Shown here: one piece after another, positions 1-64,000 of the stretch
How positions within the stretch are numbered: position 1 is the stretch's first letter
Layout: the number at the start of each line of letters is the position of its first letter
Origin: Thermoanaerobaculia bacterium
GTDB taxonomy: Bacteria > Acidobacteriota > Thermoanaerobaculia > Gp7-AA8
Direction of reading: 5' to 3'
DNA: 64,000 nt
Assembly: GCA_017883205.1 (NCBI GenBank)
Contig: JADGNZ010000011.1
Span: forward strand, 1 to 64,000
Position numbers and translations under genes: made by a program
The notes under the pieces: model-generated
Database searches by the model: none
Told to the model about the DNA's origin: nothing
Seen by the model: the letters and a program-made list of their open reading frames with translations, nothing else

Positions 1-150
1 GACTCTCTTCGAAGGACCCGATAGGTTGCAAACCGGACATGACTCGCCTCCGTTTCTGGATATACCCCTTAGACGGAGGAGCCCGGCGGAGGTTACATGG
101 CTGTGGCGAGCGCCTCGGAACAGGCCTTGGTTTGTGACCCGGAAACGACG

Positions 151-224
151 ATCCGCAGATGACACAGATGGAACGCAGATGAAAACCGTCCTCCATCTGC
201 GTTCCATCTGCGTCATCTGCGGAT
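151..224. repeat. Long inverted repeat (CATCTGCG family)
   Basis: Two 31-nt arms (151-181 and 194-224) are reverse complements with one mismatch, around a 12-nt loop. The arms are built from the words ATCCGCAGATGA and CATCTGCG. A related copy lies at 16964-17005, so this is a dispersed family. Apart from this element, bases 1-479 show no convincing gene; the only open frame there is short and reads through the repeat. Confidence 0.85.
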
Positions 225-479
225 AAGCCGTCTTCGACAGTTACAAGCTGGCCTGCGGGCAACCGGTGACGATCATTCCCGATCCACTCCCGCCGCACCG
301 CTTGCCCTTTCCTCGTGTTAGTTCCAGAATGTAAACACCGAAACGGGAAACTCGAAATTCGGTGTTCCGTTGCGCGAAACGCGAACGCTTTCCTATCCCA
401 GCAATGCATCGAGGCAACCGAGGGTTGCATCAATACGAACCCGCTGCCTCGCGTGTCGGAATTCGCGCGGAGGTGGCCA

Positions 480-3152
480 ATGAGGATCCTCGGGAAAGAG
501 CGCAGGAACAGAGCGCCGCGAGTCATAAGAACGATTACTCTTGGAAGCGGAATCGCTGGCATCCTCCTGGCGGGAATGTGCTTCGCGATCGCGGATCAGG
601 CAGAGGCCCAGTCGCTGCCGGCGCTTGCCAACGTCACTGCCAACGCCGGCAAGCAGGCGGCTTTGATCACCGCGAGCACCGGAGCCACAGCGGTCATCGC
701 CGGGAGCAGCCCGTTGACGGGCGCGGCAATGGCAATCACCGACACGGGCTATGACGAAGCGACGCATCACCTGTTTGTGGTTGACGTCACAAACAACAAG
801 TTACTGACGATCAACATGACAGACGGCTCCGTGTTCGCCAGCCCGACCCTTAGCGTGCCGGCCGGGGTTACGGCCGTCACGGATCTCGAGTGGGACGCCG
901 GTGCATCGACGCTGTTCGGGATCGTGACGATCACCGGAGGTGACAAGCAACTCGCGACGTTCAACACCTCGACCGGCTCCGTGTCACTGGTCGGCGGAGC
1001 GGGAATCGAGGGGGGATTTGTTGGGACCTTCAGCCAGCCGTTCGATCTCGACGCGGTGGGCCACCGCTACTACATGGTGGGCAGTCCCGCGGGGGGCGAC
1101 AAGTTGTACGCCATCAACACCGGGACGGGGGCGGTGGCCGATTCCGTGCTGCTCGCCGGAAAGCTGCCGGCGGGAACCAACACGATTTTCGGCCTCGAGT
1201 ACGACCCGGGCGAATCCAAGCTCTATGGCCTGATCGGCCTGACGCCGTCCAACGACAAGCAACTGATCTCCATCAACACCACCAGCGGAGCCACGTTCGG
1301 TAATATCACGTTGCTGGGCGCCGGCGGTTTTGGCGGAGGCACGGCGGTTTCGCTCTCCGGTGCAGAGGCCCTGGATCCGACGGGCAACATCTACTACGCG
1401 AAGGGCTCAATCAGCGGGAACGACACTCTGTTCGCGATCAACACGGCCACCGGGGTCGCGACCCAGCACCTGCTGTCCTTCGGTCCCGGCATCAACGACG
1501 TGCGCGCGATGGAGTTCGACTCCGGATTCGCACCGTCGCCGCCGAGCATCAGCAAGTCCTTCGCCCCCAACCCGATCACCATCGGCGGCGTCTCGACCCT
1601 GACCTTCACACTGACCAACCCCAACAGCAGCACCGCACTCACCGGCGCCGCCTTTACCGACACCTTCCCTGCCGGTCTCACCGTCGCGGCGACCCCGAAC
1701 GCCACAACTACCGGCTGCGGCGCGCCGACGTTCGCCCCCGCCGCCGGCAACACCTCGCTCTCCTTTTCCGGCGGTACCATCGCCGCGAGCGGAACCTGCA
1801 CGGTCACCGTCGACGTCACCCCCACCACCGCAGGCAGCAAGCTCAACACAACCGGCAACGTCACCTCGACCAACGGCGGCACCGGCAACACCGGCACTGA
1901 CACGCTGACCGTCATCGTGCCGCCGGGCATCGCCAAGGCCTTCTCGCCCAACCCGATCGCCGCCGGCGGCGTCTCGACGCTGACCTTCACCCTCACCAAC
2001 GCCAACAGCAGCACCGCGCTCACCGGCGCCGCCTTCACTGACACCTTCCCCGCCGGTCTCACTGTCGCGGCGACCCCGAACGCCACGACCAGCGGCTGCG
2101 GCGCGCCGGCATTCGCACCCGCGGCCGGCAACACCTCGCTCTCATTCACCGGCGGTACCATCGCCGCAAGCGGCACCTGCACGGTCACCGTCGACGTCAC
2201 CGCCACCACCGCCGGCAGCAAGCTCAACACGACCGGCAACGTCACCTCGACTAACGGCGGCCCCGGCAACACCGGCAGCGACACGCTGACCGTCATCGCG
2301 CCGCCGGGCATCAGCAAGTCCTTCGCCCCCAACCCGATCGCTGTCAGCGGCGTCTCGACCCTGACCTTTACCGTCACCAACGCCAACAGCAGCACCTCGC
2401 TCACCGGCGTCGCCTTCGCCGACACCTTCCCCGCCGGCCTCGCCGTCGCGGCGACCCCGAACGCCACCACTAGCGGCTGCGGCGCGCCGGCCTTTGCCCC
2501 CGCGGCCGGCAACAGCTCGCTCTCGTTCACCGGCGGCTCCATCGCCGCCAGCGGCACCTGCACCGTAACCGTCGACGTCACCGCCACCACCGCCGGGAGC
2601 AAGGTCAACACCACCGGCAACGTCACCTCGACGAACGGCGGCACCGGCAATACCGGCACCGGCACGTTGACCGTCATCGCGCCGCCGGGTATCAGCAAGT
2701 CCTTCGCCCCCAACCCGATTTTCGTCGGCGGCGTCTCGACCCTGACCTTCACCGTCACCAACCCCAATGCCGGCACCTCGCTTACCGGCATCGCCTTCGC
2801 CGACACCTTCCCCGCCGGTCTCGTCGTCGCGGCAACCCCGAACGCCACCACCACCGGCTGCGGCGCGCCGGCCTTCGCCCCCGCCGCCGGCAATAGCTCG
2901 CTCTCGTTCACCGGCGGCACCATCGCCGCCAGCAGCACCTGCACGGTCACCGTCGCCGTCACCCCCACCACCGTCGGCAGTAAAGTCAACACCACCGGCA
3001 ACGTCACCTCGACCAACGGTGGCACCGGCAACACCGGCACCGACACCCTGACAGCGAGCCCGCCGGGGATCCCCAGTACCTCGCAGTGGGGCCTGATGCT
3101 GCTGGCGCTGGTGCTGGCGGCTGCGGCGGTCTGGCGCCTGGGCGCCAGCTGA
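480..3152 (+). CDS. Secreted repeat protein with IPTL-CTERM sorting signal
   Basis: ATG at 480 is preferred because GGAGGTGG lies just upstream; the frame stays open back to a GTG at 315. This gives 890 residues. A signal peptide with a basic n-region ends near an AEA site at about residue 40. Residues 45-350 contain short repeats of the type LYAINTGTGAV with Gly/Asp-rich turns, suggesting a beta-propeller. Residues 354-860 are four tandem 127-residue DUF11-like units, each starting near SKSFAPNP. The C-terminus (IPSTSQWGLMLL, hydrophobic stretch, basic end) matches the IPTL-CTERM tail, known to be processed by exosortase H; no exosortase is in the window. Likely exported and surface-processed; function unknown. 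The gene is convergent with the next one. Confidence 0.85.
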   Translation: MRILGKERRNRAPRVIRTITLGSGIAGILLAGMCFAIADQAEAQSLPALANVTANAGKQAALITASTGATAVIAGSSPLTGAAMAITDTGYDEATHHLFVVDVTNNKLLTINMTDGSVFASPTLSVPAGVTAVTDLEWDAGASTLFGIVTITGGDKQLATFNTSTGSVSLVGGAGIEGGFVGTFSQPFDLDAVGHRYYMVGSPAGGDKLYAINTGTGAVADSVLLAGKLPAGTNTIFGLEYDPGESKLYGLIGLTPSNDKQLISINTTSGATFGNITLLGAGGFGGGTAVSLSGAEALDPTGNIYYAKGSISGNDTLFAINTATGVATQHLLSFGPGINDVRAMEFDSGFAPSPPSISKSFAPNPITIGGVSTLTFTLTNPNSSTALTGAAFTDTFPAGLTVAATPNATTTGCGAPTFAPAAGNTSLSFSGGTIAASGTCTVTVDVTPTTAGSKLNTTGNVTSTNGGTGNTGTDTLTVIVPPGIAKAFSPNPIAAGGVSTLTFTLTNANSSTALTGAAFTDTFPAGLTVAATPNATTSGCGAPAFAPAAGNTSLSFTGGTIAASGTCTVTVDVTATTAGSKLNTTGNVTSTNGGPGNTGSDTLTVIAPPGISKSFAPNPIAVSGVSTLTFTVTNANSSTSLTGVAFADTFPAGLAVAATPNATTSGCGAPAFAPAAGNSSLSFTGGSIAASGTCTVTVDVTATTAGSKVNTTGNVTSTNGGTGNTGTGTLTVIAPPGISKSFAPNPIFVGGVSTLTFTVTNPNAGTSLTGIAFADTFPAGLVVAATPNATTTGCGAPAFAPAAGNSSLSFTGGTIAASSTCTVTVAVTPTTVGSKVNTTGNVTSTNGGTGNTGTDTLTASPPGIPSTSQWGLMLLALVLAAAAVWRLGAS
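1539..3059 (+). repeat. Four tandem 381-bp coding repeats
   Basis: Units begin at 1539, 1920, 2301 and 2682 and end at 3059. The first three are exactly 381 bp (127 codons) and the last is one codon shorter. They encode the Ig-like DUF11-type domains of the IPTL-CTERM protein. DNA identity is high even at third codon positions, which suggests recent duplication or gene conversion rather than selection on the protein alone. Confidence 0.9.
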
Positions 3153-3174
3153 GAGCGGGCGAGCTGGCATACGG

Positions 3175-3279
3175 CGCCGATTGGGGTCAGGTCTAAAGTC
3201 TAAAGTGCCGATCAGCCTACTCGACTCAGCGACGCATCGTTCTCGGCACATTAGACTTTGGACCTGACCCCAATCGGCG
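3175..3279. repeat. 37-bp-arm inverted repeat between convergent genes
   Basis: The left arm 3175-3211 and right arm 3243-3279 are reverse complements with two mismatches, around a 31-nt loop. The core word is TTGGGGTCAGGTC. The element fills most of the 134-bp gap between two convergent genes, so it could form a hairpin ending both transcripts. It resembles the REP-type palindromes mobilised by RAYT transposases, but no such gene is in this window. Confidence 0.85.
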
Positions 3280-3286
3280 TCCGCGT

Positions 3287-4657
3287 TCATTGGGGATGCT
3301 GGCCGGTGTCGAACGTGAATCCATGAACGTTCGGCTGGATGCCCCTGCGAGCAATCAACAAGCCCACATCGGGCTCCATGGCTTCGTAGGTGGAAGCACC
3401 GGGGCCCTGGTTGGGTGGAACATTGAGATCGTTGGCCGTGAACTGGCCCGTAAAGATCAAATGTCCGGCGGCGTCGCGAACCATAGCCGGCGGAGTGACG
3501 GGATTGTAGGTCCCCAGTGTCGCCACATCGGCCGTGCGGGAACCGTACTTCTGCTGCGTGGCCAGGTCCATGGCCGTCATGATGGCGACGATCTGGCCGT
3601 TCGCTTTTTGCGTGAGGTCGATCTCGGTGAAGACGGGCCGGCTCGCGGACGGCAACGCCTGCGCCGGATCGTTCGGCTCGAACAGCTTACCCAGGTACTT
3701 CCAGTTCCACGCCGACATCCTGCCCGTCGTCTGGGCGGCGAAAACGCCGAGGTATTCAAAGGTGCCATTGGCGGTTGCAGCCTGAGCGACGAGGTAGAGG
3801 ATGTCGCCCTGGACCATGAGCGCTGGCTCCCGCCACGTGACGGCGCCACTGTCGCCGCTGATCGCCGTCAGGTTCGGGCTCGAGAGTGATGCGTAAGCGC
3901 TGGTGGTACCACCGCAGATCAGGATCTGTGAGTCCGACGGAGAGGCCAATTGAGCTGGATCGTCCGCTCTTGAAAGCACGTAGTAAGTCGATTCGGTAAA
4001 GACCGGCTCGACGTAGAGCGCATTGTGCGGATTCGCGGCAGACCCGCCTGGCGGCACCTCGTAGTAATGACTGATCGCATACCAGGTCGTGGTGCCGTTG
4101 ACGTTCTGCGCTGCAAGGTTTGACACTTCATGCGACGAATAGTTGCCATTGGCCTGCTTCACGTATGGCCACACGTTCGTGACGAACTTCCACGTGGCTC
4201 CGTGATCGCTGCTGGAGGCGAGGTGGATCTCGATCGTCGGGGTGTTTGCGCCGCGGACGACCAGGGGAAAGCTGTACATGAAATAGAGCGTGTGATTCCC
4301 GTTAGGATCTCGCCTCAAGGTGGGGTCGAGGTTTCCATAGAAGCCGCTGGTTACGCTCGTGTCGACGGGATCGCCGCTAACCGATAGCTGCAAGCACCCC
4401 GTTTCCGGCATGCAGTCATAGACCGTCTTGCCGGTTCCCCCGGGATGAGTCACGGCGCGCCGCCGGGCCAACCCCTGAGCTTCGAGGGCGTCATCGGGCG
4501 AGTACTGACACCAGGCGAGCGCGAACGAGAGCGCGAGAAGGAACAGAAGCAGACGCGGGGGGGTCCGCTCCTGACTGCCGATCGCCATCCTTCCCCATCG
4601 AGCGGGTGAGGCCCGACGCGTCTTAAGTCGCGAGAGAACCGCGAAGGCCCGTGCCAT
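3287..4657 (-). CDS. Secreted Asp-box (sialidase-like) protein
   Basis: About 456 residues from ATG at 4657, which has AAGG at a suitable distance. ATG at 4588 (GGGGAAGG adjacent) would give a cleaner signal peptide, and the frame is open to 4768. A hydrophobic segment LLLFLLALSFALAW precedes the mature region. The segment SSSDHGATWKF is an Asp-box (S-x-D-x-G-x-T-W), a turn motif of sialidase and BNR beta-propellers. Only one clear copy is visible. No catalytic residues can be assigned, so substrate and enzymatic activity are unknown. It ends head-on against the IPTL-CTERM gene, with the 3175-3279 palindrome between them. Confidence 0.65.
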   Translation of the reverse strand: MARAFAVLSRLKTRRASPARWGRMAIGSQERTPPRLLLFLLALSFALAWCQYSPDDALEAQGLARRRAVTHPGGTGKTVYDCMPETGCLQLSVSGDPVDTSVTSGFYGNLDPTLRRDPNGNHTLYFMYSFPLVVRGANTPTIEIHLASSSDHGATWKFVTNVWPYVKQANGNYSSHEVSNLAAQNVNGTTTWYAISHYYEVPPGGSAANPHNALYVEPVFTESTYYVLSRADDPAQLASPSDSQILICGGTTSAYASLSSPNLTAISGDSGAVTWREPALMVQGDILYLVAQAATANGTFEYLGVFAAQTTGRMSAWNWKYLGKLFEPNDPAQALPSASRPVFTEIDLTQKANGQIVAIMTAMDLATQQKYGSRTADVATLGTYNPVTPPAMVRDAAGHLIFTGQFTANDLNVPPNQGPGASTYEAMEPDVGLLIARRGIQPNVHGFTFDTGQHPQ

Positions 4658-4843
4658 GACTTGCCTTAAATTGCGACGCAAAGCATTGTTGGAATCCGCC
4701 TCTACATTACTCCTGGTGTCCGTCGCATTCAAACGTGTCAGACCACGGAAGGCGCCCCAACCGAGCACTCAACGGGAAGCTTGCAGGGACGGCTGATTTC
4801 CGGCCTCTCTTTTCCGAGCTCCTTCATTTACGATTCCTCGAGC

Positions 4844-5347
4844 ATGTGCGCTGCATACTCGGAAGCCGCCATCGAAGCATTCCGGCGCGTCAAGGTGGCG
4901 TTTGATACCTACATCTCCGAGCGAATGCGCCTCCACGCGGCGTTCAGAGTCGAGCTTCCGGCGCTGGTGGACGCGGCGCTGGAGGACCCGCACGACGCGA
5001 CGCTCGCGTTCGAGCTCCTGCCAGGATTGACCGTCGAGGAGCGAAAGGGCCTTCTCCGGCATTTCGTGGAGCTTTGCTCATCCGGCCGGTATGCCGGCCG
5101 GGCGAAGGCGGCGATTCGCCAGTTGCCACACGATTGGCTGCGAGACAACGTAGAAGCCGCTGCAGAGCGGCTGCTTGCTGGTTCGGACTATCTGGACTGG
5201 GCCAATCTCCTCGATGTGGCTTCCCAGATCGATCCGGCAGTCGAGAAACGAATCGCCGAACGTGCGGCCGGGCACAGCGATTCGGAAATCAGAGAGCTCG
5301 GCGAGGAGCACCTTCGAAGACTTACAGGCGGCTCTGGACCGGCATAG
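4844..5347 (+). CDS. Hypothetical alpha-helical protein
   Basis: A 167-residue protein from ATG 4844. The frame extends to 4781, but the upstream part looks unlike protein. The sequence is rich in Ala, Leu, Glu and Arg, with predicted amphipathic helices throughout and no transmembrane segment. Segments such as ELPALVDAALEDPHD and LRHFVELCSSGRYAGRAK resemble HEAT/ARM-type helical pairs. No catalytic motif is recognised. It is transcribed divergently from the Asp-box gene across about 190 bp. Role unknown; likely cytoplasmic. Confidence 0.55.
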   Translation: MCAAYSEAAIEAFRRVKVAFDTYISERMRLHAAFRVELPALVDAALEDPHDATLAFELLPGLTVEERKGLLRHFVELCSSGRYAGRAKAAIRQLPHDWLRDNVEAAAERLLAGSDYLDWANLLDVASQIDPAVEKRIAERAAGHSDSEIRELGEEHLRRLTGGSGPA

Positions 5348-5487
5348 ACGCAGCTCGATCGACTACGCCCGACCTTTGCGGATAAGAGTCGTATCGCGAA
5401 CTACAAGCTTAGTTGCCTGAAGACCGTCGTCCAGTAGCGCGTTGGGGGATCGCATCGCAAATGGCTGGACGTGCGCTGTCATACCGC

Positions 5488-5697
5488 TTACGCTGCCGTC
5501 CTCACCTTCACCGCAACCCCGGCCTTGGCGCAGAGTCCCACGAGGTAATCGAGCGACAGCTTGTGCACTTTGTTTCGCGAGATTTCGGAGATGCGCGGTT
5601 GCGCCACGCCCAGACGCTCAGCGGCCTGCGCATGGGTGATCCCTTCTCGATTGATCCATCTGCGCAGAGCCTCCGCCAGTTCGCATCGCAGAAGCAT
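5488..5697 (-). CDS. XRE-family HTH protein, HigA-like antitoxin (start lost?)
   Basis: The 69-residue frame from ATG 5697 carries a helix-turn-helix: THAQAAERLGVAQPRISEI followed by KLSLDYLVGLCAKAG, typical of the HTH_37/HigA2-like antitoxin family. Family members usually have about 25-30 more N-terminal residues. In-frame translation upstream gives such an extension (KKTTRKSDKESSDNIF..), but the codon where ATG is expected, at 5782-5784, reads ATA. Either ATA is used, or initiation occurs internally, or the gene is inactivated. No HigB-like toxin gene adjoins it, so it is an orphan. A membrane location is unlikely; it should bind DNA. Confidence 0.6.
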   Translation of the reverse strand: MLLRCELAEALRRWINREGITHAQAAERLGVAQPRISEISRNKVHKLSLDYLVGLCAKAGVAVKVRTAA

Positions 5698-5838
5698 GAC
5701 GGCCGCTTCGTGAGGCTGAAAGCCGAGCTCGATGAAGATGTTGTCGCTGCTTTCCTTGTCGGACTTACGCGTCGTTTTTTTTATGAAATTGAGTCGTTCG
5801 AATGATACCGCGCGTCGGATAAGGAACCCGCCTCAGCG

Positions 5839-5905
5839 CCCCCCTCATCCGCCTTCGGCACCTTCTCCCCCCGCAAAAAGCGCGGGGGGAGAAGGCGCTC
5901 GATGG
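5839..5905. repeat. Palindromic repeat (CCTCATCCG family)
   Basis: A perfect 14-bp stem (CCTTCTCCCCCCGC at 5861-5874, its complement at 5882-5895) with a 7-nt A-rich loop, preceded by CCTCATCCGCCTTCGG. The same modules recur at about 22320-22531 and 22591-22802. It lies upstream of the V4R-GGDEF-EAL gene. On the plus strand it is not followed by a T-run, so it is not an obvious terminator. Confidence 0.8.
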
Positions 5906-6038
5906 GAATGCACTCCAAAGAAAAAGGAAGAGGTGTAGCAAGGGGATGCACCAAGAGTGTAAGAAATGCGGGCTTGGCCATGGCTTCGCCTACATTCGCC
6001 AACATGTTGATCGCATGATGCGAGAGTAGAATCTCCCC

Positions 6039-8633
6039 ATGCCAGGAGAGGACCGCGCGGGATTTCCGGCGTCCCCTGGACCAAGCGGATGGTCGGTGTC
6101 GAAGGACCGTCTCGAGACCGTCAGCGTTCCGGAGCAGTTTGCGCCGATCTTTCTCCGCGCGCAGGAGCACGTGGCGGGCTACTTCGCCGACGCCGTGGTG
6201 AACCCGAGACAGAGCACGATCTCCATCTCGGGGGAGCGATACATCCTGGTGCGCGCGGCCTCGATGTCCGTGGAGTTCTTCGATCTGGTCACCTCGCTCT
6301 ACAGCGATCGCGGTGTCGCGGAGGCGAGAAGTGCGGCGAGCAACCTGCTCTTCGACATCGCCCACGCCATTGGAAAAGCCGATGCACGGACGTTCCACGA
6401 GAGGATGCAGGTCACCGATCCCGTCGAGAAGCTCTCCGCGGGACCGGTCCATTTCTCGTTCTGCGGATGGGCGTTCGTGGAGATCTCTCCGGAGTCGAAT
6501 CCGTCGCCTGACGAGAACTACTACCTCATCTACGATCACCCCTTCTCGTTCGAGTCTGATGCATGGAGGAAGCGAGAGCAGAAGAGCGACTTCCCCGTTT
6601 GCGTGATGAACGCCGGCTACTCGTCGGGATGGTGCGAGGAGAGTTTCGGGCTTCCATTGGTAGCAGCCGAGGTCGAATGCACCGCCTCGGGAGGGGAGCA
6701 TTGCCGTTTCATCATGGCCCCGCCGTCGCGGATCGAGGCGCACCTCGAGCGTTACGCTCTGGAGAAAGGACTCCCCTCGGTCAATCATCTGCTCTCCACC
6801 GCGTCGATCACCGTGCCGGAGTTCTTTCAGAGAAAACGGATGGAGGATCAGCTCCGGCGCTCGCGCGACGATCTGGAGATCAACGTGCAGCAGCGCACGG
6901 CCGAGCTGACCGCGGAGATCGCCGAGCGCCGGGCGGTCGAAACGCAGCTCCGCCTCTTCGAATCGGCTGTGGAAAATGCGATCGAGGGCATTCTTCTTCT
7001 GACCAACGAGAAGACGCCCGAAGGGCCTCACGTACTGTTCGCCAACTCCGGTTTCGAGACGCTGACCGGATTCGCGCCCATCGACGTCGTTCACCAGCCG
7101 CTTTCGATTCTCCACATATCCGAAGAGGAGTCGGAGTTGATGGAGCGCCTGCGCGCCCATCTCCAGCGCGAGGTTCCATTCGAAGGAGAAGCCATCGCCG
7201 TGCGCCGCGACGGCTCGCGGTATGTTCTGGAGCTGCACGTCATGCCCATCCGCGACCCGCAGGAAGGGCTGACGCATTGGGTGTGCATCCTTCGCGACGT
7301 GAGCGACCGGAAGGCGCAGCTCGCGGCACTCGAGCATCAGGCGTTGCACGACGTGCTCACGGATCTGCCGAACCGCGTCTTGCTGCTCGACCGGCTCGAG
7401 CAGGCCATCCTCGGCTCCGCGCGTCAGGGGACCTCGCTGGCGCTGATGGTCATGGATCTCGATCGCTTCAAGGAGGTGAACGACACGTTCGGCCATCACA
7501 TCGGCGATCAGTTGTTGATGCAGGTCGGCCCGCGGCTTCGGAAGCAAGTTCGCGTGTCCGATACGATCGCCAGGCTCGGTGGCGACGAGTTCGCGATTCT
7601 CCTCCCCTCGATCGGCGACGCCGAGGCGGCCGAGGCCGCGGGCAAGAAACTGATTCGAGCACTGGAGGCTCCCTTCCTGGTCGACGAGCACGCCTTCCAC
7701 ATCGGGGCCAGCCTGGGGATCGCTCTTGCGCCCGCTCATGGCAATGACGCCGCCACGTTGCTGCGGCGCGCCGATGTGGCCATGTACATCGCCAAGCAAT
7801 CGAACAGCAGGCACGCCGTCTACTCCGCCGAGCAGGATCGCAACACGCCGACGCGGCTGGCGCTGACGAGCGAGCTGCGTCATGCCATCGACCACGGTCA
7901 GCTCCTGCTCCACTACCAGCCCGAGGTCGATGTGCGGCGCGGGACGTTCAGCCGCCTGGAGGCACTGGTCCGTTGGGCCCATCCCCAGCATGGCCTCCTC
8001 CCTCCCGATGAGTTCATTCCGCTCGCCGAGCGCACCGGTTTGATCGGTCCGCTGACGTCGTGGGTGCTGAACGAAGCGCTCGCGCAGTGCCGGAGCTGGC
8101 AGGACGAGTCGCTTCCTCTCGGCGTGGCGGTCAATCTCTCCGGCCGGTTGCTTCAGGACCCTGGACTCGTCGATCTGGTCCGTGAATCGCTGCATCGATG
8201 GCGGCTCGATCCGTCGTGCCTGACGCTCGAGCTCACCGAGAGCAGCATCATGTCCGATCCCGATCACGCCATGAATGTGCTCGAGCGCCTGCGGGCGCTG
8301 ACCGTGAGGCTCTCCATCGACGATTTCGGCACCGGCTACTCATCGCTGTCGCATCTGCGGCGTCTGCCCGTCGACGAGATCAAGATCGACAAGTCGTTCG
8401 TTCTGGAGATGCTGACGAACCCGGCGGACGACGCCATCGTCCACTCGACGATTCAGCTCTGTCACAACCTGGGGCGCAGGGTCGTGGCCGAGGGAGTCGA
8501 GAACGCACAGACGTACGAGCGGCTGCGCGAGCTTGGATGCGATTTCGCTCAAGGCTTCCACCTGGCCCGGCCCATGCCTTCCTCCGACATGGCCGCCTGG
8601 ATCGAGCGCTCGGACTGGAAGGTGGGCGCATGA
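6039..8633 (+). CDS. V4R-PAS-GGDEF-EAL c-di-GMP enzyme
   Basis: An 864-residue cytoplasmic protein without membrane segments. Residues 130-235 form a V4R domain (FSFCGWAFVEI, later ECTASGGEHCRF), a small-ligand sensor known from XylR/DmpR-type regulators. A short coiled coil (about 265-295) and a PAS domain (about 300-425) follow. The GGDEF domain (about 430-595) keeps GGDEF near residue 515 and an upstream inhibitory RVSD site, so diguanylate cyclase activity with product inhibition is plausible. The EAL domain (about 610-855) keeps LEALVRW, LTLELTESS, DDFGTGYSS and AEGVEN, so phosphodiesterase activity is also plausible. Net output cannot be told from sequence. The gene stands alone. Confidence 0.93.
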   Translation: MPGEDRAGFPASPGPSGWSVSKDRLETVSVPEQFAPIFLRAQEHVAGYFADAVVNPRQSTISISGERYILVRAASMSVEFFDLVTSLYSDRGVAEARSAASNLLFDIAHAIGKADARTFHERMQVTDPVEKLSAGPVHFSFCGWAFVEISPESNPSPDENYYLIYDHPFSFESDAWRKREQKSDFPVCVMNAGYSSGWCEESFGLPLVAAEVECTASGGEHCRFIMAPPSRIEAHLERYALEKGLPSVNHLLSTASITVPEFFQRKRMEDQLRRSRDDLEINVQQRTAELTAEIAERRAVETQLRLFESAVENAIEGILLLTNEKTPEGPHVLFANSGFETLTGFAPIDVVHQPLSILHISEEESELMERLRAHLQREVPFEGEAIAVRRDGSRYVLELHVMPIRDPQEGLTHWVCILRDVSDRKAQLAALEHQALHDVLTDLPNRVLLLDRLEQAILGSARQGTSLALMVMDLDRFKEVNDTFGHHIGDQLLMQVGPRLRKQVRVSDTIARLGGDEFAILLPSIGDAEAAEAAGKKLIRALEAPFLVDEHAFHIGASLGIALAPAHGNDAATLLRRADVAMYIAKQSNSRHAVYSAEQDRNTPTRLALTSELRHAIDHGQLLLHYQPEVDVRRGTFSRLEALVRWAHPQHGLLPPDEFIPLAERTGLIGPLTSWVLNEALAQCRSWQDESLPLGVAVNLSGRLLQDPGLVDLVRESLHRWRLDPSCLTLELTESSIMSDPDHAMNVLERLRALTVRLSIDDFGTGYSSLSHLRRLPVDEIKIDKSFVLEMLTNPADDAIVHSTIQLCHNLGRRVVAEGVENAQTYERLRELGCDFAQGFHLARPMPSSDMAAWIERSDWKVGA

Positions 8634-8640
8634 AGCATCA

Positions 8641-8705
8641 ACCACAGAGTCACTGAGATCACAGAGAGGAAACGAAAACCTCTGTGATCTCTGCGCCTCT
8701 GTGGT
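8641..8705. repeat. CACAGAG-type inverted repeat
   Basis: Arms ACCACAGAG..ATCACAGAG (8641-8666) and their near complement (8680-8705) enclose a 13-nt loop. It begins 8 bp after the GGDEF-EAL stop codon. A second family member lies at 35774-35844. It is a purine-rich, hairpin-forming intergenic repeat. Confidence 0.8.
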
Positions 8706-8782
8706 GAGCAATTCGGGCGTTAGCCTGCTACTCTACGGTGTTCATCACCAGTCCACACTCCAATAAAGGTAGATCCAGCGCT

Positions 8783-11700
8783 ATGCGCATTAACCACCGG
8801 CTTGCCAGTTTGCTCGTCGTCTTCTCGATTTGCACGACCTCGCTGTCTGCGGGGACGATCCTCAGGCCCAGGGGAACTTCGGTTTCCGGAGAGGTCCTGG
8901 TCAAGATTCAATCGAGCGCTTCGAGCAACGAGGTCGCCGCCATCCAACACATCCAGGGCGTCGATCAGAGCGACAAGATCGCGAGCGTGAGATCGGGAAC
9001 GATCTGGCGCCTCCATTCCGCGGGGCAAAGCGCAGAAGCGCTTACCGCCGCTCTGCAGAAGAATCCGAATATCGTCTACGCCGAGCCGAACTATCTCCTA
9101 AAGGCGGACGACACACCCAACGACCCGTCGTACTCGCAGCTTTGGGGGCTCAAGAACACGGGGCAAACGATCAGCGGCTCTCCAGGAATCGCAGGCGCGG
9201 ACATCAACGCGGAAGCGGCATGGAGCGTGACCACGGGCTCCTCCACCATCGTCATCGGCGTCGTCGACACCGGCGTCGATTACACCCACCCCGATCTCGC
9301 GGCGAACATCTGGAGCAACCCCGGCGGCAAGGGCAACGTTCTCTGCGCCGCGGGAACGCACGGCTTCAACGCCATCACAAGGACGTGTGATCCGATGGAT
9401 GATCACTACCACGGCACCCACGTATCGGGAACGATCGGCGCCGTCGGTAACAATTCGTTGGGAGTCGCGGGCGTCAACTGGACCACGTCGATCATGGGGC
9501 TGAAGTTCCTTGACTCGGGCGGCAGCGGAAACACGGCCGATGCCATCGCGGCAATCGACTTCGCCGTGCAGGCCAAGATCGATGGCGTCAATGTACGGAT
9601 ACTCTCCAACAGTTGGGGCGGCGGAGGTTTTTCCAAAGCGCTCCTCGATGAGATCAACAAAGCCAACGAGAACGACATCCTCTTCGTAGCCGCAGCCGGG
9701 AACGATTCCGCGAACAACGACACCTCTCCTCACTATCCTGCGAACTTCAACACCCCGAACATGATCTCGGTTGCTGCGACCGATAATCGCGACGCGCTGG
9801 CGTACTTCTCCGACTACGGTGCAAACAGTGTCCACCTCGGCGCGCCGGGAGTGAACGTGTTGTCCTGCTATCCGGGAAGTGGTTACACAACCCTCAGCGG
9901 TACGTCCATGGCCACCCCACACGTTGCCGGCGTCGCTGCGCTTGTACTGGCCAAGACACCCGGCCTTACGACAGCGCAGGTCAAGAGCGCAATCCTCGAC
10001 AATACCGATCCGATCTCCAGTCTCACCGGCAAAACGATCACCGGCGGCCGTCTGAATGCGGCTAAGGCAGTCGGCGCGCCGCTCGGCCCGGACTTCACGC
10101 TACTGGTCAGCCCGGCCACACGAAGTGTCGTACAAGGAGGATCGACGACGTACACCGTCACGATCACGCCGTCAAACGGATTCGCGGGGTCGGTTGATCT
10201 TACGCTTGGCGGCCTGCCATCGGGGGCAACCGGTACGTTTAGCCCAACCCCGGCTACGACCACCTCGACATTGTCAGTGACGGTCCCCGGCTCAACGTCA
10301 CTCAATTCATACTCACTCACAATTACCGGCACGAGCGGCGCACTCACTCACTCGACATCAGCGACGCTGTCGGTGATTGCAAAGCCCTTGATCACGGCAT
10401 GCCCGTCGTTTTTGTCCGGCAGCAGCGCTTATGTCGGTTACGTGCCGGCCGCGCTCGCCACTGGAGACTTCAATCGCGACGGCAGGGCAGATCTCGCAGT
10501 AACTTCGACGAGCTCCAACGTGGTTCTGGTAATGCTCGGAACAGGCAACGGTGGTTTTCAGTCTTCCGTCAGCTACAGCGCAGGGAATGCTCCCGTCGCG
10601 GTGGCGGTCGGAGACTTCAATGGCGACGGCAAGGCCGACCTCGCCGTGGCCAATGCTGTCTCCAACAACGTTTCGATTCTGCTGGGAGTGGGCGACGGCA
10701 CGTTTCAACCCGCCGTCAACTACAGTGCCGGATCGAACCCCTTCGCTCTGGTAATCGGCGACTTCAATGGCGACGGCAAAGTTGACCTGGCCGTGGCAAA
10801 CAATGGAACAAACAACGTCTCAATCCTGACGGGCCAGGGCGATGGCACGTTCCAGACCGCGGTCAACTACGCCGCCGGCTCCGGGCCTTTCGCGTTGAGT
10901 GCCGGAGACTTCAATGGCGACGGCAAAACCGACCTCGCCGTTGCTGACTACAATTCCAACAAAGTGTCGATCCTGCTGGGCAACGGGGACGGCACCCTCC
11001 AGGCTGCGGTCGCGTATGGCACAGGGAACGGCCCCTCGAGCATCGCAGTCGCGGACTTCAATGGCGATGGAAAACCTGACCTCGCCGTTTCCAACGACGT
11101 TTCCAACAACGTCTCAATCCTGACGGGAAATGGAGACGGAACGTTCGTGGCGGCCGTCAACTATGCGGTACCCACCGGCCCGCATTTCGTGGCCATCATC
11201 GATGTTAACGGCGACGGGAAACCTGACCTCGCGGTCGCCAACAGCGCGTCCGGCAACGTGTCCATTTTGACAGGGAAAGGCGACGGAACGTTCCTGGCGG
11301 CGATCAACTACAGCGCCACCTCCGGAGCGAGCCAGGTTGTCGTCGCCGACTTCAACGGCGACGGGAAACCTGACCTTGCAGTGCTAGAGAGCGACTACTA
11401 CTACGTCGTAACTCTTCTGAACAACGGCGTCTGCTCGTTGAACTGCGACACAATCGCCACTGCCGTCAACTACGCCGCCGGCACCACTCCTCAGTCGGCC
11501 GCAGCGGGAGACTTCAACGGCGACGGCAAGCCCGACCTCGCGGTCGTCAACAACGGCTCGAACAATGTGTCCATCGAATTGGGCATTGGCGACGGCACGT
11601 TCCTGCCGTCGGGCACCGCCGCCGCCGGTAGCGCACCAACTTCAATCGACATTGGCGACTTCAACGGCGACGGAAAACTCGACCTCGCGGTCGCCAACAG

Positions 11701-14700
11701 CGGTTCCAATGACGTGTCGATTCTCCTCGGCAACGGAAACGGCACCTTCCAGCCGGCCGTTAGCTTCGCCGCCGGTACCAATCCCCATTCTGTAGCCGTC
11801 GGTGACTTCGATCGCGATGGGAAAGCCGATCTCGCTGTGGCGAATAGCGGCTCGAACAACGTCTCGATCCTTCGCGGCACCGGTACGGGCACATTCCTGG
11901 CGGCGGTCAACTACGGCGCCGGTACCAGCCCTGAGTCGGTCGCCATAGGAGATTTCAATCGCGACGGCAAGACCGACCTTGCTGTGGCCAACTCCGGCTC
12001 CAATAATGTCTCGATCCTTCTCGGGAACGGTGATGCCACCTTCCAGACAGCCACGGGCGTCAGCGCCGGTACGAGTCCCTTCTCGATCTTCACTGACGAC
12101 TTCAATCACGATGGAAAGCCAGACCTGGCCGTTGCCAACAGCGGTTCCAACAATGTGTCCATCCTTCTCGGCAACGGAACCGGTACCTTCCAGACGGCAG
12201 TTAACTATGCTGCAGGCACGAATCCTCAAGGCGTAGCAACCGGCGATTTCAACGACGACGGCAAACTCGATCTGGCCGTTGCGAACAATGGCTCGAACAA
12301 CCTCTCGATCCTTCTCGGAAATGGCAACGGCACGTTTAACGCAGCGCTCACCAGCGGAGCAGGAACGGGTCCCCGCTCGCTGGTCGTCCGCGATCTTAAT
12401 CGCGATGGCAAACCAGACCTGGCCGTCGCAAACAGCGGGGCGGGCAATGTCTCCATCCTGCTGAATACCTGTCCTGTTCCCGACCTTGCGATCGCAAAAG
12501 CGCACAGCGGAGCCTTCACCCAGGGCGACTCCGGCAAGATCTACACGATTACCGTCAGCAACGTGGGGGCTGCGCCGACTGACGGGGGCGTCACGGTAAC
12601 CGACACTCTTCCGATTGGATTGTCAGCTACAGCGATGAGTGGTAGCGGATGGACTTGTACCGTAGCCACGGTCAGTTGTACGCGCAGCGACGCGCTGACC
12701 GCAGGGTCCAGTTACCAGGACATCACGTTGACGGTTAATGTGGCTAGTAGCGCCGCAGCAACAATCACGAACAAAGTAGCCGTGTCAGGCGGGGGTGAGG
12801 TCAACACGGTCAACGACACCGCCTCCGACCCGACTACGGTCTCGCCGATCACAGATCTGATCGTCATCAGCACGCATACAGGAAACTTCACGCAAGGCGA
12901 CACCGGAAGGCACTACACCCTCGTGGCGAGGAACGCGGGAGGTTTGGCAACGAGCGGAACCGTCACCGTCTCCGACACCTTGCCATCCGGCTTGACCGCC
13001 ACCGCGATCAGCGGCACTGGATGGAATTGCATCCTCGGCACGCTCACCTGCACAAGGAGTGACACCCTGGCCGCGAGCACGAGCTATCCCGCAATTTCCC
13101 TGACGGTCTCTGTTGCAGCCAACGCCCCAGTCTCCGTAACCAATACTGCCACCATCTCGGGCGGCGCGGAGTCCAACACGAACAACGACGTGGCAACTGA
13201 TCCAACCGTCATTTGGAGCAGCCAGACCTGCGGCAGTTTCGGCGCCGGGGCCAACTACTTTCCCGGCTATGAATCCAACTGGGTCGTGTCCGGAGACTTC
13301 AACGGCGACGGCAAAGCCGATCTGGCTGTGACCAATTCCGGCGCCGATACCGTCTCGATTCTCATCGGAAACGGATCCGGCACTTTCGGATCTGCGGTCA
13401 ACTACGTGGTTGGTGACTTCCCGCGAGCGATCACGATCGCCGATATGAACAACGACGGGAAACCCGACCTCATCGTCGCGAACGTCGGCTCTAATACTGT
13501 CTCGATCCTGCTGGGGAACGGAAACGGCACCTTTGCGCTTCCGTTAACATTCGGCGTGGGCAGCGAGCCCGAGGGATTGGCAACGGGCGATTTCAACGGC
13601 GACGGAAATACTGATCTCGCGGTGAGCTATTACTCCTCCAATAGCGTATCCATATTGCTCGGAAATGGGACAGGCGCTGTGCAACCAGCGTCCACCGCTA
13701 CCCTCGGTGGCTTTGGCAACCTCTCCATGCTCAGCGCGGACTTCAATGGGGACGGAAATGCTGACCTTGCCGTTCCAATTTACGGTTCGAATGTCCTCTC
13801 GATCCTTCTTGGCAATGGGAACGGCACGTTCCAGACAGCGGTCAACTACGTAATCGACTCGAGTCCTACGTCGGTTGACGCCGGCGACTTCAACGGGGAT
13901 GGCAAGCTCGACCTCGCCATTTCCAACAACTACTCCGGCTACGTCTCGGTCCTGCTGGGCAATGGCAACGGCACGTTTCAGACAGCGGTGGACTACGCTG
14001 CCGCCTATGGCTCGGAAGCGGTGGCCGTTGACGACGTCAACGGTGACGGCAAAGCTGACCTTGTCGTGGCCAACGCACTCTCAAACAGTATTTCGATACT
14101 CCTCGGTGTCGGCAACGGAACCTTCCAGGCGGCAATCAACTACCCAATAAACGGCGGCCCCACTCGCGTGGCGATCGGTGACTTCAATGGCGATGGACGA
14201 GCCGATCTTGCGGTTGCCAACTTCTACGGCTCCTTCCTCACTGTGATGCTCGATGCCTGCCCGGATCTGGCAATCGCCAAGAGCCATATCGGAAGCTTCA
14301 GCAGCGGTCAAACCAACGCCACGTATTCGATCACCGTCAGCAATCCAGGAGGCGGCCCGGCCGGCGGCAGCCTGGTTACGGTTACCGACGTGCTTCCAGG
14401 CGGATTGTCTGCAGTCTCGATGAGCGGTTCGGGATGGACCTGTGACGTGCCGACAGTCAAATGCACGCGCAGCGACTCGATCCTCTCCGGTGCCAGTTAC
14501 CCCGTCATCACGTTGACCGTCAGTGTCGATAAGTCCGCACCCTCGAGCGTGACCAACACCGCGAACGTTTCATGGAGCGGCGACACCAATCCCGCGAACA
14601 ATAGCGCCAGTGATCCGACCACCATTGTGCACCTCCCCGATCTGACCATCACCAAAACTCACGATGCAAGCTTCGTCCCGGGGCAGACCGGCAGGAACTA

Positions 14701-15559
14701 TACGATCACCGTGACGAACAACGGCGGAGCCGCCTCCAGCGGAACGGTCACCGTCATCGACACGGTGCCGGCCGGATTGACGCCTACCGCGATCGCGGGC
14801 GGCGGTTGGAGCTGCGATCTCCCCTCGCGTACCTGCACGAGAAGCGATGCGCTGGCCATCAACGCAAGCTATCCGGCGATTACGCTCACGGTAAGCGTCG
14901 ACAACAACGCGCCATCAAATGTTACGAACACCGCCACGGTCTCCGGCGGCGGTGAGGTCCTGACGACCAACGACACGGCGAGTGATCTGACGAAGATCAT
15001 CACCACGCCCACGAACCTGGCCGCCACCGCCATCGCCACAACGCAGGTCAGCCTGACCTGGGATCCGGTCGTCAACGCCACGAACTATCAGATCCTGCGC
15101 AGCTCGAACCACGGCGCATTCACCGTCATCGGTACGCCGCTATCGAACAACTTCGTCGACACGTCTCTGCTGCCAAACACCACGTACCTCTACCAGGTCC
15201 GGGCGGCGGACGCCTCGACCCTCGGATCACCGAGCAGCGTCGATCTCGCCACAACCATTCTCTTCACCGACGATCCTGTCTCCGCCGGCTCGACAGTCAT
15301 CAAGGCCGTACACGTCATGGAGCTCCGAACCGCCGTCAATGCCGTTCGCGCAGCCGCCGGACTATCGCCAACAACCTTCACAGACGCCTCGCTGACCGGG
15401 GCCAGGCCCAAAGCGCTGCACGTAACAGAATTGCGGTCCGCTCTCGATGCAGCGCGAGCCGCGATCGGTGTGGCCGCGCTGTCCTACACCGATCCAACCC
15501 TCGCTGGTATCCGCATCAAGGCAGCTCACTTCCGCGAGATCCGGGCGGGGGTGAAGTGA
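8783..15559 (+). CDS. Giant secreted S8 protease with FG-GAP propellers
   Basis: About 2258 residues from ATG 8783, with a signal peptide ending LSAG. An N-terminal inhibitor-like prodomain (about 30-115) precedes a subtilisin domain with catalytic Asp162 (VVDTGVDYTHPDL), His210 (HGTHVSG) and Ser375 (GTSMATPHVAG). An Ig-like domain follows. Then come 14 FG-GAP/VCBS blades (about 540-1230; DFNGDGKxDLAVAN, calcium-binding type), two DUF11 domains, seven more blades (about 1480-1825), two DUF11 domains, a fibronectin-III domain (about 2076-2160) and a C-terminal repeat containing IKAVHVMELR and PKALHVTELR. Cysteines border each group of seven blades. Likely a surface or secreted protease with adhesive modules. 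No PEP- or IPTL-CTERM tail is present. Confidence 0.93.
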   Translation: MRINHRLASLLVVFSICTTSLSAGTILRPRGTSVSGEVLVKIQSSASSNEVAAIQHIQGVDQSDKIASVRSGTIWRLHSAGQSAEALTAALQKNPNIVYAEPNYLLKADDTPNDPSYSQLWGLKNTGQTISGSPGIAGADINAEAAWSVTTGSSTIVIGVVDTGVDYTHPDLAANIWSNPGGKGNVLCAAGTHGFNAITRTCDPMDDHYHGTHVSGTIGAVGNNSLGVAGVNWTTSIMGLKFLDSGGSGNTADAIAAIDFAVQAKIDGVNVRILSNSWGGGGFSKALLDEINKANENDILFVAAAGNDSANNDTSPHYPANFNTPNMISVAATDNRDALAYFSDYGANSVHLGAPGVNVLSCYPGSGYTTLSGTSMATPHVAGVAALVLAKTPGLTTAQVKSAILDNTDPISSLTGKTITGGRLNAAKAVGAPLGPDFTLLVSPATRSVVQGGSTTYTVTITPSNGFAGSVDLTLGGLPSGATGTFSPTPATTTSTLSVTVPGSTSLNSYSLTITGTSGALTHSTSATLSVIAKPLITACPSFLSGSSAYVGYVPAALATGDFNRDGRADLAVTSTSSNVVLVMLGTGNGGFQSSVSYSAGNAPVAVAVGDFNGDGKADLAVANAVSNNVSILLGVGDGTFQPAVNYSAGSNPFALVIGDFNGDGKVDLAVANNGTNNVSILTGQGDGTFQTAVNYAAGSGPFALSAGDFNGDGKTDLAVADYNSNKVSILLGNGDGTLQAAVAYGTGNGPSSIAVADFNGDGKPDLAVSNDVSNNVSILTGNGDGTFVAAVNYAVPTGPHFVAIIDVNGDGKPDLAVANSASGNVSILTGKGDGTFLAAINYSATSGASQVVVADFNGDGKPDLAVLESDYYYVVTLLNNGVCSLNCDTIATAVNYAAGTTPQSAAAGDFNGDGKPDLAVVNNGSNNVSIELGIGDGTFLPSGTAAAGSAPTSIDIGDFNGDGKLDLAVANSGSNDVSILLGNGNGTFQPAVSFAAGTNPHSVAVGDFDRDGKADLAVANSGSNNVSILRGTGTGTFLAAVNYGAGTSPESVAIGDFNRDGKTDLAVANSGSNNVSILLGNGDATFQTATGVSAGTSPFSIFTDDFNHDGKPDLAVANSGSNNVSILLGNGTGTFQTAVNYAAGTNPQGVATGDFNDDGKLDLAVANNGSNNLSILLGNGNGTFNAALTSGAGTGPRSLVVRDLNRDGKPDLAVANSGAGNVSILLNTCPVPDLAIAKAHSGAFTQGDSGKIYTITVSNVGAAPTDGGVTVTDTLPIGLSATAMSGSGWTCTVATVSCTRSDALTAGSSYQDITLTVNVASSAAATITNKVAVSGGGEVNTVNDTASDPTTVSPITDLIVISTHTGNFTQGDTGRHYTLVARNAGGLATSGTVTVSDTLPSGLTATAISGTGWNCILGTLTCTRSDTLAASTSYPAISLTVSVAANAPVSVTNTATISGGAESNTNNDVATDPTVIWSSQTCGSFGAGANYFPGYESNWVVSGDFNGDGKADLAVTNSGADTVSILIGNGSGTFGSAVNYVVGDFPRAITIADMNNDGKPDLIVANVGSNTVSILLGNGNGTFALPLTFGVGSEPEGLATGDFNGDGNTDLAVSYYSSNSVSILLGNGTGAVQPASTATLGGFGNLSMLSADFNGDGNADLAVPIYGSNVLSILLGNGNGTFQTAVNYVIDSSPTSVDAGDFNGDGKLDLAISNNYSGYVSVLLGNGNGTFQTAVDYAAAYGSEAVAVDDVNGDGKADLVVANALSNSISILLGVGNGTFQAAINYPINGGPTRVAIGDFNGDGRADLAVANFYGSFLTVMLDACPDLAIAKSHIGSFSSGQTNATYSITVSNPGGGPAGGSLVTVTDVLPGGLSAVSMSGSGWTCDVPTVKCTRSDSILSGASYPVITLTVSVDKSAPSSVTNTANVSWSGDTNPANNSASDPTTIVHLPDLTITKTHDASFVPGQTGRNYTITVTNNGGAASSGTVTVIDTVPAGLTPTAIAGGGWSCDLPSRTCTRSDALAINASYPAITLTVSVDNNAPSNVTNTATVSGGGEVLTTNDTASDLTKIITTPTNLAATAIATTQVSLTWDPVVNATNYQILRSSNHGAFTVIGTPLSNNFVDTSLLPNTTYLYQVRAADASTLGSPSSVDLATTILFTDDPVSAGSTVIKAVHVMELRTAVNAVRAAAGLSPTTFTDASLTGARPKALHVTELRSALDAARAAIGVAALSYTDPTLAGIRIKAAHFREIRAGVK

Positions 15560-15580
15560 GACTGCCGTAAAATCGAAGCC

Positions 15581-16273
15581 ATGAGCGAACGCCTAGTTCT
15601 CGGTTCACGGATCGATGGGCTCCTCGACCGCCTCTACGCGCAGAACGCCAGCCAGGATGAGGCGCTGGGGTCGTATTTCTCGGCACGGGCGCAGGAGGAG
15701 TCGTTCGACTGGAATGAGTTCGATGCGCGGACGAATCAGTTTCTGAGCGACAAGCTCGTGGCGCTCGATCGCGAGAAGGCCGAGTTTTGCTACTACTTGT
15801 GCCGTGCGTTGCGTGCCAGACGCGTTGTCGAAGCTGGGACTTCGTTCGGCGTATCGACACTCTTCCTTGCGGCCGCTGTGCGCGACAACGTGCGCGAGGA
15901 TGGCGGTACAGGCGTCGTGATCGGGACGGAATTCGAGCCGGCGAAGGCCGCGGCTGCGCGGGCGAATTTCGCCGAGGCGGGGTTGTCGGAGTGGATCGAA
16001 CTGCGCGAGGGCGATTTGCGCAAGACGCTCGTCGACGTTGGCGGCCCTGTCGACTTCATGCTCGTCGACATCTGGACGCCGATGGCACGGCCGGCGCTGG
16101 AGTTGGTCGCGCCGGCGCTACGCAACGGTGCGATCGTCATCTGCGACAACACGACGCAGTTTCGCGATGCTTATCGCGACTATTTCGACTTCGTCAACGA
16201 TCCCGCGAACCGCCTGCGGACGATGACGCTGCCGTTCGAGGGCGGACTCGAATTCACCCTTCGCGAGGACTGA
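15581..16273 (+). CDS. SAM-dependent O-methyltransferase-like protein
   Basis: A 230-residue class I methyltransferase. Motif I is VVEAGTSFGVSTLFLA (SAM-binding glycine loop), motif II is around GTEFEPAKAAAARANF with its acidic residue, and VDFMLVDIW supplies the metal/substrate-side Asp expected in the O-methyltransferase (YrrM/Methyltransf_24) family. The acceptor is unknown. ATG 15581 lies 22 bp after the protease stop, so co-transcription is possible. No signal peptide. Confidence 0.8.
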   Translation: MSERLVLGSRIDGLLDRLYAQNASQDEALGSYFSARAQEESFDWNEFDARTNQFLSDKLVALDREKAEFCYYLCRALRARRVVEAGTSFGVSTLFLAAAVRDNVREDGGTGVVIGTEFEPAKAAAARANFAEAGLSEWIELREGDLRKTLVDVGGPVDFMLVDIWTPMARPALELVAPALRNGAIVICDNTTQFRDAYRDYFDFVNDPANRLRTMTLPFEGGLEFTLRED

Positions 16274-16302
16274 TCGGCGCGCTTGGGGCGCGGATCTGCC
16301 CG

Positions 16303-16545
16303 CTACTTCTGCTGCTCGATCTCGCGAATTACGTCCGAGGCTTCGGCGCCCAGGACTTTGGCGAGAAGGAAGACGGTGTCGAGGGTGGGAGAGTTCTCTC
16401 CCCGCTCGATGAAGCCGAGGTAGGTTGGGTTCATGTCGGCTTTGCGGCCGAATTCTACGAGCGACCACTGCTGCTGTGCCCGAAGGCGGCGGATGATGGC
16501 ACCGAAGCTGACGGCGTAAGTGCTGGTGATCCTTCGGCGCGGCAT
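16303..16545 (-). CDS. XRE-family transcriptional regulator (small)
   Basis: An 80-residue protein that is almost entirely a Cro/C1-type helix-turn-helix: IIRRLRAQQQWSLVEFGRKA, then MNPTYLGFIERGENSPTLDT, then VFLLAKVLG. This is the canonical five-helix order with recognition helix YLGFIERG. It converges on the methyltransferase with a 29-bp gap. Target and ligand are unknown; it probably acts as a dimeric repressor. The adjacent 43-bp tandem array begins about 80 bp upstream of its start. Confidence 0.85.
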   Translation of the reverse strand: MPRRRITSTYAVSFGAIIRRLRAQQQWSLVEFGRKADMNPTYLGFIERGENSPTLDTVFLLAKVLGAEASDVIREIEQQK

Positions 16546-16628
16546 GAAGAGAGAGCATACGACTGCGGAAGGATGCCGGGCAAGGAAGTTGTGACCATGG
16601 CTGTTGTGTTCAGGACACTCCTGTCCCC

Positions 16629-16949
16629 TTTTAAGTATCGATGGCTCAGTCGATTAAGATCCGCGAGTCCCTCTCAAGTGTCCAAGGCTCATTCGAATAC
16701 GACCCGTGAGTACTTCTCAAGTGTCCATGGCTCTTTTGAATACGACCCGTGAGTACTTCTCAAGTGTCCATGGCTCTTTTGAATACGACCCGTGAGTACC
16801 TCTCAAGTGTCCATGGCTCTTTTGAATACGACCCGTGAGTACCTCTCAAGTGTCCATGGCTCATTTGAATGCGACCCGTGAGTACTTCTCAAGTGTCCAT
16901 GGCTCTTTTGAATACGACCCGTGAGTACCTTTCAAGTGTCCATGGCTCC
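16629..16949. repeat. 43-bp tandem satellite A
   Basis: Units start at 16672, 16715, 16758, 16801, 16844, 16887 and 16930 (last one partial), an exact 43-bp period. A diverged eighth unit starts at 16629. Each unit contains AAGTGTCCATGGCTC and ACCCGTGAGTAC. Units are contiguous with no spacers, so this is not CRISPR. It fills most of the gap between the XRE gene and the zinc-ribbon membrane protein. Confidence 0.95.
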
Positions 16950-16963
16950 GCAATCTGTGTTCG

Positions 16964-17005
16964 CTGCGTCATCTGCGGACAACTGTTCATCCGCAGATGA
17001 CGCAG
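16964..17005. repeat. Inverted repeat (CATCTGCG family, short copy)
   Basis: A perfect 16-bp stem, CTGCGTCATCTGCGGA (16964-16979) with its complement at 16990-17005, around a 10-nt loop. It shares its core words with the element at 151-224. It lies between satellite A and the ATG at 17036 and would be in the 5' leader of that gene. Confidence 0.8.
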
Positions 17006-17035
17006 ATGAACGTGCTCGTTGCTACAATCCGCGCT

Positions 17036-17677
17036 ATGCCTGTCATCACCTGCCCCGACTGCGGGCGCGATGTTTCGCCGCTTGCCACCGCCTGTCCGCA
17101 TTGCGGGCGTCCCTCCCCTTCCGGCTTTGCGGCGCCCGCCGCGCCCGCCGCGGGCGCGCCGGCGCTCGTCGAAGAGACCTTGTGGAAAGGCTCGCCGTCG
17201 TGGCGTGTGCTGCTGGCAAAGATCGTTGTGATGGTCCTCACGGTGATCCTCATCCCGCTAGTGGCGCGCTTCATCTCGTCGCTCATCGCAGACATCGAGC
17301 TGAGCAGCCGGATCAAGACGATCGGCTGGTGGTTGATGGCGCTCGTCCTGCTGTACCAGATCGTCACCTTCCTGTTCGCGCTGCTGCGGCTTCAGAGCAC
17401 GCTCTACACGGTCACCAATCAGCGCATCATGTTCGAGCAGGGAATCCTGTCGAAGAGTCTGAGCGAGATCGATCTCCGCTCGCTCGATGACACGCAGTTC
17501 TTCCAGTCCTTCACCGACCGCATCCTCGGCATCGGCAACGTCACGCTCGTCTCGTCCGACAAGACCCTTCCGGTGACCCTGCTACGGGGTGTTCACGATC
17601 CGCGCAATCTCCGCGAGATCATCCGGTCGCGTGCGTATCAGGTCAGCCAGCGGCAGGTGTTCACGCGCGCGACGTGA
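17036..17677 (+). CDS. Zinc-ribbon membrane protein with bacterial PH domain
   Basis: 213 residues from ATG 17036. The N-terminus has a zinc ribbon (CPDCG..CPHCG) and an Ala/Pro linker. Two transmembrane segments follow (about 60-85 and 100-125). The C-terminal part, with YTVTNQRIMFEQGILSKS and VTLVSSDKTLP, matches the bPH_2 (DUF304) domain of membrane proteins. The family function is unknown; a role at the cytoplasmic membrane is inferred. The stop codon is immediately followed by the inverted repeat at 17678. Confidence 0.8.
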   Translation: MPVITCPDCGRDVSPLATACPHCGRPSPSGFAAPAAPAAGAPALVEETLWKGSPSWRVLLAKIVVMVLTVILIPLVARFISSLIADIELSSRIKTIGWWLMALVLLYQIVTFLFALLRLQSTLYTVTNQRIMFEQGILSKSLSEIDLRSLDDTQFFQSFTDRILGIGNVTLVSSDKTLPVTLLRGVHDPRNLREIIRSRAYQVSQRQVFTRAT

Positions 17678-17819
17678 GCACAGACAAGAGTGTCTGTGCC
17701 ACATCACTCCTCGCATGCGGCACGGATACTCTTGCCTGCACATCTGGTGCATGTGCCACCTCTCACCTCCTGCGCAACCAGTGGCAGGTTTGATGTGGCA
17801 CAGACACTCTTGTCTGTGC
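17678..17819. repeat. 29-bp-arm inverted repeat abutting a stop codon
   Basis: Perfect 29-nt arms at 17678-17706 and 17791-17819, with an 84-nt centre. Each arm is itself nearly palindromic (GCACAGACA..TGTCTGTGC). The left arm starts on the base after the TGA of the upstream gene. All frames through it give short His/Cys-rich peptides such as HRQECLCH, which are artefacts of the repeat. Confidence 0.9.
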
Positions 17820-17829
17820 ACCTGACCGT

Positions 17830-18304
17830 TCACGACGGCGCGAGTTGTGCGCGCATCCGCTCTTTGGCACGGATGAAGAGCGGGCCGATCGATCCGAGGG
17901 GAAGGTGCATGGCAGTGCTCACTTCATCGTAGGTCTGTTTTTCGAGACCAATGCGGACGCAGAGCTCGCGGCTGCGGCCGTCCAGCAGGCCGAGCGCCTG
18001 ACCGATGGCGATGCGGGCGTCGTCGGCGCCGCATGCCGTTTCCGTGGGGCCGTCGTAGCCGTCGTCGAAGGAGCGCCGCCAGGCAACGCTGCTGAATCTC
18101 CTGCTTGCAGAGATTCATGATCGTCCCCTTCATCCACGCTCGCGCGGCGCGGATTGCCGAGCGCTTCTCGAAATAGAGCAGCCAGGCGTGCTGCACCAAC
18201 TCCTCGGGAGTGATGGCGACGTGTTCGTTGCTGCGCTGCTTCGGTGGGATCGGAAACTTGATCTTCGTCCCGCGACGAACCGTCCACAATGCGCGTAGAT
18301 CCAT
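17830..18304 (-). pseudogene. Frameshifted ECF-type sigma factor remnant
   Basis: Two frames together make sigma-70-family parts. Upstream, ITPEELVQHAWLLYFEKR then AWMKGTIMNLCKQEI resembles region 2 helices. After a one-base frame change near 18065-18080, the segment LLDGRSRELCVRIGLEK..TYDEVSTAMHLPLGSIGPLF ending in IRAKERMR resembles region 4 and stops at 17830. Region 2.1 is not visible in any frame, so the N-terminus also looks lost or diverged. An assembly error could explain the shift but not the missing N-terminus. The RsbW-like kinase gene lies just upstream on the same strand. Confidence 0.6.
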
Positions 18305-18543
18305 CGGAAAGAATCCAGTGGAAACGCTTCCATGCGCATTGGAGACGTCCGCGAACCGATCGAAAATGCAGATTCGCTGGCGAGCCGGGATGGCAGGATG
18401 TGGGTGAGGAACGTCGACGATTGACTCGTGACGGGCGGGATGGAACTGAAAAAGAAGACGATCGGCGCGAGAAGATAGATCAAGTACCGGATACCACCGA
18501 AGTACAGCGTGCTTGCCGGCCGGACCGGCAATGATCTGCGCGC

Positions 18544-18975
18544 TCACAACGCGCCTACCTTGAGCTTGGCGCTCATCGTGAGGACATTGCGGTCGCGCTC
18601 GCGCGTGTAAACTACCTTGTCCATGATCCGGCGAATCAATTGAATTCCGCGGCCTCCTTCCGAGGGCTCGTCGTGCGTTTCCGGGGGCGACATGAAGTTC
18701 TTCAGAACGTCCGTGTCCGAGGCCGTGGCGTCGTCGCTGATGACGATGCGGAGTGCTTCGGGGCCGGCAACCACGCTGATATCGACCACGCCGTCTTCGT
18801 CACCGCGTGCGTGCCCGGCGATGTTGTCGACCGATTCGGCAACCACGAGCTCGAACCTCGCGGCATGACCCGGCCGCACGGACAACTGGTTGAGGAACTC
18901 GCGTACGCTCGTGGCTGCATCGCGCGAGCCTTCGAAGGTCGCCGGTACGCGTAGCGTGATTGTCTTGCTCAGCAT
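18544..18975 (-). CDS. RsbW/SpoIIAB-type anti-sigma serine kinase
   Basis: A 143-residue GHKL ATPase of the HATPase_c_2 type. The N-box is ELVVAESVDNIAGHA, the G1-like segment is IVISDDAT, and the G2 box is SEGGRGIQLIRRIMDKV. Known relatives bind sigma factors or phosphorylate STAS-domain antagonists in partner-switch circuits. No STAS partner is in the window; the nearest sigma-like sequence is the broken gene downstream. It is transcribed divergently from the receiver-kinase gene across a 475-bp region with G-runs and inverted repeats. Confidence 0.85.
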   Translation of the reverse strand: MLSKTITLRVPATFEGSRDAATSVREFLNQLSVRPGHAARFELVVAESVDNIAGHARGDEDGVVDISVVAGPEALRIVISDDATASDTDVLKNFMSPPETHDEPSEGGRGIQLIRRIMDKVVYTRERDRNVLTMSAKLKVGAL

Positions 18976-19049
18976 GGATGGGTGTCGATTCGCATCGACG
19001 ATTCCTCCTGTTCGTAAGGTGAGTCGCCGGGGCGGGGAAAAAAATACAT

Positions 19050-19089
19050 GGGGGGTGGGGCGTGGGGGGCGTGGGGAGTGGGGGGTGGG
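19050..19089 (+). other. G-run tract, potential G-quadruplex
   Basis: Seven runs of three to six G on the plus strand are separated by one to three bases, enough for an intramolecular quadruplex. The tract is about 75 bp upstream of the RsbW-like start, where its promoter or leader would be. Part of it overlaps the arm of the inverted repeat at 19073-19210. Confidence 0.6.
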
Positions 19090-19210
19090 AGAGATCAGAG
19101 ATCAGAGACAATAGAGATCAGAGATAGTCAGAGATCAGATCTCTGGCGAGCTCTGATCTCTTGTCTCTGATTTTTTCTGATCTCTGATTCTCCCCACCCC
19201 CCACTCCCCC
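19073..19210. repeat. Imperfect inverted repeat with CAGAGATC words
   Basis: The left arm (G-rich tract, then AGAGATCAGAGATCAGAGAC) pairs imperfectly with the right arm ending CCCCACCCCCCACTCCCCC near 19210. The centre is built from tandem ATCAGAG words. It lies in the divergent promoter region between the RsbW-like and receiver-kinase genes. The rest of 18976-19450 holds no gene. Confidence 0.75.
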
Positions 19211-19392
19211 AGAACGACAACGATCGGAGTCAGTTGGCGAAATTGGGCGGCGATCTCGTGCCTGTCATCACATCAACGTGTCGATTAGCACGGCGGACAG
19301 GTTCTTATCCGGGTCATGATTCGTCTGCTCTCCACGAAACCCTCCTAAAAAAGAGGAATCGCCCTGAGCGGCTGGAGCGACTGATTGGAACA

Positions 19393-19416
19393 GGCCCTTC
19401 CATCAAACGAAGGGCC
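19393..19416 (+). promoter_or_regulatory. Leader hairpin upstream of receiver-kinase gene
   Basis: A perfect 8-bp stem GGCCCTTC/GAAGGGCC with an 8-nt loop, 35 bp before the ATG at 19451. No T-run follows, so it is probably not a terminator; it could be a leader structure. Confidence 0.4.
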
Positions 19417-19450
19417 GCCTGTCGTGCGGTCACCTAGCGAGAGGACCATC

Positions 19451-20578
19451 ATGACAACGATCCTGATCGTCGATGACGATGCAAACTCGCGGACGCTCAT
19501 TCGCGACTTGCTCCGGCTGGAGGGCTATGAAGTGCTGGAAGCGGCATCGGTGGCCGAGGCGATGGAAGCGGCCCGCACGAGCGGACCGGACGTCATCATC
19601 ACGGAGCTGATGACGGAGTCGATCGACGGGATCGAACTGTGCCGGAGCATGCGCGCGGAGGAAGGAAACCGGGGAACGCCGATCATCGTGATGACGGCGC
19701 TCGATTCGCGGGAAGACATGGCGCTGGCACTGGAGGCCGGTGCAACGGATTTCCTCGCCAAGCCCGTGAGCGGAATCGAAATCCGGGCGCGGGTCCACGC
19801 CATGATCCGCGTGTCGCGCGCACGCCAGACGCTCGAGCAGCTTCTGGCTCTGCGCACCGATTTCACCAACATGGTCATTCACGACCTGCGCAATCCGCTG
19901 CAGGTGATCTCGTTTTCCGCGGATATCCTGCAGCGGAAGTTGACGGAGCCTTCGCCGCCGTTGATCCGCATCCGATCGCAGGTGTCGCGGCTGCAACAGT
20001 TGATCGACGACCTGCTGGTCGTGGCCAAGAGCGACGCCGGCGTTCTGACCGCACATCCGTCCGAGATCGATGCGAACGAGCTGGTGCAACTCGTCGTCGA
20101 AGATTGTCTGCCCTCGGCAGCCCGGCTGGAAATCAGCATCCTCACGAAGATCGACGTGCAGTGGCCGCTCTTCGTCGATCCCGCCCTGCTCCGGCGCTGC
20201 CTCGAAAACCTCGTGCTCAACGCCATCAAGTTCAGCCCCGCCAAAGCGAAGGTAACCATCGACCTTCTTCAAAGGCAGCAGGGACTGAAGATCGATGTGA
20301 TCGACGAAGGAAGAGGCGTTCCGGACGCCTTTCGCCAATCGCTGTTCCAGCCATTCGTGACGTTGGAGCAGACGCATCCCGTGAAGCAAACAGGACTCGG
20401 CCTCGCGTTTTGCCGCATGGTCGCGGAGGCGCATGGAGGGACGATCGCAGCGCTTCCGAGCGAGGGAACCGGCAGCGTCTTCCGCATCTGCATTCCGGAC
20501 CTAAGCCCAGCGGCGACCAGCTCTGCGGTCCCAGGCAAGTCCGTCATCGAACACGCAGAGTCCGGAGCGGCGGGATGA
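19451..20578 (+). CDS. Receiver-histidine kinase with Glu at phosphoacceptor site
   Basis: 375 residues; ATG 19451 has GAGG at a good distance. The N-terminal receiver has the acidic pocket D8-D10, Thr82 and Lys104, but the position of the phosphoacceptor Asp holds Glu52 (VIITELM instead of the usual xxxDLM). A Glu there often mimics or blocks phosphorylation. The kinase part has the H-box His144 (IHDLRNPL), N-box LENLVLNAIKF, G1 DEGRGVPD and G2 GLGLAFCRMVAEAHGG, all intact. It is soluble. The convergent neighbour encodes receiver plus Hpt, so the two may form a phosphorelay. Confidence 0.92.
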   Translation: MTTILIVDDDANSRTLIRDLLRLEGYEVLEAASVAEAMEAARTSGPDVIITELMTESIDGIELCRSMRAEEGNRGTPIIVMTALDSREDMALALEAGATDFLAKPVSGIEIRARVHAMIRVSRARQTLEQLLALRTDFTNMVIHDLRNPLQVISFSADILQRKLTEPSPPLIRIRSQVSRLQQLIDDLLVVAKSDAGVLTAHPSEIDANELVQLVVEDCLPSAARLEISILTKIDVQWPLFVDPALLRRCLENLVLNAIKFSPAKAKVTIDLLQRQQGLKIDVIDEGRGVPDAFRQSLFQPFVTLEQTHPVKQTGLGLAFCRMVAEAHGGTIAALPSEGTGSVFRICIPDLSPAATSSAVPGKSVIEHAESGAAG

Positions 20579-20599
20579 TTCAGGCTGCGGTCCTGCGGT

Positions 20600-21512
20600 T
20601 CAGGTCAGGCCGTCGAGGAGCGGCAGCACATCGTCGTACGCGGAGCGAACGCGGAGCACGACGTTCTGATAGTGACTGGCGTCGTCGTCCGGACTAAGGG
20701 CTTCGATCGCACGGCAGGCCGCGGTCACGCCGGCAGCGCCGATGTTTGCGCTGCTTCCGCAAAGAGCATGGGCGAGAGCTCGAATCGCGAATATGTCGCC
20801 ATCCTCTGCCGCTCGCTCGAGGCGCGCGAGACGGGCGTCACTGTCGGCGCGAAATTGTCTGACAAGGCCGCGAAGGAAGGTGCCGTCGTCATCGCCGAGC
20901 GCGCGCAATCCTTCGATCATCGAATGGTCGAGCTCCGGATGGCTTCCTGGCTCGCTCCTTTCCGGCGCGAAGACCGCGGACGGCGAAGAATCAAGCAGCC
21001 GGTTCAGAACTGAGGAGAGATCGCCGATTCGCAGCGGCTTCGGCAAATGGTCATCCATTCCGATCGCGAGGCAGCGAAGACGATCGGCCGCCGATGCGCT
21101 CACCGTCACCGCGACGATCTTGACGGGCGGCGTGCCGTGCTCCTTCTCCCATTGCCGGATCAGGCGCGTTACGGAGGGACCATCGAGCACCGGCATCTGA
21201 AGGTCCATCAGCACGAGGTCGTATCTCCCGCGGGTCACACTGATGAATGCCTCGCCGCCATCGGCAACGATGTCATAGACAAATCCGAGCGTGGCAAGCT
21301 GGCGCGCCAGAACCTGCTGGCTCAGGGGGTTGTCTTCGACGACGAGAACCCGCCGTGCGGGAGCCGCCGGGCTGGTCTCGATCTGCGGTCTTGTCTCGAG
21401 CTCCGCCGAATCGCCGAGGTGTTCCGTGACCTCCAGGTCGCGGTACCGCCGCTCGCTTTCCTCGGCGGACCGAGTCTGCTCCTCATCGAGGTCATCATCC
21501 GTATGTCTCACG
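20600..21512 (-). CDS. Receiver-Hpt phosphorelay protein
   Basis: 304 residues from GTG 21512, chosen because GGAGG lies six bases upstream; the frame is open to 21763 but that part does not look like protein. A short N-terminal coiled region precedes a receiver domain (VLVVEDNPLSQQVL; phosphoacceptor in LVLMDLQMPVLDG; Lys in LPKPL). The C-terminus is an Hpt domain with phospho-His in LAHALCGSSANIGAAGV. No output domain is present, so it should pass phosphate between a kinase and another regulator. It ends 21 bp from the convergent receiver-kinase gene. Confidence 0.9.
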
Positions 21513-21752
21513 CACGCCTCCGCGCGAGGAATCGGATAACTGAGGTGCGACCAGCGGGTTTTCTCATTCCACAGATGAGTCGCCTGAGCAGACGGAAAAA
21601 ATACAGAGTTGTCTCTACGCCCGGTGGTGTGCGGGGGCCGCACAAAAAGGACTCGTGCCTGGCGCCCGAGAGCGCGGCCATCCTCCGGCCTCCACAACGC
21701 GTAGAAACTGGAATCAGCGTTTATGCTCCTGCCCAACAAAAGGAGGCAGAGA

Positions 21753-22238
21753 TGCAGATACATGAGCTCTTCGCGCAGAGATGGGAATCAGAGTTGCCGG
21801 CGTTCGGCAGGGTCTTGCGGGCGATGCCCGAGGGACAGCTCGATTACGCACCCCACGAGCGCTCCACGAAAGCAGGCAACCTCGGATGGCAGCTCGCCGA
21901 AGAGGCAACGCGTTCTGTGCGACCTGCTCGACACCGGAGTCATCGACTGGAAGCAGCGTCCGCGTCCGGCCACGACCGCGGAGATCGTCAAGGCGTGGGA
22001 CGAAGCCACGGCGGAGCTGCGCAAGCGAATCGAGAAACTCGATGAGGCCAAGCTCGGCAGCCCCGCAAACTTCGCCATGGGCGACGGGACCACCTGGACC
22101 GACACGATCGGCAACATGCTCTGGGGCTTCCTCTTCGACATGGTCCACCACCGCGGCCAACTGAGCGCCTACCTCCGCCCGATGGGCGGCAAGGTACCCG
22201 CGATCTACGGACCGTCGGCGGATGACAATGGGGGGTGA
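21753..22238 (+). pseudogene. Frameshifted DinB-family protein
   Basis: Starts at ATG 21753 behind AAAGGAGG. The first frame reads MQIHELFAQRWESELPAF and continues to about WQLAEEA near 21900. The remainder (RVLCDLLDTGVIDWKQ..FDMVHHRGQLSAYL) is in a different frame up to the stop at 22238. The join fits a single missing base at about 21900-21912. Together they match DinB/YfiT-like four-helix proteins, which bind metal through three His. The paired His of helix 4 is present, while the first His position appears to be Gln. Either a recent pseudogene or an assembly error. Confidence 0.75.
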
Positions 22239-22319
22239 GAGGTCTGGAAGCATGCCGATTAGCCGACGATTAGCCGGCATTTCTCACACGTTTTATTGTC
22301 CTCTTGCTCCGCCGTAGGT

Positions 22320-22802
22320 TCGAGCGCCTTCTCCCCTCGTGCTTTTCGAGCGGAGAAGGTGCCGAAGGCGGATGAGGGGTGTCGTGCCATCGACTGACAT
22401 GAGGTTCCGGCCGTTGTGAAGGAACCGCGCAGCTCCTATTCGGCAACGTCGCCGCGACAGTCAAATACCCCCTCATCCGGCCATCGAGCGCCTTCTCCCC
22501 CACAAAAGCGTGGGGGAGAAGGCGCTCGATGGACAGGTAGTCGGGAAGGTTGGCGATCGCGCGGCCGTGCGGTCATGCGATGCTCATGAATCGAGCGCCT
22601 TCTCCCCTCGTGCTTTTCGAGGGGAGAAGGTGCCGAAGGCGGATGAGGGGTGTCGTGCCATCGACTGACATGAGGTTCCGGCCGTTGTGAAGGAACCTTG
22701 CAGCTCCTATTCGGCAACGTCGCCGCGACAGTCAAATACCCCCTCATCCGGCCATCGGCCACCTTCTCCCCCACAAAAGCGTGGGGGAGAAGGCGCTCGA
22801 TG
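22320..22802. repeat. 212-bp direct duplication with CCTCATCCG palindromes
   Basis: Copy 1 (22320-22531) and copy 2 (22591-22802) are the same length and nearly identical, offset by 271 bp. Each copy carries two hairpins: one around CCTTCTCCCCTCGTG..GAGAAGG and one around CCTTCTCCCCCAC..GTGGGGGAGAAGG. Both hairpins are related to the element at 5839-5905. No gene is visible in 22239-23004. The stretch 22803-23004 shows no recognisable feature. Confidence 0.9.
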
Positions 22803-23004
22803 ATGATGTTGCGCGAGCAATTCAATCAGCGTGTGAGAAATTCGGGTCAGCACCAGGCTGGACCGGACGCTGGCTTGGTGATTCGCACGTCGGAGTGTCT
22901 GATCCCGCGCTCTGGAATACTCGTCAGACGAGATGTCAATGGCAATGCGTGGCTGGGCCGAAGTGTAATGTTTGCAGTAACATGCGCGCGCAACTACGCT
23001 CCGA

Positions 23005-23545
23005 GGATGCACGTTGCGTCGCGGAAGGAGCGCACGTGTGTCGCGGTAGGAGCGCACGTGCGCGCCGAGGGTGTCACGTTGCGTCGCGGTAGGAGCACAC
23101 GTGCGCTCTGAGCGTGCAACATTGCGTCGCGGCGGGAGCGCACGTGTGTCGCGGCAAGAGCGCACTGCGACGCGGCAGGAGCGCACGTGCGCTCCGAGGG
23201 TGCAACGTTGCGTCGCGGCGGGAGCACACGTGCGCGCCGAAGGTGCAACGTTGCGTCGCGGCAGGAGCGCGCATGCGCTCCGAGGGTGCAACATTGCGAC
23301 GCGGCAGGAGCGCACGTGCGCGCCGAGGGTGCCACGTTGCGTCGCGACGGGAGCGCACGTGCGCTCCTAGGGTGCAACGTTGTGTCGCGGTAGGAGCGCA
23401 CGTGCGCGCCGGGGGTGCAACATTGCGTCGCGGCAGGAGCGCACGTGCGCTCTGGGGGTGCAACGTTGCGTCGCGGCGGAAGCGCATGTGCGCTCCGAGG
23501 GTGTGACGTTGCGTCTCGGCAGGAGCGCACGTGCGCTCTGGAGGT
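23005..23545. repeat. 43-bp tandem satellite B with palindromic core
   Basis: The core (GGAGCGCAC and variants) recurs at 23048, 23091, 23134, 23177, 23220, 23263, 23306, 23349, 23392, 23435, 23478 and 23521, an exact 43-bp spacing. Extra half-period copies occur at 23026 and 23156. Many units contain all or most of the perfect palindrome GGAGCGCACGTGCGCTCC. From 23177 to 23435 the units alternate between CGCTCC and CGCGCC variants, giving an 86-bp higher-order repeat. Long open frames on both strands here are a by-product of GC-rich repetition. Confidence 0.95.
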
Positions 23546-23636
23546 CCCACTCAGTGTCATGTGGTGGGATCACTTGCTGCGTCAACGCGCGCATGACATC
23601 GAGAACGGGTCACGCCGGCAACACGAGAACCACGCC

Positions 23637-23673
23637 GAGGCGGGACGCCTCGACGCCGCAGGCGAGACGCCTG
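23637..23673. repeat. Pair of short palindromes (GACGCC type)
   Basis: GAGGCGGGACGCCTC (23637-23651) and CAGGCGAGACGCCTG (23659-23673) are two near-palindromes in tandem. They lie between satellite B and the 3' end of the glyoxalase-fold gene. Confidence 0.6.
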
Positions 23674-23709
23674 CACTCCTGCGCGCCCCGATCAGCGACC
23701 CCGCGCGGA

Positions 23710-24459
23710 TCAGTACGCGAGCTTGATCACGTCGAAGGCCGCGCCTTGCGGATCTGCGATGACGGCGAAGCGGCCCACTGTGGGTATGTCGGTCGGTGAG
23801 ACGTAGACCTGGGCGCCGAGCGATTTGGCTTTGGCTACGATCGCGTCGCAATCGTCGACGGCGAAGTAGGGAGACCAGCTCGACGGCATGTCGCGCATGT
23901 CGTTGGGCATCTGCATCATGCCGCCGGCCGGGCATTCGCCGACATCGATCTCGGTGTATTCGGCGCTGACTCTCAGGTTCCAGCCGAGGAGTCCTTTGTA
24001 GAAATCGCGCGACCCTTCGATGTCCGACGTCATCAGTTCGTTCCAGCAGAGGGTGTTCGCTTCGTCGCGGATGGTCGCGCCGGGTTTTTTCTTTGCCTGC
24101 CACAGTGCGAACGTCGCGCCTTGCGGATCGGCGACGAACGCCATGCGTCCGAGGTCCGTGACGTCGAACGGCGGCGCGACGAGGGTGGCGCCGAGCGTGG
24201 TTGCCTTCTTCGCCGAATCGTCGACGTTCGCGACGGAGATGTACGTCCCCCAGTTCGGCGGAATCTCCTTGGTCTGGTACAGCGCGCCGAGGTCGTGGCC
24301 GTTCTTCTGCAGAATCGTGTAGACGCCGTCAGGGATCGGCATGTCCTTCGCCGCCCAGCCGAAGAGCGACGTGTAGAAGGTCTTCGCCGCCGCGGCGTCG
24401 CTTGTGGCCAGCTCGATCCAGCAGAACATCCCGGGCTCGTATTTTTCAATGATGGCCAT
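23710..24459 (-). CDS. VOC-family protein with two glyoxalase-like domains
   Basis: 249 residues from ATG 24459 behind GGAGG. Two vicinal-oxygen-chelate halves follow each other: FCWIELATSDAAAAKTFYTS..FVADPQGATFALW and LCWNELMTSDIEGSRDFYKG..VIADPQGAAFDVI. Length and layout match the CFP30B-like group, in which two domains form one pseudo-dimer. Metal ligands are not all obvious, so activity (glyoxalase-like, dioxygenase or binding protein) cannot be set. Cytoplasmic. It lies 24 bp downstream of the DUF885 gene on the same strand, so the two may be co-transcribed. Confidence 0.88.
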   Translation of the reverse strand: MAIIEKYEPGMFCWIELATSDAAAAKTFYTSLFGWAAKDMPIPDGVYTILQKNGHDLGALYQTKEIPPNWGTYISVANVDDSAKKATTLGATLVAPPFDVTDLGRMAFVADPQGATFALWQAKKKPGATIRDEANTLCWNELMTSDIEGSRDFYKGLLGWNLRVSAEYTEIDVGECPAGGMMQMPNDMRDMPSSWSPYFAVDDCDAIVAKAKSLGAQVYVSPTDIPTVGRFAVIADPQGAAFDVIKLAY

Positions 24460-24483
24460 CGCTGTGCCTCCGCGGTGCGAATT

Positions 24484-26223
24484 CTACTTCGCGGCGAACT
24501 TCATACCGGTCGCTTTCTCGATCTCGCTCGGATCGTCGAGCATGATCCAGGTCAGGATCGAAACCGGCAGCGATCCGTTCGCGATCAGATCATCGTGAAA
24601 TTGTCCCAGCCGGAACGCGGTGCCTTTTGCGTCGCGGTAGCGGCCGAGAAGGCGCATGATCTGCCACTTGCCGGTGATGTAGCTGATCTTCTGGGTCGGC
24701 GATGACGCCGCGCCGGCGGCCTCGCCTTCTGCGGCTTCCTTATCGAGTCCGCCGCCGTCCATGAAGTAGCTCACGCCCTGCTCGAACGTCCATTTGCCGG
24801 TGTGGAGGTTGACGTCCACGCCGATGCGTGCGGCGCGATAGCGCGAGAGGCGCAGCACCTGACCCGCCGACGACGAGTCAGGCGCGTACAGACCTTCGCG
24901 CATGAGCATCTCCTCGCCGTACAGCGCCCATCCTTCGACGAAGACGTTCTCGCCGTGATGCCGGCGGATCTCGTTGGTGAGGTGATTGGCGATCGAGAGC
25001 TGGAGGAAGTGGCCGGGAATGCCCTCGTGTCCGAGGATCGGGCGCGGGTCTTCGATGGCGGCGCGGATGTAGAAGTTCTTGCTCTGCGGGTTGTAGGTGG
25101 GGATGAAGTAGAAGCCGCCGTTGTCGGCGTCGTAGATGCCCGGCGGGTTCATGAATCCGCCCGGGCTGGTCGGCTTGAACGCCTCAGGAAGCTGGCGGAT
25201 CTGGAATGCGCCGAGGTACGGCGGGAGCGTGACCAGGTTCTTTGCCTTGAGGAAGTCGATCATCTCCTGCTCGCGGCTCTCGTACGCGGCGAGGAAGGCC
25301 TGCTGATCCACGGGAATGCTTTTGGCGCGCGCAGGATCGGGGTCGGCCAGCGAGGGATCGGGCAGCATGGCCTCGAGGGCACGATAGCGCGCCAACTCCA
25401 CCTCGCCGAGGTGTGCGACGTCGCGGGAGTCCATCGGAAGGAGGAGGATGTTGCGGAGCATGTAGTTGTAGTTGGCCTCCCCCATCGGCTTCCAGGCCGT
25501 CATCTCGGGGAGCTTCTTTTCGAGCCAGTCGGCGAAGTTGTGCATCGCAGCGACCGCTTCTTCGCGCGCGGCATCGAGCGACTCACGCTCGGCAGGCGTC
25601 AGGTCGCCGGCGATGGTCATCAGGCTCGTCGAGAAGAGCGGATCGATGGAGCGCGCGGAATCGATGGCGAGCTGCGAGTAGAGGCGCACGGGATGTTTAA
25701 GGTTGCGCTGGGCCTGCTCGATCATGGCCGGAATCGCTTTGAGCCGTGCGGTTGCCGCGAGGGCGCGCGTTCGACCGGGCGCGTAGTCTTTCTTCAGTAG
25801 CGAAAAGATAGCGTTGCTGGCCTCGCCGACGTAGAGCTGCGGATCGGTCTCCTCCGGCTTCTGCACGCGCTCGGGGAAGTCGTCGCGCTCAAGCTGCGAG
25901 CGGAAGAGCAGCCAGTCGATGATGTCGTCCTTCGCCCAGCCCTTGACGTTGGCCGCGCGCACGCGATCGAGCAACGTGCGGACGTGGGCGGCGTTGCGAG
26001 CGGTCGTAGCGGGAGAGAAGTCATCCAGCTTGTCGTCGGATGCATGAAAGCCCTGATCGCTGGCGCCGACCGGGTACTCCTTCTTCTGCCATTCGTAGTA
26101 GTCGTGAGCGAGCGAATGAAGCTCGGCGGGGGTGATTGGTTTCATCGGTGGGGTAGTTTTCTTCGGCGCTGCGAATGCGGCACCGGCGATCAGTAGTGCG
26201 ATGAGAGAGGCCAAACGTTTCAT
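24484..26223 (-). CDS. Secreted DUF885 metallopeptidase-like protein
   Basis: 579 residues with a signal peptide (MKRLASLIALLIAGAAFAA). The body matches the DUF885 family: HEGIPGH near residue 400 resembles a zinc-binding HExxxH-type motif, and EGWALYGEEM about 30 residues later supplies the conserved glutamates. YFIPTYNPQSKNF and SYITGKWQIMRL are also typical. Family members are thought to be zinc carboxypeptidase-like or oligopeptidase-like enzymes, but substrate is not established. Likely periplasmic. The glyoxalase-fold gene follows 24 bp downstream. Confidence 0.9.
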   Translation of the reverse strand: MKRLASLIALLIAGAAFAAPKKTTPPMKPITPAELHSLAHDYYEWQKKEYPVGASDQGFHASDDKLDDFSPATTARNAAHVRTLLDRVRAANVKGWAKDDIIDWLLFRSQLERDDFPERVQKPEETDPQLYVGEASNAIFSLLKKDYAPGRTRALAATARLKAIPAMIEQAQRNLKHPVRLYSQLAIDSARSIDPLFSTSLMTIAGDLTPAERESLDAAREEAVAAMHNFADWLEKKLPEMTAWKPMGEANYNYMLRNILLLPMDSRDVAHLGEVELARYRALEAMLPDPSLADPDPARAKSIPVDQQAFLAAYESREQEMIDFLKAKNLVTLPPYLGAFQIRQLPEAFKPTSPGGFMNPPGIYDADNGGFYFIPTYNPQSKNFYIRAAIEDPRPILGHEGIPGHFLQLSIANHLTNEIRRHHGENVFVEGWALYGEEMLMREGLYAPDSSSAGQVLRLSRYRAARIGVDVNLHTGKWTFEQGVSYFMDGGGLDKEAAEGEAAGAASSPTQKISYITGKWQIMRLLGRYRDAKGTAFRLGQFHDDLIANGSLPVSILTWIMLDDPSEIEKATGMKFAAK

Positions 26224-26313
26224 GGATGCGGAGTGTAGCGCGGGCGCCTCTCAAAACCGGTCACGCGGAGCGCGAAGGTCGCGGAGGGTTTGTCTCCGTT
26301 GAAACGTCTCCAA

Positions 26314-26625
26314 CTAGATCGGAGGCCCGCTTCCTCGCCGTGGACTCCAAAGCGCCACGATTTCAATTTGTGCTGGCGCGTCAACGATCCGGTAGTAGAG
26401 GTCGTAGTGAATGCGCTCAAGGTGGAAACGACGAACCCCTGGTAGCTTGACGTTCCGAGCACGTGCACCAATGCGGGGCTGAAAAGCAATGAGCGCAGAG
26501 ACCCGTTCGAGCTCTTCACCAATCGCGTTCGGCGCCTTCGTGCGATTTTCCCGCCACCATAGATCCAGCTCGCGGATCTGCGCTTCCGCAAGCTCGCTGA
26601 CCTCGATGGAAAACGGACGACTCAC
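26314..26625 (-). CDS. ParE/RelE-family toxin
   Basis: A 103-residue basic protein with the RelE/ParE fold pattern: FSIEVSELAEAQIRELDLWW, then RVSALIAFQPRIGARA, then VRRFHLERIHYDLYYRIV and IEIVALWSPRRG. The start overlaps the upstream antitoxin stop by four bases (ATGA), so translation is coupled. ParE members act on gyrase and RelE members on mRNA; which applies here is unclear. Confidence 0.88.
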   Translation of the reverse strand: MSRPFSIEVSELAEAQIRELDLWWRENRTKAPNAIGEELERVSALIAFQPRIGARARNVKLPGVRRFHLERIHYDLYYRIVDAPAQIEIVALWSPRRGSGPPI

Positions 26626-26843
26626 TTCCGGCTACGCAGATCTGCAAGTACCTTTTCGAGAGGTACCGTCTGCCCACGATCACATTGCGCAATGGACTCT
26701 AGGAGCATGCGTTCCGTATCGGCGTCGGCTTCGAAGGTTTCCTCGTCATCGGGAAAGAGCACGGTCACCGAAGCGCCTTCCGGAAAGTCCGCATCCTCCA
26801 GTTCAACGCGGCCATCGATCACGCGGCCCGAAGCAACTCGCAT
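26622..26843 (-). CDS. Antitoxin partner of ParE-type toxin
   Basis: A 73-residue acidic protein. The N-terminus (RVIDGRVELEDADFPEGASV) looks like a small beta-rich DNA-binding fold similar to AbrB-like or DUF104 antitoxins. The C-terminus (LLESIAQCDRGQTVPLEKVL) has the helical toxin-binding pattern usual for ParE antitoxins. It is the first gene of the pair. The complex probably represses its own promoter upstream of 26843. Confidence 0.85.
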   Translation of the reverse strand: MRVASGRVIDGRVELEDADFPEGASVTVLFPDDEETFEADADTERMLLESIAQCDRGQTVPLEKVLADLRSRK

Positions 26844-26888
26844 ACGCGGATTCTATCCCTGTTGTGGCGTTGAACTCACTCATAGCCG

Positions 26889-26943
26889 TTTCACGCGGAG
26901 GCCGCGGAGGGTTTCTCTGCGTGCTCCGCGTCTCCGCGTGAAA
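26889..26943. repeat. CGCGGAG-type inverted repeat
   Basis: Arms TTTCACGCGGAG (26889-26900) and CTCCGCGTGAAA (26932-26943) pair perfectly around purine/pyrimidine-biased sequence. A one-armed relative lies at about 26260-26291, and similar words occur at about 49655-49682. It lies between the toxin-antitoxin start and the downstream end of the efflux operon. Confidence 0.75.
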
Positions 26944-26959
26944 AGCTTTTCTGCCAAAT

Positions 26960-27346
26960 TCAGCTCGCAACTTTGGCTCGTCCGAAGACAACTGCCCCAA
27001 ACGCGACGGCGAAGACGACGTAGATCGCGGTGCACACCAGGACCGCGACGGCACGCTCGCCGGCCACGACAGCCTTCACCAGCGCGATGCCCGCGACAGC
27101 GAAGTGCAGGAAGTTGCCCATCGAGACCGGGCGGCTGTAGATGCCGCCGATGAGGCTTTCTTTGGCCATCCAGTTGAGCATGGCGAAGCCGAGGTAGGTG
27201 GCGCCGAGGACCTGGACCAGCAGAGGAAGCATGCGGCCACTCCCTCCGCCGAGCGAGGCGATGATCTCCTGCGGCAGGAACGTCGCGGCAACGCCGAGCG
27301 CGGCCATGACGAGCGCGCTGGAGGCCATGAGGAACTTCGTGCTCAT
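26960..27346 (-). CDS. Small four-helix membrane protein
   Basis: 128 residues with four hydrophobic segments (about 5-25, 42-62, 77-97, 102-122). No known motif is recognised. The start overlaps the permease stop by four bases, so it is translationally coupled as the last gene of the efflux operon. Possible small accessory membrane protein; function unknown. Confidence 0.75.
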   Translation of the reverse strand: MSTKFLMASSALVMAALGVAATFLPQEIIASLGGGSGRMLPLLVQVLGATYLGFAMLNWMAKESLIGGIYSRPVSMGNFLHFAVAGIALVKAVVAGERAVAVLVCTAIYVVFAVAFGAVVFGRAKVAS

Positions 27347-28563
27347 TCGTAGCGAAGCGCGTCGATGGGATCGAGCTTCGAGGCCTTCGCGGCGGGGTAG
27401 ATGCCGAAGATCACTCCGAGGATTGCGCAGAACATGAACGCGAGAACGATTGCCCAGAGCGGCGTGTGGACCGGAGGCAACTCCAGCCAGCGTTTGAGGA
27501 AGAGCCGGATGAGGGCCGCGCCGCCGTAGCCGCCGGCGATGCCGATGATGCCGCCGAATCCGGAGAGCGTGACGGCCTCGATGAGGAACTGGATCAGGAC
27601 ATCGTAGCGCCGCGCGCCGATCGCTTTGCGGATGCCGATCTCGCGCGTTCGCTCCGTCACGGACACCAGCATGATGTTCATGATGCCGATGCCGCCGACG
27701 AGCAGGGCGATGCCGACGACGGCGCCCATGATGCCGGTGGTCGTGTTCAGGACCGTGGAGATGGTCTTCATCAGCTCTTCCTGCGAGGTGATCTGGAAGT
27801 CGTTGGGCTGACCTTGTTTCAGATGATGACGGGCTCTGAGGATGTCGGTTATCTGCTCTTTGGCGAGATCCATATCGTCGCGGGTCTTCACCTGCATAGC
27901 AATCGGGAGATGCGTCATCCGGTCGGGTCCGTAGAGCATCTGCGCGGTGGCGAACGGGATGTAGATGACGTCGTCCGGATCGTTGCCGAGGGTCGAGCCG
28001 CGCTTCTCCATCACGCCGATGACGGTGAAGTTGTTGTCGTCCATCCGGATGTCTTTGCCGACGGCATCGGTCAGTCCGAGCTGTCTGGCGGCCTCGGAGC
28101 CCAGGACGCAGACGCGCTTCTTCGCCTCCTCATCGAGCGTGCCGAAGAAGCGGCCGTGATCGACATACTGCCTGACGACGTCGGGAAAGCTCTGGTTGAC
28201 GCCTCTGAGCGTTGTGTCGTGGTGCGTGTCGCCGTTCTTCAACGAGGCGTTCGCAATGAACAGCGGCGTGAAGTCGCGGACCGCCGTTGCGCCGCGCCGC
28301 ACGGCCACGGCATCGTCATATGTGAGCTCAGGTATGGGCAGGAATGGATTGCCGCGCGCGGACGAGAAGTCGGGGGCGACGCTGACGTAGGTCGCGCCAA
28401 CGTTCTCGAGCTGGCTCGAGATCTGATACTGCATGCCCTGCACGAGCGAGACGACGGCAATCACCGCGGCCACGCCAATCATCACACCGAGCACGGTGAG
28501 GATCGAGCGCATCTTGTTGGCGCTGATGGCAATGAGAGCAATCTTGACGTTTTCTAAGAACAT
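27343..28563 (-). CDS. MacB-like ABC transporter permease (FtsX domain)
   Basis: 406 residues. The N-terminal transmembrane helix (RSILTVLGVMIGVAAVIAVV) is followed by a periplasmic MacB_PCD domain (about 45-240) and a C-terminal FtsX domain with three helices, including GIGIMNIMLVSVTERTREIG and IGIRKAIGAR. The ending IYPAAKASKLDPIDALRYE is the usual family signature. It has no fused ATPase; that subunit is encoded separately just upstream. With the adaptor and TolC gene this makes a MacAB-TolC-type, mechanotransmission ABC exporter; the cargo is unknown. Confidence 0.93.
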   Translation of the reverse strand: MFLENVKIALIAISANKMRSILTVLGVMIGVAAVIAVVSLVQGMQYQISSQLENVGATYVSVAPDFSSARGNPFLPIPELTYDDAVAVRRGATAVRDFTPLFIANASLKNGDTHHDTTLRGVNQSFPDVVRQYVDHGRFFGTLDEEAKKRVCVLGSEAARQLGLTDAVGKDIRMDDNNFTVIGVMEKRGSTLGNDPDDVIYIPFATAQMLYGPDRMTHLPIAMQVKTRDDMDLAKEQITDILRARHHLKQGQPNDFQITSQEELMKTISTVLNTTTGIMGAVVGIALLVGGIGIMNIMLVSVTERTREIGIRKAIGARRYDVLIQFLIEAVTLSGFGGIIGIAGGYGGAALIRLFLKRWLELPPVHTPLWAIVLAFMFCAILGVIFGIYPAAKASKLDPIDALRYE

Positions 28564-28621
28564 CGCGGTCTGAGTCTAGATGATCCGGAAGGCGCAGGCG
28601 GCGATTTCGCCGTCGTGCCGG

Positions 28622-29311
28622 CTAGTCGGTGATCTTGCCGTCGCGGAGGTGAATGACGCGCTGCGCTTCCTGCGCGACATCATCTTCATGCGTAACCATG
28701 ATGATGGAGTTGCCGCGTGAGGATAGCTCGCGGAAGAGGTCGAGAATCTCGCGGCCGGTCTGGGAGTCGAGGTTACCGGTCGGCTCGTCGGCGAGGAGCA
28801 GGGAGGGCTTGTTGACGAGCGCCCGGGCGATGGCGACACGCTGCCGCTGACCGCCGGAAAGCTCGTTCGGCTGGTGATTCATCCGATCGCCCAACCCGAC
28901 GGCGGTGAGCGCCTCTTCGGCCATTTCGCGGCGCTCGTGGCGTCCGATCTTCGCGTAGACCAGCGGCAGCTCGACGTTCTGCAACGCCGTGGTTCGGGCA
29001 AGGAGATTGAATGTCTGGAAAACGAATCCGATCTTCTTGTTGCGCACGGCTGCCAGCGCGTCGTCGTCCATCGACTCGACCGGAATCCCGTCGAGGATGT
29101 ACTGGCCTCCGGATGGGCGGTCAAGGCAGCCGACGATGTTCATGAGTGTCGATTTGCCGGAGCCTGACGGTCCCATGATGGCGACGTACTCGCCATGATC
29201 GATGATGAGATCGACGCCACGAAGCGCGAAGATGTCCTGCGGTCCGAGCTGGTAGGTGCGCGTGAGCTCGCGCATCTCGATAAGGTGATGTCCGTTTCCG
29301 TTCTCAGTCAC
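28622..29311 (-). CDS. MacB/LolD-type ABC transporter ATPase
   Basis: 229 residues with Walker [10 protein letters not shown], signature [15 protein letters not shown], Walker [13 protein letters not shown] and the H-loop in [19 protein letters not shown] is typical of the MacB/LolD group. It powers the FtsX-type permease encoded 58 bp downstream. The start overlaps the adaptor gene by four bases. Confidence 0.95.
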
Positions 29312-30552
29312 TTTGAGGCCGTCCCGTTTTGAGGAGTCTTTGACTCTTCTTTCGTCACTTCTACGGAATCGCCGTCTTTCAGTTTCTTCAGGGTGCGGAA
29401 AGGTCCGGAGACGACTTTCGCATTTGCCACTGCGCCCGAGGTGAGCACGACATGCGTGGCGTCGCTCACACCCGTCTTGACCTCGGTCATCTTGACTTTG
29501 CCGTCGTTCACGACGAAGACGTATTTCAGCTTCGGCGCCTTCTCGTCCTCATCGTCGGTGCCGGTAGGCGACTTCGCCAGCGATGGAGGGACGCGCTCGA
29601 CGACGCTCTGAATCGGAACCGACAAGGCACTGCCGGCGCTGGTCGTGACGATCGAGACCTGCGACGTCATCCCGGGACGAAGGCGGTCATCAGGATTGTC
29701 GATCTGGACTTTCACTTTGAAGTAGCGCATGCCGGAGGCAGTGCCTTGCTTCAACGCAGCGGAGCTGCCGATCTCGGCGACATGTCCTGCGTACTCTTTG
29801 TCCGGAATGGCATCGACGTGGACTTTGGCTGGCTCGTTGATACGGATGCCGGTGATCTCGGTCTCCCCCACCTGCGCCTCGACGAGAATCTCGGAAAGGT
29901 CCGCGATGACGGCGATGACGGATCCGGGATTGTTCATCGTTCCGGTGATGACGACTTCGCCTTCGTGTGCGTTGAGCTGGACGGCCTTGCCATCGATCGG
30001 CGAAAGGATGGTCGTGTGACTGAGGTCGGTCTGCGCCTGCTGGAGAATTGCCTCGGCCTGCGCTACGCCCTGCGTTGCGGATTCGGATCCGGCAACAGCG
30101 TTGTCATAGGCCTGCCTCGCCTGGTCGAACAGATCCTGCGCCTGGATTCCCTGCAGCTTGAGGTTGTTGGCGCGTTTGTATGCGGTCTCCGCGGTGGATA
30201 GCGCAGTTTTCGCGCGTACCACTTCGATTCTGCTGCTGGAGACCGCAGCTACCGCGTGCAGATACGCCGCCTGGTACGCGGTCTTCTCGAGATCGACCAG
30301 ACGCTGGTCTTTGTGTACGTCGTCGCCCTCGGCGAAATAGATCTTCTCGATCTTGCCGACGATGTGGGCGCTGATGTTGACGGAGACTTTCGGGTCGATC
30401 TCACCCGGTGCCGTGACGATCGCCTGGATGTTGCGCGCCGTCACCGGCTCGATGTAGACAGGCTCGCCCTTGGAGCCGCCGCCGCGAACGCTCGCAAAGA
30501 TGATGGCGCCAACGAGGACGAGCGCACCAATGATGATGAGCGGCTTCTTCAT
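29308..30552 (-). CDS. MacA-like periplasmic adaptor protein
   Basis: 414 residues with one N-terminal membrane anchor ([18 protein letters not shown]). The barrel-sandwich (lipoyl) half [20 protein letters not shown], a long helical hairpin (about 100-170) and beta-barrel segments follow, with the conserved [20 protein letters not shown]. This is the HlyD/MacA membrane-fusion organisation that links an inner-membrane ABC pump to TolC. Four-base overlaps with both neighbours show tight coupling. The C-terminal tail is Lys/Glu-rich. Confidence 0.93.
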
Positions 30553-31313
30553 TTACTCGCACGCAATGACTGCATCGCCGGGCCGATCAGCTTGAAGCAG
30601 AGCACGACGATCCAGAGGCTGATGATGATGACCGCCGATTTGACCCGCGACACGCGCGCCAGGTACGCGAACCCGATGATCATCAGCGCGAGGAACCAGA
30701 TACTGAAGATATCGATCGAGGACAGGAGCGCGAAGGCCATCGGATTGGCCTTGTAGTCGGCGAGAAACCCGAGGTTCGAGCGGACGAGCGTCGCCAACCC
30801 CTGCGCCGGGATGATGCCGCCCTTCGCCAGAATGATGATCATCATGATGACGCTCTTGATCACCCCTGGCATCGACGAATAGCACGTCACGGAGAAGGCT
30901 TGCTTGAAGTCGCCCTCACCGCCAAACAGGCGGAAGGCGAGCAGCAATACGCCGGCGATGATGAGCAGGCTGATGGCGCTGATGACAGGCGACAGATAGG
31001 TCGCCACCTTTCCGATGCCGGCCGCAAACTTGACGCCGCGCTCGACCTGCTCGGGCGATGCGTTCTTGTTCTGTTGCTCGATCGCTTCGCGGGCAGCGGC
31101 GCCGAAGTCGGCGTGCTGCGCGATGACGACGCCCGCGCCCAGCGACAGGATCAGCAGGATAACGAGTGGCAATACCCAGTCGGGCTTTCTCGCGATCGAC
31201 GCCAGCGTGGCATCGGGCGAGAAGAGCACTCCGATGATTCGTTGAAACCCGCTCGGCTCCGGTCCCGCGGCGGACGGAGGCGGAATTAGGGCGTCATCCT
31301 GACCAGCAGTCAT
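30549..31313 (-). CDS. Yip1-family membrane protein
   Basis: 254 residues. After a Pro-rich N-terminus comes FQRIIGVLFSPDATLASIAR, the usual opening of bacterial Yip1-domain proteins, then five hydrophobic segments. The family is known for membrane localisation only. Its place between the TolC-like gene (3-bp gap) and the adaptor gene (four-base overlap) suggests a part in the assembly or regulation of this exporter; that is inference. Confidence 0.8.
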   Translation of the reverse strand: MTAGQDDALIPPPSAAGPEPSGFQRIIGVLFSPDATLASIARKPDWVLPLVILLILSLGAGVVIAQHADFGAAAREAIEQQNKNASPEQVERGVKFAAGIGKVATYLSPVISAISLLIIAGVLLLAFRLFGGEGDFKQAFSVTCYSSMPGVIKSVIMMIIILAKGGIIPAQGLATLVRSNLGFLADYKANPMAFALLSSIDIFSIWFLALMIIGFAYLARVSRVKSAVIIISLWIVVLCFKLIGPAMQSLRASK

Positions 31314-31316
31314 GGC

Positions 31317-33047
31317 TCATTTCTCCTTATCGTTGTCGTGGGAAGAGAAGTTGAGCCAATTGTAACGGTTGAAGTGGGCGAAGATCGAGGGCTCGTCTAC
31401 CGGTGGCAGGTCGACAGAGATATTGCGGGTGGCGAGCAGGTCGCCGACAGCACGATGGTACGCAGCGATGGCCTTGTTATAACCGACCAGAGCCTGCAAC
31501 TCGGCGCCGCGTGCGTCCGAGAGCTGTTGCTGGATCTGCAACACCTGGAAGTTGGTGCTCATGCCGTTCTCGTAGCGCTTGCGCTCGGCGTTGACGTTTT
31601 CCTCTGCTGCTTCCCTCGCTGTCTTTGCCGCGAAAATATTCTTCGCCGCTGTATCGATGGCGCGCACGGCCGTGCGGACATCAACGTCGATATTCTGGCG
31701 TGACTGCGCTTCGGCTGCCTGCGAAAGCTCCATGTCCAGTCGAGCGCGCGTTTTTTCGGCGCGAGCAGCAAAATTGAAGACAGGCACTCCGACCGTCAGC
31801 CCAATGTTCCAGCCGGGAAAATCGTTTCTGACGATCTGGTTCACCGCGTTCGAGAAATTCGTCGAACTACCGAAGGTTGTCGATACCGGTGTTCCTGCCA
31901 CGCCGGAGAGGTTGTAGCCAAGGTTCAAGTCGACCTGGGGCAGGACCTGATTGCGTGCGTAGTTGTACGTGACCTTGCGGATGTCGGTCGTAATCTGCTG
32001 CTCCTTGATCTCCGGCCGAAGCTCATACGCGCGGGCTACCGCCTCATTGAGGTTGATGGTCATCGGCGTGTAGTCGATGGAGTCGGTCGGGATGATGGGG
32101 CGATCCCATTCGTCGGGAGCGACGTTGAGCAGCGCGCGCAGCCGGTCCTCGGCGGCGCGGACAGCGGCCACCGCATTGATGAGATTCTCTTCGCCGGTGG
32201 CAATCTGCACTCGCGGCTGGAGGATATCGAGCGGTGCCGATGCGCCAACGTCGATGCGAATCTGCGTGATGCGCGATTGGTCACGGGCAAGGAAGAGCGC
32301 CTCTTTCACCACGTCGACGAAACGGCGGGTGTAGATAAGGTCGTAGTACGCCTGTTCGACCGCTGAGGTGGTGTCAAGCAGCACGACCTTAAATGCCTCG
32401 CGGCCGATTCCGAGGTTGTCACGGGCAATGGTGATTCCGCGACGCGTGATGTCTACTCCGAAGTTTCGCGCCAGCGGCTGCGTGAACGTGAAGCCGAGGC
32501 CCGTATCGAACTCGGGGCTGAATAAGGCGCCCCCGCTCGTGGTCGTTTTCCGCACATTGGAGCCCGACAGCAGCAGGTTTCCGCCGGTCGGGATGGTGTC
32601 CCGAAGCGATACATCTGCCTCTGTTCTGGCGCCGCCCGTCGACACGAACTGCGATGTGGCGGGACTTTGACTGCTCGAGTGGTTGAGTGTGGCGCTGGCG
32701 AAAGGATCAAAGACCCCATACGCCCCGGTCACCGCCGCGCCGGCCATCCCCAGGTCGTAGCGCTGAAGCTGCACGCCGATATTCTTCTCCAGCGTGGTAT
32801 GGATGGCGTCGTCGAGCGACAGTCGCATCGCACGCGGGTCGCTGGCATCCTTGTCGGTATCAGCAGTGACCGGCGGGGTTGCCGCCTGATCGGATTTGGG
32901 GATATCGGCATTCGCCTGTGCCTGATCCGTGGTGACGGTACCTGGCTGCGGCGTCGAAGTCGTCGTCTTTTTCGTCGTCTGTGCTGACAGCGACACGGCG
33001 CCCGTCACGCAGATGATGATCAGCAACCGTCGAACAGCGGTATTCAT
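31317..33047 (-). CDS. TolC-family outer-membrane efflux protein
   Basis: 576 residues from ATG 33047 behind GGAGGG. The frame is open to 33332 but the upstream part is not protein-like. The signal peptide MNTAVRRLLIIICVTGAVSLS ends at SAQ and is followed by a Thr/Pro/Asp-rich linker of about 70 residues. Two OEP repeats follow, with long helices (LRALLNVAPDEWDR, VARAYELRPEIKEQQ, AAEENVNAERKRYENG). It should form the outer-membrane exit duct for the adjacent ABC exporter and is the first gene of the six-gene operon. The long acidic N-terminal linker is unusual for TolC itself. Confidence 0.92.
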   Translation of the reverse strand: MNTAVRRLLIIICVTGAVSLSAQTTKKTTTSTPQPGTVTTDQAQANADIPKSDQAATPPVTADTDKDASDPRAMRLSLDDAIHTTLEKNIGVQLQRYDLGMAGAAVTGAYGVFDPFASATLNHSSSQSPATSQFVSTGGARTEADVSLRDTIPTGGNLLLSGSNVRKTTTSGGALFSPEFDTGLGFTFTQPLARNFGVDITRRGITIARDNLGIGREAFKVVLLDTTSAVEQAYYDLIYTRRFVDVVKEALFLARDQSRITQIRIDVGASAPLDILQPRVQIATGEENLINAVAAVRAAEDRLRALLNVAPDEWDRPIIPTDSIDYTPMTINLNEAVARAYELRPEIKEQQITTDIRKVTYNYARNQVLPQVDLNLGYNLSGVAGTPVSTTFGSSTNFSNAVNQIVRNDFPGWNIGLTVGVPVFNFAARAEKTRARLDMELSQAAEAQSRQNIDVDVRTAVRAIDTAAKNIFAAKTAREAAEENVNAERKRYENGMSTNFQVLQIQQQLSDARGAELQALVGYNKAIAAYHRAVGDLLATRNISVDLPPVDEPSIFAHFNRYNWLNFSSHDNDKEK

Positions 33048-33202
33048 GTAAACCCTCCTGGACACGCCTCTTCTACGCATCATTCTATGGATTGTTTCGC
33101 TCGCGCGCCGCGGCCTGAGCGATGGCCAAGCGGACCGTTTTCCGGCGGGCGCATTGTATTCGTTGCCGGTACGTTTGACGGAAAGAAACGTGGAATGTCG
33201 TT

Positions 33203-34252
33203 TTACGAAGGCAATGCCGCGGCCGGCGCGACAGGCTCGCCGGCGAAGTGGCAGGCCGCGAATTGACCCGGCTTGTGCTCGATGAGCGGCGGTACGACAT
33301 CGCTGCAGATCGGGAACTGCGCGATCGGGCAACGGGTGTGAAACACGCAGCCGCTCGGAGGATTGAGCGGCGTCGGAATGTCTCCGCGGAGAATGATCCG
33401 GCTCTTGTGCCTGGTCGGGTCGGGAATCGGAACAGCGGACAAAAGCGCCCTCGTGTATGGATGCAGCGGATCGGCGTAGAGCTCGCGCCGGCCGGCCAGC
33501 TCCATGATCTTGCCGAGGTACATCACGGCCACGCGCGTGGAAATGTGCTCGACGACTGAAAGATCGTGAGCGATGAAGAGATAGGTCAACCCGAGCTGCT
33601 CCTGCAGGTCCTGGAGCAGGTTGACGACCTGCGCCTGCACGGAGACATCGAGCGCGGAGACCGGCTCATCGAGCACGAGGAACTTCGGGTTGGTGGCCAG
33701 AGCGCGGGCGACGCCGATCCGCTGCCGCTGGCCGCCGGAGAACTCGTGGGGATAGCGTTTCTGGTAGTCCGGACTGAGCCCGACCGTCTCGAGGAGCTGC
33801 GCAACGCGTGACGCGCGATCGCCGGATGACATCCCGCCATGAATGATGAGCGGCTCGGCGATGATCGTGCCGACGGTCATGCGCGGATTGAGCGATGCAT
33901 ACGGATCCTGAAACACGATCTGCATGTGGCGTCGCATGCGGCGCATGTCGCCGGAGTCGAGATTGAGAACATTCTGTCCGTCGAATTCGACGCTGCCCGA
34001 TGTGGGCTCGATCAGCCGGAGGATGCACCGTCCGACGGTGGTCTTGCCCGATCCCGATTCGCCGACGAGGCCGAGCGTCTCACCGCGGCTTACGCCGAAG
34101 CTGATGCCATCGACCGCCTTCACCTGCGCGACGACGCGCGAGAGAACTCCGCGCTTGACGGGGAAGTACTTCGTCAGATCGCGCACGACGAGAAGAGGCT
34201 GGCCCATACCGAGTGGGAGAGTGGACGCCGGTTCGAGTGCGGCGACGGTCAT
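33203..34252 (-). CDS. Peptide ABC transporter ATPase (OppF/DppF type)
   Basis: 349 residues. Walker A is GESGSGKTT, the signature [15 protein letters not shown], Walker [15 protein letters not shown], and the H-loop FIAHDLSVV. The C-terminal oligo_HPY extension with [11 protein letters not shown] and further Cys residues suggests the Fe-S cluster seen in this family. It would drive import of oligopeptides or dipeptides together with the OppD-type ATPase upstream. Permease and binding-protein genes are absent from the window, so the operon is split or incomplete here. Confidence 0.92.
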
Positions 34253-34356
34253 GTGCGGGCTCCCGCGTTAGCCCGAATTGCGCACACCTTTCGCGGCTTC
34301 ATTGCGTGGAGCGATTGGAGAGAGTCGCGATAAGAGCGTGAGGAATGCTTCACCAT

Positions 34357-35454
34357 TCAGTTCTTCTCCAACCGTTCCGTGTCCGCCTCATCGCCATGCA
34401 AATAGCAGCGCGCGTCGTGACCGGGACTAACGAGCATCAGCGCCGGCTCGTTGCCGAGGCAGATGTCCATCACATCGGGGCAGCGCGGGTTGAACTTGCA
34501 GCCGCGTGGAAGATTGGAGATCGACGGAACCATCCCTTTGATCGTTGGCAACCGGTGCGGCGCCGATGGATCGCCGGCGCTGACACTCGGCAGTGACTTG
34601 AGCAGGCCGCGGGTGTACGGATGCGCGGGCCTCGCGAAGAGCTCGCGAACCGGCGATTCCTCGACGACGCGGCCGGTGTACATCACGATCACGCGCTCGC
34701 AGAATTCGGCGACGATGCCGAGGTCGTGAGTGATGAGAAGGATGGCCAGCCCGAGTCGCTGCTGCAACGACGCCAGCAACTCCATGATCTGCGCCTGGAT
34801 GGTCACGTCGAGCGCCGTCGTCGGCTCGTCGGCGATGAGCAGCTCGGGATCGCACGACAACGCCATCGCGATCATCACGCGTTGCCGCATGCCGCCGGAA
34901 AGCTGGTGCGGATAGTCGTCGAGCCGTTTGATCGGATCGGGAATCGATACGAGCTCCAGCATCTCCCCCGCCCGCTTCCACGCCTGCTTTCGCGACACTT
35001 TGTTGTGAATCCGAATGGCCTCGGCCACCTGCGCGCCGATCTTGAACACCGGATTGAGCGACGTCATCGGCTCCTGAAACACCATGGCGATGTCGTTGCC
35101 GCGCACGGTGCGCATATCTCGCTCCGAAAGCTCCGCCAGATTGCGCCCTTTGAAGTGAACCTCACCCGCCGTGATCCGTCCCGGCGGCGCGACGAGGCGC
35201 ATGATCGACATGGCCGTGACGCTCTTGCCGCATCCCGATTCGCCGACCAGCGCCAACGCCTCCCCTTTCCGCACGTTGAAGGAGACATTGTCGACGGCGT
35301 GAACGAATCCACTCCCTGTAGGAAACGAGGTACGGAGATTCCTGACTTCGAGGATGGACTCGCGCGGATCGACGCCGGCATCAGCCACGCGCGCGCCCGG
35401 CAACCCCAATGGCTGCCCCATTTGCACGCTCCCCGTCATCGGCTGCTCCGTCAC
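34357..35454 (-). CDS. Peptide ABC transporter ATPase (OppD/DppD type)
   Basis: Up to 365 residues from GTG 35454. ATG 35439 (GGAG upstream) or ATG 35421 (GGGGAG upstream) are credible alternative starts, since conserved sequence begins only at about residue 33. Walker [10 protein letters not shown], signature [15 protein letters not shown], Walker [15 protein letters not shown] and H-loop [10 protein letters not shown] are intact. The C-terminal [15 protein letters not shown] holds Fe-S-type cysteines. It pairs with the OppF-type gene 104 bp downstream. It is divergent from the DUF2283 gene. Confidence 0.92.
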
Positions 35455-35526
35455 GCGAAGCGGATCGTAGCAAGAATGGTGTCAGGGACGCCGAGGTATC
35501 CTCGGGGAGATGAAAAGGAGGCGACG

Positions 35527-35748
35527 ATGAAGTACTACTACGACGCTGAAAGCGATTCTCTCTTCATCAGCCTCCGTGACGGCGAATACGATGAGTCCGA
35601 GGAGATCTACGACGGCTTCGTGATCGACTTCGACAAGTCAGGTCGTCCTCTGAACATTGATATTGACCACGCCTCGAAGTTCGTAGACATCCCTCGACTA
35701 CGTCGAAGCATGGCGCCGGAGCCCGACGAGCCCGAGCAACCTCGTTAG
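35527..35748 (+). CDS. DUF2283 small protein
   Basis: 73 residues; ATG 35527 follows AAAAGGAGG closely. The sequence MKYYYDAESDSLFISLRDGE followed by FVIDFDKSGRPLNIDIDHAS is the complete DUF2283 domain. The family often neighbours DUF4258 or other small toxin-like genes, but none is present here, so it is an orphan copy. Function unknown. Confidence 0.88.
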   Translation: MKYYYDAESDSLFISLRDGEYDESEEIYDGFVIDFDKSGRPLNIDIDHASKFVDIPRLRRSMAPEPDEPEQPR

Positions 35749-35773
35749 CGAAACTGACAAGCAAACCCTTGTT

Positions 35774-35844
35774 ACCACAGAGACACAGAGGTCACAGAGG
35801 TCACAGAGAAGGCTTCACCTCTGTGTCCTCAGTGTCTCTGTGGT
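35774..35844. repeat. CACAGAG-type inverted repeat (copy 2)
   Basis: ACCACAGAGACAC.. at 35774 pairs with ..GTGTCTCTGTGGT ending 35844; the centre is an internal tandem of GTCACAGAG. It lies between the convergent DUF2283 and murJ genes. TAAGGTTTTTT follows on the plus strand, so it could act as a terminator for DUF2283. Confidence 0.8.
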
Positions 35845-35862
35845 TAAGGTTTTTTCGACCAA

Positions 35863-37530
35863 CTAACGCCGCGTGAACCGCTGCAACGTCGCTCGCGCCT
35901 CTGGTACACCGAGGGCGATCGCGGCGCCGAAGTAGACGAGTCCGAAGGTACCGGAGACCAGGATTGCTTCGCTGATGTGGCGGAACGGCAGATGCGGCGT
36001 GATGCGCGGCGCAACGTACCGATGGAAGGCAACGCCGGCCAGCGCCGCGCTCAATCCTGAGATCCAGAGCCGCCCGAGGAACGACGGCGCGAGCTTGACG
36101 CTGCCGATGCGTCGCGTGAGCGCGCGGCGCAGCATCGCGAACTCGATCCATCCTGCCATTCCCGCCGACGCCGTGAGACCGATCACGCCGAGAAGCGATG
36201 GCCCCTCCGGAAGGTTCGGCACGGGCATGTGCAGCAACACGATCAGGTCGATGATGTACGGGCGCAGCGGAAAAGCGAAGAGCAGTCCGAGAACGGCGGT
36301 GAGCGACACGCGCAGCATGGCAAAACGGAGCGGCGTTTTCGGATCGCGCAGCGCGTAGAACGCCGATGAGTAGAGCCGGCCGAGGGTCACGGCGAGCAGC
36401 CCGAAGGTCGAGCCGACGAGGATGTACCAGACGTAGAGAGTGTCATCGCCGTGAAACTCGCCCGACTGGTAGAGCGCCGCGACGAGCACTCGTCCGATGA
36501 AGATGAACGCCGTGACGGTCGGCACGACGAAGAACGCGATCTGCCGAAACCCGCGCTCGAGGCGCTTGCGCAGCAAGGCGTTGATCTCTTCGTCCGTGCC
36601 GATAGCTCCGGACATCCCCGGCAACTCCGCGGCGGCCACCGACATGCCGAAAAGACTGATCGGGAGAAAGTAGATCGTCTGCGCATACGACAGCCCGGCT
36701 ACGGCCGCGGTGCCAAGCCAACTGGCGATGATCTGATCGACATAGCCGCTCAGTTGCACGACGCCTCGGCTGATGACCACCGGCCCGAAGCTGCGGATGA
36801 CGGCCCGCACCGGCGGCAGCGCGGTCTGCAGAGAAAGTTTGATCCGCGGCGCGTATTTGATAACGAACGGCACCTGAATCCCGAACTGCAACGCGCAGCC
36901 GACGACGGTGCCCCACGAAAGCGCGATCACGAGGCCGCTCTGCGACGTCCGTCCGCCGAAGAAAAGGAGCGAGGCGATCATCGCCGCGTTCCAGACCACC
37001 GGCGCGACATACGAGACGAAGAACTTGTGATGACTGTTCAGAACGCCTAGACACCACGCAGAGAAGACGAGCAGTCCTGTTGCCGGGAAGAGGATCTGCA
37101 CGACGCGAATGGTCAGTTGCCGCACGTCACCGTGAAAGCCCGGGGCGATGAGGTCGATGATCCACGGCGTGATGAAGACGCAGACCGTCACGATGATCAT
37201 GACGATCACGCCGAGGAGCGAGAGGATTACGCCCGCCACACGGCCCGCCATCTCATCGTCATCCTCGGCGATCAAACGCGCATACACCGGAATGAACGAC
37301 GCGGAGAGAACTCCTTCACCGAAGAGGTTTTGCAGGAAGTTCGGGATCTTGAGGCCGGCGTTGTAGGCACCGGCGGCGGGCGAGTTGCCGAGGTAGTGCG
37401 CGAACACGCGGACGCGAATGAGACCGGCGATGCGGCTGAGGAGAATCCCGGCGGCGACGAGGACCGCAAAACCTGCCGCGCGCGGCTTCGGTTTCGGCCG
37501 GATGTTCGTGTTGATCGGATCGATGCTCAT
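35863..37530 (-). CDS. murJ: Lipid II flippase MurJ
   Basis: 555 residues with about 14 transmembrane segments. Family marks include an early GILLSRIAGLIRVRVFAHYL, GLKIPNFLQNLFGEGVLSAS and PVYARL, then FALRDPKTPLRFA-type sequence in the later half (FYALRDPKTPLRF). MurJ moves lipid II across the cytoplasmic membrane for peptidoglycan synthesis. It is divergently arranged with the FAD oxidoreductase gene across about 60 bp. ATG 37530 has only a weak ribosome binding site. Confidence 0.95.
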   Translation of the reverse strand: MSIDPINTNIRPKPKPRAAGFAVLVAAGILLSRIAGLIRVRVFAHYLGNSPAAGAYNAGLKIPNFLQNLFGEGVLSASFIPVYARLIAEDDDEMAGRVAGVILSLLGVIVMIIVTVCVFITPWIIDLIAPGFHGDVRQLTIRVVQILFPATGLLVFSAWCLGVLNSHHKFFVSYVAPVVWNAAMIASLLFFGGRTSQSGLVIALSWGTVVGCALQFGIQVPFVIKYAPRIKLSLQTALPPVRAVIRSFGPVVISRGVVQLSGYVDQIIASWLGTAAVAGLSYAQTIYFLPISLFGMSVAAAELPGMSGAIGTDEEINALLRKRLERGFRQIAFFVVPTVTAFIFIGRVLVAALYQSGEFHGDDTLYVWYILVGSTFGLLAVTLGRLYSSAFYALRDPKTPLRFAMLRVSLTAVLGLLFAFPLRPYIIDLIVLLHMPVPNLPEGPSLLGVIGLTASAGMAGWIEFAMLRRALTRRIGSVKLAPSFLGRLWISGLSAALAGVAFHRYVAPRITPHLPFRHISEAILVSGTFGLVYFGAAIALGVPEARATLQRFTRR

Positions 37531-37593
37531 CGATGAAGCGCAAGCCTACTGCGGAATTCGCGCCGGAATCGCGCGGTACCATACCGGGAAGTG

Positions 37594-38817
37594 ATGCCAA
37601 ATGATCGTCTGATACGGATCGCAGGTGCTGGACCGTCGGGTCTCGCTGCCGCCATCGCGCTCGCGCGTGCGGGACGCAACGTCGAAGTTCATGAGGCAAA
37701 ACGCGACGTCGGCACGCGTTTCATCGGCGACCTGCAGATCATCGAAGGAGCATCGGAGCGCGAGCCTGTCCCCGATTTTCTCGACCGTCTGGGCATCGAG
37801 CGCAACTTCTACTTCCGGGCCGCGAATTGGGCCACGTTCTACGACCACCGCAACAAAGGCCGCGTGATCCGCAGCGACAAGCCCTACGGCTGGTTCATCC
37901 ATCGCGGCGCCGAAGAAGGAACGCTCGACCGCGGCCTCCTCGCGCAAGCGCAAGCCGCAGGCGCGAAGGTCATCTTCAACAGCCGCCTCTTGCCCGATCA
38001 AGCCGACATCGTCGCCACCGGACCGGCTTCGCCGGATGGATTGGCGAAGGAGATGACGTGGCGGGTGGGAGGGAACGTAGGCCGGACTCTCCAGTCCGAC
38101 TCAGCAAACAGTCGGACTGGAGAGTCCGACCTACGTTCCCCTGAATCCCCCGAGCTCATCGACGTCTACTTCAACCACAAGCTCGCCCCGGGCGGCTACT
38201 CGTACCTCTTTATCCTCGACGGCGTCGCGACGTTCGGTTGTGCGATCGTCGCAGATTTCAAGCGGATCGATTCCTACTTCGATCACTCGCTCGCGGCCGC
38301 GAAGAGGCTGCACAATCTCGAGATTCCTGCCGATGCGCGCACCGGCTACTCGTACATGAACTTTCACCTGAAGCAGCAATCGACGTCGAACGGCTCGCGC
38401 TTTGTCGGCGAGGCCGCGGGCTTTCAGGACTATCTCTTCGGCCTTGGGATCCGCTACGCGCTCACGAGCGGCTCGCTCGCGGCGCGCAGCATCCTCGAGG
38501 AGCGCGATTTTGATGAGCTATGGCAGCACGAGCTCGGAACCAAGCAGGAGACCAGCCTCGTCAATCGATTCCTCTACGAAAGCGGCGGCAACTTCGGCCT
38601 GTCGATGTTCGTCCGCCAAGCATCGCGCGCGAAAGACTTTCATCGTTATCTGAGCGGATGGCATCGCAGCAGTTGGTGGAAGAAGATGCTCTCTCCCGCC
38701 GTCAAAAGGTTCTGGAAACACGACGGGCGCTGTCTACATAAACCGGGCATCCATTGGTGCCGTTCGCGCGACACGGAGATGAAGGTGCCGCCGCTCGGCC
38801 CTGTCGAAACGCGATGA
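37594..38817 (+). CDS. FAD-dependent oxidoreductase with inserted palindrome
   Basis: 407 residues from ATG 37594. The N-terminal Rossmann motif is IAGAGPSGLAAAIALARAG, followed by EVHEAKRDVGTRF. Later segments GSRFVGEAAGFQDYLFGLGIRYAL match the second FAD motif of geranylgeranyl-reductase-like and lycopene-cyclase-like flavoproteins. About 24 residues near 160-185 are encoded by a 70-bp palindrome, which keeps the frame. The squalene/phytoene synthase gene follows by 13 bp, so a role in modifying a terpenoid lipid or pigment is likely, though the substrate is unknown. Confidence 0.85.
   Translation: MPNDRLIRIAGAGPSGLAAAIALARAGRNVEVHEAKRDVGTRFIGDLQIIEGASEREPVPDFLDRLGIERNFYFRAANWATFYDHRNKGRVIRSDKPYGWFIHRGAEEGTLDRGLLAQAQAAGAKVIFNSRLLPDQADIVATGPASPDGLAKEMTWRVGGNVGRTLQSDSANSRTGESDLRSPESPELIDVYFNHKLAPGGYSYLFILDGVATFGCAIVADFKRIDSYFDHSLAAAKRLHNLEIPADARTGYSYMNFHLKQQSTSNGSRFVGEAAGFQDYLFGLGIRYALTSGSLAARSILEERDFDELWQHELGTKQETSLVNRFLYESGGNFGLSMFVRQASRAKDFHRYLSGWHRSSWWKKMLSPAVKRFWKHDGRCLHKPGIHWCRSRDTEMKVPPLGPVETR
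38071..38140. repeat. 31-bp-arm palindrome inside a coding sequence
   Basis: Arms 38071-38101 and 38110-38140 are reverse complements with one mismatch, around an 8-nt loop. Core words are GTCGGACT and GGACTCTCCAGTCCGAC. The element is translated in frame as part of the FAD oxidoreductase. Confidence 0.92.
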
Positions 38818-38830
38818 CTGCCGAGGCCCT

Positions 38831-39718
38831 ATGACTCCTGAGGCGCTGCTGCTGCCGGTCTCGCCGACCGTTGATGAGGCATACGCCCTCTGCCGCAAGA
38901 TCGCGCACCGTTACGGATCGAACTTCTCGGTTGGATTCCGCTTCCTGCCGCCGGTGAAGCGGAAGGCGGTTTACGCCGCGTACGCATGGTGCCGCTGGGC
39001 CGACGACATCGCCGACGAGCCAAGCGATTCCGGGGAATCTGTCCTCGATCGGCTGGCCGCGTGGCAAAGCGAGCTGGACGCGACGTATGCCGGCAGTCCA
39101 TCGCATCCGATCACGATCGCTTTGGCCGACGCGCTCCTGCACTTCGCCATCCCGAAGAGCGCGTTCGTCGCACTCATCGACGGCTGCCGGCAGGACATGA
39201 TCAAAACGAGATACCAGACGTTCGATGAATTGCTGCAGTACTGCGAACTCGTGGCGTCATCGATCTCCGATATTTCCCTCGCCATCTACGGCTATCGGAC
39301 ACCGGCAGCGCTCGAGTACGGCCGGAACCTGGCCACGGCGCTTCAACTGACGAACGTGACCCGGGACGTCGGCGACGACCTCGATCGCGATCGCGTCTAT
39401 CTCCCGCAGGAAGAGCTGGCGCGGTTTGGCGTAGCGGAGTCCGATCTCTTCGCGCGGAAAGAGAACGATGCCATGCGCCGCCTGATCGAATTCCAGATCG
39501 AGCGCGCGTCGGGCTACTTTCGCGCCGCCGAGCCGCTCGTTCGCGAGCTCTCTTTCGATGCCCGCTTCCCCACGCTGCTGATGGGCGGCATTTACGCGAC
39601 GGTGCTGGCCAGACTTCGCCGCAACCCGCTCGTGGTACTGCGGAAGCGGCTGTCGCTCAGCCGTGTTGAGAAGATCATCGTTGTCGCACGGCGTCTCGTT
39701 CGCCCTCGCTTCGTTTGA
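38831..39718 (+). CDS. Squalene/phytoene synthase family protein
   Basis: 295 residues. The first Asp-rich motif is YAWCRWADDIADE (about 51-63) and the second is NVTRDVGDDLDRDRVYLP (about 174-191), both intact, so head-to-head condensation of two prenyl diphosphates is expected. The family includes crtB, hpnC and hpnD; sequence alone does not say whether the product is phytoene or (pre)squalene. The neighbouring flavoprotein suggests further modification. It is likely peripheral to the cytoplasmic membrane. No squalene-hopene cyclase or desaturase is in the window. Confidence 0.9.
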   Translation: MTPEALLLPVSPTVDEAYALCRKIAHRYGSNFSVGFRFLPPVKRKAVYAAYAWCRWADDIADEPSDSGESVLDRLAAWQSELDATYAGSPSHPITIALADALLHFAIPKSAFVALIDGCRQDMIKTRYQTFDELLQYCELVASSISDISLAIYGYRTPAALEYGRNLATALQLTNVTRDVGDDLDRDRVYLPQEELARFGVAESDLFARKENDAMRRLIEFQIERASGYFRAAEPLVRELSFDARFPTLLMGGIYATVLARLRRNPLVVLRKRLSLSRVEKIIVVARRLVRPRFV

Positions 39719-39752
39719 AACGTGCGACGATCTGATTCGTCATAGATATGAG

Positions 39753-40532
39753 ATGGCCCGTCTTCTCGCATCGCTTCTCCTGATCCTCGGCGCAGCCGCA
39801 GCGAGCGCCGCCGAAGTGCCGCCACCGCCGAGCGTCAGCGTGCTCGTTCCCATCGTCGGGAGCGTCATGGGGATGAACAACGTCCGCTGGAAGACCGATA
39901 TCGATCTCTACAACGACAGCCGTGTTGAAGCCAACGTGATGCTCTCGCTGCCGACGGCGCCCGATCAGCCGTTCATTCTCGTGGCTATCCCGCCGGCCTC
40001 CGGGCAGCATTTCGGCGACATCGTCGCCGAAACGTTCGGAATGAGTGAGACCCTCTCGCCGCTCAAAATCGTCACGATCGAGAGCGCGCGCTCTGTCCGC
40101 GTCCTGGCTACGGTTTATGGCGTTCGCGATGCGGACGTCTCCCCCCCAGCGCCGATCGCCGTGACATACGGGCCCAGCTATGGTCCACTCCGGACGCTGA
40201 ACGGCCTCTCCTTCAGCGACGCATTTCGCACCAACATCGGCCTGGCCAACCTCGGCGAGCACGAAGCGCTCTTCACGCTGGCCATTCAGCGAGTGCCGGG
40301 CCGCAACCTGGCCGTGACGAGACTCCCAGTCGGCGCCAACACACTCATCCACACCGCGGTGCAGTCGCTCTTTCCGATGATCACCAAGGGCGAGGACTTC
40401 ATCGTCATCGTCGAGACCAGCTCTCCCGACACCTACATCTACGCATCGGTGATCGACAACCAGACGAACGAGACGCACTTCATCCAACCCGCGATCGGCG
40501 CTCCGTTGATCGGTCAAGCGCAGAATCAGTAG
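39753..40532 (+). CDS. Secreted hypothetical protein
   Basis: 259 residues from ATG 39753. Signal peptide MARLLASLLLILGAAAASA. The mature part is beta-rich: WKTDIDLYNDSRVEANVML and FRTNIGLANLGEHEALFTLAI are two related segments suggesting two Ig-like halves. No catalytic motif. It starts 34 bp after the terpenoid synthase and may be co-transcribed, but there is no functional clue. Probably periplasmic or secreted. Confidence 0.75.
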   Translation: MARLLASLLLILGAAAASAAEVPPPPSVSVLVPIVGSVMGMNNVRWKTDIDLYNDSRVEANVMLSLPTAPDQPFILVAIPPASGQHFGDIVAETFGMSETLSPLKIVTIESARSVRVLATVYGVRDADVSPPAPIAVTYGPSYGPLRTLNGLSFSDAFRTNIGLANLGEHEALFTLAIQRVPGRNLAVTRLPVGANTLIHTAVQSLFPMITKGEDFIVIVETSSPDTYIYASVIDNQTNETHFIQPAIGAPLIGQAQNQ

Positions 40533-40566
40533 AGAACGCGCGCCCGGTTCTGTATTCTTCGCATTC

Positions 40567-40734
40567 ATGGACGACGAGCCCGAGTACCTCATCTGTCTTC
40601 AGTGCGAGAGTCCGACGTATCAGTTCGAATACGCCAACGGCAAGCTGGCCACGGCCATCTGCAACATCTGCGGCGCTGACGAGATCTCCGACTTCATGAC
40701 CGAAGCGGAGCTCGAAGAGAACACCGGACCATGA
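40567..40734 (+). CDS. 55-residue zinc-ribbon protein
   Basis: A small frame from ATG 40567 with Cys10/Cys13 (ICLQC) and Cys32/Cys35 (ICNIC), a four-Cys zinc ribbon, and an acidic C-terminal tail. Its stop overlaps the udk start by four bases (ATGA), which strongly supports translation and coupling. The function is unknown; it could be a small regulatory or adaptor protein. Confidence 0.75.
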   Translation: MDDEPEYLICLQCESPTYQFEYANGKLATAICNICGADEISDFMTEAELEENTGP

Positions 40735-41351
40735 AGACTCCCGTCATCATCGGCATCGCCGGCGGAACCGGATCGGGAAAGACCACGGTGGCGCGTGCCA
40801 TCTACGACCGCGTCGGGAAAGACCGCATCGAATGGATCTCGCACGACTCGTACTACCGCAACTTCGACGGCTACTCGCCCGAGCAGCGGCATCAGATCAA
40901 CTTCGATCACCCCGACTCGCTGGAGACGGAGCTGCTCGTGCGGCATCTCGACGTGCTCGCGAAGGGATCATCGGTCGATGTACCCGTCTACGAATTCGCA
41001 ACGCACTCGCGCAATCCTGACAAGACGCACCGCGTGGAGCCGCGCAAGGTCATCATCGTCGAAGGCATCCTCGTGCTCGCAGAACCGGAGCTTCGCAAAC
41101 GGATCGACATCAAGCTCTTCGTCGACACGCCGGCCGATATCCGCTTCCTGCGGCGTCTCACGCGCGACATCGAATCGCGGGGAAGAAGCCTGACGTCCGT
41201 GATCGATCAGTACCTGACTACCGTCCGTCCGATGCATGAGGAGTTCGTCGAGCCGTCCAAGCGCCATGCCGACCTCATCATCCCGGAGGGGGGCGAGAAC
41301 CAGGTCGCGCTCGATGCCATCATTTCGAGGGTCGAACACCTCCTCGCATAG
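40731..41351 (+). CDS. udk: Uridine kinase
   Basis: 206 residues with P-loop GGTGSGKT (11-18), then WISHDSYYRNFDGYSPEQR and INFDHPDSLETELL, the uridine-binding region, and VIIVEGILVL carrying the Walker B-like segment. FVDTPADIRFLRRLTRDIESRGR is the lid. The enzyme phosphorylates uridine and cytidine in pyrimidine salvage. It is coupled to the zinc-ribbon gene upstream. Confidence 0.95.
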   Translation: MKTPVIIGIAGGTGSGKTTVARAIYDRVGKDRIEWISHDSYYRNFDGYSPEQRHQINFDHPDSLETELLVRHLDVLAKGSSVDVPVYEFATHSRNPDKTHRVEPRKVIIVEGILVLAEPELRKRIDIKLFVDTPADIRFLRRLTRDIESRGRSLTSVIDQYLTTVRPMHEEFVEPSKRHADLIIPEGGENQVALDAIISRVEHLLA

Positions 41352-41474
41352 TTATTCGCTTTCCTGCCAACCGCAAACGACGGTCTTGCAGCAGCTTACA
41401 AAATTAACAGGAGGCCGGAATGGAGAGGCGCTCTCCGGTCGTTTCGGTGAGCTGCCGTAGCCGCATTGAAAGCA

Positions 41475-41504
41475 TTGCCCGCTGCCACGGTGCTCTTTTA
41501 GAAT
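41475..41504 (+). promoter_or_regulatory. Candidate sigma-70 promoter for rpsU
   Basis: TTGCCC (41475-41480) and TAGAAT (41499-41504) are separated by 18 bp, about 40 bp upstream of the rpsU start. The match is by eye only. Confidence 0.4.
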
Positions 41505-41544
41505 CACATCCACGGGACCGCTACGCAGAAGGGGGGGATTGGGA

Positions 41545-41751
41545 TTGCCTCTGGTGCACGTCAAAGAGGACGAGAGCTTTGAAAACGCGCTTCGCCGGTT
41601 CAAACGGAAATGCGAGAAGTCGGGGATCCTCTCCGAGTTGAAGAAACGGCAGCATTACGAAAAGCCGAGCATGAAGCGTAAGAGAAAAGCGATCGCTGCG
41701 CGGAAGAAAGTGTTGCGGAAACTCGCCGAAGAACGTCGTACAGGTTACTGA
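41545..41751 (+). CDS. rpsU: 30S ribosomal protein S21
   Basis: 68 residues. The start is TTG at 41545, giving a product that begins [19 protein letters not shown], the normal S21 N-terminus; a G-run (AAGGGGGGG) lies just upstream. The rest ([20 protein letters not shown], then [12 protein letters not shown]) is a complete basic S21. It binds the small-subunit platform and aids initiation. A strong terminator follows. In many bacteria rpsU is directly followed by dnaG and rpoD; here about 3.4 kb intervene. Confidence 0.95.
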
Positions 41752-41774
41752 GATCCATCCAATCACCAAAACGA

Positions 41775-41808
41775 AACGGCCCGCGGAAACGCGGGTCGTT
41801 TTTTTTGC
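41775..41808 (+). terminator. Rho-independent terminator after rpsU
   Basis: Stem ACGGCCCGCG/CGCGGGTCGT with a GAAA tetraloop, followed by eight T residues. It starts about 25 bp after the rpsU stop. Confidence 0.9.
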
Positions 41809-41813
41809 GCTGG

Positions 41814-41870
41814 GTTATTGCGCTGCGCGCGTTGTCGGTTGTCGGTTGATTGCGGCTTCGCCGCGTTGTC
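41814..41870 (+). repeat. Terminal inverted repeat, left copy
   Basis: A 57-bp element starting GTTATTGCGCTGCGCGCG and containing GTTGTCGGTTGTCGGTTG. Its near-identical inverse lies at 42664-42718, so the pair encloses a single gene. Confidence 0.85.
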
Positions 41871-41937
41871 AGAGACACCGGGCCTGTTTGCAGCGGCCTC
41901 CGAATCGCGCGAGATGCATCGCGTTATGATGAATCGG

Positions 41938-42654
41938 ATGCCGACCAGGATCCGGGCGATCGGACTCGTTGTCTCAGGGTTTGCCGGCGCCGCGATCATT
42001 GTTGGCGCCGTCCTCGTTTTTCTCGCTGGCTGGCCAGCAACGCGAAATCAGCTTGCAGAAATCATGTTCGATGCCGAATCGGTGGCGTGGCCCGTGATCT
42101 CGCGCGCCGGGTTTGTCCTTGCGCGAAAGCCATCGGAGGCGGAGGAAGGTGTCTGGAAGTTCGTAATCGATGAATACACGCACGGGCCTCACAGGACGGT
42201 CGTCCCCATCGCCGTCAATCCTGTCGCTCAATGGCGAAAGAGTGCCGTGATATCGCCCCACGATCTTGCGCTCCTCATCAACGAGGGATGGTCTCCGCAG
42301 GAAGGCGGCAATCCCGAAGCCGCCACGGCGCTTCAGGATTTTCTGATCAAGGCCACGAAACCGGCCACTATCGAAGTCCAACTGCCGTCACGTTCGCATT
42401 TCATGCGCGAACGTGAGTTCGAGCGAGCCTTCGAGGATCGCAACGACGGTTGGGATAACTTCTCGCGAACCACAGGCGGTGCCGTGGGATACCTGACTCT
42501 GTCCCGCGTTGGCTTCAACCTCTTCGGCAATCGCGCGCTCATCTACGTCGAGTTTTCCTGTGGATGGTTGTGCGGACAAGGCGTCTACTACATTCTGGAA
42601 AAACGCTCAGGAAAGTGGGTGCAGACTGGTGAGCAGGTCACCTGGGTGTCCTAG
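41938..42654 (+). CDS. Hypothetical membrane-anchored protein between inverted repeats
   Basis: About 238 residues from ATG 41938; ATG 41926 and 41914 in the same frame are alternatives. An N-terminal membrane segment (AIGLVVSGFAGAAIIVGAVLVF) precedes a soluble domain. The C-terminal part, LSRVGFNLFGNRALIYVEF then CGWLCGQGVYYILEKRSGKW, has the two-Cys beta pattern of small extracytoplasmic domains seen in many hypothetical proteins. No enzyme motif. It is flanked by inverted 55-57-bp repeats and lies between the rpsU terminator and mutS2, which suggests insertion as a cassette. Confidence 0.7.
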   Translation: MPTRIRAIGLVVSGFAGAAIIVGAVLVFLAGWPATRNQLAEIMFDAESVAWPVISRAGFVLARKPSEAEEGVWKFVIDEYTHGPHRTVVPIAVNPVAQWRKSAVISPHDLALLINEGWSPQEGGNPEAATALQDFLIKATKPATIEVQLPSRSHFMREREFERAFEDRNDGWDNFSRTTGGAVGYLTLSRVGFNLFGNRALIYVEFSCGWLCGQGVYYILEKRSGKWVQTGEQVTWVS

Positions 42655-42663
42655 TCTTGCTTC

Positions 42664-42718
42664 GACAACGCGCGAAGCGCAACCAACCGACAACCGACAA
42701 CGCGCGAAGCGCAATAAC
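42664..42718 (-). repeat. Terminal inverted repeat, right copy
   Basis: A 55-bp element that is the reverse complement of 41814-41870 with few differences and a 2-bp length change. It ends 38 bp before the mutS2 start, so it may alter the mutS2 promoter. Confidence 0.85.
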
Positions 42719-42756
42719 GGAATAGCGCGCCGAACTACCACGTCTAGCAACTGCGA

Positions 42757-45123
42757 GTGAACCCCTTCCCACTCCAGCAACTCGAGCTCGACCGCGTCCT
42801 CACGCTCATCGCGATGGAGGCGAAGAGCTCGCTCGGCAAAGAAGGCATCGCCCGGCGACGGCCGCATCGAACGCTCGCCGCGTGCGAAGCAGCGCAGGCC
42901 GATCTCGCCGAGATGGTGCGCTTCTTCCTCACGGACGGACTGCTTCCTCTGGCCGGGCTGACTGATGTCGCTCCCCTGCTCGATCGCGACTCGATCCTCG
43001 ATATCGACGAGTCGTGGATCGTCGTGCGTTGCGTGCGCGCGACCCAGGCGATTCGCGAGACGTTCCTCCGCACCGACACGTTTCCCCGCATGGCTGCCCA
43101 TGCCCACGGCATCCCCGACCTTGGGCCACTGATCTCGAAGCTGAACAAGTACTTCACGCAGGACGGCAAGCTTCGCGAAGAAGCGTCGGCGGAGCTGCGC
43201 TCGATCCGTCAGCGCATGCAGGGCAAACGCTCGGCAATCCAGCGCGTCCTCAACGACGTGATGAACCGCAGCGCCGACGCCATCCAGGAGCCGCTCATCG
43301 TCATGCGCGGCGACCGCTACTGCATCCCCGTTCGCGCCGATCATCGCAACGCCGTCACCGGAATCCTCCACGAGCGCTCCGGCTCGGGCGCGTCGTTCTT
43401 CATCGAGCCGATGCAGGCCATCGAGTTGAACAACGACCTGGCCGACTTGCTCATCCAAGAGCGCGAGGAGATCGCCCGCATCACGCGTTTCATCTCCGCG
43501 GCCATCGCCGAGGAGGCGGAGGACATTCGGGATGCGGCGCGCGTCGGCGGCGAGTTCGACGCTCTGCAGGCATGCGCGCAATTTCATCAGACCGTCGGAG
43601 CATCGCGGCCGGTCTTCAGCGACGATCACGTTCTCGAAATGATCGACGGGCGTCACCCGCTCCTCGACGAGCGTCTCGCCTCCGCGCGAGCCGAAGCGTT
43701 CGGCGAAGAACCCTCGGATCGCAGAGTCATGCCGATCTCCGTGCGCCTCAACCGGAGCAGCACAGCACTCGTCATCAGTGGACCAAATGCCGGCGGCAAA
43801 ACAGTGGCGCTCAAAACGACCGGGCTGCTCGTGGCCATGGCCATGAGCGGGCTACCGGTTCCCGCAGCGGACGGCACGATCATTCCGATCGTCGACGACT
43901 TTCACGTCCTCATCGGCGACGATCAGAGCGTCCTCGAGCATCTCTCGACGTTCTCCGCATACCTCGTGCGCCTGCGCCGCGTCCTCGAGAACGCGACGGT
44001 GCGCTCGCTCGTATTGCTCGACGAGCTCGGCTCGGGCACTGATCCCGAGGAGGGATCGGCGATCGCTACGGCCGTCATCGAGCACCTGCTCGCCACCGGC
44101 GCGCTCATGATCGTGACGACGCATCTTTCCGCGCTGAAGAGTTTCGCAGTCAACGACACCCGTATCGTCAACGCCTCGATGGAGTTCGACTCCGCGACGG
44201 CGGCGCCGACGTATCGGATGATCGCCGGGATCCCAGGCCGCAGCCGCGCCATCGACGTGGCGCAGATCATCGGTCTCCCCTCCTCCGTCATCGACCGCGC
44301 CCGGCAGCACCTCGGCGACCGATACGGCGAGACCGACACGCTGATCGCAGAGCTGCAGAAGAAAATGTCCGAGGTGCTTTCCGCGCGCGATGAAGCCTCC
44401 GGTTTGAAGGTCTCGCTCGAGAACGAGCTCGGACGGTTGGCTCTGGAGCGTGGGAGATTGGAGAAAGAGCGCGCAAAACTCGGTGGCTCCTTCCGTGAGG
44501 AGCTTGACCGTCTTCGCGACGACGTGCAAAGACAAGTGGCTGCGGAGCTGAAGAACCTTCGCGAATCGGACCGCAACACGCGCGCGAGCGCCAACGCCGC
44601 CGAGATCGTCAAGACATTGACCAAGCCCGTCGAGCGCGCCCTCGACTTTCTTCCCGTTGAACAACGCGAAGTACACGTCGGTGAAAAAGCGGAGCACCGC
44701 TCGTTCAAAGTCACAGGCACGATCGTCTCGATCGACGGCAAGAAAGCTGTGCTGAACGTCAACGGGCGGAAGATGACGGTCGAAGTGAAGGATCTTGTTC
44801 CGCGGGAGTCGGTTGTCGGGGGTCGGGAGTCGAAGAAGACCGGCATCAGGCAGCCGAGTCCCGACACCCTCGTCCCCGAAGTCTCCGCGGAGCTGAACCT
44901 GATCGGCCAGCGTGTCGACGACGCCATCGACGAGTCGGACAAGTTTCTCGATCGTTCGCTCATGCAAGGGAAGCAGGCCGTGCGCATCATTCACGGCTTC
45001 GGTACCGGCGCGCTCCGAAAGGCGCTCCGCGATCACTTGCGCAAACATCCCGCGGTGAAATCGTGGCGTCCGGGCGGTGAGAATGAAGGCGGCGACGGGG
45101 CGACGATCGCGGTGTTGGAATGA
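42757..45123 (+). CDS. mutS2: Endonuclease MutS2
   Basis: 788 residues from GTG 42757. The MutS core has Walker A GPNAGGKT (about 343-350), Walker B LVLLDELGSGTDPEEG and the following VTTHLSALKS. A long coiled coil follows (about 520-610). The C-terminal Smr domain contains LNLIGQRVDDAIDESDKF and HGFGTGALRKALRDHL. There is no mismatch-recognition domain I, as expected for MutS2. MutS2 proteins suppress recombination and act on collided ribosomes in some species. Confidence 0.95.
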   Translation: MNPFPLQQLELDRVLTLIAMEAKSSLGKEGIARRRPHRTLAACEAAQADLAEMVRFFLTDGLLPLAGLTDVAPLLDRDSILDIDESWIVVRCVRATQAIRETFLRTDTFPRMAAHAHGIPDLGPLISKLNKYFTQDGKLREEASAELRSIRQRMQGKRSAIQRVLNDVMNRSADAIQEPLIVMRGDRYCIPVRADHRNAVTGILHERSGSGASFFIEPMQAIELNNDLADLLIQEREEIARITRFISAAIAEEAEDIRDAARVGGEFDALQACAQFHQTVGASRPVFSDDHVLEMIDGRHPLLDERLASARAEAFGEEPSDRRVMPISVRLNRSSTALVISGPNAGGKTVALKTTGLLVAMAMSGLPVPAADGTIIPIVDDFHVLIGDDQSVLEHLSTFSAYLVRLRRVLENATVRSLVLLDELGSGTDPEEGSAIATAVIEHLLATGALMIVTTHLSALKSFAVNDTRIVNASMEFDSATAAPTYRMIAGIPGRSRAIDVAQIIGLPSSVIDRARQHLGDRYGETDTLIAELQKKMSEVLSARDEASGLKVSLENELGRLALERGRLEKERAKLGGSFREELDRLRDDVQRQVAAELKNLRESDRNTRASANAAEIVKTLTKPVERALDFLPVEQREVHVGEKAEHRSFKVTGTIVSIDGKKAVLNVNGRKMTVEVKDLVPRESVVGGRESKKTGIRQPSPDTLVPEVSAELNLIGQRVDDAIDESDKFLDRSLMQGKQAVRIIHGFGTGALRKALRDHLRKHPAVKSWRPGGENEGGDGATIAVLE

Positions 45124-45124
45124 G

Positions 45125-45148
45125 CGATCGGACGGATCGGTCCGATCG
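45125..45148. repeat. Short palindrome between mutS2 and dnaG
   Basis: CGATCGGAC pairs with GTCCGATCG around GGATCG, right after the mutS2 stop codon. There is no T-run, so it is not a standard terminator. It lies in the 62-bp gap before dnaG. Confidence 0.55.
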
Positions 45149-45185
45149 GTCCCATCCGTCGGGTTGCTACGTAAACTAAGAAACC

Positions 45186-46928
45186 ATGGCTTTCTCCGAC
45201 CTCAACGACTCCGTCATCGCGCAGGTGCGCCAGGCCGCCGACATCGTCGACTTCATCGGGCAGGTCACGCCGCTCAAACTCGCCGGCAAGAGCTACAAAG
45301 GCCTCTGCCCGTTTCATCGCGAGAAGACGCCGTCGTTTACCGTCGACCGAGGCAAAGGTCTCTTCTATTGCTTCGGATGCGGCACCGGCGGAGACGTCTT
45401 CAAGTTCCTCACGCTGACGGAGCGATTCACGTTCCCCGAGGCGGTGGAGCATGTGGCCTCGCGGGTCGGAATCGAGCTGCCGAAAAAGAAGCGAACGGCG
45501 CGCGATAGCGACAAAGACGACCTGCTCGAAGTGATGGATGAGGCCTCCGAGGCCTTTCATCAGGCTCTTGGATGGGGCGACAACCCGGCAAAGCGCTACC
45601 TCACGGAGCGCGCCGTGCCGCAGGAGATTGTCGACAAATACGGTTTCGGGTACGCGCCTGATTCATGGGATTACATCCTGACGCGGCTGGCGCGGAAGCA
45701 TGGCGAGAAGAAGCTCGAGACCGCCGGACTGGCCATGCCGCGAAAAACCGGGAACGGCTACTACGACCGCTTCCGCAACCGGCTGATGATTCCGATTCAC
45801 AACGAGAGTGGCACGGTGGTCGGATTCGGCGGACGATCGCTCGACGGCAGCGACCCCAAATACCTCAACTCGCCGGAGTCGGAGATCTTCAACAAGTCTC
45901 GGCTGCTGTACAACTTGCACCGATCGAAGGATGCGATGCGGCGCATCGACCGCGCCATCCTCGTGGAAGGGTATTTCGACGCAATCTCGATCGATCATGC
46001 CGGCGTGCCGGGGGTGGTGGCGTCGATGGGAACGTCTCTGACGACGGGACAGGCATCGTTGATGCGGCGGTTCACGACGCGCGTCGTCATCGCTTACGAC
46101 GGGGACAATGCCGGCCGCATGGCCACGCTTCGGGCAGCACCGGTGCTCCTCGCTGCCGGACTGAGCGTCTCCGCCCTCGATCTCCAGGGCGAAAAGGATC
46201 CCGATTCGGTCGTCCAGAAGCATGGCGTCGACCGTTTCCTGGAGATTCTCGGCAGCGCCACCGACATTTTCGAGTTCGCCCTCGGCGAATGGGGCACGGA
46301 CGTTGCCAAACTCACCGGCCGCGAGAAATCGGAGCGGGTTGAGCAATTCGTACCGCTGCTCTCCGCAGTTTCCGATCCGGTGGTCCGAAATGACGCAGCT
46401 CAGCGGATCGCGGACGCCTTCCGGCTGGAGTTCCAGACGATCTGGTCGCGGGTTCGCGGGAAGGCGTCAACCGCTCCGGAGCGCGAACGGCAGCCCTCCG
46501 GCCGTACGGCGAGCGCGGAAAAGACAATTTTGACCGCAGCAATTCAAGGGAAACTTGTAGCGTCTGATCTTGCCCGCCTGCGAGAGGAATACTTCGAGGA
46601 ACCGGCCTGCAAGACGATCTTTTCCATCATGAAAGCAGACCTTCTGTCGGGTGCGCCTATTGATTTTCAACAGGTTGCGACCCATCTTAAGGGCGAGGCC
46701 GAGCTCAATCTCCTCTCGGAGATCTCTCTCACCGAGGACATCGACGATCAGATCCTCCAAAGAATCGATGAAAACCTTCGCCCCATGGAGCGGGCGTTCC
46801 TCGAGCGTCGCAATCTGGAAATCCAACAAGCCATTAGCGAAGCACAGCGCCAGGGGGATGGCGAACAGGCGGCACAACTGGGCATGGAGAAGGTGCGCAT
46901 CCTCCGTATGTTGAACGAAGCGAAATAA
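45186..46928 (+). CDS. dnaG: DNA primase
   Basis: 580 residues. The zinc finger is CPFHREKTPSFTV..LFYCFGCGTGGDVF (CHC2 type, about 38-65). The catalytic core and Toprim domain show AILVEGYFDAISI and VVIAYDGDNAGRMA. The C-terminal helicase-binding part starts around residue 440. It makes RNA primers at the replication fork. The gene follows mutS2 by 62 bp and precedes rpoD by 138 bp. Confidence 0.97.
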   Translation: MAFSDLNDSVIAQVRQAADIVDFIGQVTPLKLAGKSYKGLCPFHREKTPSFTVDRGKGLFYCFGCGTGGDVFKFLTLTERFTFPEAVEHVASRVGIELPKKKRTARDSDKDDLLEVMDEASEAFHQALGWGDNPAKRYLTERAVPQEIVDKYGFGYAPDSWDYILTRLARKHGEKKLETAGLAMPRKTGNGYYDRFRNRLMIPIHNESGTVVGFGGRSLDGSDPKYLNSPESEIFNKSRLLYNLHRSKDAMRRIDRAILVEGYFDAISIDHAGVPGVVASMGTSLTTGQASLMRRFTTRVVIAYDGDNAGRMATLRAAPVLLAAGLSVSALDLQGEKDPDSVVQKHGVDRFLEILGSATDIFEFALGEWGTDVAKLTGREKSERVEQFVPLLSAVSDPVVRNDAAQRIADAFRLEFQTIWSRVRGKASTAPERERQPSGRTASAEKTILTAAIQGKLVASDLARLREEYFEEPACKTIFSIMKADLLSGAPIDFQQVATHLKGEAELNLLSEISLTEDIDDQILQRIDENLRPMERAFLERRNLEIQQAISEAQRQGDGEQAAQLGMEKVRILRMLNEAK

Positions 46929-47066
46929 TTATCGTCACCTGCCGATTACGTTGGTGTCCTTCGCGGACGATGATTTGACGGGGTGGTCAGCCCGCTTCTG
47001 ACCGTCGCGTCAAGGTCTCGTTCGGACCAAAAGCTGTGGTGCTGAATCTGAGGAGCGAAGAACGAA

Positions 47067-48899
<1,833 letters not shown>

Positions 48900-48923
48900 T
48901 CAACCTCTATCCGCATAGAATGC

Positions 48924-48955
48924 AAGGGCGGCCTCATCGGCCGCCCTTTTTGTTT
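48924..48955 (+). terminator. Rho-independent terminator after rpoD
   Basis: GGGCGGCC/GGCCGCCC stem with a five-base loop, followed by TTTTTGTTT. It begins about 25 bp after the rpoD stop and ends directly before the next start codon. Confidence 0.92.
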
Positions 48956-48959
48956 GCCG

Positions 48960-49637
48960 ATGTTCCTGTTGAAACGATTGATCCTCCTCGGTGCCTTCGC
49001 GGGAAGTCTCTACGCCGCGCCTCCGAAGGCATACCACCTGGAGATCGAAGCGAATCCGGCATCGCCCTTTCCCTTCCTCGGCAAATTCGGAACGGTCACC
49101 CTCCACGTCTATCCCGCCGGCATCCGCGCGGAGACGTTCTGGCTCAGCGGCTTCACGCGCAACGGAGCGAGCACCGTCACGGTCGAGAACCCCCTCGGGC
49201 GCATGTACACCGAGATTCCCGTGGCTCAGATCAGCGCCACGGTGCGCAAGTTATCGACGAGCGGCGTCGAGAATGCGGCGCCGGCCGGCATCACGCTGAT
49301 GAGCGGCAACGTAAAGGGCATCCCGGCCCTCCGCCATCGCCTCTCGTACGGACCCCAAGCCTGGATCGACGTCTGGACGACGGACACAATCCCCGAAAAC
49401 CCTCAGCTTCGCGCGGTCATCATGGAGCTCGTGCGCGGAATCTCCCCCGCCACCGCAGCAGCGATCGGCTCCGTCCGCGGCATGCCTCTCTACGTCGAGC
49501 TGAACTTCCGCCGCTACGAGAGAGTGCAGCTCGTCCGGCTGAAGAGCGTGACTTGGAACAGTGACGGTCAGGACGACGCCCTGAAGACGGGCACGTTCTA
49601 CATGAAAGCGCCGCTGCTCGACTCGATCTGGAAGTGA
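48960..49637 (+). CDS. Secreted hypothetical protein
   Basis: 225 residues from ATG 48960, with signal peptide [20 protein letters not shown]. The mature part is beta-rich and without Cys; segments [20 protein letters not shown] and [19 protein letters not shown] stand out, but no family is recognised. The start sits only a few bases after the rpoD terminator U-tract, with no room for its own promoter or a clear ribosome binding site in between. Its transcript must start within rpoD, or come from readthrough, or be leaderless. Confidence 0.72.
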
Positions 49638-49712
49638 AGCGAGAACCAAGACGTTCCTTCGCGTCTTCGCGCCTTCGCGTGAGACAACTGACGTCGAGTC
49701 AGTAGTTTGCAT

Positions 49713-50091
49713 AGTTCGGAAGTCGAACTACACATATCCCGCGCCGAGATAAATAGTTCCCCGGTCGAACTAAATAGTTCCCCGGCTGAACTATTTAGTT
49801 CTCCGGCTGATCTATCTAGTTCCCCGGCCGAACCATTTAGTTCTCCGGCTGATCTATCTAGTTCCCCGGTCGAACTATCTAGTTCCCCGGTCGAACTATT
49901 TAGTTCCCGGGCCGAACTACTTAGTTCCCCCGTCGAACTACATAGTTCCCCGGCCGAGCTATTTAGTTCCGACGCTGAACTATTTAGTTCCGGGGCCCGA
50001 ACTATTTAGTTCCCCGGCCGAACTGTCGAGCTCCGCAGCCGAGCTATTTAGCTCAGAGGCGGACCTTTGCATCTCCGAGGCCGCGTGGTCC
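49713..50091. repeat. 21-bp palindromic tandem array (18 units)
   Basis: Units start every 21 bp from 49713 to 49986. One 22-bp unit follows, then units at 50008, 50029, 50050 and 50071. The consensus contains TAGTTCCCCGGYCGAACTA, so TAGTTC and its complement GAACTA face each other within and between units. End units are degenerate and central ones well conserved. A frame opens through the array as a seven-residue repeat (SSPAELF type), but its start is TTG without a ribosome binding site and the 22-bp unit breaks it, so coding is doubtful. Bases 49638-49712 hold only a CTTCGCG-rich stretch. Confidence 0.95.
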
Positions 50092-50246
50092 GATCGACCG
50101 AGACCTTGGACACGCCGCGAAACCTTCCGGGCACCTCCCGCGTCCAACTATTGGAGCACAAATGTGAGCCCGCCCGGCAGCGCGTCCGATGCCGTCGCGT
50201 ACGAGTCGATGTAGGTTCAACCAGTAACGGAGATTTGACCACCACC

Positions 50247-50888
50247 ATGAGCGATCACAACACCCTCTCTCCCTCCACACCACCGTCCGCCGATGACTCC
50301 CCGGAAACCCGCGCCGCAAGAATGGTCGCCCTCATCGAGGAGCTCGAAAGCCTCATTCCCGACTTTCAGCCCCACGATGCCGCAGAGATCCGCCGCGTCG
50401 CCACCGCCGCCCGCTTTGGCAGGGAGCTGATTCCGGCGATGATCTCCGCTGTGACCTCGTTCGCCCCTTTGGCCGAACGGGGGGTGTTTGACGCCGAGCG
50501 CGCGAAGAGGATGCTGCAATCCGAGAACGCACTCCGCCCCGTCGCCCACCGCTTGTCCGCCCTCCTCGACGGCTTCGAGTTCACGCTGGACAGTAGCCTC
50601 GCCGGCACGAGCACCGAAGCGCTGCAGGGCTACGCATTTGTCAAGCACTACGCCAAGAGCCCTGCCGGCGCCGGTGTCCGTCCGTACCTGGCCATCATGC
50701 AGAAGGCTGTCCGCAAGAGCATCAACCTCCGCAAAGGCGCGGCGCCGAAGCCCGCCCCGCCCACCACGCCGCCCGGCGCCCAGGGATTCCTGGCCCCGAA
50801 CCTCGCCAACCGCAACACCGCCCCCGACGACGACCTCCCCGAGGATTTCCGCAAGGCCCTCGACGCCGTCAGCGACGACGAGGATTGA
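50247..50888 (+). CDS. Hypothetical protein downstream of 21-bp array
   Basis: 213 residues from ATG 50247. A disordered Ser/Pro/Thr N-terminus (about 25 residues) and a Pro-rich linker near 170-185 flank a helical centre (ALIEELESLIPDFQPHDAAE, RPVAHRLSALLDGFEF, YAFVKHYAKSPAGAGV). The C-terminus is strongly acidic. No membrane segment or enzyme motif. No known family is recognised. The 21-bp array ends 155 bp upstream, so the array may lie in its regulatory region. Confidence 0.65.
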   Translation: MSDHNTLSPSTPPSADDSPETRAARMVALIEELESLIPDFQPHDAAEIRRVATAARFGRELIPAMISAVTSFAPLAERGVFDAERAKRMLQSENALRPVAHRLSALLDGFEFTLDSSLAGTSTEALQGYAFVKHYAKSPAGAGVRPYLAIMQKAVRKSINLRKGAAPKPAPPTTPPGAQGFLAPNLANRNTAPDDDLPEDFRKALDAVSDDED

Positions 50889-51047
50889 TCCGAATCCCGC
50901 CCCCCGCCCGTTACGGGTTGGGGGCGGGCCTCCCACCCTACGTCCCGTAGCGATACTTTCCATTCCGAGGAGGTCGGATAGCGCTTTCCTCCACAGATCG
51001 CAGATTCCTCGGACGTCTCGTCTCTCCGAGGGATCCTCGGCGGTGCT

Positions 51048-51650
51048 ATGGACTACCACTACCACTCCAGTTCCCGCGTGATCGCGAGCGTCGCTATCGC
51101 CGATTATCCAGGCTGCTTGAAGTGCACCAAAGACGCGGCGGCGACGGTGCAGTCGGTAGCGACCATCATCGCGCTCCTGGTTGGCGCATGGTGGGTGCTT
51201 CGCCGGCGGCGTACGTATCCACGTGCGAACTTCAAGCACCTCGTGTCGCATGTTCCGCTTGACGACGACACCTATCTCGTGCGGGTTACGATAGCAATCG
51301 AGAATGTCGGCGACGTGCTTCTGCGATTGGAAGAGTCGGTTGGTGCAATTCAACAGGTGGTGCCCCTTCACGACCAGTTACGACCTGCACTAAAGGCACG
51401 GGGCACATTGGGGGCTTCGGACCAGTCCGAGCTCGCGTGGCCGTTCATTGACACGAGGAGGCGCAACTGGAGCGGGAACGAGATCGAGTCGGGCGAGTCG
51501 GCCTCGTTTGAATTCGAGCTATTCGCGCCATGGGCCGTACGCTTCGTGCTTGTGCAGACCTACTTCAGAAACATCACGAAACCCGAAAAACAAGGTTGGA
51601 ATACGTCGACTCTCTACGAACTTAAATTCTCAGGGACGACTAATCTATGA
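51048..51650 (+). CDS. Hypothetical single-pass membrane protein
   Basis: 200 residues with one membrane segment (SVATIIALLVGAWWVL, about 36-52) followed by basic residues, then a soluble domain (VRVTIAIENVGDVLLRLEES, FEFELFAPWAVRFVLVQTYF) that looks beta-rich and Ig-like. No family recognised. A small gene follows 31 bp downstream. Confidence 0.6.
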   Translation: MDYHYHSSSRVIASVAIADYPGCLKCTKDAAATVQSVATIIALLVGAWWVLRRRRTYPRANFKHLVSHVPLDDDTYLVRVTIAIENVGDVLLRLEESVGAIQQVVPLHDQLRPALKARGTLGASDQSELAWPFIDTRRRNWSGNEIESGESASFEFELFAPWAVRFVLVQTYFRNITKPEKQGWNTSTLYELKFSGTTNL

Positions 51651-51681
51651 TGGGTAACGTCCGCGCGTTGGAGGTGCAGTG

Positions 51682-51855
51682 ATGGCCAATGAATATACTC
51701 GCCAAGGTCCGCCAGATCCCAGAATCGCGGCTCTCCTGGATGAAAAGGTACAACCCGCATCACCGCCCGACTCCTCGGAGATAGGCAAACAACCCCGAGA
51801 GTCCGCAACCCCGCAACCGCAACCCATCACTTCGCCGAAGCGTCCGGCGCGTTAG
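51682..51855 (+). CDS. 57-residue Pro-rich small protein
   Basis: ATG 51682 is preceded by GGAGGT at ideal spacing, which is the main support for this small gene. The product begins MANEYTRQGPPDPRIAALLD and is rich in Pro, Ser and Gln, with a basic end (SPKRPAR); likely disordered. It probably forms an operon with the membrane protein upstream. Function unknown. Confidence 0.5.
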   Translation: MANEYTRQGPPDPRIAALLDEKVQPASPPDSSEIGKQPRESATPQPQPITSPKRPAR

Positions 51856-51931
51856 GAAGACGAGCAGCATCCCCGCGGCGACGGAGCGAACGCTGAAGAG
51901 CGACGTCAGACTCGATCTACCGAATTAGCCT

Positions 51932-54802
51932 CTACGCCGCTGCCTGCCGCTGCTGCATCTGCACGGAATCGAGATCGTGGAGCAGTTCTCCGGCGGTGGC
52001 GTAGCGCGCTTTCGGATCTTTCGCCAGGCAGCGCATCACGATCGCGTTCACGACGCGGCCAATCTCGGGGCGCAGCTCGATGGGAGGCCGGGCCGTCTCC
52101 GTGATGTGGGCGGTCAGCACGCCGGTCAGAGACGAGGACGTGAACGGCTTCTGTCCTGCCAGCATCTCGTAGAGCATGACGCCCATCGAGTAAACGTCGC
52201 TGCGCGGATCGAGCTGTTTGCCCTGAACCTGCTCCGGACTCATGTAATGCGGCGTTCCCACGATCAACCCGGCCTGTGTCATCCCTTCATGCGCCTCGGC
52301 CATCCGGGCGATGCCGAAGTCCATGAGCTTGACCTCGCCCTTGTGATCGATGAGCACGTTCTGCGGCTTGATGTCGCGGTGAATGATCCCCTGCTCGTGC
52401 GCGGCTTCGAGTCCGCGGCAGATCTGCCGGCCGATGCCCATCGCTACACGCGTGGCCATCTGGTGCGCTTCCGCCTCTTCGAGCAGCTCTGCCAGCGTGT
52501 ACCCGCGCACGAACTCCATCGAGATGAAGTAGACGCCTTCCGCTTCGCCGTAGTCGTAGGTGCGGAGCACGTTCCGATGCGTAATCTTGCGGGCCAGCCG
52601 GATCTCGCGCTTGAAGCGCTCCAAATCCTCCGGAGAGCGCGACATCACGTCTCCGGGCAGCGTCTTGATCGCCACCGTCTCGTCGAGCTGCGTGTCGACC
52701 GCCTTGTAGACGACTCCCATCCCGCCGCGCCCGATGATCTGATCGATGCGGTACCGATTGGCGAACAAGTTCCCGGGGATCAACTCCTGGGCAGCAATCG
52801 CGGGAGCGGTCTGGCCCGGCATCGTCTCTCCGATGCGCATGGTCGCCATCGAACTGGACGCCTGCCCTACCGCACGCATCATGTTCGTCGTCAGCGCCAC
52901 GAGCGGCAGCGATGCCACCGGAAGCGGTTGCGGAAGCCACTTGAGTTGAACCTGCTCCGCTGTCGACGAGGAGAGGATCTCGCCACCAGCGGCCTGCGCG
53001 GTCTCGTAGGAGATGTAGGCATAGCCGGTCGGCGCGTGCCAGGCGAAGAGCATTGCCAGCAGCGGCGCGTTGCCGACGATGGCGATGCCGGTGTCCCCTT
53101 CGAGCTCGACGGAACCGGTCACGAACTCGCCCGTGGCGATGCCCGCGCCGATGGTCATGTGACCCTCGCCCATCGTGGCCAGTTCTTCGTTGATCGCTCG
53201 TGCGGCCCGGATGGCGTGCAGAATGCCGCGGTCGCCGCGGAAGACGCTGACGAGCCGGTGCCCGATGATCTCGCGGACGAAACCGTCCTGCCGCGCCACT
53301 TCCGATTCCTGAAGCTTCATCGCCCGGCTGACGGCGGCAATGACATTGGCAGCATCGCCCTCGCCGACAGTGGCCGGCAACTCGCGCAGATCCGTGACAA
53401 GCAGAGTCCCTTCGTCGAGCTTGGCTGCTTCGCTTTGCGGCTGTGCACCCGCCGCCTCCCGCTCCTGAGACTTGGCGGCCATCTGCTCGTACAGCTCTTC
53501 GATCTCAGCCTTGTCGCGAAGAGCGGTGATCATCTTGGCGAAGGAACGCCCCAGAATGCCGACTTCATCGCGTCGATCGATCGGCGGATGAACGGTGTAA
53601 TCGCCGCCCGTCACCGCCTGCGCGATGCCGGCCAGTTCCTCGATCGGATGCGTGAGCCGCTTTGCGATCAGCCACGAGAAGATGAACGCCAGGAGGAGAG
53701 CGCCACCGCCGCCGGCCAGGAGAGCGCTCTCGATGTCTTTGAACGGTTTGAGCTCGATGTCCAGTGAGCGAAGGAACACGGCCGCTCCGGCCGGCGGGCT
53801 GACAGGCGCGCCCTTTTCATCGGCAACGACGACCGACTGCAGCGGTCCGCCGGTCATGACGTACTTGCTGCGCTCGATCTCGACGGTCGAAGGCTGGACA
53901 TCCTTGCCCGTCTTGAGAATCGGATCGACGCTCTTCATCTGGGCCATGTTGAAGATCGGCGCATCCGTCGACCGGACGGGAGGACTGGAGACGTCCGCCG
54001 GAGCAAAGATGACCCCGGCATTGGTCGACTCGGCGATCCGGTTTGCGAAGACCTCGTCGATGGCGTAAGCGTTGATCAGATAGCCTTTACGGACGTTGTT
54101 CGCGCCCAGGATCATCGGGGCCATCGCAGCGTGATAGAGATGACCGCCCGTCGTGATGACACCCGTCACGACGTTGATCGAGGCGTCGTCGACGAGCTGC
54201 TTCACCATCGGCGTCGACGCGTAGAGGTCTTCCATTTTGTCGCCGGAGAGGGCCGGACGATCCGTCCGCGACAGAACGCGGCCCTGACCGTCGAGCACGA
54301 TCATCAGATCGCTGTGCAGCGATTCTTTCTGTTGATTCAGTTGGTCGAGGATGTCCGCGAAATCGATCGCGGGTGCGGCCGGGGTTGCCGGCGTGGCTGA
54401 CGGCGCAGCGGAAGGCTTGGTTTCCGCTGGAGCGCCCGCCGGCGTCGCAGTCGCAACATCGGTCGTCCCGCTCATGGCGTGCTCCATGTAGGCCACAAAC
54501 GACGGATCGCGGCCGAGGAACTCGGCGCTGAGCGAAAGTCTGCCGAGACGCTGGCGTTCCAACTCTTTGAACAGCTTCGCGGCGCTGGCAATCGACTTGT
54601 CGACGGTCGTTCTGGCAATCGCGTTCGCTCGTTGAATCGTGATCCCGATCGCAATTCCGACGACGATCACGATGAGGAGCGCGGTCAGGCCGAAGAGCTT
54701 CCAGACCAGCGGAAACTTTGCCTTTTCGACGACGGGCGCCTTGCGGACGGGCAACTCGCCGGTCACGGTCCGCGTAGGTGCGGCGAGAGGCTCCGCAGTC
54801 AC
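51932..54802 (-). CDS. Sensor Ser/Thr protein kinase with degenerate cyclase domain
   Basis: 956 residues from GTG 54802. A first membrane helix (about 33-55), an extracytoplasmic sensor region (about 56-360) with an Ala/Pro-rich insert, a second helix (ALLLAFIFSWLIA), and HAMP (about 385-440) precede a class III cyclase-like domain (about 465-620: LLVTDLRELP, GIATGEFVTGSVE, AIVGNAPLLAMLF). The second metal Asp of that domain is replaced (IGHRLVSVF instead of a GD motif), so catalysis is unlikely. The C-terminal kinase (about 685-945) is intact: IGRGGMGVVYK, VAIK, HRDIKPQNVL, MDFGIAR, GTPHYMSPEQ. It is coupled to the cupredoxin gene upstream. Confidence 0.93.
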   Translation of the reverse strand: MTAEPLAAPTRTVTGELPVRKAPVVEKAKFPLVWKLFGLTALLIVIVVGIAIGITIQRANAIARTTVDKSIASAAKLFKELERQRLGRLSLSAEFLGRDPSFVAYMEHAMSGTTDVATATPAGAPAETKPSAAPSATPATPAAPAIDFADILDQLNQQKESLHSDLMIVLDGQGRVLSRTDRPALSGDKMEDLYASTPMVKQLVDDASINVVTGVITTGGHLYHAAMAPMILGANNVRKGYLINAYAIDEVFANRIAESTNAGVIFAPADVSSPPVRSTDAPIFNMAQMKSVDPILKTGKDVQPSTVEIERSKYVMTGGPLQSVVVADEKGAPVSPPAGAAVFLRSLDIELKPFKDIESALLAGGGGALLLAFIFSWLIAKRLTHPIEELAGIAQAVTGGDYTVHPPIDRRDEVGILGRSFAKMITALRDKAEIEELYEQMAAKSQEREAAGAQPQSEAAKLDEGTLLVTDLRELPATVGEGDAANVIAAVSRAMKLQESEVARQDGFVREIIGHRLVSVFRGDRGILHAIRAARAINEELATMGEGHMTIGAGIATGEFVTGSVELEGDTGIAIVGNAPLLAMLFAWHAPTGYAYISYETAQAAGGEILSSSTAEQVQLKWLPQPLPVASLPLVALTTNMMRAVGQASSSMATMRIGETMPGQTAPAIAAQELIPGNLFANRYRIDQIIGRGGMGVVYKAVDTQLDETVAIKTLPGDVMSRSPEDLERFKREIRLARKITHRNVLRTYDYGEAEGVYFISMEFVRGYTLAELLEEAEAHQMATRVAMGIGRQICRGLEAAHEQGIIHRDIKPQNVLIDHKGEVKLMDFGIARMAEAHEGMTQAGLIVGTPHYMSPEQVQGKQLDPRSDVYSMGVMLYEMLAGQKPFTSSSLTGVLTAHITETARPPIELRPEIGRVVNAIVMRCLAKDPKARYATAGELLHDLDSVQMQQRQAAA

Positions 54803-54803
54803 C

Positions 54804-55475
54804 TCAGTAGTCCCTCGGCTGCTGATACGGCTTGCCCACCTTGTTCATGTGGACTGTCGCTCGATAGTTCCGGCTGTCGAGTGTGAGCGTCACGGCCTGG
54901 CTTGGCCCCGTGCTGGTGACGTCGACCACCGGCGCCTCGCTCGTGCCTCCCTGCTCGTTCCAGACATCGAGGCGGTACTTGCCCGGCGGAACATCGCCGA
55001 CGGAGAAGTTTCCGTTGGCATCGGCAAAGCCGAAGTACGGGGTCGACAGCACGTGAATGACCGCCGACATGTTCGGGTGGACATTGCAGTAGACGTTGAC
55101 GATGCCGGGCGATGCGAACTTCTGCGATTTGCCGGCACCTTTGCGGTAAAGCCCGAGGTCGAAGGCGTTGTTCGAGGAGAGCGAGAAGAGGTTGTGCGAG
55201 ATGGGATCATCGTTGGGGAAACTGACTGTCGAGCCGACGGGAACAGCCAGCACGTGAGGAATCAGCGTCTTGTTCCTGGTGACGAGTTGAAACGTCCCGG
55301 GAGCGCGGGGGACGACGCGGCCGTTCACCGGCTCGAGCCAGACGAGCGTTTCGGCGGGGATAGGATTCTGGCCACGCTTCGTCACGAACGCGACTTTTCC
55401 GGTGACGTTGGCCGCCGCCATAGGTAGCGCGACGAGTATGAGACAAGCCGCGAGATGGGCTGGAAGTCGTTTCAT
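54804..55475 (-). CDS. Secreted cupredoxin-like protein
   Basis: 223 residues from ATG 55475 with signal peptide MKRLPAHLAACLILVALPM. The cupredoxin core shows likely type-1 copper ligands: His in DPISHNLFS (about 91) and Cys, His and Met in YCNVHPNMSAVI (about 128-135). A carboxypeptidase-regulatory-like beta domain follows (GYxDANGNFSVGDVPPGKYRL pattern). Its stop is immediately before the GTG of the sensor kinase, so the two are one operon, and it could report redox or copper state to that kinase; this is inference. Confidence 0.82.
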   Translation of the reverse strand: MKRLPAHLAACLILVALPMAAANVTGKVAFVTKRGQNPIPAETLVWLEPVNGRVVPRAPGTFQLVTRNKTLIPHVLAVPVGSTVSFPNDDPISHNLFSLSSNNAFDLGLYRKGAGKSQKFASPGIVNVYCNVHPNMSAVIHVLSTPYFGFADANGNFSVGDVPPGKYRLDVWNEQGGTSEAPVVDVTSTGPSQAVTLTLDSRNYRATVHMNKVGKPYQQPRDY

Positions 55476-55566
55476 CTCAATGGGCTCCGGAAAGGCGTCA
55501 TCGTAGCACACGCTCCTGGGCGCATCAGCAAGTCCGTGGACCCGGCAGTTGGCCTGAAATTTAGTA

Positions 55567-55594
55567 TTGCTATTGGGGACGAAAAACGTATCAT
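55567..55594 (+). promoter_or_regulatory. Candidate promoter for the orphan plus-strand locus
   Basis: TTGCTA (55567-55572) and TATCAT (55589-55594) with 16-bp spacing, in a local AT-rich stretch between two minus-strand genes. By-eye match only. Confidence 0.35.
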
Positions 55595-55689
55595 CTTATC
55601 CATGCTCGACAGGTTACGGGTGGGATGGGCTGGAAGATTCAGCCGCGCTACGCGTTTGCCTTGGAGTATACGGTCTGGGTGAGGCAATT

Positions 55690-55965
55690 GGCCTCATCGT
55701 TCTTTGAAGCTTAACGACAGGACATCAAGATCCCGCTCCTCCCTTCCACCACAGGGCGAGTAGGAGCGGTCGATCCGGTCCGTGACGCTGGCGAGGTGGG
55801 CTGCTGATCCATTAGCAGCGGCGCTAGTTGCGGGTCCGCCGGAAATTCATGGGGGAGGAGGTACTAATTTCGATGGATTGTCCTAGTAAAACTCAGGGGG
55901 TTGGCTCGTAAGGGCTGGTCTCCACCCCGGAAGGGCGCCCGTTAAACGGCGCCCTTTTTCTTTTG
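55690..55965 (+). ncRNA. Candidate structured RNA or micropeptide locus
   Basis: A stretch with no long frame on either strand but several strong local stems: CCGCTCCT/AGGAGCGG (55733-55740 with 55762-55769), GCTGCT/AGCAGC near 55799-55818, and GAAATT/AATTTC near 55842-55870. It ends in a strong plus-strand terminator. Near the 3' end, GGAGGAGGTA (55854-55863) precedes ATG 55873 of a 12-codon frame (MDCPSKTQGVGS, stop 55909-55911). An in-frame ATG at 55849 would make it 20 residues. It does not show the hallmarks of tmRNA, RNase P RNA, SRP RNA or 6S RNA that I can recognise. Confidence 0.4.
55931..55965 (+). terminator. Rho-independent terminator of orphan locus
   Basis: AAGGGCGCC and GGCGCCCTT arms around CGTTAAAC, followed by TTTTTCTTTT on the plus strand. 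Nothing annotated on the plus strand feeds into it, which implies an unannotated transcript. Confidence 0.88.
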
Positions 55966-56047
55966 GTGGCGGCGCCCTCCGCGCGCCCAATTTTCGGCCT
56001 GCAGCGACCCAACTCAGGTTCTGAGTCTCTGTGATCCATCAATCCCA

Positions 56048-56701
56048 TCACTGGCCGAGGCACGCCTGACACGCTTCCTCGGAGGCACGCTGACGGCAGA
56101 TAGTGAGCACCTGATCGCGCGTCATGCTCTTCAACGCGCCGCGCATTTCGGTGCACATTTCAGTTTTTTCGATGCGGTCGATCGCCTGCGGCGGCTGGTG
56201 AAATGCGACACGATTGTTCTGCATCACGTGAACGCTGGGGCCGAGCTCCTCGTCATTGCGCAACTCGATCAGGTCGTTCCGGTTGTTGCCGTTCGACAGC
56301 GTGAGCGCGGACGCTCCATCCGGATCGGCGACGAGCATCGCGACCTGTCCCGGCCGATCGCGCGCGTCGAGAGTGAGCGCGACCTGACGACCGGGCGCAA
56401 ATGTGATGTATCCGCCGCGTTCCTGCCCGGTGTCGTCGTACAGCAGCAGGCCGGACGCCTTCTGCCCGCGCGGCACGCGTTTGCCGTTGAGGACCGCGTC
56501 GGGCAGATCGCCGCCCAGCCGCGCGCGAATGACGCCATGGGCATCGACGATGTCGATCTCCGAGAGGGTGAGAATCTGAGGCTTTGTATCTTTCGCGGCC
56601 GTCGTTCGACAGGAGGCGACCGCGAGTGCGAGCAGGACTGCGATGTTCAAAACGATCAAGAGGTGGATTCGCCGTTCGCTGGCGATGAGGCGTTCGCTCA
56701 T
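56048..56701 (-). CDS. Putative lipoprotein, hypothetical
   Basis: 217 residues. The N-terminal helix IHLLIVLNIAVLLALAVASC ends in a lipobox-like VASC. The mature part has three short beta repeats of the type IDIVDAHGVIRARLGGDLPD, SGLLLYDDTGQERGGYITF and VALTLDARDRPGQVAMLVAD, resembling a repetitive beta-solenoid or propeller fragment. The C-terminus has three or four Cys (ICRQRASEEACQACLGQ). Function unknown; probably anchored in a membrane facing the periplasm. Confidence 0.72.
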   Translation of the reverse strand: MSERLIASERRIHLLIVLNIAVLLALAVASCRTTAAKDTKPQILTLSEIDIVDAHGVIRARLGGDLPDAVLNGKRVPRGQKASGLLLYDDTGQERGGYITFAPGRQVALTLDARDRPGQVAMLVADPDGASALTLSNGNNRNDLIELRNDEELGPSVHVMQNNRVAFHQPPQAIDRIEKTEMCTEMRGALKSMTRDQVLTICRQRASEEACQACLGQ

Positions 56702-56841
56702 GGTAGGACCTCCTGAACCCTATTACGCGTCGTGAGCGATAGAGTTTTGCTCGAATGCAGAAGATCGCGTTATGGGGTCATGCCACCACAAGACTGCTCA
56801 TCGGTCGCCCGATGGCTCGAGCACAGGGTGAGAAAAGCGCT

Positions 56842-57189
56842 CTAATCCAGTCGCGAAACGAACGCAGCGCCTTCGACGGCAATGGGCGGCAAGTGCGGAG
56901 CGATGATCGCCCGCAGCCGTTCGCGAAACAGCTCGGCGCCCGGCAGGTCGGTGTGCAGCAGTTCGTGGAGCGCTTCGACTTCGGCGGCTCGGATCCGGCT
57001 CGGCTTGCGGCCGAGGCATGCGTTGGTCTTGCAGCGGGTGGTGCAGTACTTCCGAGTCGACCGAGTCAGCGGGAACGCGTTCCCACACCAGTTGCAGACG
57101 CCCATCTCCACACTCCCCATCACAACCGCCGCGAATGCGTTGATCAACGGCAGAGAATTCGACGCGGGATTCGCGGGCGGCGTCGCCAC
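56842..57189 (-). CDS. Small zinc-finger protein
   Basis: 115 residues from GTG 57189, chosen because GGAGG lies seven bases upstream. A four-Cys finger CNWCGNAFPLTRSTRKYC..RCK (Cys spacing C-x2-C, then C-x3-C), followed by a basic ACLGRKPSRIR, looks like a nucleic-acid-binding zinc ribbon of the plasmid/CGNR type. The C-terminal half is helical (AAEVEALHELLHTDLPGAEL). The palindrome CGTTGATCAACG occurs once just upstream of the start and once within the first codons, compatible with autoregulation. Confidence 0.65.
   Translation of the reverse strand: MATPPANPASNSLPLINAFAAVVMGSVEMGVCNWCGNAFPLTRSTRKYCTTRCKTNACLGRKPSRIRAAEVEALHELLHTDLPGAELFRERLRAIIAPHLPPIAVEGAAFVSRLD
57138..57149. promoter_or_regulatory. 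Palindrome CGTTGATCAACG (site 1)
   Basis: A perfect 12-bp palindrome inside the first codons of the zinc-finger gene. An identical copy lies 67 bp away at 57205. Confidence 0.4.
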
Positions 57190-57204
57190 CGCTCGCCTCC
57201 GATC

Positions 57205-57216
57205 CGTTGATCAACG
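57205..57216. promoter_or_regulatory. Palindrome CGTTGATCAACG (site 2)
   Basis: A perfect 12-bp palindrome about 16-27 bp upstream of the zinc-finger GTG start, where an operator or the ribosome binding region lies. Confidence 0.4.
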
Positions 57217-57305
57217 CTTTACTCTTCGCGGCGGTGCCTAAGACTTTGTGCACCGTCAAGGTAATCCCACTCGGCCGGAACGTCAACGTGTTACCGTTGC
57301 TCCGC

Positions 57306-57394
57306 GCCCCGGTGGCGAAACTTGGTAGACGCAAGGGACTTAAAATCCCTCGGTCCGAAAGGCCATGCCGGTTCGAGTCCGGCCCGGGGCACCA
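57306..57394 (+). tRNA. tRNA-Leu (anticodon UAA)
   Basis: Acceptor stem GCCCCGG/CCGGGGC (57306-57312 with 57384-57390), D-arm with TTGGTAGACGC, anticodon stem AGGGA/TCCCT around loop CTTAAAA with anticodon TAA at 57341-57343, a long variable arm as expected for class II tRNA, and T-arm CCGGTTCGAGTCCGG. The discriminator A and an encoded CCA follow (57391-57394). Confidence 0.97.
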
Positions 57395-57415
57395 CCGTTC
57401 CGATATGATCCGCGG

Positions 57416-58597
57416 ATGACCACCGAAACCATCACCCCAAGTTCAGGCGCCCCGCTGACCATCCTCTCCGAAGAGGAGCAGATGTTTCAGGAGAGCGTGC
57501 GCGAGTTCGCCATCGAGAAGATCCGGCCGCTGGTTCACCAAATGGACCACGACGCCCTGATGTCGAAGGATTTGATCAAGAGCTTCTTCGAGCTCGGGAT
57601 CATGGGGATCGAGGTTCCCGACCAGTGGGGCGGCTCAGGCTCCTCGTTCTTCAACGCTGTTCTCGTAGTCGAGGAGCTCTCTCACGTCGATGCCTCCTGC
57701 GGCGTCCTCGTCGACGTGCAGAACACGCTCGTCAACAACGCCATCCTGCGCTGGGGCAACGAGGACCAGAAATCGAAGTATCTGCCGATGCTTGCAAGCG
57801 ACACCGTTGGCGCCTATGCCCTCTCCGAATCCGGCAGCGGGTCCGATGCCTTTGGGCTGGCTTGCAAGGCCGATGACCGCGGCGATCATTGGGTCCTCAA
57901 CGGGCAGAAACTCTGGATCACCAACGCGTTCGAAGCGAACATCTTCATCGTCTTTGCGAACGCCAAGCCGGACGCCGGCTACAAGGGCATCACGGCCTTC
58001 CTCATCGAGCGCGATTTCCCCGGTTTCAAGGTCGGCAAGAAAGAGGACAAGCTCGGGATCAGGGCATCCTCGACCTGCGAGCTGATCCTGGAAGACTGCC
58101 AGGTCCCGAAAGAGAACGTCGTCGGCGAGCCCGGCAAGGGCTACAAGATCGCCATCGAGACCCTGAACGAAGGGCGTATCGGGATCGGAGCGCAGATGAT
58201 CGGCGTCTCTCGCGGCGCGCTCGAGCACGCCATCGCCTACACGAAAGAGCGCAAGCAGTTCGGACAGTCCATCTCGGAGTTTCAGGGAGTGCAGTTCCAG
58301 ATCGCGGAAGCGGCAACGCAGCTCGAAGCAGCACGCCTCATGGTCTACAACGCGGCCCGGCTCAAAGATGCGAAACGTCCGTTCCTCCGCGAGGCGGCGA
58401 TGGCGAAACTCTTCTCGTCGCAGGTCGCGGAGAAGATCACATCGCTCGCCGTACAGCTCTTCGGAGGCAACGGCTACACGAAGGAGTATCCGGTCGAGAA
58501 GTTCTGGCGCGACTCCAAGGTCGGGCAGATCTACGAGGGAACGTCGAACATGCAGCTTTCGACGATCGCCAAGTCGATCATCTCGGGCCGTCTGTAG
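57416..58597 (+). CDS. Acyl-CoA dehydrogenase
   Basis: 393 residues from ATG 57416; the frame runs back into the tRNA but cannot start there. Family motifs are AYALSESGSGSDAFGL (FAD/substrate), WVLNGQKLWITNA, and the C-terminal YEGTSNMQLSTIAKSIISG containing the catalytic-position Glu. FGGNGYTKEYPVEKFWRDSK is typical. It oxidises acyl-CoA to trans-2-enoyl-CoA using FAD; sequence resembles short/branched-chain enzymes. No other fatty-acid-oxidation gene is adjacent. The 3' end overlaps the convergent small gene by 20 bp. Confidence 0.95.
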   Translation: MTTETITPSSGAPLTILSEEEQMFQESVREFAIEKIRPLVHQMDHDALMSKDLIKSFFELGIMGIEVPDQWGGSGSSFFNAVLVVEELSHVDASCGVLVDVQNTLVNNAILRWGNEDQKSKYLPMLASDTVGAYALSESGSGSDAFGLACKADDRGDHWVLNGQKLWITNAFEANIFIVFANAKPDAGYKGITAFLIERDFPGFKVGKKEDKLGIRASSTCELILEDCQVPKENVVGEPGKGYKIAIETLNEGRIGIGAQMIGVSRGALEHAIAYTKERKQFGQSISEFQGVQFQIAEAATQLEAARLMVYNAARLKDAKRPFLREAAMAKLFSSQVAEKITSLAVQLFGGNGYTKEYPVEKFWRDSKVGQIYEGTSNMQLSTIAKSIISGRL

Positions 58598-58970
58598 ACG
58601 CTTCGACCTCGGCTGAGCCGAGCAGACCGCGCTCGCGAAGCAGATCCCGTGTCTTTTCCGCCGCTTCCGCCGGATTTGCGACCACTACGCTCACGTGCGC
58701 CCACCCCTTCCCGGAGCCGGCGTCTGCGACTGAGCCGATGCCGCGCCGCTCGATCTCGTCCTCGATCCCCTGCCGGACGTGGACCTCCGCAAGCGTCGCC
58801 ATGCGCGAGCCCGCGAGCTTCAGCCGTACGACCACGTGCGGCAGCTCGGCGAAGTTCTTCACGCGTCCTCGCACGATGGTGCCATCCTCTGCGCGAATGC
58901 GGTCGGCTTCCCGACGGACGTAAAGCCCGAAGAAGACGAACGCCAGTAACGGCAACATGATCCAGATCAT
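58578..58970 (-). CDS. Small membrane-anchored hypothetical protein
   Basis: 130 residues from ATG 58970 with an N-terminal membrane helix (MIWIMLPLLAFVFFGLYV) and a soluble tail including a MATLAEVHVRQGIEDEIERR region. The start overlaps the upstream gene's stop by four bases, so it is translationally coupled. Its 3' end overlaps the convergent acyl-CoA dehydrogenase by 20 bp. Function unknown. Confidence 0.65.
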   Translation of the reverse strand: MIWIMLPLLAFVFFGLYVRREADRIRAEDGTIVRGRVKNFAELPHVVVRLKLAGSRMATLAEVHVRQGIEDEIERRGIGSVADAGSGKGWAHVSVVVANPAEAAEKTRDLLRERGLLGSAEVEASTDGPR

Positions 58971-59458
58971 TCGTGCGCGGCCTGACGTGACCGCTGCTCC
59001 CGAGACAGACGCCGCAGAAAATCGTACGCGATGCCCCCGCTCGTCTTTCGCAGAGTCATGAAGTAGACGGCAAACGCCACCACCCCACCGATCCAGGCCA
59101 GCGTCCCCAGCTCCCGCGAATGCAGAAAGAACGGCCAGATCATGAAGAGGAGTGAGCCGATGACGCCGGCGACCAGAAGAAAGACCCTCTGCGCTTTCGG
59201 CGCATCGACGTCCCGGTTGCACACCAGCGTAACGATGGCCTCGCCCACATCGGAAGGCGCCCAGGAGATGGTGCACTCGATGCCGCCCGCGGCGGCAAGT
59301 CCGCGCCGCAGCGGAAGCGTGAAGCGGCGCTCGTTCGCGCCGGAAGAGGTGAGCTCGCCGCCGTACAGATCGATCAGATTCGAGATCGTCTCTTCGATCC
59401 CTGCCATCGGAATGCGGTCTTCTTTAAGCTCCACAGGACGTGGGTTGGTCTCGGTCAT
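58967..59458 (-). CDS. Hypothetical membrane protein
   Basis: 163 residues with a soluble N-terminal half (IEETISNLIDLYGGELTSSG) and two hydrophobic helices (VFLLVAGVIGSLLFMIWPFF and LAWIGGVVAFAVYFM), then a basic tail. It is coupled to the small gene downstream by a four-base overlap. No family recognised. Confidence 0.65.
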   Translation of the reverse strand: MTETNPRPVELKEDRIPMAGIEETISNLIDLYGGELTSSGANERRFTLPLRRGLAAAGGIECTISWAPSDVGEAIVTLVCNRDVDAPKAQRVFLLVAGVIGSLLFMIWPFFLHSRELGTLAWIGGVVAFAVYFMTLRKTSGGIAYDFLRRLSREQRSRQAAHE

Positions 59459-59508
59459 CGTTCTCCAGAGTAATTCAATTGACCGGGAGAATCATGAACC
59501 ACGGAGAC

Positions 59509-62500
59509 TCAATCCTTCGTCGCAACAATGTTGTATTTCTGGATCTTCGACTTCAGCGTGTTTCTCGCGAGGCCGAGGCGGCGCGCGGCCTCGCGGATTC
59601 GTCCGCCCGACGTTTCGAGGGCGCGCTCGATGAGCTGGCGATCGACCGACGACATCACCTCGTCGTAGACATCGCTCGTGATCTCCATCCTGCCCACCAT
59701 CGGATTGAGCAACGACGAGGGCATCGGCAAGGGCTGGCCGGGCGATGCTGCCGCGCCGACATCCCCGAAAAGGCTATAGAAATCGTTGCGCGTGATGGTT
59801 TCATCGTTCGACATCACGATGGCGCGATGAATCGTCGCTTCCAGCTCGCGCACATTTCCGGGCCAGTTGTAGCGGGCAAAGAGATCGAGGACGCCCGGCT
59901 CGAGGCGCTTCGTTTCCACGCCGAGATCCTTGCAGATCTTGCGGATAAAATGCTCGGCGAGGAGCGGAATGTCGTCTTTTCGCTCCCGAAGCGGCGGCAG
60001 TACCAGCGGGATGATGTTCAGGCGGTAATAGAGATCCTCGCGGAACGTCCCCGCCTCGATCGCCTTCTCGATGTCGAGATTCGTCGCTGCGATGATCTTC
60101 ACATCGGTCTTGATCGTCTGCGTGCCACCAACGCGCTCGAACTCCTTGTCCTCGACGACACGAAGGAGCTTTGCCTGAATCGCCAGACTCACCTTGCCGA
60201 TCTCGTCCAGAAAAATCGTCCCGGTGTTGGCCAGCTCGAAGCGGCCGAGCTTGCGGCGGTCCGCTCCGGTGAACGAGCCCTTCTCGTGTCCGAACAGCTC
60301 CGACTCCGCCAGCGTCTCCGGAAGGGCGGCACAGTTGAACATGATGAATGGCGCGTTGCGGCGCGGCGAAACGTTGTGGATGATCCGCGCGATCAGCCCC
60401 TTGCCCGTTCCGGACTCTCCTCGCACGAGGACAGTAGAGTGTCCGGTGGCCGCCTTACGAACCGCGAACTGAATCCTGGCCACAGCCTCCGAACCGCCGA
60501 CGACGGAGTCGAGATGCTTCTCAACGAGCACTTCCCGGCGCAGCGACTCGTTCTCGAGCGACAGCCGGGCCCGCGCAGACTCGAGCTCTTCGTAGAGCCG
60601 GGCGTTCTCGATCGCGATCGCCGCCTGATCGGAGAACGCCTCGAGAAAGGTTAGATCCCTTTGCGAGAAGAGGTGGCGTGCCTCGCGATGATCGACGTAG
60701 ATCGCGCCTGCGATGCGCTCGCGAATCACGAGCGGGACGCAGAGGATCGACATGATGTTCTCGGCGATGACCGACTCCGATTCGGTGAAGCGGTCGTCCG
60801 CGCGGGCATCGGCGGAGATCACCGACTGTCCTGACTGGATCACTTCCTTCACGATCGATTGGGGCGAACGCCGCGACCCGCCCTCGGTGTCCTTGATGTT
60901 CCGCACGATGCGCGTCCGCAGTGCGCTGGTGATCGGATCGAGGAGGAGGATCATGCCGCGCTCGGCCCGCACGCGGCGGATGGCGACATCGAGAACGCGG
61001 TTGAGCACTTCTTCGAGATTCAACGTCGAGTTGATGATCCTGACCACTTCGTAAAGCCCGACCACGCCACTGTCCGGCGCCTTGCCGGCCGGCTTGATGC
61101 GGAAGAGAGCGCCGCGCGCGCGCTCGAGATCGTGCGTGGCCTCCAGCCGCTCGAAGATGCGGATGGCGCTGCGAATCGTTTGCGTCGCCTCTTCCGGTTC
61201 ATCCTTGAGAAGGCCGATGTCGAAAAGGAGCCGTGCGTGCTCGTACGGAGTCTCGAGCAGCTCGAACGTCGCGCGGGCGGCCTCGAACTTGGCATTCGCG
61301 GCGTCACGGTCACCCTGCGACGAAAGGATCTTTCCCCACATCCAATCGTTCTTCGCCAGCGCGAAGCGGTCGTCGAGCTGGCGCGCGTACGTTGCGCCCA
61401 GCTCCGCGTGCCGCCACGCTTCGTCCATCCGTTGCTGCGTGAAGGCCATGCTGGCCGCAGCCGTGTGCGCCCGCGAGAGTCCTTGCGTGGTCTGGTGCGA
61501 CGCGAAGATCGACAACGTGCGCGCCAGGTGGCGCTCAGCCTCGCCGTAGTTTTCGCGCTCATCCTCGATCGTTGCCAGAACGTACGACGCCTCGGCGATG
61601 AGATCCTCGTCGCGGGCGCGCTCCGCCGCGGAGAGCGCCTTCTGCGCGTACGACATCGCCTTCGCAATGTCGCCCTTCTTTCCCATCAACCGCGCCAACG
61701 GGATGTACACCGATGATCGGGAGGCGCGCGTCTCGTCGAAGCCCTGCAACGAAAGACAACGGTTGTATTGCACGAGCGCGTCGTTCCAGCGGCCCAGCAT
61801 CTCCAGCGCTTCCGCCAGGTTCTCCCGCGCCAGCGCTTCATTCTCGACCGCGCCGATCTTCTCGTCGATGCGAACGCTCTTCTCGAAGAATTCGGCAGCC
61901 ACCTGAAAATTGCCGCGGCTGAACTCGATGATGCCGACGTTGTTGTAGGCCGTGATGAGGTCCCACAGATCGCCTTCCGCTTCCGAAAGCGCCAGGTTCA
62001 TCTTGTAGTACTGCAGGGCGTTGATCCAGTCGCCCAGCTTCCAGAGAGCGTTGCCGATGTTCGTCGTTGCCACTTTGGAGAGTTGCTCGGAGCCGACCTT
62101 GTCAGCCACTTTCAGCGCTTCGAGCAGGAGTTCGCGTGCGGCCTGCCAGTTGCCAAGGTTGAACTCGAGACAGCCAAGCGTGTTCATCACGTACCCGAAG
62201 ACTACGGTCGGCTCACTCGGATCAAGAAGAGCCAGCGCGCGCTCGGACGACGCACGCGCCGCCGCATAGTCGTCCCGCTCGCGATACAGCCACGCGATGC
62301 GGTTCAGCAGTTCGGCGACGTCATCCCATCTGCCGAGCTTTTCGAATTGATCGATGGCGTTCTGGTAGTACGACTGCGCTGCTTCCTGTTCGCCTCGCTT
62401 GGCCAGCACTTTCCCGATCTTCTTCATGACCCGGGCGAGATCGGCGTTCGGGGCGTCGTCTTTGCTGCGAGCTTGAATGCTCTTCAGCAGGAACTGGTAT

Positions 62501-64000
62501 GCCTGCATCGCCGCGCGGTGATCGCTGCTGCGGTAGTAGGCGTCGGCCAGTTTCTCCCGGACCTCTGCCTTCTTCGCTTCTTCCGCTCCGGCCAGATCCA
62601 TCAATTCGAGTGCGCTGCGATAGAACTCCGTCGCACCCTCATGCGCGATCGTGCGCATCGCCAGATCGCCCGCTTCAACCGAGTAGTGCACGCCCTTGAT
62701 CTGCTCGTTGGCTCTGGCGTAGTGGTAGGCAACCTCGCCGAGAATGTGAGTCGCGCCGGCCGTCAGTGCGGTTTCCAGCACCGCCGCAATGCGGTGATGC
62801 AACTCCGTGCGACGGCGTTCGGTCATCGCGTTGTAGATCGCCTCGCGCAAGTGAATCTGTGGAAACGTGATCGTCTTTCCGTCGTTGGACTCGTCGAGCA
62901 GGCCGAGCGAGACGACGCCGCGCAACGCTACATAGGCGTCCTCCGCTGAAGCGCCGGCGACGGACGTGAGTCCGTCAACGCCGGAAGACTCGCCGAATAC
63001 TGCGGCGGCCTCGATCACCGACCGCAGCTCCGGAGGAAGCGCTTCAACTTTCTCCATCAGGATCGACCCCGCACCACCCGGAATCCGTAATCCTTCGATG
63101 CGATCCATATCCGCGACCCATCCGCCGGCCGTCCAGTAGAGATAGGAGTGAGCGATGAGATAGTCGACGACGCGGCGGATGTTCAGCGGCGATCCTGCCG
63201 ACTCCCACAGAGTCCAGCGCACCAGCTCGTCGGAGATGTTCTCTTCGCCGAGGAGAGACTGGAGGTGCTCGCGAACGAGCGGCTCGTTCAGCGCCTCGAC
63301 GCGGATGATCGGGAACGCTCCCTCGCGCGCGCGGCGCTCCCAGGCAGTGAAGTTCGTGCCCTGCTCCGCGGGGTCTTCGGTGGAGGAATCGATCGTGAGA
63401 GTCCCGATGACGAGAAGGCGATTCTGTTTCGCCTCCCCGACCAGAAACGAGAAAAGCTCCGTCGTCGGCGGATCCGCCCACTGCACGTCATCGATCACGA
63501 GGATCAGCGGCGATGCGTTCGACTCCCCTTCCGAGGTACCGGCGCTCAGGAAGCCGTACATATCCTGCACCGCCTGCACGATGCGGTTATAGAGCTGGTA
63601 CTTGCCGGTCGCCGGAGGCGCTTCGTCGCTCGATCCGTCTGGCGCTGTCGAGCGAAGCAGGCGGCGAAGCTCGGCGGAAACATCTGCTCCAGGATTCACC
63701 GCCAGAACCATCTGCTGAAAAATCTCGAAGAACGGCGCGTACGCGGTCTTGCGGTTGATCGGACAACGTCCGCAGAAAACGCGCGCTCCGTCGAGTTGTG
63801 CGCGCAGATTGGCGTCGCGGACAATGCGGCTCTTTCCCATTCCCTCCGCGCCGGCGATGATCACGCCGTTGCCACGTCCGTCGCGCGCCTCGGCAATCAA
63901 CGACCGGAGCTGCGCGACTTCGGCCCGGCGGCCGATCAGCGGAGCCGCGAAGAGCTCTCCACTGCCGAGGAGCAGTTCACCGGCGCCGACTTTCTTTCCC
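59509..64000 (-). CDS. STAND-TPR-GAF-sigma-54 activator (5' end outside window)
   Basis: At least 1496 residues; the frame remains open to the right edge, so the N-terminus is missing. A TTG at 63900 is not the start, because upstream sequence (LFAAPLIGRRAEVAQLRSLI) is conserved-looking. Order: an AAA_16/STAND ATPase (GAEGMGKS; about 63.9-62.9 kb), many TPR repeats (about 62.7-61.2 kb), GAF (about 61.05-60.6 kb), a sigma-54 AAA+ domain (GESGTGKG, ELFGHEKGSFTGADRR carrying the GSFTGA loop, IFLDEIG), and a Fis HTH (RIREAARRLGLARNTLKSKI). It should drive sigma-54-dependent transcription in response to a ligand sensed by GAF and by TPR/STAND. A kinase or FHA domain may precede it. Confidence 0.93.
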   Translation of the reverse strand, partial: GKKVGAGELLLGSGELFAAPLIGRRAEVAQLRSLIAEARDGRGNGVIIAGAEGMGKSRIVRDANLRAQLDGARVFCGRCPINRKTAYAPFFEIFQQMVLAVNPGADVSAELRRLLRSTAPDGSSDEAPPATGKYQLYNRIVQAVQDMYGFLSAGTSEGESNASPLILVIDDVQWADPPTTELFSFLVGEAKQNRLLVIGTLTIDSSTEDPAEQGTNFTAWERRAREGAFPIIRVEALNEPLVREHLQSLLGEENISDELVRWTLWESAGSPLNIRRVVDYLIAHSYLYWTAGGWVADMDRIEGLRIPGGAGSILMEKVEALPPELRSVIEAAAVFGESSGVDGLTSVAGASAEDAYVALRGVVSLGLLDESNDGKTITFPQIHLREAIYNAMTERRRTELHHRIAAVLETALTAGATHILGEVAYHYARANEQIKGVHYSVEAGDLAMRTIAHEGATEFYRSALELMDLAGAEEAKKAEVREKLADAYYRSSDHRAAMQAYQFLLKSIQARSKDDAPNADLARVMKKIGKVLAKRGEQEAAQSYYQNAIDQFEKLGRWDDVAELLNRIAWLYRERDDYAAARASSERALALLDPSEPTVVFGYVMNTLGCLEFNLGNWQAARELLLEALKVADKVGSEQLSKVATTNIGNALWKLGDWINALQYYKMNLALSEAEGDLWDLITAYNNVGIIEFSRGNFQVAAEFFEKSVRIDEKIGAVENEALARENLAEALEMLGRWNDALVQYNRCLSLQGFDETRASRSSVYIPLARLMGKKGDIAKAMSYAQKALSAAERARDEDLIAEASYVLATIEDERENYGEAERHLARTLSIFASHQTTQGLSRAHTAAASMAFTQQRMDEAWRHAELGATYARQLDDRFALAKNDWMWGKILSSQGDRDAANAKFEAARATFELLETPYEHARLLFDIGLLKDEPEEATQTIRSAIRIFERLEATHDLERARGALFRIKPAGKAPDSGVVGLYEVVRIINSTLNLEEVLNRVLDVAIRRVRAERGMILLLDPITSALRTRIVRNIKDTEGGSRRSPQSIVKEVIQSGQSVISADARADDRFTESESVIAENIMSILCVPLVIRERIAGAIYVDHREARHLFSQRDLTFLEAFSDQAAIAIENARLYEELESARARLSLENESLRREVLVEKHLDSVVGGSEAVARIQFAVRKAATGHSTVLVRGESGTGKGLIARIIHNVSPRRNAPFIMFNCAALPETLAESELFGHEKGSFTGADRRKLGRFELANTGTIFLDEIGKVSLAIQAKLLRVVEDKEFERVGGTQTIKTDVKIIAATNLDIEKAIEAGTFREDLYYRLNIIPLVLPPLRERKDDIPLLAEHFIRKICKDLGVETKRLEPGVLDLFARYNWPGNVRELEATIHRAIVMSNDETITRNDFYSLFGDVGAAASPGQPLPMPSSLLNPMVGRMEITSDVYDEVMSSVDRQLIERALETSGGRIREAARRLGLARNTLKSKIQKYNIVATKD

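Follow-up and report, generated by a model that had tools for sequence, protein, structure and literature searches.

One question raised by this stretch of Thermoanaerobaculia DNA (64,000 nucleotides in all, called the window below) is what is encoded on the plus strand between a pair of ORFs on the minus strand (54804-55511 and 56048-56701), where the original prediction placed an orphan locus that might be a novel small RNA or a micropeptide gene. The placement between these two ORFs is borne out, and positions 55567-55965 (+) form an apparent autonomous transcription unit. Judged from sequence, the two readings are not alternatives, as one predicted transcript holds both a structured RNA and a mini-ORF. 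Its parts are as follows:

55567-55594 (+), promoter: -35 TTGCTA (55567-55572), 16 nt, -10 TATCAT (55589-55594); 9/12 match
55628-55644 (+), leader hairpin 1, with the loop GAAGATT in the window and GCAATAAA in most relatives (from the alignment)
55678-55698 (+), leader hairpin 2 (boxB-like), directly 5' of the boxA-like element
55700-55708 (+), boxA-like element TTCTTTGAA, a candidate NusB/NusE site by its rRNA-leader likeness
55733-55739 / 55763-55769 (+), helix P1, UA to CG in two genomes
55736-55743 (+), anti-SD strand CTCCTCCC, overlapping P1 and P1b, with 55853-55860 as alternative partner
55741-55744 / 55753-55756 (+), P1b, the inner stem within P1, with CG, UG and UA variants
55746-55750 (+), pseudoknot strand 1, CCACC in the P1 loop, pairing with 55795-55799 (95% paired)
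55775-55842 (+), P2-P3-P4 arm: P2a (CCGG, 55775-55778 / 55839-55842), P2b, P3 and P4
55795-55799 (+), internal loop GGTGG within the arm, the pseudoknot partner
about 55800-55819 in the window (+), P4, with both-side changes at 5 pairs
55851-55864 (+), Shine-Dalgarno (SD) block GGGGGAGGAGGTAC, GGAGGTA invariant in 16/16 copies
55873-55911 (+), micro-ORF of 12 codons, MDCPSKTQGVGS, with ATG in 16/16 and a homologous in-frame TAG or TAA in 16/16
55896-55928 (+), stop-codon hairpin GGGGG...CCACCCC, straddling the micro-ORF stop
55929-55965 (+), intrinsic terminator, an 11 bp stem at 55929-55958 and TTTTTCTTTT

Conservation and extent of the locus

By DNA search the locus was found in 16/19 genomes of the source order (soil Acidobacteriota), with a single copy per genome and an identity of 74-95% in the matched part of the core. 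The named relatives are MAGs labelled Thermoanaerobaculia or Acidobacteria gp7, all of them metagenome assemblies. Conservation across the 16 copies goes up at the promoter and down past the terminator; mean column identity is 0.41 5' of the promoter, 0.70-0.81 across it, about 0.5-0.7 in the leader, 0.85-0.96 in most of the core and 0.38 directly 3' of the terminator. The promoter, which had been called plausible, is near chance when the TTGCTA/TATCAT pair is taken alone (0.6 expected in a simple scan), yet its region is the best conserved upstream block among the relatives. The block TTGCGATTTCGANCGAAAAACGTATCAT is kept in 15 copies, and the most distant copy has a different promoter pair, TTGCAT...TATACT. 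Transcription would start near 55601. The plus-strand terminator, described earlier as a textbook one, deserves the name, its stem being almost invariant in 16/16 copies. At the sequence level the locus thus has what defines the transcript of a dual-function sRNA, a small autonomous unit with its own promoter and terminator.

A covariance model of the RNA (R1) recovers the identical 16 copies among 149 genomes of the class. The same model gave no convincing copy beyond the order when about 130 other genomes of the class were searched, nor any outside the order at E 0.001 in a 396-genome sample of the phylum; since strict filters were used in these large searches, very divergent copies could escape detection. 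Four weak R1 matches (E 0.01-0.1) were regarded as chance, and matches in G064, G040 and G075 (22-25 bits) were not accepted, being without the SD block or poorly aligned. Within the order, G001, G004 and G014 gave no match to the locus, and the cupredoxin-like neighbour gene was likewise not found in them, in a search that had no positive control. The rpoD-proximal sequence of G001 and G014 holds no copy of the RNA. The missing copies may be explained by loss, relocation or an assembly gap. Downstream of rpoD in other orders no SD/boxA unit was found.

At Rfam 15 gathering thresholds tRNAs alone pass in the window and the 16 homologue loci, and the terminator hairpin is the centre of each of the best sub-threshold matches (BjrC68, ctRNA_p42d and ftsZ-DE). 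The models of Acido-1 (RF01686) and Acido-Lenti-1 (RF01687), noncoding RNAs described from acidobacteria, have no match at the locus or its homologues. Two housekeeping RNAs were ruled out, 6S RNA by the genome's RF00013 match at G000:C46 (68.9 bits) and tmRNA by the RF00023 match at G000:C31 (183 bits). The promoter scan is near chance and the single-sequence fold marginal, and it is because of the comparative data that we hold it as very probable that the locus is a real, conserved and previously unlisted RNA gene. The novel small RNA of the original prediction is supported by its presence in 16/19 genomes of the order, its covarying helices and the lack of an Rfam match; a lack of conservation in close relatives would have spoken against it, and both sequence and structure are conserved. 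It adds a new RNA family with a covariation-supported pseudoknot to an order known here from metagenome assemblies.

The pseudoknotted core and the SD block

The structure model was built on a 16-sequence alignment (A4). In the core, 97.3% of cells are paired over the 16 sequences. Ten pairs are changed on both sides, as compared with 3.7 in shuffles and 0-4 after sliding, and 20 cells show both-side changes, as compared with 5.1 in shuffles; as the 16 sequences are related, the shuffle controls overstate significance and do not give probabilities, and the slid control retains the relatedness. Compensatory changes are found in P1 (U-A to C-G in G005 and G018), in P2b (G-C to A-U in G006 and G018), which has both-side changes at 2 pairs, and on both sides of the pseudoknot (C-G to U-A in G011 and G012). 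The strong stems that had been claimed stand out little in single-sequence folding, which beats shuffles by a small margin (z = -2.0), and are much better supported by comparison, since the covariance search of homologous regions that had been proposed as a check gives covarying helices in 16 copies. A conserved aptamer-like fold with covariation, as is known from translational riboswitches, is therefore present.

Another question is whether this fold can reach the SD. The strand CUCCUCCC (55736-55743) is part of P1/P1b and is also complementary to the SD block at 55853-55860; this anti-SD helix is possible in all 16 copies, with a single C-A mismatch in two. RNAalifold picks the anti-SD helix, whereas covariation favours P1. 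The anti-SD helix is backed by invariance and has no covariation of its own; in the single column that is informative, the changes follow P1, and in two genomes they disrupt the anti-SD pairing. When P1 or the SD-paired state is forced, the energies, computed without the pseudoknot, lie <=2 kcal/mol apart in 7/16 genomes, and the lowest-energy state differs by species. All sequences have U at A4 column 12, yet the column that it pairs with in P1 has A in just 10/16, which would fit a second pairing partner in the SD. We infer that a two-state switch may operate at the SD.

The micro-ORF

The original prediction allowed a 12-codon or a 20-codon frame, and only the shorter one stood. The 12-codon frame, with GGAGGAGGTA...ATG (55873-55911), is kept in 16/16 copies with its SD, start and stop, while the 20-codon frame from ATG 55849 was rejected, its start being TTG, GTG or absent in several copies. 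Peptide conservation, which had been proposed as a check, is found in most relatives in the form M-D-C-S-[SN]-[KT]-P-E-G-A-[ST]-S, with a length of 12-16 aa; in G005 and G018 the peptide is strongly diverged and the fold is retained. The ORF is 39, 42 or 51 nt long across the 16 copies, so that length differences inside it are only +3 or +12. Outside it, the SD-ATG spacing differs by 2 (seven copies have two extra bases between the SD and the downstream ATG) and the stop-to-terminator distance varies freely from 10 to 30 nt, neither in multiples of 3. The ATG is placed 11 or 13 nt past GGAGG, which is a long gap for SD-to-ATG. In the codon-substitution test, frame 0 has a mean BLOSUM of 0.84 and the other two frames have 0.28 and -3.77, but 18.5% of column shuffles are as good, a lack of significance that is expected for 10 codons; given so weak a test, translation of the micro-ORF is no more than likely. 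No run of codons for a single amino acid is found in it. The stop-codon hairpin keeps its outer pairs in 16/16 (one U-C), and its inner part is rewritten among species. The SD, the short ORF with conserved start and stop and the terminator are together the parts expected of a uORF leader.

Possible roles of the RNA

The 5' half of the RNA resembles a translational riboswitch and the 3' half a uORF/terminator motif, and the neighbour that defines both is absent. With translational riboswitches it shares a complex, conserved pseudoknot fold 5' of the SD together with a possible competing anti-SD pairing, but it has no Rfam riboswitch match, known ligand or downstream metabolic gene. By anatomy, not by sequence comparison, it shares a small transcript with a very small ORF with VcdRP/VcdP, a dual-function sRNA with a 29-aa protein (PMC8672173), and with peTrpL, a leader peptide acting in trans (PMC7298713); the micropeptide here is shorter than VcdP and is preceded by a conserved pseudoknotted, possibly SD-gating domain.

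The reading that we tentatively prefer, giving it somewhat less than an even chance, is an SD-gated structured RNA with the micropeptide as its sole translated output, either orphan-riboswitch-like or a micro-ORF-carrying sRNA; the idea that its working parts are the SD gate and the micro-ORF is put forward with the same reserve. Comparison of the copies shows an RNA gene that stands alone and spans about 365 nt, with promoter, leader, pseudoknotted core, strong SD, 12-16-codon ORF and terminator. Nus factors may bind the boxA-like element, so that the polymerase can cross the roughly 270-nt untranslated structured leader. The core would then take one of two exclusive states, P1 with the pseudoknot and an open SD, or CUCCUCCC-SD pairing and a closed SD, and a signal (ligand, protein, Nus complex or temperature) would shift the balance and decide ribosome loading. 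With no gene found consistently downstream that could be attenuated, the output would lie in the micropeptide and/or in ribosomes passing the stop-codon hairpin, an event that would alter RNA exposure or decay. A stricter version, in which a signal-responsive pseudoknotted sensor under an rRNA-type leader gates a 12-16-residue peptide as sole product, is rather unlikely; if it were true, this would be a riboswitch-like gene without an attached metabolic gene. What sets the RNA apart is the combination of an rRNA-like leader, a sensor-like fold, a possible SD gate and a 12-16-codon ORF without a regulated neighbour, which bears on the question of riboswitch-like domains serving micropeptides or free-standing RNAs, not metabolic operons.

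Also on the unlikely side, though the strongest rival, is a base-pairing or protein-binding sRNA in which the folded RNA is the function and translation of the mini-ORF would be incidental or would only adjust stability or turnover. The stand-alone gene, the strong terminator, the conserved fold, the non-significant codon test and the two genomes where the fold outlasts the peptide would fit such an RNA. It is harder to reconcile with the SD, ATG and in-frame stop in all copies, with ORF length changes in multiples of 3, and with the finding that no long unpaired seed is conserved other than in the SD block.

If the RNA were an attenuator or uORF leader, the terminator that controls a downstream gene would form or not according to whether the mini-ORF is translated, as in the fthC and ilvB motifs (PMC11109978). 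The anatomy is of the fthC type, with SD, short ORF, stop within a hairpin and the terminator directly after (PMC11109978), and this RNA adds a 135-nt pseudoknotted domain and a boxA-like leader 5' of the SD. The fthC and ilvB motifs, however, sit 5' of one conserved gene (PMC11109978), and the neighbourhood here does not offer one. Downstream, tRNA-Leu(UAA) and an acyl-CoA dehydrogenase gene are found on either strand or are absent; they come next on the same strand in some genomes, but in many members the gene that follows lies on the opposite strand, and a same-strand gene that could be regulated is not found in most. The window's own downstream gene is convergent and is at that place in no other locus examined. 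The RNA unit persists whatever gene follows it and on whichever strand, so it is not the leader of one gene. Together with the lack of a single-amino-acid codon run, this makes attenuation improbable.

Upstream of the RNA, most members have a divergent cupredoxin-like gene and a kinase, and G010, G017 and G018 have rpoD on the same strand. The RNA is directly 3' of rpoD in G018, which suggests an ancestral order rpoD-RNA-tRNA-Leu, and follows rpoD at a distance of 1-7 kb in G010, G017 and G000; in the window, the primary sigma factor gene rpoD is at about 48174-48900 (+), about 6.7 kb upstream. The window also holds, at 51932-55511 (-), a HAMP/CHASE4 Ser/Thr protein kinase (956 aa) paired with a small cupredoxin-like protein, a call made by eye with weak Pfam matches only (CarboxypepD_reg); the pair is divergent from the RNA in 13 genomes including the source. 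Downstream of the RNA, the 217-aa ORF at 56048-56701 (-) matches nothing in Pfam, and homologues of it are missing from all 15 related loci examined; it looks like an insertion between the RNA and tRNA-Leu in the source genome.

A further option, again improbable, is a Nus-controlled RNA: as in E. coli suhB (PMC5725501), repression of the mini-ORF would come from looping of the boxA-bound complex to the SD, and the RNA would in this way be coupled to rRNA synthesis capacity. The position behind rpoD would suit it, and so would the hairpin followed by a TTCTTTGA-type candidate boxA, which is shared with the boxB/boxA leaders of rRNA and with suhB (PMC5725501), although here the candidate boxA precedes a short autonomous RNA. 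Leader hairpin 2 is predicted in most homologues with both arms changed (GAGGC/GCCTC vs GCGGC/GCCGC). As 16S is missing from the source assembly, rRNA leaders were taken from three family members, G010, G013 and G015; they have GGTTCTTTGACAACTGAATAG 3' of a short CGAC...GTCG hairpin, with the boxA variants GGTTCCTTGACAACTG and, in one copy, TTCCTTGA, and the TTCTTTGA of our leader resembles them. The rRNA leaders have GGTTCTTTGACAA, and exact TCTTTGA is found in the last 50 nt 5' of the core in 9/16 genomes (0.04 expected). This suggests a putative Nus-type leader. Against Nus control, the candidate boxA is imperfect, with near matches, in the other 7/16, and it lies at varying distances from the core.

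That DNA-level elements or chance structure explain the conservation, as the marginal single-sequence fold might suggest, is hardly credible given the register-correct covariation, the conserved promoter and terminator and the in-frame ORF changes.

Two observations concern the leader elements. A conservation bump at 55625-55639 in the column profile lies over leader hairpin 1, whose conserved loop GCAATAAA/GGAAGAAA is possibly a protein site. The region 5' of 16S (L085 1-480, L086 and L087, from G010, G013 and G015) has recurring TGCACAA...TTGTGCA, GGAATA and TCTTTGA-like blocks, which are apparently degenerate repeats of leader elements.
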